Origin: Streptomyces naganishii JCM 4654
GTDB taxonomy: Bacteria; Actinomycetota; Actinomycetes; Streptomycetales; Streptomycetaceae
Length of the DNA: 64,000 bases
Direction: 5' to 3'
NCBI RefSeq assembly: GCF_014650575.1
Contig: NZ_BMVF01000010.1
Span: forward strand, 124,001-188,000
Positions 1-64,000 of the stretch are shown in pieces (the first letter of the stretch is position 1; every line of letters starts with the position of its first letter). A program made the position numbers and the translations under genes. Under the pieces are notes generated by a model. It saw only the letters and a list, made by a program, of their open reading frames with translations. It made no database searches and was not told where the DNA came from.

Positions 1-340
1 GATCGGCGTCTTCGGCATGACCGTCAACGTCACCGCCAACACCGCGGTCCAGATGGCCACCGACCCGGCCATGCGGGGACGGGTGATGTCCCTGTTCATG
101 ATGGTCTTCATGGGCGGTACGCCCCTGGGCGCCCCGCTGGTCGGCTGGGTCACCGACGCCTACGGCGCCCGGATCGGCTTCGCCCTCGGCGGCATCGTCT
201 CGGTCGCCGCGGCCACCGCCGTCGGCCTGATCCTCACCCGCCTCGGCGGCCTCCGCCTCACCCTCGCCTGGGACCACGGCCACCCCCGGGTGAACCTGGT
301 CCCCCGAAACCACCGTGAGGAACTGGCCCCGGTCGCGTGA
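1..340 (+). CDS. MFS transporter, C-terminal part (5' end outside window)
   Basis: The open frame enters from the left edge (codons begin at base 2) and ends with TGA at 338-340, so only the last ~113 residues are present. The motif RGRVMSLFMMVFMGGTPLG and two hydrophobic helices (roughly the last two of a 12-helix permease) fit the DHA3 branch of the major facilitator superfamily, which exports drugs or siderophores by proton antiport. A short basic cytosolic tail follows. The substrate cannot be judged from this fragment. A GC-rich hairpin lies just after the stop and the next gene is convergent. Confidence 0.8.
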   Translation, partial: IGVFGMTVNVTANTAVQMATDPAMRGRVMSLFMMVFMGGTPLGAPLVGWVTDAYGARIGFALGGIVSVAAATAVGLILTRLGGLRLTLAWDHGHPRVNLVPRNHREELAPVA

Positions 341-348
341 GCCGAGCC

Positions 349-378
349 GGCGGGCCGGAGGGCCGGCCTCCGCCCGCC
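349..378. terminator. GC-rich hairpin between convergent genes
   Basis: A 12-bp stem with one bulged base (left arm 349-361, right arm 367-378, loop GCCGG) sits in the 48-bp gap between the stop codons of the MFS gene and the Uma2 gene. There is no T-tract, as is common for Streptomyces terminators, so it may serve both strands. Confidence 0.45.
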
Positions 379-388
379 CGCCCGGCCC

Positions 389-976
389 CTAGTCGCGCGG
401 AAACTCGCCGGTCTTGATCACAAGGCCGACGACCGTGCCGGTGAGGTCCAGTTCCTCCCCGAAGTCGGCCTTCACCTCGACGGCGTACTTGCCGTCCCGG
501 GGGTGGGTGTGGACGACGCACTCACCCCGGTAGGGGTCGGCGATCACGAGGACGGGGACCCCGGCCTTGGCGTAGGCGGCCTTCTTCGGGCCGTAGTCGT
601 TGGCCGCCGTGCCCTTGGAGATGACCTCGGCGACGAACTCGACGTCCTCACAGCGCCAGTGGCCCCCCTCCGTCCTGCCGGCGTCCTCGGCGATCACCGT
701 CACGTCGGCCGCGAACCCGTTGAGGTGGCCCGGATAGTCGATCCGGACGTCCGACTTGACGCGTTTGCGGGGGTACTTGGTCCGCAACTGCTCGATGAAG
801 TCCAGGATGATCTCCCAGTGGGTGTCCCGCTGTGGCGACATGAAGACGGTCCCCTCGACGACCTCGACCTTGTATCCCTCGGGGACGGGCATCTTCTCGA
901 GCCGCTCGAACATCTCGTCGAGCGTGATCGTGTTGTCGCTCTCGGCCATCGCGATCCTGTCTTCAAGGACGGTCAT
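389..976 (-). CDS. Uma2 family PD-(D/E)XK endonuclease-like protein, copy 1
   Basis: 195 residues. Uma2 (DUF820) proteins have a restriction-endonuclease-like fold and are very abundant in Streptomyces; their cellular role is not established. The core is visible: an acidic residue in FAADVTV, then FVAEVIS, then the D...KKAAYAKAGV segment that supplies the catalytic Lys, followed by VLVIADPYRG. The ATG at 976 is preceded at good spacing by GGAGGAG, which supports this start over longer readings. A paralogue of identical length lies at 2896-3483 with the same upstream block, so the pair arose by local duplication. Confidence 0.8.
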   Translation of the reverse strand: MTVLEDRIAMAESDNTITLDEMFERLEKMPVPEGYKVEVVEGTVFMSPQRDTHWEIILDFIEQLRTKYPRKRVKSDVRIDYPGHLNGFAADVTVIAEDAGRTEGGHWRCEDVEFVAEVISKGTAANDYGPKKAAYAKAGVPVLVIADPYRGECVVHTHPRDGKYAVEVKADFGEELDLTGTVVGLVIKTGEFPRD

Positions 977-1013
977 CGTGGCGCTCCTCCCCGGCCGCCC
1001 CATGAACGAGTAC

Positions 1014-1035
1014 GGCCGCGCGGTACAACGATACG
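1014..1035 (-). promoter_or_regulatory. Conserved upstream block of Uma2 copy 1
   Basis: A 22-nt block ending in GTACAACGATACG (plus strand) is identical to 3520-3541 upstream of the second Uma2 gene. Read towards the gene it contains CGTATCGTTGTACC, a plausible extended promoter element 40-60 bp before the start. The surrounding sequence, including the GGAGGAGCG ribosome site, is also similar in both copies. Confidence 0.5.
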
Positions 1036-1079
1036 CACGGTCGCTCGGACACGTCCGGGGCGTGGCGGAGACTGGGCCC

Positions 1080-1652
1080 ATGAGACTCTTCGCCGCCGTG
1101 CTGCCCCCCGAGGATGTCGTGCGTGAGCTCGAGCGGATGGTCCGGGAGTTGCGGGGGCTGCCGGGGGCGGAGGGGCTGCGGTGGACCGGGCCGGCCGGGT
1201 GGCACTTCACGCTCGCGTTCTACGGCGAGGTCGACGACGGGGTCGTACCGGAGCTGGAGGAGCGGCTGGGGCGGGCCGCGGGCCGTACGCCGGCCTTCGG
1301 GCTCGCCCTGAGCGGGGGCGGCCAGTTCGGGCGGGGCAAGGCGCTGTGGGCCGGGGCCGAGGGCGATCTGCGGACCATGCGGCTGCTGGCCGAGCGCGCG
1401 GAGGCGGCGGCGCGCAAGGCCGGCGTGGAGATGGGGGAGCACCGCCGCTACAAGGCCCACCTGACCGTGGCCCGCGGCCGGGACGCGGTGGACGTGCGGC
1501 CGTACGTGAAGGCACTGGAGGGCTTCGGCACGCGCACCTGGACCGTGGAGGAGCTGGTCCTGGTCCGCAGCCACCTGCCGAGGTCGGGCGTGCCCGGGGA
1601 GCAGCCCCGTTACGAGGCGGTCGCCCGCCGGCCGCTCGGCGGCGCCGGTTAG
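1080..1652 (+). CDS. thpR: RNA 2',3'-cyclic phosphodiesterase (2'-5' RNA ligase family)
   Basis: 190 residues. The two HxTx motifs that define the 2H phosphoesterase fold are present: HFTL near residue 42 and HLTV near residue 127. The family opens 2',3'-cyclic phosphates on RNA ends in the cytosol. The start MRLFAAVLPP is the usual N terminus; longer in-frame readings run back over the divergent Uma2 gene. The gene stands alone between divergent and convergent neighbours, and its length is normal for ThpR. Confidence 0.88.
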   Translation: MRLFAAVLPPEDVVRELERMVRELRGLPGAEGLRWTGPAGWHFTLAFYGEVDDGVVPELEERLGRAAGRTPAFGLALSGGGQFGRGKALWAGAEGDLRTMRLLAERAEAAARKAGVEMGEHRRYKAHLTVARGRDAVDVRPYVKALEGFGTRTWTVEELVLVRSHLPRSGVPGEQPRYEAVARRPLGGAG

Positions 1653-1662
1653 TCTCGAATAC

Positions 1663-1752
1663 GTGGACCCGAAGACCCGGAACCGGATCATGGCCGGTGC
1701 GCTTGTGCTGATGTTCGCCGTCGTCGCCCTGGCGGCCGTGCTCGGCAGGTGA
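1663..1752 (+). CDS. Possible 29-residue single-span membrane protein
   Basis: GTG at 1663 opens a 30-codon frame ending TGA at 1752. The peptide has a charged start (VDPKTRNR) followed by one hydrophobic stretch of about 18 residues rich in Ala, Val and Leu, then GR. It begins 10 bp after thpR. There is no strong ribosome site, so expression would rely on coupling to thpR. I believe similar tiny membrane proteins occur in other Streptomyces, but this is from memory. It could also be chance. Confidence 0.4.
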   Translation: MDPKTRNRIMAGALVLMFAVVALAAVLGR

Positions 1753-1824
1753 CGCCGCCGAGCACGTCGAGCATGCCGAGCACGGCCGCCGCGGGACGTT
1801 CAGTGACCGGCGCCGATCACCCGC

Positions 1825-2820
1825 TCACCAGGCGAAGGCCTCCGGGGACGGTCCCGGGCCCGGGAAGACCTCGTCCAGCCCGGCCAGCACCTCCTCGCTC
1901 AGCTCCAGCTCGACCGCCCGCAGCGCCGACTCCAACTGCCCGGCGGTGCGCGGCCCCACGATCGGGCCGGTCACGCCGGGCCGGGTGAGCAGCCAGGCCA
2001 GGGCCGCCTCGCCCGGCTCCAGGCCGTGCTTGTCGAGCAGGTCCTCGTAGGCCTGGATCTGCTTGCGCACCGCCGGGTCGTTCAGGGCGTCGGCGGCCCG
2101 CCCGGAGGAGCGCCGGCCGCCCTCGGCCTGCTTCTTCAGCACACCGCCCAGCAGCCCGCCGTGCAGCGGGGACCAGGGGATGACCCCGAGCCCGTAGTCC
2201 TGCGCGGCCGGGATGACCTCCATCTCGGCGCGCCGCTCGGCGAGGTTGTAGAGACACTGCTCGCTGACCAGCCCGATGGTCCCGCCCCGGCGGGCGGCGG
2301 CCTCGTTGGCCTGGGCGATCTTGTACCCGGGGAAGTTGGACGAGCCGACGTAGAGGATCTTGCCCTGCTGGACCAGGACGTCGATGGCCTGCCAGATCTC
2401 GTCGAAGCCGGTGGCGCGGTCGATGTGGTGGAACTGGTAGACGTCGATGTGGTCGGTCCGCAGCCGCTTGAGGCTCGCGTCCACGGCCCGCCGGATGTTC
2501 ACGGCGGAGAGCTTGTCGTGGTTGGGCCAGACGGAGGAGTTGTCCGGCGACATGTTGCCGTACACCTTGGTGGCGAGGACGACCTTGTCGCGCCGGTCGC
2601 CGCCCTTGGCGAACCAGTTGCCGATGATGGACTCGGTACGGCCCTTGTTCTCGCCCCAGCCGTACACGTTGGCGGTGTCGAAGAAGTTGATCCCGGCGTC
2701 CAGCGCCGCGTCCATGATCGCGTGACTGTCCGCCTCGTCGGTCTGCGGACCGAAGTTCATCGTCCCGAGGACGAGCCTGCTGACCTTGAGTCCCGTGCGT
2801 CCGAGCTGTGTGTACTCCAT
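1825..2820 (-). CDS. Aldo/keto reductase
   Basis: 331 residues, the usual (beta/alpha)8 barrel length. It reduces carbonyls with NADPH in the cytosol. The catalytic set is recognisable: Asp and Tyr in FFDTANVYGWG, Lys in LATKVYG and His in YQFHHIDR. The NADP-binding C-terminal part includes IVGPRTAGQLESAL. ATG at 2820 (MEYTQLGRTGLKVS) is the standard start; an in-frame TTG nine bases upstream is less likely. It resembles the YajO/Tas-type branch; the substrate is unknown. It lies between the two Uma2 copies. Confidence 0.88.
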   Translation of the reverse strand: MEYTQLGRTGLKVSRLVLGTMNFGPQTDEADSHAIMDAALDAGINFFDTANVYGWGENKGRTESIIGNWFAKGGDRRDKVVLATKVYGNMSPDNSSVWPNHDKLSAVNIRRAVDASLKRLRTDHIDVYQFHHIDRATGFDEIWQAIDVLVQQGKILYVGSSNFPGYKIAQANEAAARRGGTIGLVSEQCLYNLAERRAEMEVIPAAQDYGLGVIPWSPLHGGLLGGVLKKQAEGGRRSSGRAADALNDPAVRKQIQAYEDLLDKHGLEPGEAALAWLLTRPGVTGPIVGPRTAGQLESALRAVELELSEEVLAGLDEVFPGPGPSPEAFAW

Positions 2821-2895
2821 GGTCCCCAAGCCAACGTCCTGGAGTGCCCTCGAAGCAAGGGCAGCCGGGGACGGCGGGGACGCAGGGGACGGCGG

Positions 2896-3483
2896 TCAGT
2901 CGCGGGGGAATTTGTCGGTCTTGAGGATGAGATCGACGACGGTGCCGGTGAGGTCGATGTCGGTGCCGAAGTCCACCTTCGTCGGGTCGGCGTAGTCGCC
3001 GTCCTCCGGGTCCGTGTAGATGTGGCACCGGCCCTGGTAGGGGTCGGCGATGACGTAGACGGGGACTCCGGCCTCGGCGTAGGCGATCCGCTTGGGCCCG
3101 TAGTCGTTGGCGGCCGTCGCCTCGGAGATCACCTCGGCGACGAACTGGACGTCCTCGAAGCGCCAGTGGCCCTTGTCGTCCTTCTTCGCCGAGTCCCTGA
3201 GCAAGGCGACGTCGGGGCAGAAGCCGTTCTGGTGGCCCGGGAAGTCGATGCGGACGTCAGAGAAGACCTTGGCCTTCCTCCCGAACCTGTCCTCGATGGC
3301 CCACAAGAACATGCGGATGATCTGCCAGTGAGTGTCACGCTGTGGCGTCATGAAAACGCTGCCCCCGACGATCTCGACCCTGAATCCTTCGGGGACGGGC
3401 ATGCGCTTGAGCCGCTCGAACCACTCGTCCAAGCTCTCGCTGTCGGCGTCGGCCATCTCGATCCTGTCTTCGAGGACGGTCAC
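2896..3483 (-). CDS. Uma2 family PD-(D/E)XK endonuclease-like protein, copy 2
   Basis: 195 residues, the same length as the copy at 389-976 and alignable throughout (MPVPEG, VFMTPQRDTHW, DVRIDFPGH, AEVIS, NDYGPKR, VIADPYQG, shared C-terminal FPRD). The nuclease-core residues are kept. The start is GTG at 3483, in the position of the ATG of copy 1 and with the same GGAGGAG ribosome site. Divergence is spread over the whole protein, so the duplication is not recent. Confidence 0.8.
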   Translation of the reverse strand: MTVLEDRIEMADADSESLDEWFERLKRMPVPEGFRVEIVGGSVFMTPQRDTHWQIIRMFLWAIEDRFGRKAKVFSDVRIDFPGHQNGFCPDVALLRDSAKKDDKGHWRFEDVQFVAEVISEATAANDYGPKRIAYAEAGVPVYVIADPYQGRCHIYTDPEDGDYADPTKVDFGTDIDLTGTVVDLILKTDKFPRD

Positions 3484-3519
3484 GGTCGCGCTCCTCCCCG
3501 GCCGTCCACGAACGGGTGC

Positions 3520-3541
3520 GGCCGCGCGGTACAACGATACG
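3520..3541 (-). promoter_or_regulatory. Conserved upstream block of Uma2 copy 2
   Basis: Identical over 22 nt to 1014-1035 upstream of Uma2 copy 1. It is conserved beyond what spacing or coding constraint requires, so a shared promoter or operator is likely. Confidence 0.5.
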
Positions 3542-3570
3542 TACGGTGACCGGGGTGCGCCGGAAAGCGG

Positions 3571-4254
3571 TCAGCTTGTTGCGGCCGCGTACGGATGGCC
3601 GAATCCCCATGCCTGATGCATCGCGTCGGCGAAGGTGGCGGCGATCTTGTGCTCGCCGTGGGTGTTCGGGTGGGTGCCGTCGTAGGTGTCCGTGTGGATG
3701 TCGTACGTGGGCGGCGGGGACGCCAGCAGCAGGGGGGAGCGCGGCTCGTCCAGGTCGGCCACCGTCTTGGCCAGCAGTTCGTTGAAGAGGCTCACCTGGG
3801 TGGCGAAGGGCGGGTCGGCCTCGGCGCGGATGTTCGGTATCACCGGGAGCACGACCATCCGCAGGCGCGCGTTGGCCTCGCGGGCCGCCGTGACGAAGGC
3901 GCGCACGTTCGCCGCGGTCTGCTCGGCGTTGGTGTAGAAGCCCAGGTCGATCAGGCCGAGCGAGACCAGCAGGACGTCGGCACGGCACTCGCGCACCGCG
4001 TCCGCGATCAGCGGGGCCATGTGCCCCCAGCCCTCGCCCCAGCCGGCCAGGTGGGCGCGCGGGAAGGCGGGGTCGGCGTACTCGTACGACGTGGGCGCGT
4101 CCGTCGCCTTGTCGTAGAGCGTCTCGCGCGGGCCGACGAGCGCGAACGGGCCGTCGTAGGTGTCGCGCAGGTGCTGCCACAGCCGGTAGCGCCACGTGTG
4201 TTCGCCCGCGCTGCCGATCGTCATGGAGTCACCGACGGGCATGAACCTGAGCAT
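3571..4254 (-). CDS. SGNH/GDSL-type esterase or lipase
   Basis: 227 residues from MLRFMPVGDSMTIG. Block I is GDSM (Ser nucleophile, Met instead of the usual Leu). Further on are LLVSLGLIDLGF, in the place of the oxyanion-hole block, and DGTHPNTHG, which supplies the Asp-x-x-His pair. No signal peptide is seen from this start, so it is probably cytosolic; in-frame upstream GTG codons would add only a short polar leader. The family hydrolyses carboxyl esters or acyl groups; the substrate is unknown. Confidence 0.8.
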   Translation of the reverse strand: MLRFMPVGDSMTIGSAGEHTWRYRLWQHLRDTYDGPFALVGPRETLYDKATDAPTSYEYADPAFPRAHLAGWGEGWGHMAPLIADAVRECRADVLLVSLGLIDLGFYTNAEQTAANVRAFVTAAREANARLRMVVLPVIPNIRAEADPPFATQVSLFNELLAKTVADLDEPRSPLLLASPPPTYDIHTDTYDGTHPNTHGEHKIAATFADAMHQAWGFGHPYAAATS

Positions 4255-4296
4255 CCGCTCATGATGGACGATCACGGCTCCGCCCGCGATGTGAGG

Positions 4297-4327
4297 CCCA
4301 CCACGCTCCCACCACGCTCCCACCACG
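4297..4327. repeat. 11-bp direct repeat, nearly three copies
   Basis: CCCACCACGCT is repeated at 4297, 4308 and (9 of 11 bases) 4319, in the gap between the divergent SGNH hydrolase and the exported propeller protein. It lies 40 to 70 bp before both starts, where it could be an operator array or a slippage product. Confidence 0.55.
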
Positions 4328-4364
4328 CCGAGTGAACCCCGGCCGGGGATGGCAGGCTTGAGGG

Positions 4365-5369
4365 ATGCGCCGACCGCTCGCCCTCCTCGCCGGGGCCCTC
4401 CTCGTGGGCGCCTTCGCCGCGCCCGCCACGACCGCCAGTGCCACCGCACGTGCCGATTCCGGCGTCGGCGGGGACGGCGGCTTCACGATCGAGGACCCCC
4501 GGATCAAGGAGTCCAGCGGCCTGGCCGCCTCCCGTCTGCACCCCGGCGTCTACTGGACCCACAACGACAGCGGCTACGGCCCCCAGATCTACGCCGTGGA
4601 CGGCAGGACCGGGAAGACGGTCGCCACGATCACCCTCAGCGGCATCGGCAAGCCCCGTGACGCCGAGGCCATCTCCATAGGCCCCGGCAACCAGATCTAC
4701 GTCGGCGACATCGGCGACAACCTCGGCGGCACCTGGCCCTACGTCTGGATCTACCGGCTGCCCGAGCCCAAGGTGCTCAAGGACCAGACGATCCGCGCCA
4801 CGCAGTACGTGGTGAAGTACGCCGGCGGCGCCCGCAACGCCGAGTCCCTGGTCGTGCACCCCAGGACCGGCCGGGTCTACATCATCGACAAGAACGAGAA
4901 CGGCGGACACCTCTTCGAGGGCCCGGCCCACCTGTCCCCCACGGGCACCAACGTCTTCCGCCCCATCGCCCCGGTCGACCTCTGGGCCACCGACGCCGCA
5001 TTCTCACCGGACGGCACCCAGCTCGCCGTGCGCGGCTACTTCGGCGGCATCTACTACGACTGGAACGGCGGCCGGATCAAACGCGAAGGCACCCTCGACG
5101 TCCCCCTCCAGGCCCAGGGCGAGTCGATCACGTACACGATCGACGGCAGGAAGCTCCTGTACGGCAGCGAGGGCGCCGAAAGCCCCGTACAGGCCAAGGA
5201 CGCGCCCGGCAGCGCCAAGTCGCCCTCGACGGGCGGCGGTTCCCAGGCGTCCGGCGGGAGCGCGAAGCACGGCGGCGGGCTGAGCGGCACGGTGAGGACC
5301 GGCGCGGTGGCCGTCGCGCTCGCGGCAGTCGCGGTCTTCGGGCTACGACGGCTCAGGCGCCGCGGCTGA
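4365..5369 (+). CDS. Exported propeller-like protein with C-terminal membrane anchor
   Basis: 334 residues. The N terminus is a signal peptide (MRRPLALLAGALLVGAF..., Ala-rich cleavage region near residue 25-30). The body has repeated strand pairs of beta-propeller type (YWTHNDSGYGPQIYAVD, IYVGDIGDN, VYIIDKNENGGHLF, AAFSPDGTQLAVR). A Gly/Ser/Lys-rich linker (about 275-305) leads to one hydrophobic helix and a final RRLRRRG, so the domain is displayed outside the membrane. GAGGG sits close before the ATG. No catalytic residues can be assigned; extracellular binding or sensing is possible. Confidence 0.8.
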   Translation: MRRPLALLAGALLVGAFAAPATTASATARADSGVGGDGGFTIEDPRIKESSGLAASRLHPGVYWTHNDSGYGPQIYAVDGRTGKTVATITLSGIGKPRDAEAISIGPGNQIYVGDIGDNLGGTWPYVWIYRLPEPKVLKDQTIRATQYVVKYAGGARNAESLVVHPRTGRVYIIDKNENGGHLFEGPAHLSPTGTNVFRPIAPVDLWATDAAFSPDGTQLAVRGYFGGIYYDWNGGRIKREGTLDVPLQAQGESITYTIDGRKLLYGSEGAESPVQAKDAPGSAKSPSTGGGSQASGGSAKHGGGLSGTVRTGAVAVALAAVAVFGLRRLRRRG

Positions 5370-5529
5370 CGGGGCCCGCCCGACGGGCACGCCAGTGTGG
5401 AGGCGCGGGTGCGGCGGAGCATCGCGGTCCGAGCCCGTACGGCCGACACGGAGGCGGGGTGACAGGGAACCGGCGCAACGGCCCCCCGCCACCCCGCACT
5501 TCACTCGTACGAGCGGAGAGTGAAGGCGA

Positions 5530-9838
<4,309 letters not shown>

Positions 9839-9875
9839 CGGCAGTCCATTACCCTGGACGCAGAAGTACACCGCG

Positions 9876-10904
9876 ATGAACGCGAGCCCCGCGCTCCCGC
9901 ACCCCACTCCCCGAGCCAGCCCTGGACCGCCCGTGAGTACCCCCAGCACCTCCCGTGCCGCCGCCCCCTCCTCGTCGGCCCCGGCCGCCGCGGCACCGGG
10001 CCCCGCGCCCGCGCCGGCCCCCGGCGGTCAGGGCCGTTTCGGCTCCCTGGGGCCGGTGGGCCTGGTGCTGGCGGGCGGGCTCTCGGTGCAGTTCGGCGGC
10101 GCGCTGGCCGTGACGCTGATGCCGAGGACGGGCGCGCTGGGCGTGGTGACGCTGCGACTGCTGGTGGCGGCGATCGTGCTGCTGCTGGTCTGCCGGCCGC
10201 GGCTGCGCGGACACTCGCGCGCCGACTGGGGCACGGTCGTCGTCTTCGGCATCGCGATGGCCGCGATGAACGGCCTCTTCTACCAGTCCATCGCCCGCAT
10301 TCCGCTCGGCCCGGCGGTCACCCTGGAGGTGCTCGGCCCGCTGGTCCTGTCGGTCCTGGCCTCCCGCCGCGCCCTCAACCTCGTCTGGGCGGGGCTCGCC
10401 CTGGCGGGCGTCTTCCTGCTGAGCGGCGGCGGGTTCGGCAGCCTCAACGCCGCCGGTGTGGCGTTCGCGCTGGGCGCGGGCGCGATGTGGGCGGCGTACA
10501 TCGTCTTCAGCGCGCGCACCGGCCGGCGCTTCCCGCAGGCGGACGGGCTGGCGCTGGCGATGGCGGTGGGCGCGGTGCTGTTCATGCCGCTGGGCATCGC
10601 GGAGTCGGGCGCGAAGCTCGCCGATCCGGTGACGTTCGGGCTGGGCGCGGCGGTGGCGGTGCTGTCCTCCGTGCTGCCGTACACCCTCGAACTGCTCGCC
10701 CTGCGCCGCCTGCCCGCCTCCACCTTCGCCGTGATGATGAGCCTGGAGCCGGCCATCGCCGCCACCGCGGGCCTCCTCGTCCTCGGCCAGGCCCTCACCC
10801 CGATCCAGGCGGTCGCCATCGCCCTGGTCATCGCGGCCAGCATGGGCGCGGTGCGCACCCAGGTGGGGCGGGGGAAGCGGCCGTTGCCCCCGGTGGACGC
10901 CTGA
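9876..10904 (+). CDS. EamA/RhtA-type inner-membrane exporter
   Basis: 342 residues with about ten hydrophobic helices in two EamA (DMT) repeats. It resembles RhtA-like threonine/homoserine exporters (NGLFYQSIARIPLGPAVTLEVLGPL, then the mirrored LRRLPASTFAVMMSLEPAIAA). The first ~55 residues are Ala/Pro/Ser rich and not part of the fold; a GTG start at 9933 (VSTPSTSRAA) would remove part of this and is an alternative. It begins 37 bp after the preceding dehydrogenase, possibly in the same transcript. Confidence 0.85.
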   Translation: MNASPALPHPTPRASPGPPVSTPSTSRAAAPSSSAPAAAAPGPAPAPAPGGQGRFGSLGPVGLVLAGGLSVQFGGALAVTLMPRTGALGVVTLRLLVAAIVLLLVCRPRLRGHSRADWGTVVVFGIAMAAMNGLFYQSIARIPLGPAVTLEVLGPLVLSVLASRRALNLVWAGLALAGVFLLSGGGFGSLNAAGVAFALGAGAMWAAYIVFSARTGRRFPQADGLALAMAVGAVLFMPLGIAESGAKLADPVTFGLGAAVAVLSSVLPYTLELLALRRLPASTFAVMMSLEPAIAATAGLLVLGQALTPIQAVAIALVIAASMGAVRTQVGRGKRPLPPVDA

Positions 10905-10959
10905 GCCCTGAACTCACCGGTGGGCGCTCCCGCGCCACGCCGTCGGCCATAAATTCATG

Positions 10960-10971
10960 CAAGCATGCTTG
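10960..10971. promoter_or_regulatory. Palindrome CAAGCATGCTTG in front of the acyl-CoA operon
   Basis: A perfect 12-bp palindrome in a locally AT-rich stretch, 32 bp before the first gene of the 11.0-21.3 kb operon. The operon ends with its own TetR gene, and this is the only good dyad before the first start, so it is the natural operator candidate. Confidence 0.5.
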
Positions 10972-11003
10972 ATTGTTTTTTGCGCCGCTGCCATGCTCCC
11001 CCC

Positions 11004-11819
11004 ATGCCCGATCCGACGCCCGTCTACGACGACCTGCGCGAGGAAAGCGACGAACTCGACCGGCTGGTGGCCGGTCTGGACGCCGGGCAGTGGGCGCTGG
11101 CCACGCCCGCCGCCGGCTGGACCGTCGCCCACCAGATCGCCCACCTGGCATGGACCGACCGCTCCGCGCTCCTCGCCGTGACCGACCAGGAGGGTTTCGG
11201 CGCCCTGGTGGACAAGGCGCTCGCCGCGCCGGACTCCTTCGTCGACCAGGGCGCTGCCGAGGGCGCCCGGCTGCCTCCCGCCGAACTGCTGGCCCGCTGG
11301 CGTGAGGGGCGCACCGCGCTCGACGAGGCGCTGCGCGCGGCGCCGGCCGGCGCGCGCTTCCCCTGGTACGGGCCGCCGATGTCGGGCGCCTCCATGGCCA
11401 CCGGGCGCCTGATGGAGACCTGGGCGCACGGCCAGGACGTGGCGGACGCGCTCGGTGTGGTCCGCACACCCACCGACCGTCTTGGGCATGTGGTGCGCAT
11501 CGGGGTGCGGGCGCGGAACTTCGCCTTCCAGGCGCGCGGACTGCCCGCGCCCGCCGAGGAGTTCCGCGTGGAGGTCCGCGCCCCGTCCGGAAAGCTGTGG
11601 GCGTACGGGCCCGAGGACGCGGCCCAGCGGGTGACCGGGCCCGCGCTCGACTTCTGCCTGCTGGTCACCCAGCGCGCCCACCGCGCCGACCTCGCCGTGC
11701 GTGCCGAGGGCCCCGACGCCGACCGCTGGCTCGACATCGCCCAGGCCTTCGCGGGACCGCCCGGCAACGGACGCGCCCCCAAGTCCGGCGGCGACGCCGG
11801 GCAGGGGGCGGCCCGATGA
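11004..11819 (+). CDS. TIGR03084-type DinB/maleylpyruvate-isomerase-like metal-binding protein
   Basis: 271 residues. The N-terminal half is a DinB-like four-helix bundle ([18 protein letters not shown], then [14 protein letters not shown]) whose spaced His residues fit the metal site of mycothiol-dependent isomerases. The C-terminal half (about 165-265) is a small alpha/beta region of SCP2-like character. First gene of the operon; its TGA overlaps the next ATG as ATGA. The family is often found beside acyl-CoA catabolic genes, but its reaction is unknown. Confidence 0.75.
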
Positions 11820-13522
11820 GCGAGACCTCCCCGCGCCCCCTGCGCGTCGGCAACGCCTCCGGCTTCTACGGCGACCGCTTCGACGCCATGCGCGAGATGC
11901 TCACCGGCGGCGAGCTGGACGTGCTCACCGGCGACTACCTCGCCGAGCTGACCATGCTCATCCTCGGCCGGGACCGGCTGAAGGACCCGGCCGCCGGTTA
12001 CGCCCGCACCTTCCTGCGTCAGCTCGAGGAGTGCCTGGGCATCGCGCACGAGCGGGGCGTGCGGATCGTCGCCAACGCCGGCGGGCTCAACCCGGCCGGG
12101 CTGGCCGAGCGGGTGCGGGAGCTGGCCGGGCGGCTCGGCCTCCCCGTGCGCGTGGCCCACGTCGAGGGCGACGACCTGCGCGAGCGCCACCCGGACAGCC
12201 TCGCCGCGCACGCCTACCTCGGCGGCTTCGGCATCGCCGAGTGCCTGCGCGCGGGCGCCGACGTGGTCGTCACCGGCCGGGTCACGGACGCGGCCCTGGT
12301 CACCGGGCCCGCGGCCGCCCACTTCGGCTGGCAGCCGGGAGACCATGACCGGCTCGCGGGCGCGGTGGTCGCCGGGCACGTGCTGGAGTGCGGGGCGCAG
12401 GCCACCGGCGGCAACTACGCCTTCTTCGCCGACCACGCCCTCGACCGGCTGCGCCGCCCCGGCTTCCCGCTCGCCGAGATCCACGCCGACGGCACCTCGG
12501 TCATCACCAAGCACCCCGGCACCGGCGGCGTCGTGGAGGTCGGCACGGTGACCGCGCAACTGCTGTACGAGACGGCGGGCGCCCGGTACGCGGGGCCGGA
12601 CGTGACGGCCCGGCTGGACACCGTACGGCTCACACGGGACGGGCCCGACCGGGTGCGGATCGAAGGGGTGCGCGGCGAGGCGCCGCCGCCCGTCCTCAAG
12701 GTCGGCCTGAACCGCCTCGGCGGCTTCCGCAACGAGGTCACCTTCGTCCTCACCGGACTGGACATCGAGCGCAAGGCCGAGCTGGTGCGCCGGCAGATGG
12801 AGGACGCGCTCGGCGCCGCCCGGTCCGCGCCCGGTGAGGTGCGCTGGGACCTGGTGCGCACCGACCGGCCCGACGCCGACACCGAGGAGAGGGCGAGCGC
12901 CCTGCTCCGGCTGGTGGTGCGGGACGGGGAGGCCGAGCCCGTGGGGCGGGCGTTCAGCGGGGCCGCCGTGGAGCTGGCGCTGGCCGGCTATCCCGGCTTC
13001 CACGTCCTGGCGCCACCCGGCAAGGGCGCGCCCTACGGCGTCTTCGAGGCCGCGTACGTCCCCCAGGAGTCGGTGGAGCATGTGGCCGTCCTCCACGACG
13101 GCCGGCGTATCGCCGTGCCCCCGGCCAAGGACGCGCGCGTGCTGGAGGAGGCGCCCGGGCCGCCGCTGCCGGAGCCGCTCCCGCCGGGGCCGACGCGCCG
13201 CGCCCCGCTCGGGCTGGTCGCCGGGGCGCGCAGCGGGGACAAGGGCGGGGACGCCAACGTGGGCGTGTGGGTGCGCTCCGAGGACGCCTGGCGCTGGCTG
13301 GCGCACGAGCTGACCGCCGAGCGGTTCCGCGAGCTGATCCCCGAGAGCGGCGCGCTGCCCGTCACCCGGCACGTACTGCCGAACCTGCGCGCGCTCAACT
13401 TCGTCGCCGGGGGGATCCTCGGCGAGGGCGTCGCCGCCCAGTACCGCTTCGATCCGCAGGCCAAGGCGCTCGGCGAATGGCTGCGCTCGCGCCACCTGGA
13501 CATCCCGGAGGCCCTCCTGTGA
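11816..13522 (+). CDS. Acyclic terpene utilization AtuA-like protein
   Basis: 568 residues. The AtuA domain (about 8-365) shows [39 protein letters not shown] and [12 protein letters not shown]-terminal AtuA-associated region follows ([14 protein letters not shown] near residue 475, then [11 protein letters not shown]). AtuA is required for geraniol/citronellol degradation in Pseudomonas, but its biochemical role is unsettled. The gene overlaps both neighbours (ATGA before, GTGA after), tying it to the carboxylase subunits. Function here is inferred from this context. Confidence 0.82.
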
Positions 13523-15117
13523 CGGTCCTTGACTCCGCCCTGGACACCGGCTCGCCCGACTACCGGGCCAACCGCGAGGCCATGCTCGCCCGGCTCGCCG
13601 AACTGGACGCCGAGCACGCCAAAGCCCTCGCGGGCGGCGGCCCGAAGTACGTCGAACGGCACCGGCGGCGCGGCAAACTGCTCGCCCGCGAGCGCGTCGA
13701 GCTGCTGCTCGATGCGGACACGCCCTTCCTGGAGCTGTCGCCGCTGGCGGCCTGGGGCAGCGACTACGCGGTGGGCGCCTCGCTGGTCACCGGCATCGGC
13801 GTCGTCGAGGGCGTGGAGTGCCTGATCACGGCCAACGACCCCACCGTGCGCGGCGGGGCCAGCAATCCGTGGAGCCTGAAGAAGGCGCTGCGGGCCAACG
13901 ACATCGCGCTCGCCAACCGGCTGCCCTGCATCAGCCTGGTGGAGTCGGGCGGCGCCGATCTGCCGTCCCAGAAGGAGATCTTCATCCCCGGGGGCGCCAT
14001 CTTCCGCGATCTGACCCGGCTTTCGGCGGCCGGCATCCCGACCGTCGCCGTCGTCTTCGGCAACTCCACGGCCGGCGGCGCCTACGTCCCCGGCATGTCC
14101 GACCACGTGATCATGGTCAAGGAGCGCGCCAAGGTGTTCCTCGGCGGGCCCCCGCTGGTGAAGATGGCGACCGGTGAGGAGAGCGACGACGAGTCCCTGG
14201 GCGGCGCCGAGATGCACGCGCGCGTGTCCGGCCTCGCCGACTACTTCGCCGTGGACGAGCGGGACGCGCTGAGGCAGGCACGCCGGGTCGTCGCCCGTCT
14301 CAACCACCGCAAGGCCCATCCCGATCCCCCCTTCGCAGAGCCGCCCAAATACGACAACGAGGAGCTCCTGGGCATCGTTCCCGGCGATCTGAAGATCCCC
14401 TTCGATCCCCGCGAGGTGATCGCCCGGATCGTCGACGCCTCCGACTTCGACGAGTTCAAACCGCTGTACGGCACCAGCCTGACCACCGGCTGGGCCACAC
14501 TGCACGGCTATCCCGTGGGCGTCCTCGCCAACGCCCGGGGCGTGCTGTTCAGCGAGGAGTCGCAGAAGGCCGCCCAGTTCATCCAGCTCGCCAACCAGCG
14601 CGACATCCCGCTGCTGTTCCTGCACAACACCACCGGCTACATGGTCGGCCGCGAGTACGAGCAGGGCGGCATCATCAAGCACGGCGCCATGATGATCAAC
14701 GCCGTCAGCAACTCGCGCGTGCCGCACCTGTCGGTGCTCATGGGGGCGTCGTACGGCGCCGGGCACTACGGCATGTGCGGGCGGGCCTACGACCCGCGCT
14801 TCCTGTTCGCCTGGCCGAGCGCCAAGTCGGCCGTCATGGGGCCGCAGCAGCTCGCCGGCGTGCTGTCGATCGTGGCCCGCCAGTCGGCGGCGGCGAAGGG
14901 CCAGCCGTACGACGAGGAGGCGGACGCGGCGCTGCGCGCCATGGTGGAGCAGCAGATCGAGACCGAGTCGCTGCCGATGTTCCTGTCCGGGCGGCTCTAC
15001 GACGACGGCGTCATCGACCCGCGCGACACCCGCACCGTGCTCGGCCTGTGCCTGTCGGCCGTCCACACCGCCCCCTACGAGGGCGCCCGCGGCGGCTTCG
15101 GCGTCTTCCGGATGTGA
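13519..15117 (+). CDS. Acyl-CoA carboxylase, carboxyltransferase (beta) subunit
   Basis: 532 residues. Contains both crotonase-like halves of the carboxyltransferase: acyl-CoA side (GGASNPWSLKKALRAND, GNSTAGGAYVPGMSDH) and biotin side (NTTGYMVGREYEQGGIIKHG, GASYGAGHYGMCGRAYDPRF). It belongs to the methylcrotonyl/geranyl-CoA carboxylase branch rather than the housekeeping AccD/PccB branch. It starts with GTG overlapping the AtuA stop, and the biotinylated partner follows after 12 bp. Most likely carboxylates a beta-methyl-branched unsaturated acyl-CoA. Confidence 0.9.
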   Translation: MTVLDSALDTGSPDYRANREAMLARLAELDAEHAKALAGGGPKYVERHRRRGKLLARERVELLLDADTPFLELSPLAAWGSDYAVGASLVTGIGVVEGVECLITANDPTVRGGASNPWSLKKALRANDIALANRLPCISLVESGGADLPSQKEIFIPGGAIFRDLTRLSAAGIPTVAVVFGNSTAGGAYVPGMSDHVIMVKERAKVFLGGPPLVKMATGEESDDESLGGAEMHARVSGLADYFAVDERDALRQARRVVARLNHRKAHPDPPFAEPPKYDNEELLGIVPGDLKIPFDPREVIARIVDASDFDEFKPLYGTSLTTGWATLHGYPVGVLANARGVLFSEESQKAAQFIQLANQRDIPLLFLHNTTGYMVGREYEQGGIIKHGAMMINAVSNSRVPHLSVLMGASYGAGHYGMCGRAYDPRFLFAWPSAKSAVMGPQQLAGVLSIVARQSAAAKGQPYDEEADAALRAMVEQQIETESLPMFLSGRLYDDGVIDPRDTRTVLGLCLSAVHTAPYEGARGGFGVFRM

Positions 15118-15129
15118 GGGAACACCCCA

Positions 15130-17022
15130 GTGACTTCGACGCATATGACGATTTCCACGGTGCTCGTCGCCAACCGGGGCGAGATCGCGTGCCGGGTCTT
15201 CCGCACCTGCGCCGAGGCGGGCATCCGCACGGTCGCCGTGCACTCGGACGCCGACGAGGGCGCGCTGCACGCGCGCGTGGCCGACGCCGCCGTACGCCTG
15301 CCAGGGGTGACGCCCGCTGAGACGTACCTGCGCGGCGACCTGATCGTGAAGGCGGCGGTCGCCGCCGGCGCGGACGCGGTCCACCCGGGCTACGGCTTCC
15401 TGTCCGAGAACGCCGATTTCGCGCGGGCCGTCCTCGACGCCGGCCTGGTCTGGATCGGGCCGCCGCCGGAGGCGATCGAGGCGATGGCGTCCAAGACGCG
15501 CGCCAAGCGGCTGATGGGCGTGGAGCCCCTGAGCGAGGTCACCGAGGCCGACCTGCCCGTGCTCGTCAAGGCGGCCGCCGGCGGCGGCGGGCGCGGGATG
15601 CGGATCGTACGGCGGCTCGCCGACCTGGACGCGGAACTGGCGGCCGCTCGCGCGGAGGCGGCGAGCGCCTTCGGCGACGGCGAGGTCTTCGTCGAGCCGT
15701 ACCTGGAGGGCGGCCGCCACGTCGAGGTGCAGATCCTCGCCGACACGCACGGCACCGTGTGGGCGCTCGGCACCCGCGACTGCTCCCTCCAGCGCCGCCA
15801 CCAGAAGGTGATCGAGGAGGCCCCGGCGCCCGGACTGCCGCACGCGCTGCGGCGGGAGCTGGACGGCCTGGCCGTACGCGCCGCCCGCGCCGTCGGCTAC
15901 GTGGGCGCCGGCACCGTCGAGTTCCTGGTCGCCGGGGACAGGGCGCAGTTCCTGGAGATGAACACCCGCCTCCAGGTCGAGCACCCGGTGACCGAGGCCG
16001 TGTTCGGCGTCGACCTCGTCGCCCTGCAGATCCGGATCGCCGAGGGCCACGCCCTGGACCCCGAACCGCCCCTCCCGCGCGGGCACGCGGTCGAGGCCCG
16101 CCTGTACGCCGAGGACCCCGCGCGGGACTGGGCCCCGCAGACCGGCACCCTGCACCGCCTCACCGTCCCCGAGGGCGTGCGCCTGGACACCGGGTACACC
16201 GGCGGCGACACCATCGGCGTCCACTACGACCCCATGCTCGCCAAGGTCGTCGCCCACGCGCCCACCCGCGCGGAGGCCGTCCGCAGGCTCGCCGGCGCCC
16301 TGGAGCGGGCCGCCGTGCACGGCCCGGTCACCAACCGGGACCTGCTCGTCCGCTCGCTGCGCCACGAGGAGTTCACGTCCGGCCGCATGGACACCGGCTT
16401 CTACGACCGCCACCTCGCCGAGCTGACCGCGCCGGCCCCCGACCCGTACGCGCCGCTGGCCGCCGCCCTCGCCGACGCGCACGGCCGCTCCCGGTTCGGC
16501 GGCTGGCGCAACCTGCCCTCCCAGCCGCAGGTCAAGCGCTACCTCATGGCGGGCGAGGAGCACGAGGCGCGCTACCGGCACACCCGCGCGGGACTGGCCG
16601 CCGACACCGGGGAGGTGCGTGTCGCGCACGTCGACGCGCGCACGGTCGTCCTCGAAGTGGACGGCGTGCGCCGCCGGTTCGAGGTCGCCCGGTACGGCGA
16701 CCAGGTGTACGTGGGCGCCACCGCCCTCACCGCACTGCCCCGCTTCCCCGACCCGGCCGCCCAGCGCGCCCCCGGGTCGCTGCTCGCCCCCATGCCCGGC
16801 ACCGTCGTCCGCGTCGCCGAAGGACTGGCCGCGGGAGCCGCCGTACGGGCCGGACAGCCCCTGCTGTGGCTGGAGGCGATGAAGATGGAGCACAGGATCT
16901 CCGCGCCCGTCACGGGCACGCTCAGCGCCCTGCACGCCGCCCCCGGACAGCAGGTGGAGGTCGGTGCCCTGCTGGCCGTCGTGACGGAAACCCCCGTAGA
17001 GGCACACCAGGAGGAACAGTGA
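15130..17022 (+). CDS. Acyl-CoA carboxylase, biotin carboxylase plus biotin carrier (alpha) subunit
   Basis: 630 residues. Domains: biotin carboxylase N-terminal (VLVANRGEIACRVFRT), ATP-grasp (KAAAGGGGRGMRIVRR, RDCSLQRRHQKVIEEAPAP, FLEMNTRLQVEHPVTE), C-terminal biotin-carboxylase domain, linker, and biotinyl domain with the biotin lysine in LEAMKMEHRISAP. The loop before the ATP-grasp glycine-rich region (KRLMGVEPLSEVTEADLP) is several residues shorter than the usual AGVP...-type loop. GTG 15130 has GAGGGA in front; ATG 15145 is an alternative. Works with the preceding beta subunit. Confidence 0.9.
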   Translation: MTSTHMTISTVLVANRGEIACRVFRTCAEAGIRTVAVHSDADEGALHARVADAAVRLPGVTPAETYLRGDLIVKAAVAAGADAVHPGYGFLSENADFARAVLDAGLVWIGPPPEAIEAMASKTRAKRLMGVEPLSEVTEADLPVLVKAAAGGGGRGMRIVRRLADLDAELAAARAEAASAFGDGEVFVEPYLEGGRHVEVQILADTHGTVWALGTRDCSLQRRHQKVIEEAPAPGLPHALRRELDGLAVRAARAVGYVGAGTVEFLVAGDRAQFLEMNTRLQVEHPVTEAVFGVDLVALQIRIAEGHALDPEPPLPRGHAVEARLYAEDPARDWAPQTGTLHRLTVPEGVRLDTGYTGGDTIGVHYDPMLAKVVAHAPTRAEAVRRLAGALERAAVHGPVTNRDLLVRSLRHEEFTSGRMDTGFYDRHLAELTAPAPDPYAPLAAALADAHGRSRFGGWRNLPSQPQVKRYLMAGEEHEARYRHTRAGLAADTGEVRVAHVDARTVVLEVDGVRRRFEVARYGDQVYVGATALTALPRFPDPAAQRAPGSLLAPMPGTVVRVAEGLAAGAAVRAGQPLLWLEAMKMEHRISAPVTGTLSALHAAPGQQVEVGALLAVVTETPVEAHQEEQ

Positions 17023-18179
17023 GCGCCACGCTGGAAACCGACGAGCACAAGGCCCTCCGGTCCGCGGTGGCCGCCCTCGGCAGACGCTACGGCCGCGACT
17101 ACATCACCCGGACCGTCGCCGAGGGGCGCCACCCCGTCGAACTCTGGGCCGAGGCCGGCAAGCTCGGCTACCTCGGCGTCAACCTGCCCGAGGCGTACGG
17201 CGGCGGAGGCGGCGGCATCAGCGAACTCGCGATCGTCCTCGAAGAGCTCGGCGCCGCCGGCTGCCCGCTGCTGATGCTGGTCGTCTCGCCCGCCATCTGC
17301 GGCACCGTGATCGCCCGCTTCGGCACCGAGGAGCAGAAGCGCGCCTGGCTGCCCGGCCTGGCCGACGGCACCCGCACCATGGCCTTCGGCATCACCGAGC
17401 CCGACGCCGGCTCCAACTCCCACCGCATCACCACCACCGCCCGCCGCGACGGCGCCGACTGGCTGCTGACCGGCCGCAAGGTGTTCATCTCCGGCGTCGA
17501 CATCGCCGACGCCGTGCTCATCGTCGGCCGCACCGAGGACGCCCGCACCGGACGCCTCAAGCCGTGCCTGTTCATCGTCCCGCCGGACGCCGACGGCTTC
17601 CAGCGGCGCCCCATCGACATGGAACTGACCGCCGCGGAGAAGCAGTTCGAGCTCGTCCTGGACGACGTGCGGCTGCCCGCCGGCGCGCTCGTCGGCGACG
17701 AGGACGCGGGCCTGCTCCAGCTGTTCGCCGGGCTCAACCCCGAGCGGATCATGACGGCCGCCTTCGCGATCGGCATGGGCCGTCACGCGCTCGGCCGGGC
17801 GGTGGAGTACGCGCGCGAACGCACCGTGTGGAAGGCGCCCATCGGCGCCCACCAAGCGATCGCGCACCCCCTCGCGCAGGCGCACATCGAGCTGGAACTG
17901 GCCCGTCTGATGACGCAGAAGGCGGCCCATCTCTACGACGCGGGCGACGACATGGGCGCGGGTGAGGCGGCCAACATGGCCAAGTACGCGGCCGCCGAGG
18001 CGTGCGTGAAGGCCGTCGACCAGGCAGTGCACACCCTCGGCGGCAACGGGCTCACGCGCGAATTCGGCCTCGCCTCGTTGATAACAGCCGCACGCGTGGC
18101 TCGTATTGCTCCGGTGAGCAGGGAGATGATTCTCAACTACGTGTCCCACCAGAGCCTGGGCCTGCCCAAGTCGTACTGA
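17019..18179 (+). CDS. Acyl-CoA dehydrogenase (AtuD/citronellyl-type candidate)
   Basis: 386 residues, complete three-domain FAD enzyme: helical N domain, beta-barrel (FGITEPDAGSNSHRITTTARR, FISGVDIADAVLIVGRT), C-terminal helices ending HTLGGNGLTREFGLAS. GTGA overlap with the carboxylase stop and an AGGAGG site at good spacing fix the start. In this operon it would introduce the alpha,beta double bond before carboxylation, as AtuD or LiuA do. The specific substrate is not shown by sequence alone. Confidence 0.88.
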   Translation: MSATLETDEHKALRSAVAALGRRYGRDYITRTVAEGRHPVELWAEAGKLGYLGVNLPEAYGGGGGGISELAIVLEELGAAGCPLLMLVVSPAICGTVIARFGTEEQKRAWLPGLADGTRTMAFGITEPDAGSNSHRITTTARRDGADWLLTGRKVFISGVDIADAVLIVGRTEDARTGRLKPCLFIVPPDADGFQRRPIDMELTAAEKQFELVLDDVRLPAGALVGDEDAGLLQLFAGLNPERIMTAAFAIGMGRHALGRAVEYARERTVWKAPIGAHQAIAHPLAQAHIELELARLMTQKAAHLYDAGDDMGAGEAANMAKYAAAEACVKAVDQAVHTLGGNGLTREFGLASLITAARVARIAPVSREMILNYVSHQSLGLPKSY

Positions 18180-18220
18180 CGACCCGTACCGGCCTGCCGG
18201 CCGGCGTGCGAGGAGGAACC

Positions 18221-19822
18221 GTGTTCCGCAGCGAGTACGCAGACGTTCCGGCCGTGGAACTGCCCATTCACGACGCCGTGCTGGGGCACGCCGCCGACTT
18301 CGGCGACCTGCCCGCGCTGATCGACGGCACGGACGGCACCACCCTCACCTACGAACAGGTGGACCGCTTCCACCGGCGCGTCGCCGCCGCGCTCGCCGAG
18401 GCCGGGGTGCGCAAGGGCGACGTCCTCGCCCTGCACAGCCCGAACACCGTCGCCTTCCCCATCGCCTTCTACGCCGCCACCCGCGCGGGCGCCTCGGTCA
18501 CCACCGTGCACCCGCTCGCCACCGCCGAGGAGTTCGCCAAACAGCTGAAGGACTCGGCGGCCCGCTGGATCGTGACCGTCTCGCCGCTGCTGGAGGCGGC
18601 GCGGCGGGCCGCCGAACTCGCGGGCGGCGTCGAGGAGGTCTTCGTCTGCGACGGCGCGCCCGGGCACCGTTCGCTCGCCGACATGCTCACCTCGGCCGCG
18701 CCCGAGCCCGCCGTCGACGTGGACCCGGCCGAGGACGTCGCCGTACTGCCGTACTCCTCCGGCACCACCGGCATCCCCAAGGGCGTGATGCTCACCCACC
18801 GGCAGATCGCCACCAACCTCGCCCAGCTCGAACCGGCGATCACCACCGGACCCGGCGACCGCATCCTCGCCGTGCTGCCCTTCTTCCACATCTACGGGCT
18901 CACCGCGCTGATGAACGCCCCCCTGCGCAAGGGCGCCACCGTCGTCGTCCTGCCCCGCTTCGAGCTGGAGACCTTCCTCGCGGCCGTGCAGGACCACCGC
19001 ATCACCGGCCTGTACGTGGCCCCGCCGATCGTGCTGGCCCTGGCCAAGCACCCGGCCGTCGCGCGGTACGACCTGTCGTCGCTGAAGTACATCATCAGCG
19101 CGGCGGCACCCCTGGACGCCGAGCTGGCCGCCGCCTGCTCCCGCCGCCTAGGCCTGCCCCCGGTCGGCCAGGCCTACGGCATGACGGAACTGTCGCCCGG
19201 CACCCACGTCGTGCCGCCGGACGCCATGCACGTCGCGCCTCCCGGCACGGTCGGCAGGCTCATCGCCGGCACCGAGATGCGCATCGTCTCCCTGGCGGAC
19301 CCCGGCCAGGACCTCGGGGTGGGCGAACCCGGCGAGATCCTCATCCGCGGCCCCCAGGTCATGAAGGGCTACCTCGGCCGGCCCGACGCCACCGCCGCCA
19401 TGATCGACGCCGACGGCTGGCTGCACACCGGCGACGTCGGCCATGTGGACGGCGACGGCTGGCTGTTCGTCGTCGACCGGGTCAAGGAACTCATCAAGTA
19501 CAAGGGCTTCCAGGTGGCCCCCGCCGAACTGGAGGCGCTGCTGCTCACGCACCCCGGCATCGCCGACGCCGCCGTCATCGGCGCCTACAACGACGACGGC
19601 AACGAGGTCCCGCACGCCTTCGTGGTGCGCCAGCCCGACGCGGACGGCCTGTCCGAGGGCGAGGTCATGATGTACGTCGCCGAGCGCGTCGCCCCCTACA
19701 AGCGCGTCCGCCAGGTCACCTTCCTCGGCGCCGTGCCCCGCGCGGCCTCCGGGAAGATCCTGCGCCGGGAACTGCGGGACCTGCGCGAGAAGCAGCAGCG
19801 CGAACCCAAGGAGCAACCGTGA
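18221..19822 (+). CDS. Cinnamate/4-coumarate-type CoA ligase
   Basis: 533 residues of the ANL superfamily. Visible motifs: P-loop YSSGTTGIPKGVMLTH (about 178-193), YGMTELSPGTH, GWLHTGDVGHVD, and the C-terminal catalytic Lys in ASGKILRREL. It starts VFRSEYADVPAVELP with GAGGAGGAA before the GTG. From memory it is very close to the S. coelicolor cinnamate:CoA ligase (ScCCL, SCO4383), which acts on cinnamate and 4-coumarate in vitro. In this operon it probably activates the free acid that feeds the route. It is an unlikely phenylpropanoid biosynthesis gene. Confidence 0.88.
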   Translation: MFRSEYADVPAVELPIHDAVLGHAADFGDLPALIDGTDGTTLTYEQVDRFHRRVAAALAEAGVRKGDVLALHSPNTVAFPIAFYAATRAGASVTTVHPLATAEEFAKQLKDSAARWIVTVSPLLEAARRAAELAGGVEEVFVCDGAPGHRSLADMLTSAAPEPAVDVDPAEDVAVLPYSSGTTGIPKGVMLTHRQIATNLAQLEPAITTGPGDRILAVLPFFHIYGLTALMNAPLRKGATVVVLPRFELETFLAAVQDHRITGLYVAPPIVLALAKHPAVARYDLSSLKYIISAAAPLDAELAAACSRRLGLPPVGQAYGMTELSPGTHVVPPDAMHVAPPGTVGRLIAGTEMRIVSLADPGQDLGVGEPGEILIRGPQVMKGYLGRPDATAAMIDADGWLHTGDVGHVDGDGWLFVVDRVKELIKYKGFQVAPAELEALLLTHPGIADAAVIGAYNDDGNEVPHAFVVRQPDADGLSEGEVMMYVAERVAPYKRVRQVTFLGAVPRAASGKILRRELRDLREKQQREPKEQP

Positions 19823-20553
19823 CGCTCATCGCCCGCACGCGCGCGCGTGCCGTCGAGACGCTGACCCTCGACTCGCCGGCCAACCGCAACGCCCTGTCGG
19901 CGGCGCTCGTCGCCGAGCTGGCGAAGGCGCTGACCGAGTGCGCCGGGGACGAGGACGTCCGCGCGGTCGTCCTCACCCACACCGGCAACACCTTCAGCGC
20001 GGGCGCCGACCTGCGCGATCCGCCGGACCCGGACGCGCTCGTCGCCCTGCTGCGGCAGATCGTGGAACTGCCCAAGCCGGTCCTCGCGCGCGTCACCGGC
20101 CACGTCCGCGCGGGCGGGCTCGGCCTGCTCGCGGCCTGCGACCTCGCGGTCGCCTCGCACACGGCGAGCTTCGCCTTCACCGAGGTACGCATCGGGGTCG
20201 CGCCCGCGGTGATCTCCCTGACCGTGCTGCCGCGCGCCGACCCGCGCGCGCTCGCCCGGTACTACCTCACCGGCGAGCGCTTCGACGCGGCCGAGGCCGC
20301 CCGGACCGGCCTGCTCACCGCGGCCGGGGACGACGCCGACGCCGTACTCGAACCCGTCCTTGACGGTCTGCGCCGGTCCTCGCCGCACGCCCTGGCCGAG
20401 ACGAAACGGCTGCTCACGGCTAGGGTGCTGGAAGCCTTCGACCGGGACGCGGCCGATCTGACCGCGCTCTCGGCCCGGCTGTTCGCCTCGCCGCACGCGC
20501 GCGAGGGGATGACGGCCTTCCTAGAACGACGGGATCCGCAATGGGCGGTGTGA
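19819..20553 (+). CDS. Enoyl-CoA hydratase/isomerase-family protein
   Basis: 244 residues with the crotonase fold: oxyanion-hole segment NTFSAGADLRD and HVRAGGLGLLAACDLAVAS, then FAFTEVRIGVAP. The second catalytic Glu (in FTEV, Glu 122) is present, but the first Glu of classical hydratases (GGxxE position) is Gly 102. It may therefore catalyse another crotonase reaction or use a different base. It overlaps the ligase stop by GTGA. Operon context suggests hydration of a glutaconyl-type acyl-CoA, but the missing residue makes this uncertain. Confidence 0.85.
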   Translation: MTLIARTRARAVETLTLDSPANRNALSAALVAELAKALTECAGDEDVRAVVLTHTGNTFSAGADLRDPPDPDALVALLRQIVELPKPVLARVTGHVRAGGLGLLAACDLAVASHTASFAFTEVRIGVAPAVISLTVLPRADPRALARYYLTGERFDAAEAARTGLLTAAGDDADAVLEPVLDGLRRSSPHALAETKRLLTARVLEAFDRDAADLTALSARLFASPHAREGMTAFLERRDPQWAV

Positions 20554-21278
20554 CGACACAGGACCGCGCAGACCGAGCCGACGGCGCCGACCGCACGGGA
20601 GGCACGGACCGGACCGACGGCGCGGCCCGGACTGAGGGCGCGGACCGGACCGACCCCGAGGTTCGGACCGACCGCGAGGCGCGGGCCGACCGCGCGGACC
20701 GCGTTCCCAAGCAGGACCGGAGCCGGGCCACCCGGCAGCGGCTCCTCCAGGCCGCCGTGGCCTGCCTCGCCGAGCACGGCTGGGCGGGCTCCACGGTGTC
20801 CGTCGTCGCCGAGCGCGCCGGCGTCTCCCGGGGCGCGGCCCAGCACCACTTCCCCACGCGGGAGGACCTCTTCACGGCCGCCGTCGAGTACGTCGCCGAG
20901 GAGCGCTCCACCGCCCTGCGCGACCTCTTCCCCGAGGGCGCGGCGGGCGACCGCGGGGCCGTCGTCTCCGCCCTCGTGGACCTGTTCACCGGCCCGCTCT
21001 TCCGCGCCGCCCTGCACCTGTGGGTCGCCGCCTCCAACGAGGACCAGCTGCGCGCCCGCGTCACCGAGCTGGAGGCCCGCGTGGGCCGGGAGACGCACCG
21101 GATAGCGGTGGACCTCCTCGGCGCCGACGAGTCCCGGCCCGGCACCCGCGAGACCGTCCAGGGCTTCCTGGACATGGCCCGCGGCCTCGGCCTCGCCAAC
21201 CTCCTCACCGACGACACCGCCCGCCGCGAGCGGGTGGTCGCCCAGTGGGCCAGGCTCCTGGACGACGCCCTCGGCTGA
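20541..21278 (+). CDS. TetR family regulator with repetitive N-terminal tail
   Basis: 245 residues from ATG 20541 (GGGA before it); GTG 20550 would make the GTGA overlap typical of this operon and costs three residues. The first ~55 residues are a degenerate Asp/Arg/Thr/Ala/Gly repeat (DRTxG, DRADRAD) with no fold. The HTH follows (RQRLLQAAVACLAEHGW, TVSVVAERAGVSRGAAQHHF), then a C-terminal ligand domain. Last gene of the operon; likely represses it through the palindrome at 10960 in response to an acyl-CoA (inference). Confidence 0.87.
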   Translation: MGGVTTQDRADRADGADRTGGTDRTDGAARTEGADRTDPEVRTDREARADRADRVPKQDRSRATRQRLLQAAVACLAEHGWAGSTVSVVAERAGVSRGAAQHHFPTREDLFTAAVEYVAEERSTALRDLFPEGAAGDRGAVVSALVDLFTGPLFRAALHLWVAASNEDQLRARVTELEARVGRETHRIAVDLLGADESRPGTRETVQGFLDMARGLGLANLLTDDTARRERVVAQWARLLDDALG

Positions 21279-21286
21279 GGGGCCGT

Positions 21287-21317
21287 TCCCGGCCGAGGGG
21301 GCCGTCCGGGGCCGGGA
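21287..21317. terminator. Bidirectional hairpin between TetR gene and citrate synthase
   Basis: TCCCGGCC (21287-21294) pairs with GGCCGGGA (21310-21317) around a 15-nt loop, in the 45-bp gap between two convergent stops. No T-tract. Confidence 0.5.
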
Positions 21318-21323
21318 GCGGGG

Positions 21324-22424
21324 TCAGTGGGCGATGTCGTCGTAGCCCGGGACCTCGCGGGGGCTGCGGGGGCCCGGGCCCACGTAGCGGGCGGAGGGGC
21401 GGACCAGGCGGCCGGTGCGCTTCTGCTCCAGGATGTGCGCCGACCAGCCCGCCGTGCGGGCGCAGGTGAACATCGAGGTGAACATGTGCGCCGGGACCTC
21501 GGCGAAGTCCAGCATGATCGCCGCCCAGAACTCGACGTTCGTGGCCAGCACGCGGTCCGGGCGGCGGTTGTGCAGCTCCTCCAGGGCCGCCTTCTCCAGC
21601 GCCTCGGCGACCTCGTAGCGCGGGGCGCCCAGCTCCTTGGCGGTGCGGCGCAGCACCCGCGCGCGCGGGTCCTCGGCCCGGTACACCCGGTGGCCGAAGC
21701 CCATCAGCCGCTCACCGCGGTCCAGGGCGTTCCGGACGTAGCCCTCCGCGTCGCCCGTGCGCTCGATCTCCTCGATCATGCCGAGCACGCGGGACGGGGC
21801 GCCGCCGTGCAGCGGGCCGGACATCGCGCCCACCGCGCCCGACAGCGCGGCCGCCACGTCGGCGCCGGTGGAGGCGATGACGCGGGCGGTGAAGGTGGAG
21901 GCGTTCATGCCGTGCTCGGCGGCGGAGGACCAGTAGGCGTCCACGGCCGCGACGTGCCGCGGGTCCGGCTCGCCCCGCCAGCGGATCATGAACCGCTCGG
22001 TGATCGAGTTCGCCTTGTCGATCTCGCGCTGCGGCACCATCGGCAGGCCCTGCCCGCGCGCGGACTGGGCGACGTAGGAGAGCGCCATGACGGCCGCCCT
22101 CGCCAGGTCCTCGCGGGCCTGCCCGGCATCGATGTCCAGGAGCGGTTTCAGGCCCCACACCGGCGCCAGCATGGCGAGCGCCGACTGCACGTCCACGCGG
22201 ATGTCACCGGAGTGGACGGGGATCGGGAACGGCTCGGCGGGCGGCAGACCGGGGTTGAAGGCGCCGTCCACCAGCAGCCCCCAGACGTTGCCGAAGGAGA
22301 CGTGACCGACGAGGTCCTCGATGTCGACGCCCCGGTACCGCAGGGCGCCGCCCTCCTTGTCCGGTTCGGCGATCTCCGTCTCGAACGCGACGACTCCCTC
22401 GAGCCCGGGTACGAAGTCGGACAT
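21324..22424 (-). CDS. Citrate synthase 2
   Basis: 366 residues, the short bacterial type. Condenses acetyl-CoA (or propionyl-CoA in methylcitrate synthases) with oxaloacetate. Catalytic elements: HGMNASTF (His), GFGHRVYR (His) and the Asp in LDFAEVP. ATG 22424 has GAGGAG seven bases upstream. It is a second, non-housekeeping-type enzyme judging from length. It is divergent from pdxH over a 306-bp regulatory gap. Confidence 0.9.
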   Translation of the reverse strand: MSDFVPGLEGVVAFETEIAEPDKEGGALRYRGVDIEDLVGHVSFGNVWGLLVDGAFNPGLPPAEPFPIPVHSGDIRVDVQSALAMLAPVWGLKPLLDIDAGQAREDLARAAVMALSYVAQSARGQGLPMVPQREIDKANSITERFMIRWRGEPDPRHVAAVDAYWSSAAEHGMNASTFTARVIASTGADVAAALSGAVGAMSGPLHGGAPSRVLGMIEEIERTGDAEGYVRNALDRGERLMGFGHRVYRAEDPRARVLRRTAKELGAPRYEVAEALEKAALEELHNRRPDRVLATNVEFWAAIMLDFAEVPAHMFTSMFTCARTAGWSAHILEQKRTGRLVRPSARYVGPGPRSPREVPGYDDIAH

Positions 22425-22730
22425 CAGGCGGCTCCTCGTGATCTGTGCGGTCTGTGCGGCAGATGGTGCGGTGGCGACTGAAGGGCGGGTGTGCGGATGC
22501 GGTGCGGTCGTCCGCCCTCGCGGATCCGCGGTCGTGGTCGCTGCCACCGGCTCGCGGTCCTGGGGCGGTCCTCCACTGATTCCCCGTACGGCCGTCGGTC
22601 ACCCAACCCGGACGGCAGCAGCACGATATCTCCGAGTGCCACGGTTGGGGAGAGTGCTCGGCACTCAGTGCCACGCAGTGACGAAGGACACCCTGTCGGT
22701 CAGGGGCGGTCCGTACGGCAAGATGACCGC
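22425..22730. promoter_or_regulatory. Divergent promoter region of citrate synthase 2 and pdxH
   Basis: 306 bp without a gene. It holds a perfect GAGTGC-TCG-GCACTC dyad (22652-22666), with further GAGTGCC and CAGTGCC half-sites around it. At 22678-22691 GTGACGAAGGACAC fits the Streptomyces Crp pattern GTG-N6-G-N-CAC. Both lie within 80 bp of the pdxH start. The assignment to Crp is a pattern match only. Confidence 0.4.
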
Positions 22731-23408
22731 GTGACCGACCGAGAAGCCGGAGAAACCGCACCCTTCGACCTCGCCTCCATGCGCAAGCACTACCGGGAGG
22801 AGGGCCTGGCCGAATCCGGCCTCGCCGCCACCCCCGTGGCCCAGTTCGCCGCCTGGTTCCAGCAGGCCGCGACCGAGGGGCGGCTCTTCGAGCCCAACGC
22901 CATGGTCGTCTCCACCGCCGACGCCGAGGGCCGGCCCAGCTCCCGCACGGTCCTGCTGAAGGGCTTCGACGAGCGCGGGTTCGTCTTCTACACCAACTAC
23001 GAGTCCCGCAAGGGCCGCGACCTCTCCGAGAACCCGTACGTCTCGCTGCTCTTCCCCTGGCATCCCATGGCCCGCCAGGTCATCGTGCAGGGCGTCGCGC
23101 GCCGCACCGGCCGCGACGAGACCGCCGCGTACTTCCGCACCCGGCCGCACGGCTCCCAGCTCGGCGCCTGGGCCAGCGCCCAGTCCTCGGTGATCGCCAC
23201 CCGCGCCGAGGTCGACGCCGCGTACAGCGAACTCGCGGCGCGCTACCCCGAGGGCGAGCAGGTGCCCGTACCGCCGCACTGGGGCGGCTTCCGGGTCGCC
23301 CCCAGCTCGGTCGAGTTCTGGCAGGGCCGCGAGAACCGCCTCCACGACCGCCTCCGCTACGTGGCCGAACCCGACGGAGGCTGGCACGTGGAACGGCTCA
23401 GCCCCTGA
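22731..23408 (+). CDS. pdxH: Pyridoxamine 5'-phosphate oxidase
   Basis: 225 residues. FMN-dependent oxidation of pyridoxine/pyridoxamine 5'-phosphate to PLP. Family motifs: [29 protein letters not shown] (FMN phosphate), [19 protein letters not shown], and the C-terminal [13 protein letters not shown]. The GTG at 22731 gives the usual N terminus before the MRKHY block. A hairpin follows the stop at once. Confidence 0.93.
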
Positions 23409-23410
23409 GA

Positions 23411-23438
23411 GGGCACGCTGCGGGGCTCACGCGTGCCC
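23411..23438 (+). terminator. pdxH terminator hairpin
   Basis: GGGCACGC (23411-23418) and GCGTGCCC (23431-23438) form a perfect 8-bp stem with a 12-nt loop, two bases after the pdxH stop. Confidence 0.55.
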
Positions 23439-23459
23439 GCGCGTGGCGCACGGCGCCTC

Positions 23460-23984
23460 GGCACGCGCGCGTGGGCCGGCAGGGGGGGGCGGTGGGCGTG
23501 CGGGTTCGCCTGCCTGCGGCTGCGGTGCCAGGGCGGGCGCGCGGGGGCCGCACCCCCGCGCACGCGCTCGTGGCCTCGCCGTGAGAGGCACGCCAGTTGC
23601 GCCTACGGCCGGGCGGTGGGCGTGGGTGTGCGCCTGCGGCGGTCGCGGCACGCGCGCGGCCTGGCACCGTGAGGCACGCGCGCGTGGGCCGGCAGGGGGG
23701 CGGTGGGTGTGCGGGTTCGCCTGCCTGCGGCTGCGGTGCCAGGGCGGGCGCGCGGGGGCGCACCCCCGCGCACGCGCTCGTGGCCTCGCCGTGAGAGGCA
23801 CGCCAGTTGCGCCTACGGCCGGGCGGTGGGCGTGGGTGTGCGCCTGCGGCGGTCGCGGCACGCGCGCGGCCTGGCACCGTGAGGCACGCGCGCGTGGGCC
23901 TGGCACCGGAGAGGCATTGCGTGGGTGCGCCTGGAACCGTGAGGCACGCGCGCGTGGGCCCGCACCGTCAGGCACGCGCGCGTG
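23460..23984. repeat. Intergenic tandem repeat: 213/210-bp unit with palindromic CACGCGCGCGTG boxes
   Basis: Two nearly identical units (23460-23672 and 23673-23882) are followed by shortened copies starting at 23883, 23943 and 23971. Every copy begins with GGCACGCGCGCGTG, which contains the perfect 12-bp palindrome CACGCGCGCGTG, usually after a TGGCACCGTGA-like segment. The first two copies differ by 3 bp in a G-run. Together with its flanks it fills about 700 bp between pdxH and the SIS gene. All frames are open here only because of the GC content; I see no gene. Confidence 0.85.
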
Positions 23985-24036
23985 AATTCGTAGTGGGCGG
24001 ATGTGCGGGTGGGTGCCGGGCGGTGTGGGTGCCGTA

Positions 24037-24062
24037 TTGACATGGCACTGGTCCAGACCTCA
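24037..24062 (+). promoter_or_regulatory. TTGACA -35 with overlapping DasR-like (dre) operator
   Basis: TTGACA at 24037-24042 is followed at 24047-24062 by ACTGGTCCAGACCTCA, which matches the 16-bp DasR responsive element consensus (ACTGGTCTAGACCACT) at 13 positions. The site is 45 bp upstream of the SIS-domain gene. DasR is the GntR-type repressor of GlcNAc/chitin genes in Streptomyces and is released by GlcN-6-P-type ligands. Confidence 0.6.
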
Positions 24063-24106
24063 CCGTGATCCGCGACACACCGGCACCCCGAAGGGACGGA
24101 CCCCGC

Positions 24107-24862
24107 ATGAGCGACCGCACGCCGGCCGGCCAGTTCCTCGACGCGGCCATCGGCCTGCTCCAGCGCGTCCGCGACGAGGAGGCCGAGCCGATCAGGGCCG
24201 CCGGCACCCTGCTCGCCGACACCGTCGCCGCGGGCGGCCGCCTGTTCGCCTTCGGGGCCGGCCACTCCTCCCTCGCCGCCCAGGACCTCGTCTACCGGGC
24301 GGGCGGCCTGGCCCTGATGAACCTGCTCGCGGTGCCCGGCGCGGTCGGCGTCGACGTCGTGCCCGCCACCCTCGGCTCCGCCCTCGAACGCGTCGACGGC
24401 CTCGCCGCCGCCGTCCTGGACAGCTCGCCCCTGCGCGCGGGCGACGCCCTGGTGATCATCTCCCTGTCGGGCCGCAACGCCCTCCCCGTCGAGATGGCCC
24501 TGCACGCCCGCGCCCTCGGCGTCCGCGTCATCGGCGTCACCTCGGTCGCCTACGCCGCCCAGACGACCTCGCGGCACGCCTCGGGGACCTTCCTCAAGGA
24601 CCACTGCGACCTCGTCCTCGACTCCAAGATCGCCGTAGGGGACGCCGAACTCGCCCTCGACACCGTGCCCGCGCCCTTCGCCCCCGCCTCCACGGTCGTC
24701 ACCACCGCTCTGCTCCAGGCGGTCATGGCCACCACGGCCGCCACCCTCGCCGACCGCGGCATCGAACCCCCGCTCCTGCGCTCCGGCAACGTCGACGGCG
24801 GCCACGAATGGAACGCCCACGTCTTCGCGGAGTACGCGGACCGTATCTTCTACCGGCACTGA
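24107..24862 (+). CDS. SIS-domain phosphosugar-binding protein (UPF0309)
   Basis: 251 residues. One SIS domain: FAFGAGHSSLAAQDLVYRAGG (phosphosugar pocket), ALVIISLSGRNALPVEMAL, and a C-terminal DGGHEWNAHVF segment. UPF0309 proteins bind or isomerise amino-sugar phosphates; the exact reaction is not established. A DasR-like operator just upstream suggests induction by N-acetylglucosamine metabolism, consistent with a role in amino-sugar-phosphate handling. ATG 24107 has AAGGGA about 11 bp before it. Confidence 0.85.
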   Translation: MSDRTPAGQFLDAAIGLLQRVRDEEAEPIRAAGTLLADTVAAGGRLFAFGAGHSSLAAQDLVYRAGGLALMNLLAVPGAVGVDVVPATLGSALERVDGLAAAVLDSSPLRAGDALVIISLSGRNALPVEMALHARALGVRVIGVTSVAYAAQTTSRHASGTFLKDHCDLVLDSKIAVGDAELALDTVPAPFAPASTVVTTALLQAVMATTAATLADRGIEPPLLRSGNVDGGHEWNAHVFAEYADRIFYRH

Positions 24863-24924
24863 CCCCCGCGGCCCCGCGCGGCCCCGCGCTTGACGCGCCC
24901 CGCGCCCTGCGATTCGCTGCGACG

Positions 24925-25377
24925 ATGTCTGATCTCCGCATCGAACCGGTGACCGGCGAGGCCATGCTCCGCGACTGGCGGCACGTCCACAACGAGATCG
25001 TGCCGCCGGCCGCCATGACCCTCGACGAGGTACGGGAGCGCAACGGCCGCTACCGGCTGGAGAACGCCTACCTCGGCGACGTCCTCGTCGGCTGCTCCAC
25101 CGTCCGCCCGCCCGAGGGCGAGGACGCCGTCGCCACCGTCATCGCGCGCGTGCTGCCCCCCTACCGGCGGGCCGGGATCGGGCGCGCGCTGTACGAGAGG
25201 GGGCTGGCGCATGCGCGGGGGCTCGGCGCGCGGGTGGTCGAGACCGTCGTGCTCGCCGCCAATCGGGACGGTGTGGCGTTCGCCGAGGCCAGGGGCTTCG
25301 TCGAGACCGAGCGGTACGTGCTGCCCGGGGAGAGCGAGCTGTGGATCACGCTGCGGGGCGGGTCGGCGGGAAGGTAA
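24925..25377 (+). CDS. GNAT family N-acetyltransferase
   Basis: 150 residues. GNAT core with the acetyl-CoA loop in VLPPYRRAGIGRALYERGLAHAR and the C-terminal AEARGFVETERYVL strand. The start MSDLRIEPVTGEAML is typical. It lies 62 bp after the SIS gene on the same strand and could be co-transcribed. The acceptor substrate is unknown. Confidence 0.8.
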   Translation: MSDLRIEPVTGEAMLRDWRHVHNEIVPPAAMTLDEVRERNGRYRLENAYLGDVLVGCSTVRPPEGEDAVATVIARVLPPYRRAGIGRALYERGLAHARGLGARVVETVVLAANRDGVAFAEARGFVETERYVLPGESELWITLRGGSAGR

Positions 25378-25519
25378 AGTGCCGCCGATCGCGGGTGTCT
25401 ACAACAATTCGCCCAATGTTCCGGGAACCAGGTGTGTGCTGCATCACGTTCCAGTTGAATGAGGAGCAGAGAGCGAACCGACGCGCCGTTCGTGCGGACG
25501 CAGCCTGCAGGGGGTCCAG

Positions 25520-26968
25520 GTGAGTGCTTCCCGGCGTAGTGGGACGACCGACGAGCTGGGGCCGGACGAGCCCGAGCCGGAACGGGACGGTCCTAAGGGC
25601 GGACACGGCCCCGAGGGACCGGCCGGCGCCGACCTGCTCGCCGCGCTCCTCGACGGCATGGACGCCGCCCTGTGCGCCTTCGACGCACACGGCGTCGTCA
25701 CCCACTGGAACCGCGAGGCCGAGCGCATCCTCGGCTGGAGCGCCGCCGAGGCCGTGGGACGCGCTGGATTCGCCGGCTGGGCCGTGCGCAGCGCCGACGC
25801 CGAGGAGGTCGAGCGCCGGCTGATGTCCGCCATGCACGCCCCCGGCCGCCAGGTGCACGAATTCGCCCTGCTCACCAAGGACGGCGGCCGCGTCCTCGTA
25901 CGCACCCAGTCCGCCGCCGTGCGCGGACCCGACGGCGAGCCCGCCGGGCTCTACTGCGCCTTCAGCGAGGTGCACGCCCAGATCGACCTGGAGCGGTCCA
26001 TCGCCCTGAGCGAGGCCCTCTTCGAGGACGCCTCCTGGGGCGTCGTCCTCGTCGACGCCGACCTGCGCCCCGCCGTCGTCAACGCGCACGCGGCCCGCGC
26101 CCTCGGCGCCGGCCGGGCCGCCGCCCTCGGCCGCCCCCTCGGCGAACTGCTCGCCCAGGGCGTCGAGGAACTCGAGAGCGCCCTGACCCACGTCCTCGCC
26201 GAGGGCGCCCCGCCCGCGCCCGCCGAGATCTGGGTCGGCGTCCGCACCCCCGAGGGCGAACGCCGCCGCTGCTGGCGCAGCGGGTTCGTGCGCCTCGCCT
26301 CCCCCCTCGCCGAAGAACCCGTACCGCTCGGCGTGGCCTGGCTGTTCACCGACGTCACCGAGGCCAAGCACAGCGAGCAGGAGGCATCCCTGCTGCGCTT
26401 CCGCGCCAACCAGCTGCACCGCGCCGCCCGCGCCGCCGCCGAGTGCGAGGACCCCGCCGAGGCCGCCACCGTCCACCTCGACTTCGCCCTCGCCGGCTTC
26501 GCCGACCACGCGCTCATCGACACCGTCTGCGGCGGCACCCACCCCGACGACCAGGGCACCGCGAAGGCCGTCCGTCTCGTGCGGCTCGCCGCCACCCCCT
26601 CCGGCGGCCCCGGCCCCAGCCTGCTCACCGGCCGGGCCAAGCTTCCCGTCCGCTACGCCGAGGGCCACCCCGCCCTCCAGTGCGTGGACCGCATCGGCTC
26701 CGTACGGGCCGGCGCGGGCAGCGTCCCGCCCGAGCAGGCGCGCGCCTGGGCCCTCGCCCGCCAGTGGCCGCCCGACACCGTGCACGCCCTGTGCGCCGTC
26801 CTGCGCAGCCGGGGCCGGACCCTCGGCGTCGTCACGTTCCTGCGCGCCTTCGGCCGCGCCCCCTTCGAGCGCCCCGACGCCTCCTACGCCGAGGACGTCG
26901 CCGTCCGCATCGCCGCCGCGCTGGACCTGGCGGGCCTGGCGGAGGGGCCGGGGGACGGGCGCGAGTGA
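25520..26968 (+). CDS. PAS-domain sensory protein without a clear output domain
   Basis: 482 residues. PAS 1 (about 35-150: MDAALCAFDAHGVVTHWNREAERILGW), PAS 2 (about 155-290: ALFEDASWGVVLVDADLRPAVVN), a short coiled segment (EQEASLLRFRANQLHRAARAAAE), then a GAF-like region to the end. This is the layout of the N-terminal part of Streptomyces PAS-GAF-PP2C (RsbU-like) phosphatases, but it ends where the phosphatase would begin. GTG 25520 has AGGGGG before it. It may act as a signal-binding partner of another protein. Confidence 0.75.
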   Translation: MSASRRSGTTDELGPDEPEPERDGPKGGHGPEGPAGADLLAALLDGMDAALCAFDAHGVVTHWNREAERILGWSAAEAVGRAGFAGWAVRSADAEEVERRLMSAMHAPGRQVHEFALLTKDGGRVLVRTQSAAVRGPDGEPAGLYCAFSEVHAQIDLERSIALSEALFEDASWGVVLVDADLRPAVVNAHAARALGAGRAAALGRPLGELLAQGVEELESALTHVLAEGAPPAPAEIWVGVRTPEGERRRCWRSGFVRLASPLAEEPVPLGVAWLFTDVTEAKHSEQEASLLRFRANQLHRAARAAAECEDPAEAATVHLDFALAGFADHALIDTVCGGTHPDDQGTAKAVRLVRLAATPSGGPGPSLLTGRAKLPVRYAEGHPALQCVDRIGSVRAGAGSVPPEQARAWALARQWPPDTVHALCAVLRSRGRTLGVVTFLRAFGRAPFERPDASYAEDVAVRIAAALDLAGLAEGPGDGRE

Positions 26969-26972
26969 GACC

Positions 26973-27368
26973 TCACGCGCCGGCGTCCGGCCTGCGCGCG
27001 TACACCTCGATCTCGATCCGCATCCGCGGGTCGGCCAGCCCGCACACCATCATCGTCGCGGCAGGCCGCACCTCGCCGAACGCCCGCCGGAGCACCGGCC
27101 AGCACGGCTCGAAGTCCTCCCGCGCGGGCAGCAGGTACCGCACCCGCACCACGTCCTGGAAACCGCACCCGGCCTCGGCCAGCGCCGCCCCGATGTTCCG
27201 CAGGCACTGCTCCGCCTGTTCCACCACGTCGTCGGGGATCGTCATGGCCGCGTAGTCGAACCCGGTCGTCCCCGACACGTGCACCCAGTCCCCGTCGACC
27301 ACCGCGCGCGCGTACCCGATCCGCTCCTCGAACACCGACCCGCTGAGAATCGCCCGTCGCTCCGTCAT
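26973..27368 (-). CDS. RidA family (YjgF/YER057c/UK114) protein
   Basis: 131 residues. RidA-like fold with VHVSGTTGFDYAAMTIPDD, QAEQCLRNIGAALAEAGCGFQDVVRVRYLL and the C-terminal RIEIEVYARR. Canonical RidA hydrolyses reactive enamines or imines from PLP enzymes; this member belongs to a wider subgroup and its substrate is uncertain. It is convergent with the PAS gene (4-bp gap). ATG 27368 is chosen; GTG 27395 in frame is an alternative. Confidence 0.85.
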   Translation of the reverse strand: MTERRAILSGSVFEERIGYARAVVDGDWVHVSGTTGFDYAAMTIPDDVVEQAEQCLRNIGAALAEAGCGFQDVVRVRYLLPAREDFEPCWPVLRRAFGEVRPAATMMVCGLADPRMRIEIEVYARRPDAGA

Positions 27369-27589
27369 GGAGGGAACGCTAGGGCGGAGATCCACTGCGC
27401 AGAAGACCTTGTCGTGGCGGCGATCGCCGACCGTGGGCGCCCGTCGGTCCAGGCGGTGCGCAGGGCGCCGCGTCCAGGTGGACGGGGCCGGTAGCTTCTT
27501 CGCTGGTCAGGGGCGTGTTCATGGGCCGCAGGCCATCCGCGGGGGCCGGGCGGGCGGCCCCCGGCGGCCATCGGCGGAAAAAAAAGTGG

Positions 27590-27618
27590 TTGATCGGGGG
27601 CCGAGTGCTTCCTAGGGT
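27590..27618 (+). promoter_or_regulatory. Strong HrdB-like promoter for a leader transcript
   Basis: TTGATC (27590-27595) and TAGGGT (27613-27618) are separated by exactly 17 bp, just after an A8 run. A GGAAGGGAGGTGG ribosome site follows 25 bp downstream. It drives the short leader frames at 27652-27739, far (430 bp) upstream of dmdR1. Confidence 0.6.
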
Positions 27619-27651
27619 TTGTCGTACCGAGGAAGGGAGGTGGTTCGGAGC

Positions 27652-27739
27652 ATGCATGCACACCGGACGTCGGAGGTGGCTGCGGGCTAGCGGCCCGTCA
27701 CCACACCCAGTGCGGTGCCGGACCAGCGTGCGCGAGTAG
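27652..27739 (+). other. Two overlapping leader-type small ORFs behind a strong ribosome site
   Basis: ATG 27652 opens a 12-codon frame (MHAHRTSEVAAG, stop at 27690). ATG 27656, four bases later in another frame, opens a 27-codon frame ending at 27739 (MHTGRRRWLRASGPS...). A near-perfect Shine-Dalgarno (GGGAGGTGG) lies 8-12 bp before both. A strong promoter and ribosome site before tiny frames suggest a regulatory leader, but no regulated gene follows directly. The next 300 bp to dmdR1 are otherwise without a gene. Confidence 0.4.
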
Positions 27740-27973
27740 CACGCAGCCGGCCCAAACCAACGCAGTCACCCGACCCGCGAGCTGCCGGTACGTCCGGCCG
27801 GCTCCCGCGCCGTCAAGGCGCGGGGACCCAGCTCGCGGGTCGTCTGCGTGTACGGGACCGTACGGCGGTACGGCCCTGCCGGCCCCGGCTCCGGGCACGG
27901 CCTCGCCGGCGCCGGGTACCAGTCGGCGGCCCCCGGCGTTTTCCCGGAGCGCCTCGGTTGTCAGTGGGATGCG

Positions 27974-28735
27974 TCAGAATTGGGAACAGGGCCAGCGCAC
28001 GCGCGCCGGGGAGCCGTGGGCCTCCGGCAGAGGTAATCGAGGGGCACGTATGTCCGGACTGATCGACACCACGGAGATGTATCTCCGCACCATCCTCGAG
28101 CTGGAGGAGGAAGGCGTCGTCCCCATGCGCGCCCGGATCGCGGAGCGGCTCGACCAGAGCGGGCCGACGGTGAGCCAGACGGTGGCGCGGATGGAGCGGG
28201 ACGGCCTGGTCGCGGTCGCCCCCGACCGGCACCTGGAGCTCACCGACGAGGGCCGCCGGCTGGCCACGCGCGTGATGCGCAAGCACCGCCTCGCCGAGTG
28301 TCTGCTGGTCGACGTGATCGGCCTGGAGTGGGAGCAGGTGCACGCCGAGGCCTGCCGCTGGGAGCACGTGATGAGCGAGGCCGTGGAGCGCCGCGTGCTG
28401 GAGCTGCTGCGCCACCCCACCGAGTCGCCGTACGGCAATCCGATCCCGGGCCTGGAGGAGCTGGGGGAGAAGGACGGCGCGGACCCGTTCCTGGACGAGG
28501 GCATGGTGTCGCTGGCCGACCTGGACCCGGGCTCGGACGGCAAGACGGTCGTGGTCCGGCGGATCGGGGAGCCGATCCAGACGGACGCGCAGCTGATGTA
28601 CACGCTGCGGCGCGCGGGAGTGCAGCCGGGTTCCGTGGTGAGCGTGACCGAGTCGGCGGGCGGCGTGCTGGTCGGCAGCAGCGGTGAGGCGGCGGAGCTG
28701 GCGGCGGACGTGGCCTCCCACGTCTTCGTGGCCAA
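27974..28735 (-). other. Antiparallel reading frame across dmdR1 (Adm-like)
   Basis: A 253-codon frame runs antisense to almost all of dmdR1. In S. coelicolor an antiparallel gene called adm overlapping dmdR1 has been reported to make a protein that affects antibiotic production (recalled from the literature). Here the frame is Ser/Arg/Pro-rich, and GC-rich genes routinely produce such shadows, so sequence alone does not show that it is expressed. Confidence 0.25.
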
Positions 28736-28742
28736 GCGCTGA
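28050..28742 (+). CDS. dmdR1: DtxR-family iron-dependent repressor DmdR1
   Basis: 230 residues. N-terminal winged helix (MSGLIDTTEMYLRTILELEEE, QSGPTVSQTVARMERDGL), dimerisation/metal domain (HRLAECLLVDVIGLEWEQVHAEACRWEHVMSE with the conserved Cys and His ligands), and a C-terminal SH3-like domain. With Fe(II) it represses siderophore and iron-uptake genes. Length and sequence match S. coelicolor DmdR1 as I recall it. CGAGGGG precedes the ATG. A hairpin with T-tract follows. Confidence 0.93.
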   Translation: MSGLIDTTEMYLRTILELEEEGVVPMRARIAERLDQSGPTVSQTVARMERDGLVAVAPDRHLELTDEGRRLATRVMRKHRLAECLLVDVIGLEWEQVHAEACRWEHVMSEAVERRVLELLRHPTESPYGNPIPGLEELGEKDGADPFLDEGMVSLADLDPGSDGKTVVVRRIGEPIQTDAQLMYTLRRAGVQPGSVVSVTESAGGVLVGSSGEAAELAADVASHVFVAKR

Positions 28743-28801
28743 GCGGGCTTCCCGAGGGTGCGAGCGGCCGTCGCCGTCCTCGGTGCGCCACTGACGTGGC
28801 G

Positions 28802-28823
28802 TCACCCTTCCGGGTGAGCTTTT
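28802..28823 (+). terminator. dmdR1 terminator
   Basis: TCACCC (28802-28807) pairs with GGGTGA (28812-28817) around TTCC and is followed by GCTTTT, a classical small intrinsic terminator 60 bp after the stop. Confidence 0.6.
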
Positions 28824-28844
28824 AGCAATTTTGGCCAATTGCTA
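28823..28844. promoter_or_regulatory. AT-rich inverted repeat TAGCAATT-N6-AATTGCTA
   Basis: Perfect 8+8 bp dyad with spacer TTGGCC, strikingly AT-rich for this genome. It adjoins the dmdR1 terminator and lies 516 bp before the next gene. It looks like a protein-binding site; its owner is unknown. Confidence 0.45.
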
Positions 28845-28845
28845 T

Positions 28846-28878
28846 CCCGACAGGGGTTGTTGTTGCCTCTCTGTCGGG
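28846..28878. other. Hairpin CCCGACAG ... CTGTCGGG
   Basis: Perfect 8-bp inverted repeat with a 17-nt loop rich in GTT, directly next to the AT-rich dyad. It could be a second terminator or part of a structured RNA. The rest of 28743-29360 holds no gene I can support. Confidence 0.4.
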
Positions 28879-29202
28879 TCGGTGAATCCAGATTTTCGTG
28901 CGCCGAATCGCAGCGCTTCGCCGCCCCGCATGCGAGGCTGTCTCGCGAGAGGCATATGACGTTCAGGGCGTGGAGGGGGCGGGAGGATGCGGCGTGGAGA
29001 CGGGGAGAGCCCCGGCACCGTGTGGCGCCGGGGCCTGTCCTCCCCTGTGCTGACCCGGAGCCCCGAGCTCTCAGGGTCATCCCCCTCGGACCTCTTTTCC
29101 CCGAGTGGTCCGCCTCCCGTTGAAGATCTCCCCGTGGCGGCGGCGATCATTCCTCGCCGGGGGTCACTCGAACGAGCGGTGTTGGCGGCGCAGACGCGGT
29201 TT

Positions 29203-29218
29203 TCGAATGCGCATTCGA
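29203..29218. promoter_or_regulatory. 16-bp perfect palindrome TCGAATGCGCATTCGA, SOS-box-like
   Basis: Self-complementary over all 16 bases, and similar to the actinobacterial LexA box TCGAAC-N4-GTTCGA (one symmetric change per half). A putative -10 hexamer TAGCCT begins at 29219, so the palindrome fills the spacer of a likely promoter 135 bp before the alpha/beta-hydrolase gene. Confidence 0.5.
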
Positions 29219-29360
29219 TAGCCTGTGGGTGACGGGTCCGGTGGGCTCCGCGCTACAGGAGTGTGCGGGGCGGCAGACACGACGGGGAACGTGGTTCACG
29301 AGACCGGCCGGCTCGACGGAAGCGAGCGGTCCGAGCGGAGCTAGGGGGGTGCCAGGACCA

Positions 29361-30422
29361 ATGGCGCGGCGCATCGACGTGACCGGGGCGGATGGCGTGC
29401 GGCTGGCCGCCTGGGAGTTCGGCGATCCCCCCAAGGCCGATCCCGAGGGCTTCGCGGCGGACGATCCGGCCGGCCGGCCGTTCGTACCGGCCCAGGCGCA
29501 CCGGAGGGACCCCGAGGAGCCCGCGGACCCGCCCGATCCGCCCCTCCGCGCCCCGGACGCCGGCGGGGACTCCGCCCCGGGGCCGGACGGGGACCTCGCC
29601 CCCCGGACCCCCGTGTCCCAGCCGCCGGCCGGTCCTCCGCCGGGTGCGGGAAGCGGCGGTGGCGTGCTGTTATTGCACGGCCTGATGGGCCGTGCCTCAC
29701 ACTGGGCGTCCACCGCCCGCTGGCTCTCCGAGCGGCACCGCGCGGTCGCCCTCGACCAGCGCGGGCACGGGCAGAGCGAGAAGCCCCCGCAGGCCGCGTA
29801 CACCCGCGAGGCCTACGTCGACGACGCCGAGGCCGCCGTCGAGCAGCTCGGTCTCGGCCCGGCCGTCGTGATCGGCCACGCGATGGGCGCGCTGACCGCC
29901 TGGCAGCTCGCCGCACGGCGCCCGGACCTGGTGCGCGGTGTGATCATCTGCGACATGCGGGCCTCCGCGCTCGGCGCGGCCTCCCAGCGCGAATGGGAGG
30001 ACTGGTTCAAGGCCTGGCCGGTTCCCTTCGCCACCCTCGCCGACGTCCGCAAGTGGTTCGGCGAGGACGATCCCTGGGTCGAGCGGCCCAACCCCGCCCG
30101 CGGGGCCTTCTACGCCGAGGTGATGCACGAGGGCGCGGACGGATGGCGTCCCGTCTTCGACCCCGGCCAGATGCTCGCCTCCCGGGAGACGTGGGTCTAC
30201 GACGCCCACTGGGAGGAGCTCGCCCAGGTCCGCTGCCCCGCCCTGGTCGTACGCGGCCTCGACGGCGAGCTCGGCCGGGCCGAGGCCCAGGAAATGGTCC
30301 GCGTCCTCCCCCGCGGCCAGTACGCCGAGGTGGCCGACGCAGGGCACCTCGTCCACTACGACCAGCCGGACTCCTGGCGCGCGGCCATCGAACCCTTCCT
30401 GGACGCGGTACTCACCGGCTGA
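29361..30422 (+). CDS. Alpha/beta-hydrolase-fold protein with Ser nucleophile replaced by Ala
   Basis: 353 residues from MARRIDVTGADGVRL (AGGA before the ATG); a GTG at 29229 would add 44 residues. After the first strand comes a ~70-residue Pro/Asp-rich insert (about 23-98), then LLLHGLMGRASHW, LDQRGHGQSEKP, and the nucleophile elbow VIGHAMGALTAWQLA. The elbow has Ala 174 (codon GCG) where hydrolases have Ser. The acid region (GLDGELG) and His (ADAGHLVHYDQP) remain. So it is either a non-hydrolytic family member or a pseudoenzyme. It may be controlled by the palindrome at 29203. Confidence 0.85.
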   Translation: MARRIDVTGADGVRLAAWEFGDPPKADPEGFAADDPAGRPFVPAQAHRRDPEEPADPPDPPLRAPDAGGDSAPGPDGDLAPRTPVSQPPAGPPPGAGSGGGVLLLHGLMGRASHWASTARWLSERHRAVALDQRGHGQSEKPPQAAYTREAYVDDAEAAVEQLGLGPAVVIGHAMGALTAWQLAARRPDLVRGVIICDMRASALGAASQREWEDWFKAWPVPFATLADVRKWFGEDDPWVERPNPARGAFYAEVMHEGADGWRPVFDPGQMLASRETWVYDAHWEELAQVRCPALVVRGLDGELGRAEAQEMVRVLPRGQYAEVADAGHLVHYDQPDSWRAAIEPFLDAVLTG

Positions 30423-30653
30423 CGCCCGCTGTGCACCGGCCGCCGGCCGGGCGCGACGAGTGCGGATGCCCGGGCAGGGGTGGCGACTTGGCCGACGTCG
30501 AGGCCGTTGCGGGGCTGGTGCGGTCGCCTTCCGGTCCGCAGTGCTCGCCGATCGCGCCCTAGCCGGGGCTTGAGCTGCCCGACCGGCGCGCGCTCGGCGG
30601 GAGCGGGGGCGCGGGTGCGCCCGCGCTGGGCGGCGGCGCCCCCGTGCGCCTGT

Positions 30654-32279
30654 TCAGCCCTTGCTCACCGCCGTGAGGATCTCCGGGAGGCGGACCGCTG
30701 TGCGGGGGGCCGCGAGACGGAGGCCGAGGAAGGTGATCGCGGCGCCGTAGGCCGCGCCGACGGGGAGGAGGAGCCAGGTCAGGGACGCGCCGCCGGCGCT
30801 GACGTTGGCCCAGATCAACAGGGCGATCACGGGGGAGCAGAGCAGGGCGGCCGCGACCATGCCGCCGAAGATGGAGATCCAGGCCAGGCCCGTCTGGCCG
30901 GGGGCCACGTTCTTGAAGCCCTCCTGCGGGATGGAGTACGGGAAGCGGGCGGAGGTCCAGGCGCCGGTGGCGAGCATCGCGCCGAGCAGGGCGAAGGACA
31001 GCCCCAGTACCTCCGGCAGCCGCGCCCAGTCGTCCAGCAGCGCCGTCGTCACCACCGTGACGAGGGTGGCGTACGGGAGGGTGATCAGGAGGAGGGCCAG
31101 GGCGCGGCCGCGCAGTTCGACGTAGGCGTCGCGCGGGGAGGAGATCGTCAGGGCCACCATCCAGAAGGCGGAGGTGTCCTGCCCGAACTGGTTGTACATC
31201 TGGATGCCGAGCATCCCCGCCGCGAAACAGGCGAAGTAGGGCGAACCGGTGCCCTGGAGCGCGTTGAACACGGGCACGATCAGGCCGATGGCCAGCGAGG
31301 TCACCCACGCGGCCTTGGTCTTGGGGTCGCGCCACACGTAGCGCAGGCCGCGTTCCATCACCGTGCCGGTGCGGCCGGCCGGGAGCAGCCGGGTCAGGCC
31401 GGCCGAGCGGCTCCGCTCGCGCACCGCGGTGTCGGCCGGCTGGAGCGTGGAGGCGTCCGGGGAGGTCATCAGGCGGGTCAGGCTGCGCGCCCAGACGCCG
31501 AGCAGGGCGGCCAGCGCGGCGGCGGTGAGGGCCAGTTGGGCGACCGCGATGCCGTACGAGCCCCGGCTCGCGGCGTCGACCGCGCCCACGGCGGACGCGG
31601 GCGGCACCCACTGGAGCACCTCCCTCGCCGGTTCGAGTTGCGCGAGCCCCGCCGAACCGAGGCGCTGCATCCCGAAGTTGACCAACTGCGCCCCGATCGC
31701 GATCACCAGACCGCTGAGGACGGCCAGGTCCCGTCCCTTGCGGCTGGTCAGCAGCCGGATGTTGGCCGCCGCCACGGCGCGCGCGAGGGCCACGCACACC
31801 AGCAGCGCGAGGGCGAGCGCGGGCACCGCGACGACGTACGCGGCGGCCCCGTGCGCGACCGAGACCACGCAGCCCACCAGCAGGAGTACGGTGAACAGCG
31901 GCCCGATGCCGACCAGTGAGGCCGTGAGCAGCGCCCGCACCAGCGGCCGGGGCCGCAGCGGCAGCATCACCAGACGGGTCGGGTCGAGCGTCTCGTCGCC
32001 GCTGGGGAAGAACAGCGGCATCACCGCCCAGCCGAGCGCCAGGACGGCCGCGGCCAGCACGGACACGGACGCGATGTGCGCGTGGCCGCGCAGCGCGACG
32101 AAGCCGGTCAGCTGGAGCGCGGCGAACAGCAGCGCGACGACGGCCGAGGCGACGTACGCGGCCCGCCGTCCGCCGGACTGCCTCAGCCCGTTGCGCAGCA
32201 GGGACAGCTTCAGCCGTACGACGACCGGCGTGATCGGAAACGTGCCGACTGCCGGGTCGGTGTGCGCGCCGGTGCTCAT
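30654..32279 (-). CDS. ABC transporter permease
   Basis: 541 residues with about 12 hydrophobic helices in two halves, joined by a cytoplasmic stretch (ERSRSAGLTRLLPAGRTGTVMERGLRYVWRDPKTKAAW). No solute-binding partner is nearby, so this is probably an exporter of unknown substrate. Its ATG overlaps the ATPase stop as ATGA, making a two-gene operon with the ATPase first. Confidence 0.85.
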   Translation of the reverse strand: MSTGAHTDPAVGTFPITPVVVRLKLSLLRNGLRQSGGRRAAYVASAVVALLFAALQLTGFVALRGHAHIASVSVLAAAVLALGWAVMPLFFPSGDETLDPTRLVMLPLRPRPLVRALLTASLVGIGPLFTVLLLVGCVVSVAHGAAAYVVAVPALALALLVCVALARAVAAANIRLLTSRKGRDLAVLSGLVIAIGAQLVNFGMQRLGSAGLAQLEPAREVLQWVPPASAVGAVDAASRGSYGIAVAQLALTAAALAALLGVWARSLTRLMTSPDASTLQPADTAVRERSRSAGLTRLLPAGRTGTVMERGLRYVWRDPKTKAAWVTSLAIGLIVPVFNALQGTGSPYFACFAAGMLGIQMYNQFGQDTSAFWMVALTISSPRDAYVELRGRALALLLITLPYATLVTVVTTALLDDWARLPEVLGLSFALLGAMLATGAWTSARFPYSIPQEGFKNVAPGQTGLAWISIFGGMVAAALLCSPVIALLIWANVSAGGASLTWLLLPVGAAYGAAITFLGLRLAAPRTAVRLPEILTAVSKG

Positions 32280-33064
32280 CGGGGGCCGCCCCCCAGCCAG
32301 TCGAGGTCGGAAGCGGTGTCCCGGCTCTGCGCGCCGACGAGTTCGAGGAACGCCCGCTGGAGGGTGGGCGCCTCGCCGCGCACCTCGGCGAGCGTGCCCT
32401 GGGCGCGGATGCGGCCGGCGGCCATCACCGCCACCCAGTCGCACAGGGACTCCACCAGTTCCATGACGTGGGAGGAGAAGACGACGGTCGCGCCGGAGGC
32501 GGTGTAGCGCTCGAGGACGCCGCGGATGGTCTGCGCGGACACCGGGTCGACGCCCTCGAACGGCTCGTCCAGGAAGAGGACTTCGGGGTTGTGCAGCAGC
32601 GCGGTGGCGAGGCCGATCTTCTTGCGCATGCCGGTGGAGTAGTCGACGACCAGCTTGTGCTGGGCGCCGGCGAGGTCGAGCACGTCGAGCAGCTGCGTGG
32701 CCCTGCGGTCCACCTCCGCCCCTGGCAGTCCGCGCAACCGGCCGGAGTACGACAGCAGTTCGCGCCCCGAGAGCCGTTCGAAGAGCCGGAGTCCCTCCGG
32801 CAGCACCCCGATCCGCGCCTTGACGGCCACCGGGTCGCGCCAGACGTCGTGCCCGACGACCTCCACGGTGCCCTGGTCGGGCCGCAGTAGCCCGGTCACC
32901 ATGGAGAGCGTGGTGGTCTTCCCGGCCCCGTTGGGCCCGACCAGCCCGATGAACTTCCCGGCGGGCAGCTCGAGATCGATCCCGGCGACCGCGACCTGCT
33001 GCCCGAACCGCTTCCAGAGCCCCCGCACCCGCACGGCGGCAGAATCCGCACCTACACCCGTCAT
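32276..33064 (-). CDS. ABC transporter ATP-binding protein
   Basis: 262 residues. Walker A GPNGAGKTTT, Q-loop region, signature variant DYSTGMRKKIGLA, Walker B VLFLDEPFEGVD and the switch His in FSSHVMEL are all present. The Met/Arg/Lys signature is typical of the CcmA/drug-exporter ABC-2 branch. ATG 33064 gives MTGVGADSAAVRVRGLWKRFG. It partners the permease that overlaps its 3' end. Confidence 0.92.
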   Translation of the reverse strand: MTGVGADSAAVRVRGLWKRFGQQVAVAGIDLELPAGKFIGLVGPNGAGKTTTLSMVTGLLRPDQGTVEVVGHDVWRDPVAVKARIGVLPEGLRLFERLSGRELLSYSGRLRGLPGAEVDRRATQLLDVLDLAGAQHKLVVDYSTGMRKKIGLATALLHNPEVLFLDEPFEGVDPVSAQTIRGVLERYTASGATVVFSSHVMELVESLCDWVAVMAAGRIRAQGTLAEVRGEAPTLQRAFLELVGAQSRDTASDLDWLGGGPR

Positions 33065-33169
33065 GCCCCGAACCCTACGGGCACCAGCCGCCACAAGAAA
33101 CGTAGACCATCCGGCCGCTTGCCCCCGCCTTCCCCTGCGGTCCCTGGCCCGTCCCTCCAGGCCGGCCAC

Positions 33170-33740
33170 CGGCGCCCGCGCCTCGGCCTCCGGCCGCCAG
33201 CCCCGCGCCGCCCGCCCGCCACCGGCCCCGCCGCGGCCGTCGGCTGCCGGTTCCGTTCAGGTCCCCGTTCGTCCGCCCGCCCACCGAACGGCCTGCCGCC
33301 GGCCCCGCCTCGGCCTCCGGCCGCCAGCCCCGCGCCGCCCGCCCACCACCGGCCCCGCTCAGGCCCGGCCTGGCCTGGGCCGACCCGCCCGGCCACCGGC
33401 GCCGTCCCGGCCGCCCGCTGCCGGTTCCGTTCGGGCCTCCGGCAGCCCGCCCGGCTGTCCCGGCGGTCCGCCGCCGGCCTCGCTCAGGCCCCTGCCTCGC
33501 CTGGGCCGACGTGCTCGGCCACCGCCACCGGGGCCGCGCCACCCGCCCACCACCGGCCCCTGGGCCGACCGCCCGGCCACCGCCACTGCCACCGGCGCCG
33601 TCCCGGCCGCCCGCTGCCGGTTCCGTTCGGACCCCCGACCGGCCGCCCGGCCGTCCCGGCGGTCCGCCACCGGCCCCGCGCCGCCCGCCCACGCTGGCCT
33701 TGCCCAGGCCCCGGGACGCCTGGGCCGGCCCGCCCGCCAC
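33170..33740. repeat. GC-rich imperfect tandem repeat, unit about 175-196 bp, about three copies
   Basis: A 40-bp block at 33395-33434 recurs exactly at 33591-33630 (period 196). A related block, GCTGCCGGTTCCGTTC, also occurs near 33243. A 50-bp block at 33179 recurs near 33306. Composition is extreme (mostly C and G, Pro/Ala/Gly codons in every frame). All six frames are open for that reason; no ribosome site or known domain is seen, so I call no gene in 33065-33779. Confidence 0.75.
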
Positions 33741-33779
33741 CCCGGCCCCGCCGGTACGCCCCGGCAAGGCCGGTGGCTG

Positions 33780-34469
33780 TTACCGCTCTCTTCCGCAGGC
33801 GTATGCCAGAGGTGAGATCAGTTCCTCGGCGTCCGGCAGCCAGCGGTTGGCTGCTGTTGGGCGGCAGGCCCATTGGACCGCGCCCCGGGCGCCGTAGCGG
33901 GTCGGTGGGGCGGCCACGTAGGCACCCTCGCCCAGGGTGATCAGGTCCAGGGACGCCGGGGACCAGCCGAGGGCGCGGACCAGTTCGGGCACCTTCGCGC
34001 AGGCGCCCGGGAGCACGAAGAACTGCATGCGCCGCTCGGGCGTGAGCGTCACGGGCCCGAGCGTCAGCTCCATCCGCTCCATCCGGGCCAGCGCGAGGAA
34101 CCCGGCCGTCTCCGGCACGCAGATCGCGTCGAAGGTGCGGCCGGTGGGCAGCAGGATCGACGCCGTCGGCTGCCTCTGCCACATCCGGCGGGCGACGGTG
34201 GCGCTGCCCGTCGCCTGCGTCACCCAGTCCTCGCGCGCCGGGTGTGCGCCGGGTGCGGCGCACGCGCGCTCGCCGCAGGAGCAGTACTGCACCCCGTCCA
34301 CGGCCTCCAGCCAGGTGCCGGGGAACACGTCCCAGTGGCGCTCCTCGGCGTAGCGAACGGCCGTGTCCAGCAGGGAGTCTCCGCGCTGCTTGGGGATCTG
34401 ACCGGCAATCTGTGCGGCTTGGGTGCCCGGGATCGTCTCTTCCACGACCCACTCAACTCCCGTGTCCAC
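33780..34469 (-). CDS. Small bifunctional DNA primase/polymerase-like protein
   Basis: 229 residues from GTG 34469. The N-terminal part (LLDTAVRYAEERHWDVFPGTWLE, CSCGERACAAPGAHPAREDW) matches the start of actinobacterial Prim-Pol (AEP) proteins, including the Cys-rich turn. The rest is diverged and short: no clear DxD or His-containing nucleotide site and no helicase part. It is therefore probably a domain relative with another role. It is conserved in Streptomyces as far as I recall. It is divergent from an HTH/TPR regulator. Confidence 0.7.
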   Translation of the reverse strand: MDTGVEWVVEETIPGTQAAQIAGQIPKQRGDSLLDTAVRYAEERHWDVFPGTWLEAVDGVQYCSCGERACAAPGAHPAREDWVTQATGSATVARRMWQRQPTASILLPTGRTFDAICVPETAGFLALARMERMELTLGPVTLTPERRMQFFVLPGACAKVPELVRALGWSPASLDLITLGEGAYVAAPPTRYGARGAVQWACRPTAANRWLPDAEELISPLAYACGRER

Positions 34470-34795
34470 CTGGGGTTACGCGACACACCGCGCGCGGGGG
34501 AGGAGCATCGGTTCGTTGGCCGGGGCGCACGGGTGCACGGGTGGGGGCGCGCGGGAGGATCGTCGCCCGGCGATGGGTAGTGCTGTCTGGGCAGTCCCGG
34601 GCAGTCCGGGCAGTTCGGTCCGGGGGGCAACCGGCTTCATCCCGGCAATCTTCGCAAGCCTCGCATTTTCGTTGTGTCCGTGGGGCATTGATCTTCACGG
34701 CCGGACCGGTTCGCCGGGACGCGATCGCCTCCGGCCGCGCAAGAGACGTCCACCCGGTGCGAGGACAGGCACCGCAGCCACAGGGGGTTCACGCC
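34470..34795. promoter_or_regulatory. Divergent intergenic region, Prim-Pol-like gene / HTH-TPR regulator
   Basis: 326 bp without a gene. It contains three closely spaced GGGCAGT direct repeats (34589, 34599, 34608) in the middle. No clear promoter hexamers could be assigned. Confidence 0.35.
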
Positions 34796-36181
34796 ATGGC
34801 CGCAAGGCCTCTCGTCGCGCGGCAGCCGAACGAACGGCTGCAGGCGCTCATCCAGGAAGCGGGCTGCTCGAACGCCGGGCTGGCCCGCCGGGTCAACATG
34901 TGCGGCGCCGAGCACGGCCTCGACCTGCGCTACGACAAGACGTCGGTGGCCCGCTGGCTGCGCGGGCAGCAGCCGCGCGGACGGGCCCCGGCGGTCATCG
35001 CCGAGGCCCTGGGCCGCAAGCTCGGCCGCACGGTCACGATCGACGAGATCGGCATGGCCAACGGCAAGAACCTCGCCTCGGGCGTGGGCCTCCAGTTCTC
35101 GCCGACGGTACTGGGGGCCATCGAGCAGGTCTGCGAGCTGTGGCGCAGCGACGTGGGGCGCAGGGACTTCCTGTCCGGCTCCTCCGTCGCCGCCTCCGCA
35201 CTGGTGGAGCCGAGCCGCGACTGGCTGATCTCCGCGCCGGACGGCCAGGTCGCGCGCTCGGCCGGCCCGCGGGTGGGCCAGTCCGACGTGGCGGCGGTAC
35301 GGGCCATGACGCAGGCCCTGGTCGACCTGGACCACACCTACGGCAGCGGGCACGTGCGCCCGGTCGTCGTCCACTACCTCAACAGCGTGGTGTCCGGGCT
35401 GATCGCCGGTTCGTACCGGGAGGCGGTGGGCCGGGACCTGTTCGCCGCGGTGGCCCGGCTCACCGAGCTCGCCGGTTACATGGCCGTGGACACCGGCCAG
35501 CCCGGCCTGGCCCAGCGGTACTACATCCAGGCGCTGCGGCTCGCCCAGGCCGCCGGCGACCGCGGTTACGGCGGCTACGTGCTCGCCGCGTCCATGAGCC
35601 ACCTGGCCGCGCAGCTCGGAAACCCGCGCGAGATCGCGCAGTTGGCCCGTGCGGCGCAGGAGGGGGCGCGCGGCCGGGTCACCCCGCGCGCGGAGTCGAT
35701 GTTCCACGCGGCGGAGGCGCGCGGGCACGCCCTGCTGGGCGACGCGCGGGCCGCGCAGCTGTCGGCCGGACGCGCGGTGAGCGCGCTGGAGGCCGCCGAA
35801 CCGGACTCCGGGGACGACCCCGTGTGGATCGCCCACTTCGACGAGGCGTATCTCGCCGACGAGTTGGCGCACTGCCACCGGGACCTCGGGCAGGCCGAGG
35901 CGGCGGCGCGGCGGGCCGAGGAGTCGCTGGCCGGGCATCCCCCGACGCGCGCACGGCGGCGGGCGATCGGCTACGTGCTGCTCGCCACCGCGCAGGTGCA
36001 GCAGCGGGAGATCGAGCAGGCCTGCAACACCGGCACGAAGGCGGTGGAGTTGCTGGAGTCGCTCCGCTCCGACCGGGGCGCGGAGTATCTGGAGGACCTC
36101 CAGCAGCGTCTCGAGCCGTTCCGGGACGAGCCGGTGGTGCGGGAGTTCGGGGCGCGGCTGGAGGTGCAGGCGGCGGCCTGA
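34796..36181 (+). CDS. HTH-TPR regulatory protein (Nsd-like)
   Basis: 461 residues. An N-terminal HTH-like region (RLQALIQEAGCSNAGLARRVN...SVARWLRGQQPRGRAPAVIAEALG) is followed by a linker with the FLSGSSVAASAL patch and TPR-like helices from about 165 to the end (GYMAVDTGQPGLAQRYYIQALRLAQ, AQVQQREIEQACNTGTKAVELLES). This architecture is shared by Streptomyces regulators such as NsdA/NsdB that hold back antibiotic production and sporulation. The ATG has CAGGGGG upstream. Target genes are unknown. Confidence 0.8.
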   Translation: MAARPLVARQPNERLQALIQEAGCSNAGLARRVNMCGAEHGLDLRYDKTSVARWLRGQQPRGRAPAVIAEALGRKLGRTVTIDEIGMANGKNLASGVGLQFSPTVLGAIEQVCELWRSDVGRRDFLSGSSVAASALVEPSRDWLISAPDGQVARSAGPRVGQSDVAAVRAMTQALVDLDHTYGSGHVRPVVVHYLNSVVSGLIAGSYREAVGRDLFAAVARLTELAGYMAVDTGQPGLAQRYYIQALRLAQAAGDRGYGGYVLAASMSHLAAQLGNPREIAQLARAAQEGARGRVTPRAESMFHAAEARGHALLGDARAAQLSAGRAVSALEAAEPDSGDDPVWIAHFDEAYLADELAHCHRDLGQAEAAARRAEESLAGHPPTRARRRAIGYVLLATAQVQQREIEQACNTGTKAVELLESLRSDRGAEYLEDLQQRLEPFRDEPVVREFGARLEVQAAA

Positions 36182-36370
36182 GCGAGCGGTGTCCCGCGCC
36201 CGCGGAGGGGTGCGAGGAGGGTGCGGGACCTTATACAGCGCGGGAAGCGCGGGTTTTGTTACTGCGGTCACAGGGAAGGAGGCCGCGTCCTGTGCTGCGT
36301 GGCATGGGGCTCCGGGGACCCGGTAGCGTGAGCCGACGATTCCGAAGGTCCCCCATTCGTAGGAGTCCCG

Positions 36371-38068
36371 GTGACGCAGAGTGGACAGGGCGAGGAGCCC
36401 TCGGCGCGGCCCGCGCGCGAAGGCATCGTGCTGCCCTCCGATGGAGGCGAGCCGTTGCTCCCGGGCATGACGGGCGGACCGGGCGGCAGGCCGCCGCACC
36501 CGGGCGCGCAGCCGCAGCCGCCCGCGCAGCCGGCCGGCCAGGAGCCCGCCGCGGCCCCCGCCGAGGGCCAGGCGTGGGGCCAGCCATGGGGCCCCGGCCA
36601 CCAGCAGACCCAGACCCAGGCCCAGGGCCAGGCCCAGCCCCCGCAGCAGGGCTGGCAGGCGGCGCCCGGGCAGCAGCCCTGGGGCGCCCAGGAGCCGTAC
36701 CAGCAGGCGCCGCAGTGGGACGCCCAGGGCGGCTCCGCCCACCCGGGCGCGGGCCCGCTGCCCCCGGAGGGCGCCCCGGCCCCGGCCCAGTCCGGTTACG
36801 GACAGGACGCCTACGGCGCGGCGCCCGGCGCCCCGCTGCCGCCCGCGCCCGGCGACCCCTACGGCCCGCCCGCCGGACACGGCGCCCACGCCGCCCAGGG
36901 AGCCCACGCCGGACACGGGCACGGCGCCGCCGCCGACGAGGGCGCGACGCAGTTCCTGCCGCCGGTCGCCGTCGCGTCGGCGGACGAGGGGGCCACCCAG
37001 TTCCTGCCGCCCGTGCCGGCCGCGCCGGTCAACGAGGGGGCCACGCAGTTCCTGCCGCCGGTCGCGCCGGGCGCCCTGCCGCCCGAGGGCGCCGGCGACC
37101 CCTCGACCCACTACCTGGGCCGCATACCCCAGGGCGGTGGCGCCGGACCGCTGCCGCCCGGCTCCGCACCCCGGGGCTCCGACGCCGAGCCCACTCAGTT
37201 CATCGCGTCCGTGGACCCGCAGGGCGGCGGACGGCACACGCCCGCCGAGTTCGACAACCTCTTCCGCAGCGACGCCGGCGGCCCGCCCCCGGCCGGGGGT
37301 CCCTCGACCCAGCAGATTCCCCCCTTCCAGCAGCCGCCCGGCGGCCCCGCCTACGCCCCTGCCGGGCCGGCGGGCCCGGGCGCCGGTTCCTTCGGCCCGC
37401 ACGGCGACGGCGACGGCGCCGGCAGTGGCCGCCGGGGCTCGCGGGTGCCGCTGATCGCGGCCGTGGGCGTGGGCATCGTGGTGCTCGGCGTCGGCGCGGG
37501 CGCCCTGCTCGGCGGTGGCGGCGGTGGCGACGGCCAGAGCGGCGACAAGAACAAGAACGTCTCCGCGTCCGCCCCCGCCACGGACGGCTCCACCGCGTCC
37601 GCCGCGGCCGACCCGGCCCGGCAGCAGGCGGTCCAGCTGGACAAGCTGCTCGCCGACAGCGGCGGCAGCCGCGCCTCCGTGATCAAGGCGGTGGCCGACG
37701 TCAGGAACTGCGACAACCTCGGCGAGGCCGCCTCGAACCTGCGGGACGCCGCCAAGCAGCGCAACGACCTGGTGACCCGCCTGGGACAGCTGTCCGTCGA
37801 CAAGCTCCCCGACAACGCCGCGCTGACCGCCGCGCTCAACAGCGCCTGGAAGGCCTCCGCGGAGGCCGACCGGCACTACGCGGCCTGGGCCGACCAGGTC
37901 GACGGCAAGAAGGGCTGCAAGAAGGGCCACGCCCGCATCACCGGCGAGACCCAGGCCGGCAACCGCGAGAGCGGTGTCGCCAGCGCCCAGAAGGCCAAGG
38001 CGGCCCGGCTGTGGAACGCGATCGCCCAGAAGTACGGCCTCACCCAGCGCCAGCCGGTCCAGCTCTGA
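36371..38068 (+). CDS. Pro/Gln-rich membrane protein with repeated TQF motifs
   Basis: 565 residues. About 355 residues of Pro/Gln/Gly/Ala-rich cytosolic sequence precede one membrane helix (VPLIAAVGVGIVVLGVGAGALL) and an extracytoplasmic helical domain with two Cys (VRNCDNLGEA, KKGCKKGH). The cytosolic part holds three copies of EGATQFLPPV at about 15-20 residue spacing, then DPSTHYLGRIP and AEPTQFIAS. Short Thr-Gln motifs of this kind resemble phospho-Thr sites of PASTA-type Ser/Thr kinases recognised by FHA domains. AGGAG is 7 bp before the GTG start. Confidence 0.82.
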   Translation: MTQSGQGEEPSARPAREGIVLPSDGGEPLLPGMTGGPGGRPPHPGAQPQPPAQPAGQEPAAAPAEGQAWGQPWGPGHQQTQTQAQGQAQPPQQGWQAAPGQQPWGAQEPYQQAPQWDAQGGSAHPGAGPLPPEGAPAPAQSGYGQDAYGAAPGAPLPPAPGDPYGPPAGHGAHAAQGAHAGHGHGAAADEGATQFLPPVAVASADEGATQFLPPVPAAPVNEGATQFLPPVAPGALPPEGAGDPSTHYLGRIPQGGGAGPLPPGSAPRGSDAEPTQFIASVDPQGGGRHTPAEFDNLFRSDAGGPPPAGGPSTQQIPPFQQPPGGPAYAPAGPAGPGAGSFGPHGDGDGAGSGRRGSRVPLIAAVGVGIVVLGVGAGALLGGGGGGDGQSGDKNKNVSASAPATDGSTASAAADPARQQAVQLDKLLADSGGSRASVIKAVADVRNCDNLGEAASNLRDAAKQRNDLVTRLGQLSVDKLPDNAALTAALNSAWKASAEADRHYAAWADQVDGKKGCKKGHARITGETQAGNRESGVASAQKAKAARLWNAIAQKYGLTQRQPVQL

Positions 38069-38071
38069 GGC

Positions 38072-39388
38072 TCAGCCGACGTCTGCGTCCGCCAGCGTCC
38101 GCGTGACGTCGACGAAGCCCTTCGTGGCCGACTCCAGCCGGCCCTGCCGTACCACCTGCAGGGTCAGGTCGGCGTTGACCAGGCGGGCGAAGCCGGTCGA
38201 GTCGAGCAGGTCCGACAGCCGCCAGCGCAGCGGCGGCGTCAGACCGCCGGTGCCGACGCTCAGCCCGGCGTTCAGGGTGCGCCGTACGGTGTCGGCGCTC
38301 ACCTCCCCGGGGCCGATCTTCTCCAGGACCGCCCGCAGCACCGTGTAGGCGATCCACGTGGTCTGCACTCCGGCGTCCGCGGGGTCGATGCGGTTGTCGC
38401 CGAAGGCCTCCTCGTTGATCACCTTCTTCATGGCGTCCCAGCGCGGATCGTCCGCCGCCGGGTACCAGCCGGTGATGTACGAGCCCTCGTACGGCCCCGA
38501 CTGCCCGCCGCTCGCGTCGATCACCGTCTGGTCGACGCTGCCCAGCACGGCGGCTGTGCGCACCGCCGGGTAGCTCTGGCGCTCGCGGCGGAAGGAGTCC
38601 ATGAAGATGTCCGTGCGCTCCCCGAGGGCCGGGATCACGCAGCCCCGCTTCCCCGGCTGCGAGGTGGCCTGCCGCAGCGCGCGGTCGGCCTGGTCGGAGT
38701 ACTCGGTGGCGTCCTCGGGGGCCCGCTGGTCCTGGGCGGGCGAGTGGCCCGCGGCCTTCAGGCCCGCGTTGAGCAGGCCGGGCAGCTCGTCGCCCGCGAT
38801 GGTGTCGGGCCGTACGAGGACGACGGGGCCGCAGTCCGCGGCGAGCTCCTTGCCGAGGCCGACCAGCAGGGAGGGCTGACCGCCGTTGACGGGGTAGGAC
38901 AGCGCGCGGGTGAACTCCGCGGTGGTCACGCCGTAGCCGCCGACGTACGGGATGCCCGCGCCCTCCAGGGCGGGGAAGAAGGAGTCGCTGTACTGGCTGT
39001 AGGAGCCGACGACCGCGACCACGTTCCGTTTGGCGGCGAGCCGGGCGCACTTGGCCGCCTCCACGCCGTCGTTGCTCTCGTTGCAGGTCAGCACGTCCAG
39101 CTTGCGGCCGGCGATGCCGCCGTGGGAGTTGACCCAGCGGGCGTAGGCCCGGGCCATGGCCGGCATGCCCGGCTTGTTGGTGGCCCGGGTGTTCTCCGGC
39201 GCCCAGGTCATGACGGTGACGGTGTCGCCCCCGGAGCCCCCCGTGGCACCGGGGATGACACCGCATCCTGCGGCGAGCGACGCGCAGGCCGCCAGTGCGC
39301 AGGCGAGGAGCAGGCGCCTTCTTCTGGCGGGCCGGGCGGAGGTGGGGGAGAACGTGCTGCGCGTGCGTCGCCTGCCGGTCATGGGCAT
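38072..39388 (-). CDS. Branched-chain amino-acid type ABC solute-binding lipoprotein
   Basis: 438 residues. The N terminus is basic, then a hydrophobic signal ending in lipobox LAAGC, so it is lipid-anchored outside. The body is a type I periplasmic-binding fold (Peripla_BP_6): MTWAPENTRATNKPGMPAMARAYARWVN, GIAGRKLDVLTCNES, VVAVVGSYSQYSDSF, GVQTTWIAYTVLRAVL. No permease or ATPase is adjacent, so it is an orphan receptor. Its stop is 3 bp from that of the convergent upstream gene. ATG 39388 or 39382 are equally possible starts. Confidence 0.85.
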   Translation of the reverse strand: MPMTGRRRTRSTFSPTSARPARRRRLLLACALAACASLAAGCGVIPGATGGSGGDTVTVMTWAPENTRATNKPGMPAMARAYARWVNSHGGIAGRKLDVLTCNESNDGVEAAKCARLAAKRNVVAVVGSYSQYSDSFFPALEGAGIPYVGGYGVTTAEFTRALSYPVNGGQPSLLVGLGKELAADCGPVVLVRPDTIAGDELPGLLNAGLKAAGHSPAQDQRAPEDATEYSDQADRALRQATSQPGKRGCVIPALGERTDIFMDSFRRERQSYPAVRTAAVLGSVDQTVIDASGGQSGPYEGSYITGWYPAADDPRWDAMKKVINEEAFGDNRIDPADAGVQTTWIAYTVLRAVLEKIGPGEVSADTVRRTLNAGLSVGTGGLTPPLRWRLSDLLDSTGFARLVNADLTLQVVRQGRLESATKGFVDVTRTLADADVG

Positions 39389-39499
39389 GCACGATTCCGT
39401 CACACCTATAACCGAACAGTGACCGGAGGTCGACGGTGGGTGACGTGAAGGTGAATTGCCGGGGCCGGTGAGGGCGCCGCGGCCGGGAACGTACGATCG

Positions 39500-40000
39500 G
39501 TGACCGTGCAAGGTGTGGAGAACTCTTCCCGTCGCGGCCGTCGCTCATCCACCATGGGCGGCATGCCACTCAACGACATGCCGTGGTGGCGCTGGCGCAG
39601 CAATGTGCGCTCCGCGCTGCACATGCTCTCCGATCCGGTGTTCCAGCGGGACGTCTGGCTGGCCGGCGTGGAGGGGTACGGCGACGTCACGGACGCCGTC
39701 TACCGCCTGGTCGAGGACACCTGGCTGGACAACTGGTCCGCCGAGAAGTACGTCGGCACGATCTTCCGGGACTCGCAGGAGGCCGCGCTCGTCGACACGG
39801 CGGTGCTGCGGGTGCTGCGCATCATGCACCAGGTCGGCCCGGACGCGCCGGTGTCCGCCTACCTCGACCACCACGCCTGGCCGGAGGCGGTGCGGGCGGC
39901 CCGGGACGCGCACGTGCGGCTCGCGGCGAGCGACGGCGACGACCCCGACTCACCGCCGCGCAGCCTCGAGGTACTGCGAATAATGACCCACTCGGCCTGA
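39500..40000 (+). CDS. SCO4402-family conserved protein
   Basis: 166 residues from GTG 39500 (GGGAACG before it); ATG 39554 (MGGMPLNDMPWWRWR) may be the true start, as conservation in this family begins there. All-helical, acidic, with WWRWRSNVRSALHMLSDPVFQRDVWLAG and DNWSAEKYVGTIFRDSQEAALVD. Actinobacterial family of unknown function; the gene sits just before purU on the same strand. Confidence 0.75.
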   Translation: MTVQGVENSSRRGRRSSTMGGMPLNDMPWWRWRSNVRSALHMLSDPVFQRDVWLAGVEGYGDVTDAVYRLVEDTWLDNWSAEKYVGTIFRDSQEAALVDTAVLRVLRIMHQVGPDAPVSAYLDHHAWPEAVRAARDAHVRLAASDGDDPDSPPRSLEVLRIMTHSA

Positions 40001-40071
40001 CGGGCCTGACGCCGTCCCGTCCTGCGGGACGGCCGCCCGCTCCGGTGGGCCGTTGTGGGACCCTGTCCTGC

Positions 40072-40953
40072 ATGAACGAGCAGTCCACCGGAGCCGCGGC
40101 CACGGCCGACGAGTACGTACTGATCCTCTCCTGCCCGGACAAGCAGGGCATCGTGCACGCCGTGTCGAGCTATCTGTTCATGACCGGCTGCAACATCGAG
40201 GACAGCCAGCAGTTCGGCGACCACGACACCGGCCTGTTCTTCATGCGCGTCCACTTCTCCGCCGAGGCCCCGGTGACGGTGGACAAGCTGCGGGCGAGTT
40301 TCGCGGCGATCGGCGACTCCTTCGCGATGGACTGGCAGATCCACCGGGCCGACGAGAAGATGCGCGTGGTGCTGATGGTCAGCAGGTTCGGGCACTGCCT
40401 GAACGACCTGCTGTTCCGGGCCAGCATCGGGGCGCTGCCGGTGGAGATCGCGGCCGTGGTGTCCAACCACACCGACTTCGCCGAGCTCGTGGGGTCGTAC
40501 GACATCCCCTTCCACCACATCCCGGTGACCAGGGACACCAAGGCCGAGGCCGAGGCGCGGCTGCTGGAGATCGTGCGCGGGGAGAACGTCGAACTGGTCG
40601 TGCTCGCCCGCTACATGCAGGTCCTCTCCGACGATCTGTGCAAGCAGCTCAGCGGCCGGATCATCAACATCCACCACTCCTTCCTGCCGAGCTTCAAGGG
40701 CGCCAAGCCGTACCACCAGGCGCACGCCCGGGGCGTGAAGCTGATCGGCGCGACCGCGCACTACGTGACCGCCGACCTCGACGAGGGCCCGATCATCGAG
40801 CAGGAGGTCGAGCGCGTCGGCCACGACGTCACCCCCGACCAACTGGTCGCCGTGGGCCGCGACGTGGAGTGCCAGGCCCTGGCCCGTGCGGTGAAGTGGC
40901 ACGCCGAACGCCGGATCCTGCTCAACGGACGCCGCACGGTCGTCTTCGCCTGA
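40072..40953 (+). CDS. purU: Formyltetrahydrofolate deformylase
   Basis: 293 residues. An N-terminal ACT domain (about 14-90: LILSCPDKQGIVHAVSSYLF) is followed by a formyltransferase domain with the catalytic Asn/His/Asp set in INIHHSFLPSFKGAKPYHQA and HYVTADLDEGPIIEQ. Hydrolyses 10-formyl-THF to formate and THF, balancing one-carbon pools. Length is standard. A hairpin follows the stop. Confidence 0.95.
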   Translation: MNEQSTGAAATADEYVLILSCPDKQGIVHAVSSYLFMTGCNIEDSQQFGDHDTGLFFMRVHFSAEAPVTVDKLRASFAAIGDSFAMDWQIHRADEKMRVVLMVSRFGHCLNDLLFRASIGALPVEIAAVVSNHTDFAELVGSYDIPFHHIPVTRDTKAEAEARLLEIVRGENVELVVLARYMQVLSDDLCKQLSGRIINIHHSFLPSFKGAKPYHQAHARGVKLIGATAHYVTADLDEGPIIEQEVERVGHDVTPDQLVAVGRDVECQALARAVKWHAERRILLNGRRTVVFA

Positions 40954-40958
40954 GCCGG

Positions 40959-40978
40959 TCCCGGCGACGGCGCCGGGA
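40959..40978. terminator. Hairpin between purU and anti-sigma gene
   Basis: TCCCGGCG / CGCCGGGA, 8-bp perfect stem with loop ACGG, between the convergent stops of purU and the anti-sigma gene. Confidence 0.55.
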
Positions 40979-40991
40979 GCGCCCCGCCCGC

Positions 40992-42263
40992 CTACATGCG
41001 GCTGAGCGAAGCCGCCGCGTGCAGGACGTCGCGGATGGCCAGGCGGTCGCCCGCCTGCCCGGCGGCCGCCTCGTCCGGGGGCACGTGGCCGGCCGCGAGA
41101 CGGCAGAACTCCACGCCGTCCAGCGCCACATGGGCCACCTCGTACTCGGCCGAGCCCACCGCGCCGGGCGAGTCGAGCGGGATCAGCCACTCGCCGCCGC
41201 CGAGGCCCTCGATCTCCAGGCGCAGGCTGCGCCCCGGCTCGCCCGCGGTCACCAGGTGGCGGGCGTGGGCGGGGGAGGCGAGCCCGGCCTGGCGGCGGGC
41301 GGCCAGCACGGCCGGCAGCATCCGGGCGGCGAGGTCGATCATCCGGTTCAGGTGGCGCGGGGCGGGCGGCTCGTAGGGGTAGTCCACCGCGTCCGCGATG
41401 TCCTCGGCGTGCACCCAGCACTCGAAGGCGCGGTCGAGCATCGCGTCGGGCAGCGGCAGTTCGAAGCCGCCGTAGGGGACGGCGGGCGCGGGCGCCGCGT
41501 CCGGGCCGGTGAGCGAGACGGTCCGCACCAGGGCGTGGGTCTGCTCCCGCCACGGCGTGCGCACCGAGCGGGTGGGCGGGAAGTGCGAGGCGCGCCAGTA
41601 CGCCTCGGTGCGCGCGGCCGGGGTCGGACCGCCGCCGGGGATGTCGCCGAGCGGGTCGTCGAGCCCGAGGGCGACGGAGACCAGTCCGTCGACGCTCATC
41701 AGGTGCGCGATGACCCCGGCGACGGTCGTACGGCGGCTCGCCGTGCCCTCGCCCTCGAACCACCGCAGCCGCACCGGCGCGTGCCACTCGGCGTCCCCGA
41801 AGTCCTGGAGCAGCGCGTCGAGTCGGGCGGTCTCGGCGTCGTAGGGCGACGCCCAGCCGGGCACCGGGACGCGGGCCGGGCGGCGCTCGAGGCAGCCGTC
41901 CAGGACGCGGGTGCGCAGCCCGGGGTCGAGGTCCAGGCTCTCGGGCGGGTGGAGCAGGCCGACCGCCTCGCGCAGCCGGCGTGCCTCGTCCGCGCAGCCG
42001 CCGCACGCCCCGAGGTGCGCCTCGACGGCCGCGGTCTCCTGCGGGGAGCAGGCGGCCAGCGCCCACGCCCCGAGGAGCGATTTCAGGACGTCGTGGTCCA
42101 GCACGAGTCCGCCCTGCTCCTTCAGCTCCGCCAACTCCTCCGGTCCGGGCAGCGGTTGCCCGCCGTCCTCCACTGACGTGCGGGGCATCGGTATGCGCGG
42201 CGCGCGTCCGCCGTGCTCGTCGTGGGCGCCGCCCTCGGCGGGCGGCCCGGTTCCCCCGCTCAT
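40992..42263 (-). CDS. Zinc anti-sigma factor fused to a mycothiol-isomerase-like domain
   Basis: 423 residues. The ZAS (zf-HC2) motif is seen as His 83, Cys 87, Cys 90 (AHLGACGGC) with the upstream His in DHDVLKSLLGAWAL. Instead of a membrane helix, a maleylpyruvate-isomerase N-terminal-like (DinB) domain follows (about 130-330: VAGVIAHLMSVDGLVSVAL, ECWVHAEDIADAV), then an SCP2-like tail. It is therefore a cytosolic anti-sigma factor, perhaps sensing thiol or metal state. Its ATG overlaps the sigma gene stop (ATGA). Confidence 0.85.
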   Translation of the reverse strand: MSGGTGPPAEGGAHDEHGGRAPRIPMPRTSVEDGGQPLPGPEELAELKEQGGLVLDHDVLKSLLGAWALAACSPQETAAVEAHLGACGGCADEARRLREAVGLLHPPESLDLDPGLRTRVLDGCLERRPARVPVPGWASPYDAETARLDALLQDFGDAEWHAPVRLRWFEGEGTASRRTTVAGVIAHLMSVDGLVSVALGLDDPLGDIPGGGPTPAARTEAYWRASHFPPTRSVRTPWREQTHALVRTVSLTGPDAAPAPAVPYGGFELPLPDAMLDRAFECWVHAEDIADAVDYPYEPPAPRHLNRMIDLAARMLPAVLAARRQAGLASPAHARHLVTAGEPGRSLRLEIEGLGGGEWLIPLDSPGAVGSAEYEVAHVALDGVEFCRLAAGHVPPDEAAAGQAGDRLAIRDVLHAAASLSRM

Positions 42264-42850
42264 GCCGCACCCCCGTAACCCGGCGGGGCGCCGGGGGAGT
42301 CCGGGGCGCCGGCGTCGTGGGCGGTGGACAGCAGTTGCAGTCCGAGGCGGAGCCGGCGGCGGGCCTCGTCGTCGGTGACGCCGAGGTCGACGGCGGTCTG
42401 GCGGTAGTCGCGGCGCTGGAAGTACGCCAGTTCCAGGGCGGCGCGCAGCGGGGCGGGCATGGAGTGGACGATGTAGTCGGCGCGGGCGGCGGCCGAGGCC
42501 CTTCGCACCCTGCGCTCCAGTTCCTCCGGCGAGCCGTCGCCCTCGCGGGCCTGCGCGGCGCCCATGGTGGCGCGCAGTCGCTGCACGGCCAGGCGGTGGG
42601 CCAGGGCGGCCACCCAGGAGCGCAGCGGGCCCTGCCGGGGGTCGTAGGCGTCGGGGTGTTCCCAGACGTGGGCGAAGACCTCGCGGGTGATGCCGTCGGC
42701 GGCCTGTTCGTCGCCGAGCACCCGGTGGGCGAGGCCGTGCACGAGGGAGGCGAAGCGGTCGTAGAGCTCGCCGAGGGCGGCCGCCTCCCCGCTCGCCAGC
42801 CGCTGCTGCATCCTTCGGTCCCAGCGGGGCGGTGCGTCCTTCTTCGCCAT
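42260..42850 (-). CDS. ECF-type RNA polymerase sigma factor
   Basis: 196 residues. Region 2 (ALGELYDRFASLVHGLAHRVLGDEQAADGITREVFAHVWEHPDAYD) and region 4 (APLRAALELAYFQRRDYRQTAVDLGVTDDEARRRLRLGLQLL) are clear; the usual acidic AEDVTQEVF is altered to ADGITREVF. No C-terminal extension. GAAGGGGG precedes the ATG. Co-transcribed with its anti-sigma factor by ATGA overlap, the usual pairing for stress-responsive ECF factors. Confidence 0.9.
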   Translation of the reverse strand: MAKKDAPPRWDRRMQQRLASGEAAALGELYDRFASLVHGLAHRVLGDEQAADGITREVFAHVWEHPDAYDPRQGPLRSWVAALAHRLAVQRLRATMGAAQAREGDGSPEELERRVRRASAAARADYIVHSMPAPLRAALELAYFQRRDYRQTAVDLGVTDDEARRRLRLGLQLLSTAHDAGAPDSPGAPPGYGGAA

Positions 42851-43186
42851 GCGGCCCCCTTCGCCGGTCCGTCCCGTTTTCCAGCGTGTGTGCTTGGTCT
42901 TGTCGAATGTAGTCGGCACGCCCAAGGACGCACGCCCCTTTGCTGCAATGTGCGCCCCCTGCGGCGTCGCAGGTGGTAGTGGACCTCCGAACCGATGCGT
43001 CCACTTTTGCACCAACTCCGATCGAACACGATCGAAGGTGACTGGAACAAGCCCCTGAATGAACGGTATCGGTTTGTCACGTGGAGTTTGGGGGAACGGC
43101 CGCTGGGCAGCCGCGCGGAAAGAAGCGTAGGAACTGGCTCCGTTTCCGGGCGGTTCCGGGAAGTTCCGGCGAGCGGAGGACGGGCC
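42851..43186. promoter_or_regulatory. Divergent intergenic region, sigma factor / STAS gene
   Basis: 336 bp without a gene. GATCGA is directly repeated at 43020 and 43030. Nearer the STAS gene, GTTT and GGGGAA elements about 15 bp apart (around 43073-43097) loosely fit the Streptomyces SigB-type pattern. Both are weak assignments. Confidence 0.3.
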
Positions 43187-43555
43187 GTGGCGTTCAAGGT
43201 GACCGGCGGTGAAGAGGGCGAGTGGAGCGTGCTCCAGGTCGCGGGCGAACTGGACCTGGTGACCTCGCCGGCGCTGCGCCAGCGGGTGCACGAGGTGGTG
43301 GCCGAGGGCCGGCACGACCTCGTACTGGACCTCTCGGAGGTCTTCTTCTGCGACTCCAGCGGCGTCGGCGTCCTCGTCGCCGCCCGCCGGCTGATCCGCT
43401 CCTGCCAGGGCCGGCTGCGCCTGATCCTGCCGGCCCGCGGCGGACTCGACGGCTCGCACGTCAACCGCGTCCTGAACGCGCTCGGCGTCCGCCGCCTCTT
43501 CGACGTCTACCCCGACCTCGCGGCCGCCGTCCACGAGGAGCCGCTCTCCGCCTGA
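43187..43555 (+). CDS. STAS-domain anti-sigma factor antagonist
   Basis: 122 residues, single STAS domain: VLQVAGELDLVTSPALRQRVHEVV and the phospho-Ser loop VFFCDSSGVGVLVAARR. In partner-switching, the unphosphorylated form binds an RsbW-like kinase and frees the sigma factor. GGAGGA is seven bases before the GTG start. An RsbW-like kinase is encoded at 49615, but pairing is not shown. Confidence 0.9.
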   Translation: MAFKVTGGEEGEWSVLQVAGELDLVTSPALRQRVHEVVAEGRHDLVLDLSEVFFCDSSGVGVLVAARRLIRSCQGRLRLILPARGGLDGSHVNRVLNALGVRRLFDVYPDLAAAVHEEPLSA

Positions 43556-43734
43556 GGCGCCTCGCGCTCGGGGAACGCTCGTGATCCGCTCGGGCGGTCC
43601 GGCCCCCGGGCCACACTCTTGTCCGGGAATTCCCCCGGTCTTGGCACAAGCGTCGTTTTCCCGTCCCCGAGGCGTGCCCGGCGTCGTACGCTCCCTGGCA
43701 GACCGACCCCTCACCTAAGGCGGCCAGAGAAGAC

Positions 43735-44247
43735 ATGGTCAGCAGCGAGTACGAGCGCAGGATCGCGGCCCGGTTCGCCACCTTCGACCAGGACGGCAAC
43801 GGCTGGATCGACCGGGAGGACTTCAGCGTGGCGGCCAAGGCGCTGCTCGCGGAGTTCGGCGTCACCGCGCGCTCCGACAGGGGCCAGGCCCTCTACGCGG
43901 GCGCGGAGGCGTTCTGGCAGGGCATGGCCGGGATCGCGGACCGCGACGGCGACCAGCGCATCACCCGCGAGGAGTTCGTGACCGGCGCGGTCAAGCGGCT
44001 GCGCGACAACCCCGAGCGCTTCGCCGAGATCGCCCGCCCCTTCCTGCACGCAGCCCTCGCGGTCGCCGACGGCGACGGCGACGGCGCCGCCACCGTCGCG
44101 GACACCGAGCGCGTGCTCCGGGTGCTCGGCGTGCCCGGCGGCACCGCCCGCGCCACCGCCGCCGCGCTGGACGCCGACGGGGACGGCAGGGTCGGCGAGG
44201 CGGAGATCGTGCCCGCCTTCGCCCGCTACTTCACCGTCCCCGAGTAG
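43735..44247 (+). CDS. Four-EF-hand calcium-binding protein
   Basis: 170 residues with four EF-hand loops at about 18-29 (DQDGNGWIDRED), 69-80 (DRDGDQRITREE), 112-123 (DGDGDGAATVAD, atypical with Ala-Ala) and 146-157 (DADGDGRVGEAE). It resembles calerythrin/sarcoplasmic calcium-binding proteins known in actinomycetes; a cytosolic Ca2+ buffer or sensor. Its last 22 bp overlap the 3' end of the convergent acyl-CoA synthetase gene. Confidence 0.9.
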   Translation: MVSSEYERRIAARFATFDQDGNGWIDREDFSVAAKALLAEFGVTARSDRGQALYAGAEAFWQGMAGIADRDGDQRITREEFVTGAVKRLRDNPERFAEIARPFLHAALAVADGDGDGAATVADTERVLRVLGVPGGTARATAAALDADGDGRVGEAEIVPAFARYFTVPE

Positions 44248-45734
44248 CGTTCGCGCAACTGGTACTTGAGCACCTTGCGCAGCGTGTCGCCCCGCGGAAG
44301 GGCGTCCACCACCTCCAGCTGTTCCGGCAGCTTGTGCACGGACAGCCCTTGCGCGCGCAGGAACGCGGTCACGTCCGCGAGGGTCAGCTCCCCGGCCCCC
44401 GGCGGCTGTTCCACCACCGCGCACACCCGCTCCCCGCGCTCGGCGTCCGGCAGCCCGACGACCGCCACGTCGCCCACCGCGGGGTGCCGGTGCAGCAGGT
44501 CCTCGATCTCCCGGGCCGAGATGTTCTCCCCCTTGCGGATGATCACGTCCTTGCGGCGGCCGGTGAGCACCAGGTGCCCGGAGGGGGTCAGGTGCCCGAG
44601 GTCGCCGGTGCGCAGGAACCCGTCCTCGTCGAAGGCCTCGGCCGTCTGCGCCGGGTCCAGATAGCCCCGGCACACGGCCTCCCCGCGCAGCCGGACCTCC
44701 CCGTCGACGATCCGTACCTCCATCTCCCGCGGCGGCCGCCCCTCCGTGGCCGCCAGGTCCTCAGCGCTGTCGCCGGGCGAGCCCATGGTGATCATCGGCA
44801 CCTCGGTCATGCCATACCCGTGGGTGAGCTGCACGCCCATCTCCCGTACGACGCTGTGGTAGAGCTCCGGCGGCTTGGGCGCCCCGCCCCCCGCGAGCAG
44901 CCGCAGGGTGGGCACCACCTTCCGCCCCGGCCGCTTGCGCTGCTCGGCCAGGAACATCGAGTAGAACGCGGTCGAGCCCCCGGCCACCGTGACCCCGTGC
45001 CTGCGGTAGTCCTCCAGCGTGTCCGGCAGCGCGAAGTGCTCCGCCATCAGCGCCGGGAAGCCGTACAGCAGCAGCATCACCGTGTAGTCGGGGCCGGCGA
45101 CATGGGCGTAGGGGAAGGCCATCGAGCCGACGTCGTCCGGTGTCAGGCGCAGCGCGTGCGCGAGGCAGGAGCCGGCCGCGATCAGTGAACGGTCGGTGTG
45201 CAGCACGCCCTTGGGCGCCGAGGTGGTCCCCGACGTCCAGTAGATCCAGCGCACCGAGGCTCCCTCGGCGGGCGGTGCGGGCAGCACCGAGGGATCGCCG
45301 TCGGGCAGCGAGTCGTACGCCTCGAAGACCCCCCTGGCGCCGAGCCGCCGGGCCATCGCGGTGTGGTCGAAGCCCCGCCAGGTGCCCGGCACCGCGAAGA
45401 ACTCCGCCCTCGACTCGCGCAGCGCGAAGCCGGCCTCGCGCTCGCGGTAGTAGGGGATGAGCGGGGTCTGCACGGCGCCGAGGCGGGCCAGCGCGAAGGA
45501 CAGCAGGGCGGTTTCGATCCGGGTGGGCAGCTGCCAGGCGACGACCGTTCCGGGGCGCACGCCCATGCCGTACAGCCCCGCCGCCACCCGCTCGGCCCGC
45601 TCGCGCAGCCCGCCGAAGGTCAGGGCGCGCTCGTCCTGGAGCAGCACGGGCCGGCCGGGGGTCAGCGCGGCCCGCCGGGACACCAGCTCCCACAGCGTGC
45701 GGGATCCGCTCAGTGCGTGCGCGGTGGCGTCCAT
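44226..45734 (-). CDS. AMP-binding acyl-CoA synthetase
   Basis: 502 residues of the ANL superfamily: P-loop IYWTSGTTSAPKGVLHT, HGYGMTEVPM, GFLRTGDLGHL, the hinge RRKDVIIRKGENIS and a C-terminal Lys in LRKVLKYQLRE. Activates a free acid to its acyl-CoA through an acyl-AMP. It is divergent from the amidohydrolase operon, and a CTGACG-N3-CGTCAG operator lies 16 bp before its ATG, so it is probably co-regulated with it. Substrate unknown. Confidence 0.88.
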   Translation of the reverse strand: MDATAHALSGSRTLWELVSRRAALTPGRPVLLQDERALTFGGLRERAERVAAGLYGMGVRPGTVVAWQLPTRIETALLSFALARLGAVQTPLIPYYREREAGFALRESRAEFFAVPGTWRGFDHTAMARRLGARGVFEAYDSLPDGDPSVLPAPPAEGASVRWIYWTSGTTSAPKGVLHTDRSLIAAGSCLAHALRLTPDDVGSMAFPYAHVAGPDYTVMLLLYGFPALMAEHFALPDTLEDYRRHGVTVAGGSTAFYSMFLAEQRKRPGRKVVPTLRLLAGGGAPKPPELYHSVVREMGVQLTHGYGMTEVPMITMGSPGDSAEDLAATEGRPPREMEVRIVDGEVRLRGEAVCRGYLDPAQTAEAFDEDGFLRTGDLGHLTPSGHLVLTGRRKDVIIRKGENISAREIEDLLHRHPAVGDVAVVGLPDAERGERVCAVVEQPPGAGELTLADVTAFLRAQGLSVHKLPEQLEVVDALPRGDTLRKVLKYQLRERYSGTVK

Positions 45735-45749
45735 CCCCCGGCCCCTTTG

Positions 45750-45764
45750 CTGACGAACCGTCAG
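45750..45764. promoter_or_regulatory. Operator copy 1, CTGACG-AAC-CGTCAG
   Basis: 15-bp dyad (6+3+6) followed by AT, 16 bp before the acyl-CoA synthetase start. One of four copies in the window. Confidence 0.65.
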
Positions 45765-45837
45765 ATCGTGCGGGAAGCGTAGGGCCCGGCGCCTTGTCGG
45801 TCCAGGGGTGCGGGGCTAGCCTTCCTCCGTGAGCCGT

Positions 45838-45856
45838 ATCTGACGACTCGTCAGAT
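45838..45856. promoter_or_regulatory. Operator copy 2, ATCTGACGACTCGTCAGAT
   Basis: Perfect 19-bp palindrome, 36 bp before the amidohydrolase start. Core identical to copies 1 and 4 apart from the central three bases. Confidence 0.7.
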
Positions 45857-45891
45857 CACGCCGTCACAGGACACGCCGGCGGAGGGGACCC

Positions 45892-47094
45892 ATGACGAGC
45901 GCGACCGAACTGCCCCGCATCATCAGCGTCGACGACCACGTGATCGAGCCCGCGCACCTCTTCGAGACCTGGCTGCCCGAGAAGTACCGCGACCGCGGCC
46001 CCAGGCCGCTGACGGCAGGCATCGGTGAACTCGCCTACGTGGGCGGCCGCTACCGCATCACCATGGACCCCGAAGGACCGCCCACCGACTGGTGGATCTA
46101 CGAGGACCTCCAGTTCCCGTACAAGCGCAACATCGCCGCCGTCGGCTTCGACCGGGACGAGATGACCCTGGAGGGCATCACCCGCGCCGAGATGCGGCCC
46201 GGCTGCTGGGACCCGGCCGAGCGGCTGAAGGACATGGACCTCAACCACGTCGAGGCCAGCCTCTGCTTCCCGACCTTCCCGCGCTTTTGCGGCCAGACCT
46301 TCGCCGAGGCGCACGACAAGGAGGTCGCGCTCGCCTGCGTGCGCGCCTACAACGACTGGATGGTCGAGGAGTGGTGCGGCGACAGCGGCGGCCGGCTGAT
46401 CCCGCTGTGCCTGATCCCGCTGTGGGACGTGGAGCTCGCGGTGGCCGAGATCCGGCGCAACGCCGCCCGCGGGGTGCGCGCGGTGACGTTCTCGGAGATC
46501 CCCACCCACCTGGGCCTGCCGTCCATCCACTCCGGCCACTGGGACCCCTTCTTCGCGGCCTGCGAGGACACCGGCACGGTCGTCAACATGCACATCGGGT
46601 CCAGCTCCCAGATGCCGGCCGCCTCCCCGGACGCCCCGCCCGCCGTCCAGGCCTCGCTCAGCTTCAACAACGCGATGGCCTCGATGATGGACTTCCTCTT
46701 CAGCGGCGTCCTGGTGCGCTTCCCCGCGCTCAAACTCGCCTACTCCGAGGGCCAGATGGGCTGGATCCCGTACGCCCTGGAACGCGCCGACGACGTGTGG
46801 CGCGAGCACCGGGCCTGGGGCGGGGTCAGGGACCTGATCCCCGAGCCGCCGTCCACGTACTACTACCGGCAGATCTTCTGCTGCTTCTTCCGCGACAAGC
46901 ACGGGGTGGCGTCCCTGGACGCCGTCGGCCGCGACAACGCCACCTTCGAGACCGACTACCCGCACGTCGACTCCACCTTCCCGCACACCAAGGAGGTCGC
47001 CCTCGACCACGTGCGGGGCCTGGACGCCGAGACCGTCCACAAGCTCATGCGCGGCAACGCGATCCGCATGCTCGGCCTGGACCTCGACCGCTGA
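45892..47094 (+). CDS. Amidohydrolase-2 family metal-dependent hydrolase
   Basis: 400 residues, TIM-barrel hydrolase. The N-terminal ISVDDHVIEPAHLFETW has a shortened metal motif (Asp-Asp-His). Other ligand candidates are VVNMHIGSSS and FETDYPHVDSTFPHT near the C terminus. This subgroup accompanies acyl-CoA degradation genes in actinobacteria and may hydrolyse or decarboxylate a ring-opened intermediate; the reaction is not known. GGAGGGG lies before the ATG. Its stop overlaps the next start (TGATG). Confidence 0.87.
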   Translation: MTSATELPRIISVDDHVIEPAHLFETWLPEKYRDRGPRPLTAGIGELAYVGGRYRITMDPEGPPTDWWIYEDLQFPYKRNIAAVGFDRDEMTLEGITRAEMRPGCWDPAERLKDMDLNHVEASLCFPTFPRFCGQTFAEAHDKEVALACVRAYNDWMVEEWCGDSGGRLIPLCLIPLWDVELAVAEIRRNAARGVRAVTFSEIPTHLGLPSIHSGHWDPFFAACEDTGTVVNMHIGSSSQMPAASPDAPPAVQASLSFNNAMASMMDFLFSGVLVRFPALKLAYSEGQMGWIPYALERADDVWREHRAWGGVRDLIPEPPSTYYYRQIFCCFFRDKHGVASLDAVGRDNATFETDYPHVDSTFPHTKEVALDHVRGLDAETVHKLMRGNAIRMLGLDLDR

Positions 47095-48230
47095 TGGACC
47101 TGACGTACACCCCGCAGGAGGAGGACTTCCGGGCGCGGCTGCGAGAGTGGCTGGCCGAGGTGCTGCCCACCCTGCCGCCCAAGCCGTCCCCCGACGACTG
47201 GCCCGCGCGCCGGGCGTACGACCTCGGCTGGCAACGCGCCCTCCACGACGCCGGGTACGCCGGTGTGCACTGGGACGCCTCCCCGACCACACGGCTGATC
47301 TTCTGGGAGGAGACCGAACGCGCGGGCGCCCCTTACGTGGGCGCCAACTTCGTGGGCCTGCTGCACGCCGGACCCACCATCGCCACCGAGGGCACGCCCG
47401 CCCAGCGCGAGCGCTGGCTGCCGCCCATCCTGCGCGGCGAGGAGGTCTGGTGCCAGGGCTTCAGCGAGCCCGAGGCCGGCTCCGACCTGGCCTCCCTGCG
47501 CACCCGCGCCCGCCGGGACGGCGACCACTACGTGGTCAGCGGGTCCAAACTGTGGACCTCGCACGCCGAGGTCGCCGACTGGTGCGAACTGCTGGTGCGC
47601 ACCGATTCCGCCGCCCCACGGCACCGGGGCATCACCTGGCTGGCCATGCCCATGGACGCGCCGGGCGTCACCGTACGGCCGCTGCGCACCCTGGCGGGAT
47701 CCGCGGAGTTCGCCGAGATGTTCCTGGACGAGGTGCGCGTGCCGGTCGCCGACCGGGTCGGCGCGGAGAACGACGGCTGGCGCGTGACGATGGTGACGCT
47801 GTCCTTCGAGCGCGGCACGGCCTTCGCCGGCGAGGTCGTCGCCTGCCGCCGGGTACTGGGCGAACTGGCCCGCGAGGCCCGCGCGGGCGGCCGCTGGGAC
47901 GATCCGGCGCTGCGCCGCCGCCTCGGCCGGCTGAACGCCGAGTTCCGCGCGCTGTGGCGGCTCGTCCAGTGGAACGCGGGCGAGACGGAGACGGCGGGCG
48001 GCGGTGTGCCCGGTGTCGCGGGGTCGGTGTTCAAGCTCAGGTACTCCCACGCCCGCCAGGAGCTGTACGACACCGCCGCCGCCGTCCTCGGCCCCGACTG
48101 CCTCGACCTGGACCGGCCCTGGGTCCTCGACCGGCTCTCCTCCCTGTCGTACACGATCGCGGCCGGCACCTCGCAGATCCAGCGGACCATCGTGGGCGAG
48201 CGCGTCCTCGGCCTGCCGAAGGGACGGTGA
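47094..48230 (+). CDS. Acyl-CoA dehydrogenase, long subunit of a probable heteromeric pair
   Basis: 378 residues with all three ACAD domains: N-terminal helices, WCQGFSEPEAGSDLASLRTRA (FAD/acyl contact), KLWTSHAEVADWCELLVRT, and the C-terminal IAAGTSQIQRTIVGERVLGLPKG. The second, shorter ACAD begins within 6 bp of its stop. Pairs of this kind form alpha2beta2 FadE enzymes in actinobacterial sterol side-chain and terpenoid degradation (family knowledge); here the pairing is inferred from order and length. Confidence 0.88.
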   Translation: MDLTYTPQEEDFRARLREWLAEVLPTLPPKPSPDDWPARRAYDLGWQRALHDAGYAGVHWDASPTTRLIFWEETERAGAPYVGANFVGLLHAGPTIATEGTPAQRERWLPPILRGEEVWCQGFSEPEAGSDLASLRTRARRDGDHYVVSGSKLWTSHAEVADWCELLVRTDSAAPRHRGITWLAMPMDAPGVTVRPLRTLAGSAEFAEMFLDEVRVPVADRVGAENDGWRVTMVTLSFERGTAFAGEVVACRRVLGELAREARAGGRWDDPALRRRLGRLNAEFRALWRLVQWNAGETETAGGGVPGVAGSVFKLRYSHARQELYDTAAAVLGPDCLDLDRPWVLDRLSSLSYTIAAGTSQIQRTIVGERVLGLPKGR

Positions 48231-48235
48231 GCCGT

Positions 48236-49120
48236 ATGCGCCTGCACCCCACGGACGACCAGCGCGCCCTGCGCGACTCCCTGCGGCGGCTGCTGGCCCG
48301 GCGCTTCGGCGCGGTCGCGCTGCGGGCGGCGGTCGCGGGGCCCGGCCTGGACCGGGCGCTGTGGCGGGAACTGGGGGCCGCCGGGTTCTTCGCGCTGCGC
48401 CTGCCGGAGGCGGACGGCGGGGTGGGACTGGGCCTGCCCGAGGCCGTGCTGGCCTTCGAGGAGGCCGGGCGCGCCCTGCTGCCGGGCCCGCTGGCGGCCA
48501 CCTGCCTCGCCGCCGGGACCGTGTCCGGAGCGGCCACCGGGGAGACGGTCGTGACCGCCGTGGACGGCGGCGGCCTGGTGGAGTGGCTCGACGCCTCCGA
48601 CACGGTCCTCGGGGACGCCTCCGGAGCCGTACCCCTGCGGTCGGTGGACCCGCTGACGCCGCTGCACCGGGTGCCCGCGCCCGCCTCCGTAGGCCCGCCG
48701 GACCCCGTCGCCGTGCTCCTCACGGCCGCCGAACAACTGGGCACCGCCGCGCGGGTGTGCGAGCTGGCCGTGCAACACGCCCGGGCGCGAAAGCAGTTCG
48801 GACAGCCCATCGGGGCCTTCCAGGCGGTCAAGCACCTGTGCGCGGACATGCTCGTACGGACCGAGACGGCCCGCGCCGCCGTCTACGCGGCCGCCGTCAC
48901 CGCCGGCCCCGCCGACATCGCGGCGGCCCGGCTGCTCGCCGACGAGGCCGCCGGGCGCGGCTCCCGCGACTGCCTCCAGGTGCACGGCGGCATGGGCTTC
49001 ACCTGGGAGTCCGAGGTGCATCTGCACCTCAAGCGCGCGTGGGTGCGCTCCCACCGTGCCGGGGGAGTGACGGAGAGTGAGGAGCTGCTCGCGGCGGATC
49101 TGGTGGCCGGAGCCGGGTGA
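48236..49120 (+). CDS. Acyl-CoA dehydrogenase-like, short subunit
   Basis: 294 residues. The helical N domain (DDQRALRDSLRRLLARRFG, FFALRLPEADGGVGLGL) and C domain (ARARKQFGQPIGAFQAVKHLCADM, LQVHGGMGFTWESEVHLHLKRAW) are present, but the central beta-barrel is reduced to about 50 residues and lacks the usual FAD-binding loop. The partner would have to supply that part. GTG 48227 (GTGA overlap) is an alternative start. Confidence 0.85.
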   Translation: MRLHPTDDQRALRDSLRRLLARRFGAVALRAAVAGPGLDRALWRELGAAGFFALRLPEADGGVGLGLPEAVLAFEEAGRALLPGPLAATCLAAGTVSGAATGETVVTAVDGGGLVEWLDASDTVLGDASGAVPLRSVDPLTPLHRVPAPASVGPPDPVAVLLTAAEQLGTAARVCELAVQHARARKQFGQPIGAFQAVKHLCADMLVRTETARAAVYAAAVTAGPADIAAARLLADEAAGRGSRDCLQVHGGMGFTWESEVHLHLKRAWVRSHRAGGVTESEELLAADLVAGAG

Positions 49121-49614
49121 GCCGGTGGTGTGCTGGAGCCGCCCGGGCGGGCCGCCTGGAATGTCGTCGATCGTGGCACGAGCATCGTGACGGAGAGTGT
49201 TCGGCGCGCGTCGACGGTGAACCGTCCCGTCACGTCCCGGAGTCGCCGTCCGGCTCGGGTACCTTTTGTGCAATGCGAGTGGTTCCGAGCACGAGCCGCC
49301 CCGGTGCCGCCCCTGGAGCGGCCCGGGATCCCGCGGTGCGCGCCGCTGTTCGCGGGGTCGGGCGGCCCGTTCTGCCCACCTGTTCGACTCCCCGCGACGA
49401 GCGTCGCACAGTATGCCGCACGGGTACTCCTTCGCGCGGGAATATGCCCGAAGCGCTTGTAGCGGTGACGGTACGTCAACCATGCTGTCTGGCAAGGGAG
49501 TCACGTTCCGTGACGCTTGCTCTGGCCGTTGTTCTGGCCATGCAGAAAATGGCTACGATCGTGGCCCTCGCGCGGCGCGGGGCTATGTGTCCGCCGGTTC
49601 GGATGGTGTGAGCG
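49121..49614. promoter_or_regulatory. Gene-free interval with GTCACG-TTC-CGTGAC dyad
   Basis: 494 bp in which I see no gene. A perfect 15-bp dyad, GTCACGTTCCGTGAC, lies at 49500-49514, 100 bp before the RsbW-like gene. TTGTTC and TACGAT about 19 bp apart (49532-49562) are possible promoter hexamers just before it. Confidence 0.4.
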
Positions 49615-50100
49615 GTGCAGGTGCTTCAAGTTCAGCTGGAGGTCCGGCCCGACCCCGCGGAGGTGGGGCGGGCCAGGAGGTGGGCCCGCTCGCGGCTCGC
49701 CGGTTCGGGGATAGGGGCCGACGAGTCGCTGGCCGAGACGGTGATCCTGCTCGTCTCCGAACTGGTCACCAACGCCGTGGTGCACACCGGCTGTCCGGCC
49801 GTGCTGCGGCTGTCGCTGCCCGGGGTGCCGGCCGAGGCGGCCACCGTGCGCCTGGAGGTGGCCGACGCCAGCACCCGCGCCCCCGTGCCGCGCTGCGCGG
49901 GCGACGACGCCACCGGCGGCCGCGGACTCGCCCTCGTCGACGGCCTCGCCGACCGCTGGGGGTGGAACGCGGACGGCGCGGGCAAGCGCATCTGGTGCGA
50001 GCTGGACCGGTGTGTGCCGCCCGGTGAGGCCTCGGCGCCCACGGCTTGCGGCAGCCAGGCGCCCGTCGTCTGCGAGGGGCTGGCGTACGAGGCGGTGTGA
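49615..50100 (+). CDS. RsbW-like ATP-binding (HATPase) protein
   Basis: 161 residues. GHKL ATPase core: N box LLVSELVTNAVVH, G1-like LEVADASTRAPVP, and GGRGLALVDGLADRWG. Single-domain proteins of this family are very numerous in Streptomyces and act as anti-sigma Ser kinases or in unknown partner switches. Start GTG 49615 gives VQVLQVQLEVRPDPAEV. A C-terminal tail of ~25 residues is not part of the fold. No partner gene is adjacent. Confidence 0.85.
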   Translation: MQVLQVQLEVRPDPAEVGRARRWARSRLAGSGIGADESLAETVILLVSELVTNAVVHTGCPAVLRLSLPGVPAEAATVRLEVADASTRAPVPRCAGDDATGGRGLALVDGLADRWGWNADGAGKRIWCELDRCVPPGEASAPTACGSQAPVVCEGLAYEAV

Positions 50101-50516
50101 GGCCGCCGGCTGCCCGGAGCTTCGGGGGTGCCCGGGTGTCAGGGTCGCCGCCCCTTTCCCCTCCGGCCGGAAGTCCGTGCGCCGGACGTGCTTCCGTGCG
50201 CGCCCATTGTGATCCGGGCATTAAGGGTAAATCGCCGTACGGCTGTTGACGGGCCATGTCCGTTTGATCACCCTTGTGGGCAGCGATTCGCCGTGAGGGG
50301 ACGGCGAGGGCCCGGCTGTCGCAGGCCCTCGGCGAGTGCGGATCGCGCGGTCGGCGTCGGCCGGTCCCTTGGGGGGCCGAGGGGGAGGGGCCGGTACGCC
50401 GGGGCCGGATGGCGGTGCGCGGTGCCGTGCTCGGGGCGGGCTACGGCGCACCGCCAACCGGTGCGCGCCACCAACCGGTGCGCGGCGCCGGCGCGGGCCG
50501 CATCGGCGGGGCCGGC

Positions 50517-51443
50517 TCACAGAACGGCCACCGGGGCGACCGGTGCGCCCGTGGCACCCACGAAGGGCTCGGGGGTCGCGGCCAGCAGGAAGGCGTAGCG
50601 CCCCTCTTGTCCACAGGCTGTGGACAACTCCTCGAGATTCCAGTTCTGCCCCTGCGGCATGCCCATCTCCACCAGGTCCAGGGCGTGCACGGCGAGCCAC
50701 AGCCCGTCGATCTCGGGCGGGAACACCTCGAAGGTGAGCGTGTCGTTGGCGACGGCGGCGACGTCGCGGGCGTGGAACCACTCCGGTGTACGCACCGAAA
50801 GACCCGGTGACGGATAGGCGTACCCGTGCGCGTCCCCCGCGAGGTACACCCGCATCTGCCCGGTCCGCACCAGCACGACGTCACCGGCCCGCACCCGCGT
50901 CCCGGCCAGCTCCTCGGCCGCGTCCAGGTCCTCGGGCGTGACCGCGTGGCCGCCCTCGAGCCGGTCGACGCCCCGCGCGCGGGCCACATCGAGCAGCACC
51001 CCGCGCGAGACCAGGTGCCGCGCCTTGTCGATGCCCGAGAACGCGGCGCCGCCGTGCGCGGTGACGCCCGCGGCGGGGCGGCCGTTGTAGAGCCGGCCCG
51101 AGTGCGAGACGTGGGACAGCGCGTCCCAGTGGGTGCCCGCCTGGAGTCCCATGGTCACCGCGTCGTCGCTGCACGCGACCGTGCCCGGCCCGAACAGCTC
51201 CTGGTTGATCTGCACCATCACGTGCAGCGGGTTGACCCGCCCCGGGATCACCCCGGTCTGCACGCCGTCCTGCTTCAGCGGCAGCGCGAGCGGCACGCGC
51301 CGGCCGCTGCGCACGCACCGGGCCGCCTCCCGCACCACCTCACCGGTGACCAGGTTGAGCGTGCCGATCTCGTCGTCGGCTCCCCAACGGCCCCAGTTGT
51401 TCACGCGCTTGGCGATGTCGTGGAACGCGTCCGGCAGTGACAT
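50517..51443 (-). CDS. Cyclase family (kynurenine-formamidase-like) metal hydrolase
   Basis: 308 residues. The family signature HxGTHxD appears as LQAGTHWDALSHV (the first His is replaced by Gln-Ala here), with a downstream HGGAAFSGIDKARHL. These enzymes use a divalent metal to open amides or lactones or to hydrate ring intermediates. ATG 51443 is preceded by GGAGGA. Divergent from the SDR gene across an 86-bp gap that holds operator copy 3, so it probably belongs to the same regulon. Confidence 0.85.
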   Translation of the reverse strand: MSLPDAFHDIAKRVNNWGRWGADDEIGTLNLVTGEVVREAARCVRSGRRVPLALPLKQDGVQTGVIPGRVNPLHVMVQINQELFGPGTVACSDDAVTMGLQAGTHWDALSHVSHSGRLYNGRPAAGVTAHGGAAFSGIDKARHLVSRGVLLDVARARGVDRLEGGHAVTPEDLDAAEELAGTRVRAGDVVLVRTGQMRVYLAGDAHGYAYPSPGLSVRTPEWFHARDVAAVANDTLTFEVFPPEIDGLWLAVHALDLVEMGMPQGQNWNLEELSTACGQEGRYAFLLAATPEPFVGATGAPVAPVAVL

Positions 51444-51492
51444 CTCGGTCCTCCCCGGGGCTTGTCCGCGGCCGTCCGGCCGGACATAGAAT

Positions 51493-51507
51493 CTAACGGT
51501 CCGTCAG
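51493..51507. promoter_or_regulatory. Operator copy 3, CTAACG-GTC-CGTCAG
   Basis: Same 6+3+6 dyad with one change (G to A at position 3), between the divergent cyclase and SDR genes, 23 bp before the SDR start. Confidence 0.6.
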
Positions 51508-51529
51508 AAACCGCGGGAAGGGGCCGGGC

Positions 51530-52444
51530 GTGGGGAACTTCTTGGCAGGCAAGGTGATCGCCGTGACGGGCGCCGGGCGGGGCATCGGCCGGGCGGTCGC
51601 GCTCGCCGCGGCGGCCGAGGGCGCGCGCGTGGTCGTCAACGACTACGGCGTGGCGGTCGACGGGGCCGGACCGGCCGGTGAGGTCGCCGAGGCCGTGGTG
51701 AAGGAGATCGAGGCGGCGGGCGGCCAGGCGGTGGCCGTGGCCGACGACGTGTCCGCCATGGCGGGCGGCCGGCGCGTCGTGGACACCGCCGTGGCGGCCT
51801 ACGGACGGCTGGACGGCGCGGTGTGCGTGGCCGGGATCCTGCGCGAGCGGATGCTGTTCAACATGTCCGAGGAGGAGTGGGACCCGGTCCTCGCCACCCA
51901 CCTCAAGGGCACCTTCACCGTGTTCCGCGCGGCCGCCGCCGTGATGCGGCAGCAGTGCTCGGGCACCCTCGTCGGCTTCACCAGCGGCAACCACCAGGGC
52001 TCCGTCTCCCAGGCCAACTACAGCGCGGCCAAGGGCGGGATCATCTCCCTGGTCCGCAGCGCGGCGCTCGGCCTGCACAAGTACGGCGTGACCGCCAACG
52101 CGGTGGCCCCGGTGGCCCGTACGCGGATGTCGGCGAACGTTCCCACGGAGCTCAAGGAGATCGGCGAGCCGGAGGACGTGGCCGCCCTCGTCGTCTACCT
52201 CCTCTCCGACCGCGCCAGGGAGCAGGGCATCACCGGCCAGGTCTACACGGCCGCCGGACCCAAACTGGCGGTCTGGTCCCAGCCGAGGGAGCTGCGCGCG
52301 GCCTACGCGGAGGGCGCGTGGACGCCCGAGCGCATCGCGGAGTTCCTGCCCGGCACGGTGGGCACCGACCCGATGCCGCTGCTGGAGCAGGTGCGGGAGA
52401 TGGAGCGGGCGGCGAGGAGCAAGGCCCGGCCCAACGCGGTCTGA
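51530..52444 (+). CDS. Short-chain dehydrogenase/reductase (17beta-HSD4-like)
   Basis: 304 residues. Cofactor motif TGAGRGIGRAVAL near residue 13, an extended loop after strand 2 (NDYGVAVDGAGPAGEVAEAVVKEI), and the catalytic YSAAK with the preceding Ser in SVSQANYSAAK. The long loop is characteristic of the (3R)-hydroxyacyl-CoA dehydrogenase part of peroxisomal multifunctional enzyme. Likely a beta-oxidation step. Starts with GTG 51530. Confidence 0.88.
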   Translation: MGNFLAGKVIAVTGAGRGIGRAVALAAAAEGARVVVNDYGVAVDGAGPAGEVAEAVVKEIEAAGGQAVAVADDVSAMAGGRRVVDTAVAAYGRLDGAVCVAGILRERMLFNMSEEEWDPVLATHLKGTFTVFRAAAAVMRQQCSGTLVGFTSGNHQGSVSQANYSAAKGGIISLVRSAALGLHKYGVTANAVAPVARTRMSANVPTELKEIGEPEDVAALVVYLLSDRAREQGITGQVYTAAGPKLAVWSQPRELRAAYAEGAWTPERIAEFLPGTVGTDPMPLLEQVREMERAARSKARPNAV

Positions 52445-52490
52445 GCGCGGCGCGGTCGGCACACATGGCCCTCTATCCAAGGCGGCGAGC

Positions 52491-53654
52491 ATGGAGTTCG
52501 GGTTCACACCGCAAGACGAGGCGTTCCGCGTCGAGGCCCGTGACTGGCTCGCCGCGCACGCGGGCGCGGCGACCGGCCGCCGCGACTGGGAGCGCGCCCT
52601 CGGCGGGGCGGGCTGGATCGGCCTGGGCTGGCCGGAGTCCGGCTACGGCAACCGCACCGCGACCCTCACCCAGCAGGTCGCCTGGGCCGAGGAGTACGCC
52701 CGTTCCCAGGCCCCGCCCCGCTGCGGCCACATCGGCGAGAACCTGCTCGCCCCGACCCTCCTCGCCCACGGCACCGACGCGCAGAAGTCCCGCTTCCTGC
52801 CGCCGATCGCGGCCGGCGAGGAGCTGTGGTGCCAGGGCTACAGCGAGCCGGAGGCCGGCTCCGACCTGGCCGGCGTGCGCACCACCGCCGTGCGCGACAC
52901 GGGCGGCGGCGAGCCGTGCTACCGCGTGACCGGGCAGAAGATCTGGACCTCGCTGGCGCACGAGGCCGACTGGTGCTTCGTGCTGGCCCGGACCGAGCCC
53001 GGCTCGCGGCGCCACCACGGGCTCGGCTTCCTGCTGGTGCCGATGGACCAGCCCGGCCGGATCGAGGTGCGGCCCATCCGGCAGATGACCGGCGCCGGGG
53101 ACTTCAACGAGGTCCGCTTCGAGGGGGCACGCGCGCGCGTGGAGCACCTGGTCGGCGGCGAGGGCGGCGGCTGGCGCGTCGCGATGAGCCTGCTCGGCTT
53201 CGAGCGCGGGGTCTCCACGCTGGCCCAGCAGATCGGCTTCGCAAGGGAGTTGGCGGAGGTCGTACGGGCGGCCCTGGACAGCGGAGCGGCGGACGACCCC
53301 GTCGTGCGCGACCGGCTGATCGGCCAGTGGGCCGAACTGCGCACGATGCGCTGGAACGCCCTGCGCACCCTGGGCGGCGAGGACGGCCCGGCCGGCGCGG
53401 GCGCGCCGAGCGTGGCCAAGCTGCTGTGGGCGTCCTGGCACCAGCGGCTGGGCGAACTGGCGATGCTGGTGCGGGGCGCGGCGGCGAGCGCGGGACCGGC
53501 GCACTGGTCGCCGTCCGCGCCGTACGAACTGGACGCCGCTCAGCACCTGTTCCTCTTCTCCCGGGCCGACACGATCTACGGCGGCTCGGACCAGATCCAG
53601 CGCACGATCATCGCCGAGCGGGTGCTCGGCCTGCCGAGGGAACCGAAGGACTGA
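52491..53654 (+). CDS. Acyl-CoA dehydrogenase
   Basis: 387 residues, complete: WCQGYSEPEAGSDLAGVRTTA, KIWTSLAHEADWCFVLART, MTGAGDFNEVRFEGARA, C-terminal YGGSDQIQRTIIAERVLGLPREP. It lies 46 bp after the SDR and 12 bp before the zinc alcohol dehydrogenase, so the three form an operon behind operator copy 3. The substrate is unknown. Confidence 0.88.
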   Translation: MEFGFTPQDEAFRVEARDWLAAHAGAATGRRDWERALGGAGWIGLGWPESGYGNRTATLTQQVAWAEEYARSQAPPRCGHIGENLLAPTLLAHGTDAQKSRFLPPIAAGEELWCQGYSEPEAGSDLAGVRTTAVRDTGGGEPCYRVTGQKIWTSLAHEADWCFVLARTEPGSRRHHGLGFLLVPMDQPGRIEVRPIRQMTGAGDFNEVRFEGARARVEHLVGGEGGGWRVAMSLLGFERGVSTLAQQIGFARELAEVVRAALDSGAADDPVVRDRLIGQWAELRTMRWNALRTLGGEDGPAGAGAPSVAKLLWASWHQRLGELAMLVRGAAASAGPAHWSPSAPYELDAAQHLFLFSRADTIYGGSDQIQRTIIAERVLGLPREPKD

Positions 53655-53666
53655 GGGGGCTCGGGC

Positions 53667-54716
53667 ATGCGCGCGGTGGTGTTCGACGGCACACGGGCCG
53701 AGGTCGTGGACGACCTGACGGTACGGGACCCGGGGCCGGGCGAGGTGGGGGTGGCGGTGGCGGCGGCCGGGCTGTGCCACAGCGACCTGTCGGTGGTGGA
53801 CGGCACCATCCCGTTCCCGGTGCCGGTGGTGCTGGGGCACGAGGGCGCGGGGGTGGTGGAGGCGGTCGGCGCGGGCGTGACGCATGTGGCCCCCGGGGAC
53901 CATGTGGCCCTGTCCACGCTGGCCAACTGCGGTACGTGCGCCGAGTGCGACCGGGGCAGGCCGACGATGTGCCGGCAGGCGATCGGCCGGCCCGGGCGGC
54001 CCTTCACGCGCGGCGGGCGCCCGGTGTACCAGTTCGCGTCCAACTCGGCCTTCGCCGAGCACACGGTGGTGAAGGCGGTGCAGGCCGTCCGCATCCCCGA
54101 GGGCATCCCGCTGACCTCCGCCGCGCTGATCGGCTGCGGGGTGCTGACCGGCGTGGGCGCGGTGCTCAACCGGGCCCGGGTGCGGCCCGGGGACGGCGTG
54201 CTCGTCATCGGCGCCGGCGGGATCGGCCTCAACGTCCTCCAGGGCGCGCGGATCGCGGGCGCCACCCGGATCGTGGCGGTGGACGCCAACCCCGCCAAGG
54301 AGAAGACGGCCCGCCTCTTCGGCGCGACCCACTTCCTCACCTCGACCCGGGACGTGCGGGACGTCCTGCCCACCGGCGCGGACCACGCCTTCGAGTGCGT
54401 GGGCCGCGTGGAGCTGATCCGCGAGGCGATCGACCTCCTCGACCGCCACGGCCAGGCGATCCTCCTCGGCGTCCCCCCGGCCACCGCCGAGGCGAGCTTC
54501 CTGGTCTCCTCCCTCTACCTCGACAAGTCCGTCCTCGGCTGCCGCTACGGCTCCTCCCGCCCCCAGCACGACATCCCCCGCTACACCGCCCTCTACCGCA
54601 CCGGCCACCTCCTCCTCGACGAACTGGTCACCCACACCTGCCCGGTCGACGACTTCCCCGAGGCCTGCGAGGCCGCGAGACAGGGAAGGGTGGCCCGGGC
54701 GGTGCTCACGTTTTAG
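53667..54716 (+). CDS. Zinc-dependent alcohol dehydrogenase
   Basis: 349 residues of the MDR superfamily. Catalytic zinc ligands in GLCHSDLSVVDG and GHEGAG; structural zinc Cys cluster NCGTCAECDRGRPTMC; NAD-binding IGAGGIGLNVLQGARIAGA. The class fits the Rhodococcus/Mycobacterium AdhX-like alcohol dehydrogenases near class III enzymes. Third gene of the SDR-ACAD-ADH operon; could oxidise the alcohol entering the route. Confidence 0.9.
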   Translation: MRAVVFDGTRAEVVDDLTVRDPGPGEVGVAVAAAGLCHSDLSVVDGTIPFPVPVVLGHEGAGVVEAVGAGVTHVAPGDHVALSTLANCGTCAECDRGRPTMCRQAIGRPGRPFTRGGRPVYQFASNSAFAEHTVVKAVQAVRIPEGIPLTSAALIGCGVLTGVGAVLNRARVRPGDGVLVIGAGGIGLNVLQGARIAGATRIVAVDANPAKEKTARLFGATHFLTSTRDVRDVLPTGADHAFECVGRVELIREAIDLLDRHGQAILLGVPPATAEASFLVSSLYLDKSVLGCRYGSSRPQHDIPRYTALYRTGHLLLDELVTHTCPVDDFPEACEAARQGRVARAVLTF

Positions 54717-54791
54717 GCACCCCTCCAGGGGCACGGTGCTCACGCTCCCGGCGAGCGGTGCGGCCGCCCCGGCGACCGGTAGAGTCGGGCG

Positions 54792-55292
54792 ATGCCCGAG
54801 TTGCAGCGGTTGCGGACAGGTCATGCCCCGGCGGTGCTGGCGTTCGAGCGGGAGAACCGGGGGTACTTCGCCGCCTCCGTCCCCGACCGCGGGGACGGGT
54901 TCTTCGAGCGGTTCGGGGAGCGGTTCGGCGCCCTGCTCGCCGAGCAGGAGGCGGGGGTGTGCGCCTTCCACGTGCTCGTCGACGAGGCCGGTTCGGTGGT
55001 CGGCAGGTTCAATCTCGTCGACATGGAGGACGGGGTCGCGGTGCTCGGATACCGGGTCGCGGAGCATGCCGCCGGACGTGGTGTGGCGACCGCGACCGTC
55101 CGGGAGCTGTGCGGACTGGCGGTGTCGCGGTACGGGCTGCGCGCCCTGCGGGCGGCCGCCGCCCTGGACAACGCCGCGTCCCGGAAGGTGCTGGTGAGGA
55201 ACGGCTTCGTCCTGACCGGCCCGGCCGATCCGGCGGAACTCGGCGGAAAGCGGGGGGACTGGTACCGGCGCGATCTGGCCCTGCGGCCGTAG
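54792..55292 (+). CDS. GNAT family acetyltransferase (RimJ/RimL type)
   Basis: 166 residues. N-terminal LQRLRTGHAPAVLAFERENRGYF, acetyl-CoA loop in EHAAGRGVATATVRELCGLAV and C-terminal NAASRKVLVRNGFVLTG. This resembles RimJ-like N-acetyltransferases. It lies 75 bp after the zinc alcohol dehydrogenase and is probably unrelated to the catabolic route. Confidence 0.82.
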   Translation: MPELQRLRTGHAPAVLAFERENRGYFAASVPDRGDGFFERFGERFGALLAEQEAGVCAFHVLVDEAGSVVGRFNLVDMEDGVAVLGYRVAEHAAGRGVATATVRELCGLAVSRYGLRALRAAAALDNAASRKVLVRNGFVLTGPADPAELGGKRGDWYRRDLALRP

Positions 55293-55301
55293 GCCCTGGT
55301 C

Positions 55302-55420
55302 CTACAGCCGCAGTCCGCGGTCCCGGCGGGGCGCCGCCTCGTCGCCGGGGGAGCCGCCCGCCCGGAAGGTGCGCCGGTAGGCGGTCGGGGTCACTCCCAG
55401 GGCCGCCTGGGCGCAGAGGA
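55302..55420 (-). pseudogene. 3' relic of an AraC/GlxA-type regulator
   Basis: On the minus strand, ...CAQAALGVTPTAYRRTFRAGG... followed by about 15 residues and a stop at 55302-55304 matches the last helix and tail of AraC/GlxA family regulators. The rest of the HTH and the sensor domain are absent. Confidence 0.5.
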
Positions 55421-55471
55421 ACAGCCGCTCCGGCGGCGGACGTGCACCGCGCGTGGTTCGTCGCCGCCGTC
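55412..55471 (+). pseudogene. 5' relic of an MFS transporter gene
   Basis: The plus-strand frame gives ADVHRAWFVAAV, the typical first-helix start of an MFS permease, and then runs into unrelated sequence. The matching interior of an MFS gene resumes at 60278, so this is probably the left part of the gene split by the element. Short, so tentative. Confidence 0.4.
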
Positions 55472-55533
55472 AGGCGGATTCGGCGGTCAGGCGCTCGCAC
55501 AGGGTGGCTCCCGCAGGTCAGCGCCACGATCTC

Positions 55534-56307
55534 TCACTGCGGTGTGGTCGAGTACCGCTCGATGCTCGCGCGACCCGTCGATCGGTCGAGTAGGCGCAGC
55601 TCCCACGGGCCCGTGTTCACATCGAAGTCCTTGCCGAACCCGACCCACTTGCCCGCCATGCGTCGGCCTGTCGGCTCGATGAGCAGCTGAATGGCACCGT
55701 GGTATCGGGCGCCCTGGTAGTACCCGTCGGCTGCCGTCTGCTCGGTCCACGTACCAGTGACGACGTTCCGGTCAATCGTGAGATCCAGAGACAACGGGCT
55801 GCCCGGGTTGGTCGACGCTCCGGGCAGGCTCTGAGCTGTCAGCCGGTTACCGTGCTGGACGATCACGACGTGGTGCTTGCAGTCGAACGTCTCGTCACGG
55901 CTGGACGAGTAGAACTCGTACCGGGACAGCCAGATGCCCGCGTACTCGCTCTGCGGCTGCGGCTCCGGGCTTGCGCCAGCGTCAGCCGTGCCGACTTCCC
56001 CAGCCTCCATGTCGTGACCTCCTGCCCCGTCCGAGTGGACGCGTGCCATCGGGATCGCGAATCCCAGCGACTCAGGCATGCGGCCGGTGAACCGCTTCAG
56101 TGCCCGCGCGTACAGGGGGCGGCATGTCCTGGTCTCCCCGGACTCCCAGCGTTGCACGAGTCGCTTGGAGGCGTCGTTCGGTTCCCCCAGCTCCTCGCCT
56201 GCGTCACGTAAGCCCCGGGCGAACTCGTCCTGGCTGAGATTCATCGACTTGCGTACGGAGGTCAGCACGTCGTTGGGAATTCGCTCACGCTCGGCCGAAG
56301 TCGTCAT
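55534..56307 (-). CDS. HTH (XRE) regulator with C-terminal beta-rich sensor-like domain
   Basis: 257 residues. The N-terminal HTH (RKSMNLSQDEFARGLRDAGEELGEPNDASKRLVQRWESGE) is of phage-repressor type. After a Pro/Glu linker (about 105-125) comes a strand-rich domain (YAGIWLSRYEFYSSSRDETFDCKHHVVIVQHGNRL, GTWTEQTAADGYYQGARYHGAIQLL, GKWVGFGKDF). I do not recognise this domain by name. It is divergent from the cargo operon, a usual place for the controlling repressor. Confidence 0.78.
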   Translation of the reverse strand: MTTSAERERIPNDVLTSVRKSMNLSQDEFARGLRDAGEELGEPNDASKRLVQRWESGETRTCRPLYARALKRFTGRMPESLGFAIPMARVHSDGAGGHDMEAGEVGTADAGASPEPQPQSEYAGIWLSRYEFYSSSRDETFDCKHHVVIVQHGNRLTAQSLPGASTNPGSPLSLDLTIDRNVVTGTWTEQTAADGYYQGARYHGAIQLLIEPTGRRMAGKWVGFGKDFDVNTGPWELRLLDRSTGRASIERYSTTPQ

Positions 56308-56369
56308 GATCCGAGGGTAGCCACGCCACGCTTCCAATGACACCGGTTTGACGCCTTCGGGGTGATGGC

Positions 56370-56441
56370 GACATGACGCCCGAGGGACGCCCTGAACGCC
56401 GCCGCAATGGTCGTGACCGGTCCGGAACATGGCGTCATGTC
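56370..56441. promoter_or_regulatory. 11-bp inverted repeat overlapping the start of the cargo operon
   Basis: GACATGACGCC (56370-56380) and GGCGTCATGTC (56431-56441) are exact reverse complements. The second arm contains the ATG (56437) of the 64-aa protein. TTTGACGCC at 56347-56355 repeats part of the first arm and includes a TTGACG -35-like hexamer. Two operators, or an RNA hairpin masking the start codon, would both fit. Confidence 0.5.
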
Positions 56442-56631
56442 CATCCGCATCAGCGCTTACACGGTGAGAGCCGACGGCACGCAGACCAAGCCACGAACTC
56501 TCTACGAGGGTGAGGGCGGAGAACCCCTCGCCACTGGCCAGATGCCGCCGTGCCAATGTTCTAAGTGCAGGGGTGGGCGACATGACCGGAGCACCACGGT
56601 CCCCCAATTACGTGGAGGCAAGCCAGCATGA
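56437..56631 (+). CDS. Small Cys-motif protein (64 aa)
   Basis: 64 residues from ATG 56437; an in-frame ATG at 56407 would add ten. N-terminal strand-like MSIRISAYTVRADG, then PPCQCSKCRGGRH, a CxCxxC cluster that could bind a metal. Its stop overlaps the next start as ATGA, so translation is coupled. I do not recognise the family; its function is unknown. Confidence 0.6.
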   Translation: MSIRISAYTVRADGTQTKPRTLYEGEGGEPLATGQMPPCQCSKCRGGRHDRSTTVPQLRGGKPA

Positions 56632-57128
56632 GCACGGCAGTAGTGATCCGCGACCCGAAGGCGTACGTCACTCCGGACGTGTGGGAGCGGGAGGTAGCCC
56701 TCCTCCTCCGCAACCCGGAGAACACGCGTGAACTGGCAGAGGCCAAGTTCGGACAGGCCATCGCCTACCTGGTCACCTGCGGCGAGAACGCGGACCTTCT
56801 CATGGGTCCGTCCAAGCCCGTGGACGAGGCATGGCACTCATTCATGCTCGACTCGGTCCCGTACCACCACTTCACCAGCCGGCACTTCGGCCGGTACATC
56901 CACCACGTGCCGGAACTCCCGGGGGCGGCGGCTGGTGTCCAGTGCGTCAGCGACGACAAGGCGACGCTGGACGGCCACGACCCCAAGGCCGGCGGCCCGC
57001 TCGTCCTGGAACAGACGATCAAGGCCATCAAGGCGGCCGGGTTCGAGATCGACCCCGACCTGTGGGGCATGGAGGACGCGGCCGACTGCAACCAGTGCCA
57101 CGCCGGGTGCCACGACTCGCCCAAGTAG
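56628..57128 (+). CDS. Glycine-rich-domain-protein-like element protein (166 aa)
   Basis: 166 residues. The helical core ELAEAKFGQAIAYLVTCGENADLLMGPSKPVDEAWHSFMLDS...YHHFTSRHFGRYIHHVP resembles the DUF1399/GRDP domain, in which the DxxWH and YHxF motifs recur. The C-terminal CNQCHAGCH adds a second Cys/His cluster. Coupled to the 64-aa protein. No enzymatic role is known for this domain in bacteria. Confidence 0.65.
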   Translation: MSTAVVIRDPKAYVTPDVWEREVALLLRNPENTRELAEAKFGQAIAYLVTCGENADLLMGPSKPVDEAWHSFMLDSVPYHHFTSRHFGRYIHHVPELPGAAAGVQCVSDDKATLDGHDPKAGGPLVLEQTIKAIKAAGFEIDPDLWGMEDAADCNQCHAGCHDSPK

Positions 57129-57203
57129 TTGCGGGCGGCAAATGAGTTGGGGCCTACCTTCGTACGTTGGGGGTGGGCCCCTCTTGCCGGAAAGGATCAC
57201 CGC

Positions 57204-57833
57204 ATGTCATTGGCTGAGTCCTGGGACAGGTACGCAGCCGGGAGCAAGCCACGCAGGACCGTGAACGCCAGAGGCGATGCGACCTGGCTGAACTGGACCC
57301 AGTACCCCGATCACGGGCCGGACGAGAGCGTTCTGGGTCCCGTGGCCGGACGCCGGGTGCTGGAACTCGGCTCGGGGAGCGGTAGTAACCTCGCGCACCT
57401 CGTGGCGCTTGGCGCGACAGGCCAAGGGGTGGACATCGCCCCCGCCCGCGAGACGGTCGCGCGGGAGCGCTGGGGCCATCTGCCGGGCCTTGAGTTCTGT
57501 ACGGCGGAGGCGACTGCGTTCCTGAACGAGACGGACGAGAGATTCGATGTCGTGCTCTCGATCTTTGGTGCCGTGTGGTTCGTCGATCCGGACACGTTGC
57601 TCCCGCTGATCCGCTCGCGCATGACGGCGGGCGGCATCCTGGCCTTCTCGCATTTGCCTCCAGGCAGTCAGGGGCCCAAGCCTGTCAAAGCCGGACTGCG
57701 GCACGACCGCACCCCGGATGAGTGGGGGCGCATCCTGACGGGGCACGGCTTCTCTGACGTGCGCGTGTCGCTGATCGATCCGCCAAAGGGTCGGGCTGTG
57801 GGCACGATGCTTGTCCGGGCTCTGGGGGCGTGA
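57204..57833 (+). CDS. Class I SAM-dependent methyltransferase
   Basis: 209 residues. SAM motif I RVLELGSGSGSNLAHLVALG, motif II GQGVDIAP, then VLSIFGAVWFVDPDTLLPLIRSRMTAGG. N-terminal MSLAESWDRYAAGS is seen in small-molecule methyltransferases of this type. AAAGGA before the ATG. Third gene of the element's plus-strand operon (75-bp gap). It could modify a product or target made by the two upstream genes (inference). Confidence 0.82.
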   Translation: MSLAESWDRYAAGSKPRRTVNARGDATWLNWTQYPDHGPDESVLGPVAGRRVLELGSGSGSNLAHLVALGATGQGVDIAPARETVARERWGHLPGLEFCTAEATAFLNETDERFDVVLSIFGAVWFVDPDTLLPLIRSRMTAGGILAFSHLPPGSQGPKPVKAGLRHDRTPDEWGRILTGHGFSDVRVSLIDPPKGRAVGTMLVRALGA

Positions 57834-57854
57834 TCGCGCGGCTGTGGGCCTGTC

Positions 57855-58269
57855 TCAGGCGCTCTCGTCAAGGTGGCGGTAGAGGGTGGCACGGGAGATC
57901 CCGAGAGCCTTGGCAATGGCGCTCACGCTGTCGCCCATCGCCTTCTGGGCACGGGCCACGGTGAGCACATCCTCATCGACCACGGGCCACGGTGAGCACA
58001 TCCTCATCGACCACGGTCGGGCGTCCGCCCGTACGCCCCTGCGCCTTGGCTGCGTCGAGTCCGGCGCGGGCCCGCTCCTTGATGAGGCTGCGCTCAGACT
58101 CCCCCATGGCTCCGACCACCTGAAGCATGGAACGACCATCCGCCGTACCGGGGTCGATGTCGGCCAGTGCACCCGTGAGCACCTGGAACCCGATGCCTCG
58201 CCCTCGAAGGGTGTCGACCATGGTCACAAGGTCGATGAGGGACCGGGCGAACCGGTCCGGCTTCCACAT
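57855..58269 (-). pseudogene. Serine resolvase/invertase remnant, frameshifted
   Basis: Frame 1 gives WKPDRFARSLIDLVTMVDTLRGRGIGFQ...LLQVVGAMGESERSLIKERARAGLDAAKAQGR, the resolvase core and E helix. After GGRPTVVDEDVLTVAR the frame shifts, because 31 bp (57953-57983) are duplicated at 57984-58014. The true C terminus ARAQKAMGDSVSAIAKALGISRATLYRHL is in the other frame. About 60 N-terminal residues with the catalytic Ser are also absent. Clearly inactive. Confidence 0.75.
57953..58014. repeat. 31-bp exact tandem duplication inside the resolvase remnant
   Basis: Two back-to-back identical copies beginning GGGCCACGGTGAGCACATCC. The length is not a multiple of three, so it alone breaks the reading frame. 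Confidence 0.85.
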
Positions 58270-58370
58270 CCGGGAGGGCAGACAGAGAAGTGAGGGAGCG
58301 AACCTTTCCGCAGGTCATCGTCCATGTCACTACACGTCCGGTGTGTGCTGGCCGCACCTGCGGTATGTGC

Positions 58371-58799
58371 TCACCGGCCCTGATGGAGTCGGCACGGTAC
58401 GGGCGCACCCTTCCCCTTCTGGAAGAGGTGAGGGGGCAGGACAAGGCAAGCCGCCCCGGACCGGGGCGATACGAGATCCCACTTCTTGGCGCGACTGATC
58501 GCGTTGTTCGTGCTCTGGTCGGACAGAGGCCTGCCGTGCTTGCCGAGCAGGACAGCCAGCTTCCCAGGGTCGAACGCTGCGTGTCCCTGCCGGTCGGCCC
58601 ATCCAAGGGCGGCGAAGAGAACGCGGTGGGCGAGCGGGTGCCAGGGCTCCTGTGCCTTGCGCTGGAACTCGCGTTGGAAGACCCTGCCCCACGGGCGGTC
58701 ATGACCGAAGCTGATGACCACTGGTTCGAGGCTCCTTCCTGTGAGGCGCACACGGGTGCGCCAGCGACCCCCACCGGACGGCGGGACATGTGTCTCCAT
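58371..58799 (-). CDS. Element-encoded winged-helix-like protein
   Basis: 142 residues. The central region HPLAHRVLFAALGWADRQGHAAFDPGKLAVLLGK...TNNAISRAKKWDLVS has the helix-turn-helix-strand spacing of a winged helix, as found in small phage and plasmid DNA-binding proteins. Begins 15 bp after the integrase stop on the same strand. No family name can be given. Confidence 0.55.
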   Translation of the reverse strand: METHVPPSGGGRWRTRVRLTGRSLEPVVISFGHDRPWGRVFQREFQRKAQEPWHPLAHRVLFAALGWADRQGHAAFDPGKLAVLLGKHGRPLSDQSTNNAISRAKKWDLVSPRSGAACLVLPPHLFQKGKGAPVPCRLHQGR

Positions 58800-58814
58800 G
58801 TCGAGCGGGTCCGG

Positions 58815-60224
58815 TTACGCGTCGGGTTCGTCGTCGGAGGTGTGGTTCCACTCCACGGTCATGTAGTCGTCCGCGGTCATCTTCGCCGCCTTCTTGAAGC
58901 CGTTGGGGTGCATCGTGATCGTGGTGACGAACTTGACCCACGCCCGGCGGACGGGGAGCGGAGTGATCGGCCAGTCCTGAATCAGGTCAGTAATGCCCGA
59001 GACGGGGTCGATCGGGGGCAGGCCAGTGACACCGGACAGCTTCTCGTCGATTTCGTCGAGCCTGGCCCGGATCGCCTCGGTACCGGCCGTCATCTGCGAC
59101 AGGGTGATGGCTCCGGAGGCGTAGGACACAGCCAACCCGTCGAGCCGTTCCCGCAGGGTCTGCGCCTCCTGGTGGAGGTGGGCCGAGTCGTCTCCCTCCT
59201 CCTGCCGAGCGGAGAGAACCCAGGGCAGGAAGCCGGGGAAGACGATTCGCGCGAGGACGGCGTTACCGGCTCGCTTGTCGGCCAGCTCACGGGGTACGCG
59301 TACGTGCTTCTGTCCGCAGCGGTAGACCGGAGTCCCTCGGTACATGCCGCCTCGCACGGTCTCCCCGCAGCGCTCACACGTAGCCAGTCCGGCGAGCAGG
59401 GTCTGAGGGGCTGAGCCGGTACGTGCACCACCCGTGAAGCGCTTGGGGTTTGTCAGTGCCGACACGAGGGCGTAGTGAGTCGCCTCGTCCAGGATCGCGG
59501 GCCACTGTCCCTCGCCCACCACTTCGCCGTGGTAGGTGGCCTGAGCGATGTACCGAGGGGAGATGAGCACCTTCTTCACTCCGCCTACGCCCCACCCCTT
59601 CGCGTCGCCCTTCGCCGTGCCGGACGACGAGCGGGGAGCGAGCAGACCGAGGTCGGTCCAGAAGCGAGCGACAGCCGCCAGGGTCTCGCCCTGAAGAACC
59701 ATCTCGGCACCCTTGCGGATCGCTTCCGCCTCAGCTTCGACCATGGTCACGTAGTCGTCGGCGTATCCGAACGGCCGCAAGCCTGTCTTGTGCGGCGTGC
59801 CGTTCTTGGCCGCCTGAAGGTTCGATGCCTTCTGCCGTAGTGCCTTCTGCTCACCCTCGTACTCCGCCCACGCAGTGACCGTCTTGGCCGTAGCTCGACC
59901 AGCCGGAGTCGAGAGGTCCAGGTGTCCGGCGTGGATGGCGTGGACGTTGACCCCGAGTGCGATCACTCGCAACAGGTCTTCCGTCTTGCGTACGAGTCGA
60001 TCAGTGTGCCAGCAGAGAATCGCGTCCGGCTTGGAGGCCAACAGTCGCTCGAACCCCGGGCGGACCTTGCCCGAGGTGGCGCTGATGTCGTTGTCCGGGA
60101 TCACCTCGCGTACGGCCCAGCCACGGGCTTCGGCGTAGGCCCGGCACTCGGCCTCCTGCCGCTGAACGCCCAACTCGTCGCCGTGCTGATCGAGGCTGAG
60201 TCGTACGTAGATGGTGACGCCCAC
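58815..60224 (-). CDS. Large serine integrase, phage R4 Sre type
   Basis: 469 residues from GTG 60224 (GGGGGG site upstream). Resolvase domain (about 1-145) with catalytic Ser in YVRLSLDQ, DNDISATSGKVRPGFERLL, WHTDRLVRKTEDL; recombinase domain (about 150-260: RPFGYADDYVTMVEAEAEAIRKGA); zinc ribbon LATCERCGETVRGGMYRGTPVYRC; C-terminal coiled segment (EAQTLRERLDGLAVSYASGAI). From memory it is close to R4 Sre, which has the same length. It catalyses attP x attB recombination of the element. All key parts look intact. Confidence 0.92.
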   Translation of the reverse strand: MGVTIYVRLSLDQHGDELGVQRQEAECRAYAEARGWAVREVIPDNDISATSGKVRPGFERLLASKPDAILCWHTDRLVRKTEDLLRVIALGVNVHAIHAGHLDLSTPAGRATAKTVTAWAEYEGEQKALRQKASNLQAAKNGTPHKTGLRPFGYADDYVTMVEAEAEAIRKGAEMVLQGETLAAVARFWTDLGLLAPRSSSGTAKGDAKGWGVGGVKKVLISPRYIAQATYHGEVVGEGQWPAILDEATHYALVSALTNPKRFTGGARTGSAPQTLLAGLATCERCGETVRGGMYRGTPVYRCGQKHVRVPRELADKRAGNAVLARIVFPGFLPWVLSARQEEGDDSAHLHQEAQTLRERLDGLAVSYASGAITLSQMTAGTEAIRARLDEIDEKLSGVTGLPPIDPVSGITDLIQDWPITPLPVRRAWVKFVTTITMHPNGFKKAAKMTADDYMTVEWNHTSDDEPDA

Positions 60225-60277
60225 CTGTCGTGCCCCCCCTTGTTCCTGCTCACCGCCTTTGTGCCCCAATACTTTAC

Positions 60278-60645
60278 CACGAGTTCGGCTGGTCGCGCGG
60301 CACAATCGGCGCGGCGGTCTCGCTCAACCTCGCCCTGTACGGGCTCACCGCGCCCTTCGCCGCCGCGCTGATGGACCGCTTCGGCATCCGCCGGGTCGTC
60401 GCCGCCGCGCTGACCGTGATCGCCGTCGGCGCGGGCCTGACCGTGTGGATGACCGCGCCCTGGCAGCTGTGGCTGTGCTGGGGCCTGCTGGTCGGCCTCG
60501 GCTCCGGCTCCATGGCGCTGGCCTTCGCGGCCACCGTCACCAACCGCTGGTTCACGCAGCGGCGCGGGGTGGTCAGCGGCATCCTCACCTCCGCCTTCGC
60601 CTCCGGGCAGCTGATCTTCCTGCCGGTGCTGTCCTGGACCGTCCG
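60278..60645 (+). pseudogene. MFS transporter fragment (interior)
   Basis: Frame HEFGWSRGTIGAAVSLNLALYGL...MDRFGIRRVV...RWFTQRRGVVSGILTSAFASGQLIFLPVLSW covers helices 2-5 of an MFS permease. The first helix is missing (probably at 55442-55471) and the frame meets unrelated sequence after LSWTV. Both ends are lost, so this cannot be functional. Confidence 0.8.
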
Positions 60646-60841
60646 GGCCCGTCCAGCAGTCGGCCCGGATGCGCTTCGGTATACGACAGGGCTGCCGCCT
60701 GGGATGCGGTCGTGTCGTCGCTCGACCCAGGTAGTGACCGTGGGGAACATGAGTGGCGCTGACGTTGACGAACAGGAACAGCGGTCGTCGCCCGGCGTGA
60801 TCGTCGGCCACCGCAAGGGCCTGATCGACCTGGTGGCGGTT
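60646..60841 (-). pseudogene. Sulfatase-like (STM4013-family) gene fragment with frameshift
   Basis: Minus frame 1: VDQALAVADDHAGRRPLFLFVNVSATHVPHGHYLG. A second frame then continues ASQAAALSYTEAHPGRLLDG. Together they match the middle of STM4013/SEN3800-type hydrolases as I recall them. The reading frame changes between the halves, and both termini are gone. Confidence 0.6.
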
Positions 60842-60846
60842 CGCAG

Positions 60847-61047
60847 TTGTCGGCCGGCAGCGTGGAAGAGGCATGTGCCACCTGGTCCAGCGCACTCGAT
60901 GCGATGGACGAAGGCATTTGCTCCGGACGCGCCCGGCAGCGGGTCGTCGAGATGCGTCAGCTCCTGTCGCCGTACCGTCGGCGGGGCATCCCGGTCGCCG
61001 TCGAGTTGGCGTCAAGGGCCACCGCCTATTTGTGCGCCGTAGATTGA
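60847..61047 (+). pseudogene. C-terminal relic of a TPR-type regulator
   Basis: SVEEACATWSSALDAMDEGICSGRARQRVVEMRQLLSPYRRRG...AVELASRATAYL is the last TPR and tail typical of Streptomyces XRE-TPR regulators; nothing upstream continues it. It could be read as a 66-aa protein, but no ribosome site is seen. Confidence 0.55.
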
Positions 61048-61079
61048 TCGCGACACGTCGAAGGACGAAGGGGGACTCA

Positions 61080-61553
61080 ATGGTGCTGGAGATCGAGCCC
61101 ATCGGCATCGTGGTCGGTGGGCGCGAGGAAGTGGCCGACGATCACTGGGGCGGCGTCGAATCCGTCATCCGCCTGGATCAGAGGTTTCCGCTCGACGTGG
61201 TGAAGGGCCTCGCGGACTTCTCCCACCTGGTCGTCACCTGGCACTTCAGCAGGGCGACGCCGGCTGACGTCGCCCTGCACGCGCGCAGTCCGCGGAACGA
61301 CCCCCGCTGGAAGCCCTCCGGCACCTTCGCGCACCGCAACCACCGGCGGCCGAACCAACTCGCCACCAGCTTCCCGCGTTTGCTCGAGGTCGACGGCCTG
61401 GATCTGCACGTGACCGACTTGGACGCGGTCGACGGAACCCCGGTCTACGACCTGGCGCCGTACTTCGCGGAGATGGGTCCGCGTGGCGAGATCCGCGAGC
61501 CCGAGTGGCCCGGCGAGATGCTCAAGGAGTACTGGGCCGAGAAGAAGGGCTGA
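61080..61553 (+). CDS. TrmO-type tRNA t6A37 N6-methyltransferase-like protein
   Basis: 157 residues. TrmO/YaeB beta-barrel SAM fold: IEPIGIVVGGREEV, FSHLVVTWHFSRATP, HRRPNQLATSFPRLLEVDGLDLHVTDLDAVDGTPVYDLAPYF. TrmO methylates the threonylcarbamoyl group at A37 of tRNA-Thr; short stand-alone members occur in actinobacteria. AAGGGGG before the ATG. It sits next to degraded DNA but is itself intact. Confidence 0.85.
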   Translation: MVLEIEPIGIVVGGREEVADDHWGGVESVIRLDQRFPLDVVKGLADFSHLVVTWHFSRATPADVALHARSPRNDPRWKPSGTFAHRNHRRPNQLATSFPRLLEVDGLDLHVTDLDAVDGTPVYDLAPYFAEMGPRGEIREPEWPGEMLKEYWAEKKG

Positions 61554-61610
61554 CCCGGCAGGAGCGCGGTTCCGTACTCGTGCTCCCGTCGATCAAGAGC
61601 CCGCCTGCGA

Positions 61611-62228
61611 TCAGACGAAGCGGCCCCGGTGGAACAGCAGAGGCGGTTCGGTGTCGGCGTCTGTGCCCAGGGCGTTCACCCTGCCCACCACGATCAGGTG
61701 GTCGCCGCCGGTGTGGACGGCGTGGATCGCGCAGTCGATCCACGCCAGTGCGCCCGACAGGCGGGGGGAGCCGGAGACCGGGGACGCGTCGTGCGCGACG
61801 CCCGCGAACTTGTCCGCGCCGCTCACCGCGAAGGCGCGGCACAGGGCGTCCTGCCCGGCGCCGAGGACGTTGACGCAGAAGACGCCGGCGCGGGCGATGC
61901 GCGGCCACGTCGACGACGTACGGCCGACCATGAAGGCGACCAGGGGCGGGTCCAGGGAGAGGGATGCGAAGGACTGGCAGGCGAAGCCGGCGGGGGAGGG
62001 CTCGCCGGGGGCCGCCGGGGCCGTCACCACGGTCACGCCGGTCGCGAACTGCCCGAGCACGCGCCGGAACTCGCCCTGGTCGACCGGCGCCCGCTCGTCC
62101 TCGCGCACGCAGCGCAGCTCCGGGCGGGGCAGCGGGTCCACGGGCCGCTCGGCGCCCGCGCCCGTCCTCAGCCTGAGATAGCGGACGGCGGCCTCGGCCA
62201 TTCCTGCTTGTCCCATCACGTCCACCAT
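61611..62228 (-). CDS. Flavin reductase domain protein (HpaC/HsaB type)
   Basis: 205 residues. Flavin-reductase split barrel: EFRRVLGQFATGVTVVTA, GFACQSFASLSLDPPLVAFMVGRTSSTWPRI, VFCVNVLGAGQ, and GDHLIVVGRVNAL. Supplies reduced flavin to a two-component monooxygenase. The ~45-residue N-terminal extension is basic and not part of the domain. ATG 62228 has no ribosome site and lies five bases from operator copy 4, so transcription may start at or near the ATG; a start at 62213 (MGQAG) is possible. Confidence 0.85.
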   Translation of the reverse strand: MVDVMGQAGMAEAAVRYLRLRTGAGAERPVDPLPRPELRCVREDERAPVDQGEFRRVLGQFATGVTVVTAPAAPGEPSPAGFACQSFASLSLDPPLVAFMVGRTSSTWPRIARAGVFCVNVLGAGQDALCRAFAVSGADKFAGVAHDASPVSGSPRLSGALAWIDCAIHAVHTGGDHLIVVGRVNALGTDADTEPPLLFHRGRFV

Positions 62229-62233
62229 TGAAG

Positions 62234-62248
62234 CTGACGCAGCGTCAG
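62234..62248. promoter_or_regulatory. Operator copy 4, CTGACG-CAG-CGTCAG
   Basis: Perfect 6+3+6 dyad followed by AT, as in copies 1 and 2. It lies in the 51-bp gap between the enoyl-CoA hydratase stop and the flavin reductase start, immediately before the latter. Confidence 0.68.
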
Positions 62249-62279
62249 ATAGTAAGCCCCAGGACCGGCCCGGCGGACC

Positions 62280-63104
62280 TCACCGGCCGGTGAACTTCGG
62301 CTCCCTGCGCTCCACGAAGGCCGCCACGCCCTCCCGGGCGTCCGCCGTCGTCATGTTGACCTCCTGCGCGGCGGCCTCGGCGGCGAAGGCGGCGGCGCGG
62401 TCGCCGTCGAGGGAGGCGTTCACCAGCTGCTTGGTGAGCGCCAGCGCGCGCGTCGGCCCGGCGGCCAGGCGTGCCGCCCACGCCCCCGCCGTCGCCGCCA
62501 GCTCCCCGTCCGGGACCACCCGGTTGACCAGGCCCAGCCGTTCGGCGTCCGCCGCGGGCAGCGCGTCCGCGAAGAACATCAGCTCCTTCGCGCGCCGCTG
62601 GCCCACGAGCCGGGGCAGCAGGTACGCGCCGCCCCCGTCCGGTACGAGCCCGCGCCGCGCGAACACCTCCACGAACCGCGCGGACTCCCCCGCCAGGACC
62701 AGATCGCAGGCGAACGCGAGATGGGCGCCGAGCCCGGCCGCCACGCCGTTCACCGCCGCGATCACCGGCTTCTCGCAGTCCAGTACGGCGGCGATGAGCC
62801 GCTGGGCGCCCAGGCGCAGCATCCGGGCCACGTCCCCGGCCGCCCGGGCCACGTCCACGGCCACCCGGTCCCCGCCCCCGGCGCCGGCGCGCAGGTCCGC
62901 TCCCGCGCAGAAGCCGCGGCCCGTCCCCGTCAGGACGACCGCCCGTACGTCCGGGTCGGCGCAGGCGCCGTCGAGGTGGGCGATCAGACGGTCCCGGTCG
63001 GCGGGGGCGAGCGCGTTCAGGGCCTCGGGGCGGTCGAGGGTCAGGTGCAGGACCTGCCCGCGGACCTCCCGCCGTACGCCCACGGCCCCCGTCTCCCGCG
63101 TCAC
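62280..63104 (-). CDS. Enoyl-CoA hydratase/isomerase (PaaG-like)
   Basis: 274 residues of the crotonase family: GRGFCAGADLR and NGVAAGLGAHLAFACDLVLA form the oxyanion hole, followed by FVEVFARRGLVPDGGGAYLLPRLVG, the hallmark of the PaaG-like isomerase group rather than of simple hydratases. Starts with GTG overlapping the stop of the upstream ATP-grasp gene (GTGA). Likely a beta-oxidation or ring-isomerising step. Confidence 0.88.
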   Translation of the reverse strand: MTRETGAVGVRREVRGQVLHLTLDRPEALNALAPADRDRLIAHLDGACADPDVRAVVLTGTGRGFCAGADLRAGAGGGDRVAVDVARAAGDVARMLRLGAQRLIAAVLDCEKPVIAAVNGVAAGLGAHLAFACDLVLAGESARFVEVFARRGLVPDGGGAYLLPRLVGQRRAKELMFFADALPAADAERLGLVNRVVPDGELAATAGAWAARLAAGPTRALALTKQLVNASLDGDRAAAFAAEAAAQEVNMTTADAREGVAAFVERREPKFTGR

Positions 63105-64000
63105 CGGCACACCGCCAGCGCGTCCAGCGCCACCGCGCCCTGGCCCCTGGGCAGGACCACCAGCGGGTTGATGTCCAGCTCGGCGAGGTCGCCGCCGAGC
63201 TCCAGCGCCATCCGCTGCACCCGCAGCACGACCTCGACCAGCGCCTCCACATCGGCCGGCGGCCGCCCCCGCACCCCGTCCAGCAGGGCCCGCCCCCGCA
63301 GTTCCGCGAGCATCGCGCGCGCCTGTTCCTCGCCGAAGGGCGGCACCCGCACCGCCGCGTCCCGCAGCACCTCGACGAGTACGCCCCCGAGCCCCACGGT
63401 CACCGTCGGCCCGAACAGCTCGTCGTGCGTGACGCCGACGACCATCTCCACGCCCCGCTCGACCATCTGGCACACCAGTACGCCGTCCAGCTCCACGCCC
63501 TCGTAACGGGCGGTGTCGGTCAGCTCCCGGTAGGCGTCCCGTACCTGGCTGGCCGAGGTCAGCCCGATCCGCACCAGGCCCAGCTCGGTCTTGTGCGCGA
63601 GCCGCGCGCCGGAGGCCTTCATCACCACCGGGTAGCCCACCTGCCCGGCCGCGCGCACAGCCGCCGCCGCGCTGGTCACCAGCTGCTCGCGCGGCACCCG
63701 GATGCCGTAGGCGCGCAGCAGCTGCTTGGCCGCGTGCTCGCTGAGCTGCTCGCCGGGCCGCATCAGCGCCGACGCCTTGCGGAAGGACGGCGAGGTGGTG
63801 CGGGGCGCCTCGTCGAAGGGGGAGCGGTACTCGCGTACGAAACGGTGGTGGCCGAGCCAGGCGCGTACGGCGGTGAGGCAGTTGCCCACCGTGCGGAAGG
63901 TGGCCACGCGGGAGGAGCCGAGCAGCACCTCGCGGTACGCCGCCTCGGTGCCGACCGGCGAGCCCCACACCACGCACACCAGCTTGTCGGTCCGCTCGGC
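63101..64000 (-). CDS. ADP-forming acyl-CoA synthetase, ATP-grasp (beta) part, 5' end outside window
   Basis: The minus-strand frame runs off the right edge; about 300 C-terminal residues are seen. Motifs: QLLRAYGIRVPREQ, GYPVVMKASGARLAHKTELGLVRIGL, GVTHDELFGPTVTVGLGGVLVEVLRD and DLAELDINPLVVLPRGQG, all typical of the acetate-CoA ligase (ADP-forming)/Pat-like ATP-grasp domain. The upstream part (CVVWGSPVGTEAAYREVL) is the end of the CoA-binding/ligase region, so it is probably a fused single-chain enzyme. First gene of the pair with the enoyl-CoA hydratase. Confidence 0.85.
   Translation of the reverse strand, partial: AERTDKLVCVVWGSPVGTEAAYREVLLGSSRVATFRTVGNCLTAVRAWLGHHRFVREYRSPFDEAPRTTSPSFRKASALMRPGEQLSEHAAKQLLRAYGIRVPREQLVTSAAAAVRAAGQVGYPVVMKASGARLAHKTELGLVRIGLTSASQVRDAYRELTDTARYEGVELDGVLVCQMVERGVEMVVGVTHDELFGPTVTVGLGGVLVEVLRDAAVRVPPFGEEQARAMLAELRGRALLDGVRGRPPADVEALVEVVLRVQRMALELGGDLAELDINPLVVLPRGQGAVALDALAVCR

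Follow-up and report, generated by a model that had tools for sequence, protein, structure and literature searches.

A small R4-type integrative element, very probably stranded by loss of attL, in an MFS gene of Streptomyces naganishii

In a 64,000-nt stretch of DNA from Streptomyces naganishii JCM 4654 (in the following called the window), two pieces of an MFS gene are separated by DNA encoding a large serine integrase, and MFS codons are missing at the point of separation. An earlier note read this locus as an R4-type integrase element inserted in the MFS gene, either with a subsequent deletion or at a target that is not a simple attB. We asked which of these applies, and what kind of element is concerned. 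From the comparison with related loci, the locus very probably holds what is left of a small integrative element, which entered an MFS attB by R4-type insertion and was stranded when a later deletion removed attL.

The components named in the earlier note, an intact integrase, an HTH protein, cargo genes and a decayed resolvase between two MFS pieces, are all present (Table 1). The integrase gene reads intact over its 469 codons. A Pfam search detected a Resolvase domain (PF00239, 2.1e-23) and a Recombinase domain (PF07508, 3.4e-7). The best matches among annotated phages are R4-family integrases at 57–59% identity, including R4 Sre (57% identity, 98% coverage) and that of Pablito (59%). With both domains, a length of about 470 aa and full-length homology to R4 Sre, the protein belongs to the R4/Sre type. 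Its dN/dS against close relatives is 0.10–0.19, and no second copy was found in the genome.

Among bacterial genomes, we identified eight loci with integrase relatives at 85–93% identity, all hosts being Streptomyces. A survey of 393 genomes of the same genus yielded 8 other integrases at an E-value of 1e-150 or better, six at 87–94% (adding genome G007), one at 66% (G064) and one at 58% (G099). This gives nine close relatives at 85–93% identity. In all nine, the integrase is followed immediately on its right by the body of the same MFS gene, interrupted at the same point as in the window. The most divergent integrases, those of G099 and G064 (58–66%), are not located at this MFS gene. In G099 (locus L041, near position 14417), a CCCCCAAGCTGAACCACTGC-like arm lies directly upstream of the integrase next to another flanking gene, a context that suggests another R4-type attB. 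Since the target is the MFS gene in all nine close relatives and not the fatty-acyl-CoA synthase gene within which the R4 attB lies (PMC6549336), the integrase is a relative of the R4 integrase with another site, not the R4 integrase itself.

Five loci (L035, L036, L037, L040 and L042) carry complete elements with both attL and attR, completeness being defined by the additional presence of the N-terminal part of the MFS gene. Their left junction resembles GACCCGCTGCACCAGGAGTTC joined to GCTTGGTGATGCTTTGGGGAA, and their right junction GTGCCCCAAAGTTTTACCACGAG joined to TTC(GG)CTGGTCGCGC. When the element halves are joined, an attP results with two 20-nt arms around TT in imperfect inverted symmetry (13–16/20), positioned directly upstream of int. 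The joined host halves give an unbroken MFS stretch, the attB, with the crossover at approximately codons 59–65 of the MFS gene (counted on L040 and L054). In eight further relatives (L014, L015, L016, L018–L022), the MFS sequence is uninterrupted at this point; a relative with unrelated sequence here, which the earlier note had named as the refuting case, did not occur. Together, the five complete elements and the eight uninterrupted sites argue for a simple attB inside the MFS gene.

The annotated R4 attP (D38173.1; core 254–265, int from 292) reads CCCCAAAGCGATACCACTTG-AA-GCAGTGGTACTGCTTGTGGG. The rebuilt element attPs are identical to it at 25–29 of 42 positions, a level that only six of 378,994 background positions reached (25/42, with a maximum of 26). 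This likeness above background points to an R4-type attachment system with a different core and target. The R4-like arms next to int were recognised through the five complete relatives, and the window keeps the attR half only. Zero tRNA genes occur in the window, leaving a tRNA target unsupported.

On the left side of the element, attL is gone from the window. Window positions 55441–55472 align with L040 1346–1377, and the alignment continues from window position 55473 with L040 1520. The 142 bp missing in between correspond to 74 bp of the MFS gene (about 25 codons), the core TT and 66 bp at the left end of the element, as measured on L040, the closest complete relative but from another strain, so that the size of the loss in the window's own ancestor is an estimate. 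Measured to the crossover, the gap at the element is thus smaller than the approximately 35 codons of the earlier note, and the left MFS piece, regarded there as N-terminal codons, belongs further inside the gene, the start of which is deleted. Taken by itself, the gap in the window would also fit a loss of MFS codons during integration, at a non-simple attB whose DNA disappears upon insertion. This is highly improbable, because both junctions are present in the five complete elements and the MFS codons are conserved up to the crossover. The complete relatives keep the codons on both sides and the window lacks the 142 bp across attL, which argues for insertion followed by deletion of attL; of the two options in the earlier note, the first is supported and the second contradicted.

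We also considered that attL or the missing MFS parts had moved elsewhere in the genome and rejected this, as none were found: the attL arm did not occur at another place when up to two mismatches were allowed, and the whole MFS protein gave no other match at an E-value of 1e-15. Paralogues of the AraC gene are present only at 63% identity or less. The genome is a 7.8-Mb draft in 75 contigs, so that the deletion junctions could formally reflect faulty assembly.

Table 1 Features of the disrupted MFS locus and associated motifs in the window.
Feature	Position	Strand	Remarks
CTGACG-N3-CGTCAG palindromes	45750, 45840, 62234 (exact); 28791, 51493 (one mismatch)		
AraC-type regulator gene, C-terminal remnant, divergent	55343–55410	−	77–91% DNA identity over 35–81 bp to AraC genes of relatives
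Left MFS fragment, approximately codons 24–39 of relatives	55441–55472	+	85–97% DNA identity to MFS gene of eight relatives
Junction of 142-bp deletion (attL removed)	55472–55473		L040 1378–1519 missing between these bases, no filler
Remaining element DNA	55473–60283		55473–58268 at 93% and 58800–60644 at 91% to the complete element of S. kebangsaanensis (L029/L040)
HTH protein, 257 aa, candidate regulator, predicted beta-strand-rich C-terminal part	55534–56307	−	Weak phrog_10886 transcriptional-regulator and NsdA-family N-terminal matches
64-aa ORF with CxCxxC motif	56437–56631	+	ATGA overlap with next gene; 92% identical in L040; dN/dS 0.12
166-aa protein, unknown family, invariant C-terminal CNQCHAGCHDSP	56628–57128	+	dN/dS 0.19–0.26; 78–96% identity, eight aligned loci
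Class I SAM-dependent methyltransferase, 209 aa	57204–57833	+	PF13649 4.8e-9, PF08241 5.2e-9; dN/dS 0.20–0.25
Small resolvase/invertase, decayed	57855–58270	−	N-terminus missing, frameshifted; PF00239 matched only from profile position 69
31-bp tandem duplication inside resolvase	57950–58016		Start ambiguous, 57950–57955
Small conserved ORF, unknown family	58371–58799	−	116–142 aa by start choice; homologues in L027, L035, L036 and L039 elements
R4/Sre-type large serine integrase	58815–60224	−	469 aa, GTG start at 60224; PF00239, PF07508
attR	60264–60305		Element arm CCCCAATACTTTACCACGAG, TT crossover 60284–60285, MFS arm CGGCTGGTCGCGCGGCACAA; aligns with attR of nine relatives
Interior MFS fragment	60284–60643	+	83–89% DNA identity to MFS gene of relatives; PF07690
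Unrelated DNA in place of MFS 3′ half, including TrmO-like gene (61080–61553)	60644–61610		No alignment to relatives; flank homology resumes near 61611

The surroundings of the element are damaged as well. Deletion also took the 5′ part of the AraC gene, the first codons of the MFS gene and the DNA between the two genes, L040 248–1345 being reduced to 31 bp. In relatives, the AraC gene lies approximately 1.1 kb from the MFS gene. MFS homology stops at 60643, hence the 3′ end of the gene is broken too. The DNA that follows is a patchwork of unassigned sequence, a short ORF (60847–61047) without a family match and the TrmO-like gene. The palindrome CTGACG-N3-CGTCAG is found in the window three times exactly and five times with up to one mismatch (0.44 expected), which exceeds chance, and several related loci contain exact copies as well. 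The earlier note had the element separating members of this regulon. However, relatives already hold the AraC and MFS genes between the motif genes, and therefore the element did not newly split it.

These observations suggest the following course of events. The R4/Sre-type integrase would have recombined the attP directly upstream of int with the single attB in the MFS gene, the crossover falling, from the junction comparison, at TT within a Phe codon. The later 142-bp deletion would have taken attL along with the 25 or so codons of the MFS gene and the left end of the element. The AraC/MFS 5′ region and the 3′ half of the MFS gene would have been lost in deletions of their own, with decay of the resolvase as a further change. 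With attL lost, the element probably can no longer leave: its own integrase, though reading intact, should no longer excise it from attR alone. Excision through a cryptic secondary site is possible. The remaining cargo cassette would comprise a divergent HTH protein, its probable regulator, along with the 64-aa ORF, the 166-aa protein and the methyltransferase.

The element proper begins at 55473 and ends with the attR crossover at 60284. Its G+C content is 64–69%, versus 72–77% in most of the flanks, and it looks mosaic, with the left part nearest to L040 and the segment 58274–58715 nearest to L023 and L028 (76–77%). The resolvase frameshift was caused by the 31-bp tandem duplication; intact 194-aa copies exist in L040 and L057. 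The small ORF between resolvase and integrase had no Pfam match.

Not three genes, as described earlier, but four make up the cargo, since a conserved 64-aa ORF overlaps the following gene; the order is HTH protein, 64-aa ORF, 166-aa protein and methyltransferase. All four have dN/dS values of 0.11–0.26 where compared. The HTH protein is conserved in 11 loci (dN/dS 0.11–0.17), and its structure model has a helical N-terminus at low overall confidence (mean pLDDT 46). Family searches returned nothing for the 64-aa and 166-aa proteins, and the predicted structure of the latter is of low confidence (mean pLDDT 44). The methyltransferase matches the PADLOC mad2 profile of MADS partially (3.8e-16, profile positions 287–427 of 492); with no match among its neighbours and no other MADS protein nearby, the cargo was not called a defence system. 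The region 56310–56437, which separates the cargo operon from the divergent HTH gene, contains TGACACC/TGACGCC-like repeats as candidate operators; they are also seen in L055. Tentatively, and at rather low probability, the cargo could be a small operon under the divergent HTH protein, its methyltransferase having a small molecule or a Cys-rich partner protein as substrate.

The cassette also occurs at other loci without this integrase. The order of the HTH, 166-aa and methyltransferase genes is kept in L051–L058, some of them truncated. The 64-aa ORF lies in the same place in L051–L054, L056 and L057 and was not detected in L055 and L058. Five of these loci (L051, L053, L055, L056 and L058) carry the cassette and show no trace of the MFS site. 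The cassette thus persists as a conserved accessory unit after its carrier is gone. In L051 and L053, a candidate tyrosine recombinase is encoded approximately 5–8 kb downstream.

Further loci represent other fates of the insertion. In L024, attL was lost by a different, larger deletion, reaching from inside the AraC gene to inside the attL arm; this loss is independent of that in the window. L052 (G391) and L057 (G295) decayed in the opposite direction: attL was kept, and in the 19 kb covered at each locus we found no integrase, attR or MFS body. Integrase and att arms are absent from the cassette of L054 (G119), at approximately 7509–10142 in reverse-complement orientation. This cassette has the AraC gene on one side and an MFS gene that is intact on the other, and is bracketed by a 110-bp direct repeat (108/110) of AraC–MFS intergenic DNA. 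Here, recombination with an empty copy may have restored the MFS gene while the cargo stayed. One locus thus presents a series of states, namely empty, complete, stranded by loss of attL, stranded by loss of int and attR, and with cargo beside an intact target, making it a clear example of mobile cargo becoming a fixed part of the chromosome.

The complete elements measure 12,043 bp (L035, genome G007), 9,831 bp (L036, Streptomyces sp. NBC_01549, also L028), 9,801 bp (L037, S. griseoaurantiacus JCM 4763, also L026), 7,008 bp (L040, S. kebangsaanensis) and 4,048 bp (L042, Streptomyces sp. WAC 04229, also L030). They share the integrase family (87–93%) and the attB with the window, and L040 also the four-gene cargo, but unlike the window they kept attL. 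The cargo differs in L036, L037 and L035, and the genes for the 166-aa protein and the methyltransferase are missing from L042. An alternative cargo at the same site is seen in L036 (8749–11825) and L027 (1602–4678, reverse-complement), where a conserved 45-aa ORF precedes genes of JmjC, aldo/keto-reductase-like and weakly APH-like type.

Family searches found neither conjugation nor virion structural genes among 42 proteins of four complete elements, and just one weak match to a terminase small subunit (5.7e-7) without a large subunit. The same 42 proteins contained no Tra (FtsK-like) or Rep Pfam family at an E-value of 1e-4, as an AICE would have, and the virion structural, packaging and lysis genes of an R4-like prophage were not recognised. 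That the window holds a decayed ordinary R4-like prophage which lost its virion genes is improbable: integrase and attP are clearly of the R4 type, but all five complete elements, with their different cargo, keep both ends within at most 12 kb, we saw no full-length prophage carrying an integrase this close, and the integrases of the nearest viral contigs and phages are only 57–60% identical. Slightly less unlikely are complete members that act as phage satellites, which excise, replicate and are packaged by a helper, the window then holding a dead one. A size of 4–12 kb, one fixed site, an integrase, variable cargo and the lack of recognised virion structural genes would fit, as would the O-like replication protein of L040 and an excisionase-like protein in one of the other complete elements, among which DNA-invertase, HNH and JmjC genes also occur. 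Against this, cargo and regulators vary from subtype to subtype, and apart from int we identified no conserved core for packaging, interference or replication. The complete relatives are best called small integrative elements, and the window very probably holds the stranded remnant of one. It would be speculative to see in them an undescribed family of minimal (4–12 kb) Streptomyces satellites or cargo islets, which share the R4-type integrase and the MFS attB, swap nearly all else and are repeatedly fixed by losing one att site, with the cassette retained even after the target gene has become whole again.

The element is of an ordinary kind, with an instructive fate. Among those Streptomyces integration systems that PMC12924846 lists by name, we found none with this attB, though the serine-recombinase tables of PMC10083194 may contain it. 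The integrase with its well-defined MFS attB could therefore serve as an orthogonal integration tool.

Of the known systems, R4 itself resembles the present system in its 469-aa integrase and in an attP that immediately precedes int and has CCCCAAAG-type arms on both sides of a central dinucleotide. It differs in its attB gene, in its core (AA versus TT) and in being a 51-kb phage rather than a 4–12 kb element. R4-like cluster integrases differ in attB (PMC5311408). One phage of this cluster, phiJoe (PMC5311408), has another attB, is functional and has a known directionality factor, whereas none was identified here, but it resembles the present system in its serine integrase, in the position of attP just in front of int and in the imperfect inverted repeat that contains a central dinucleotide. 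The PICMI satellites of Vibrionaceae (PMC10803314) have unrelated hosts and an unrelated site; no common excision/replication core was found in our elements. What the two share is a very small size, one fixed site, few genes and the lack of capsid-remodelling genes.
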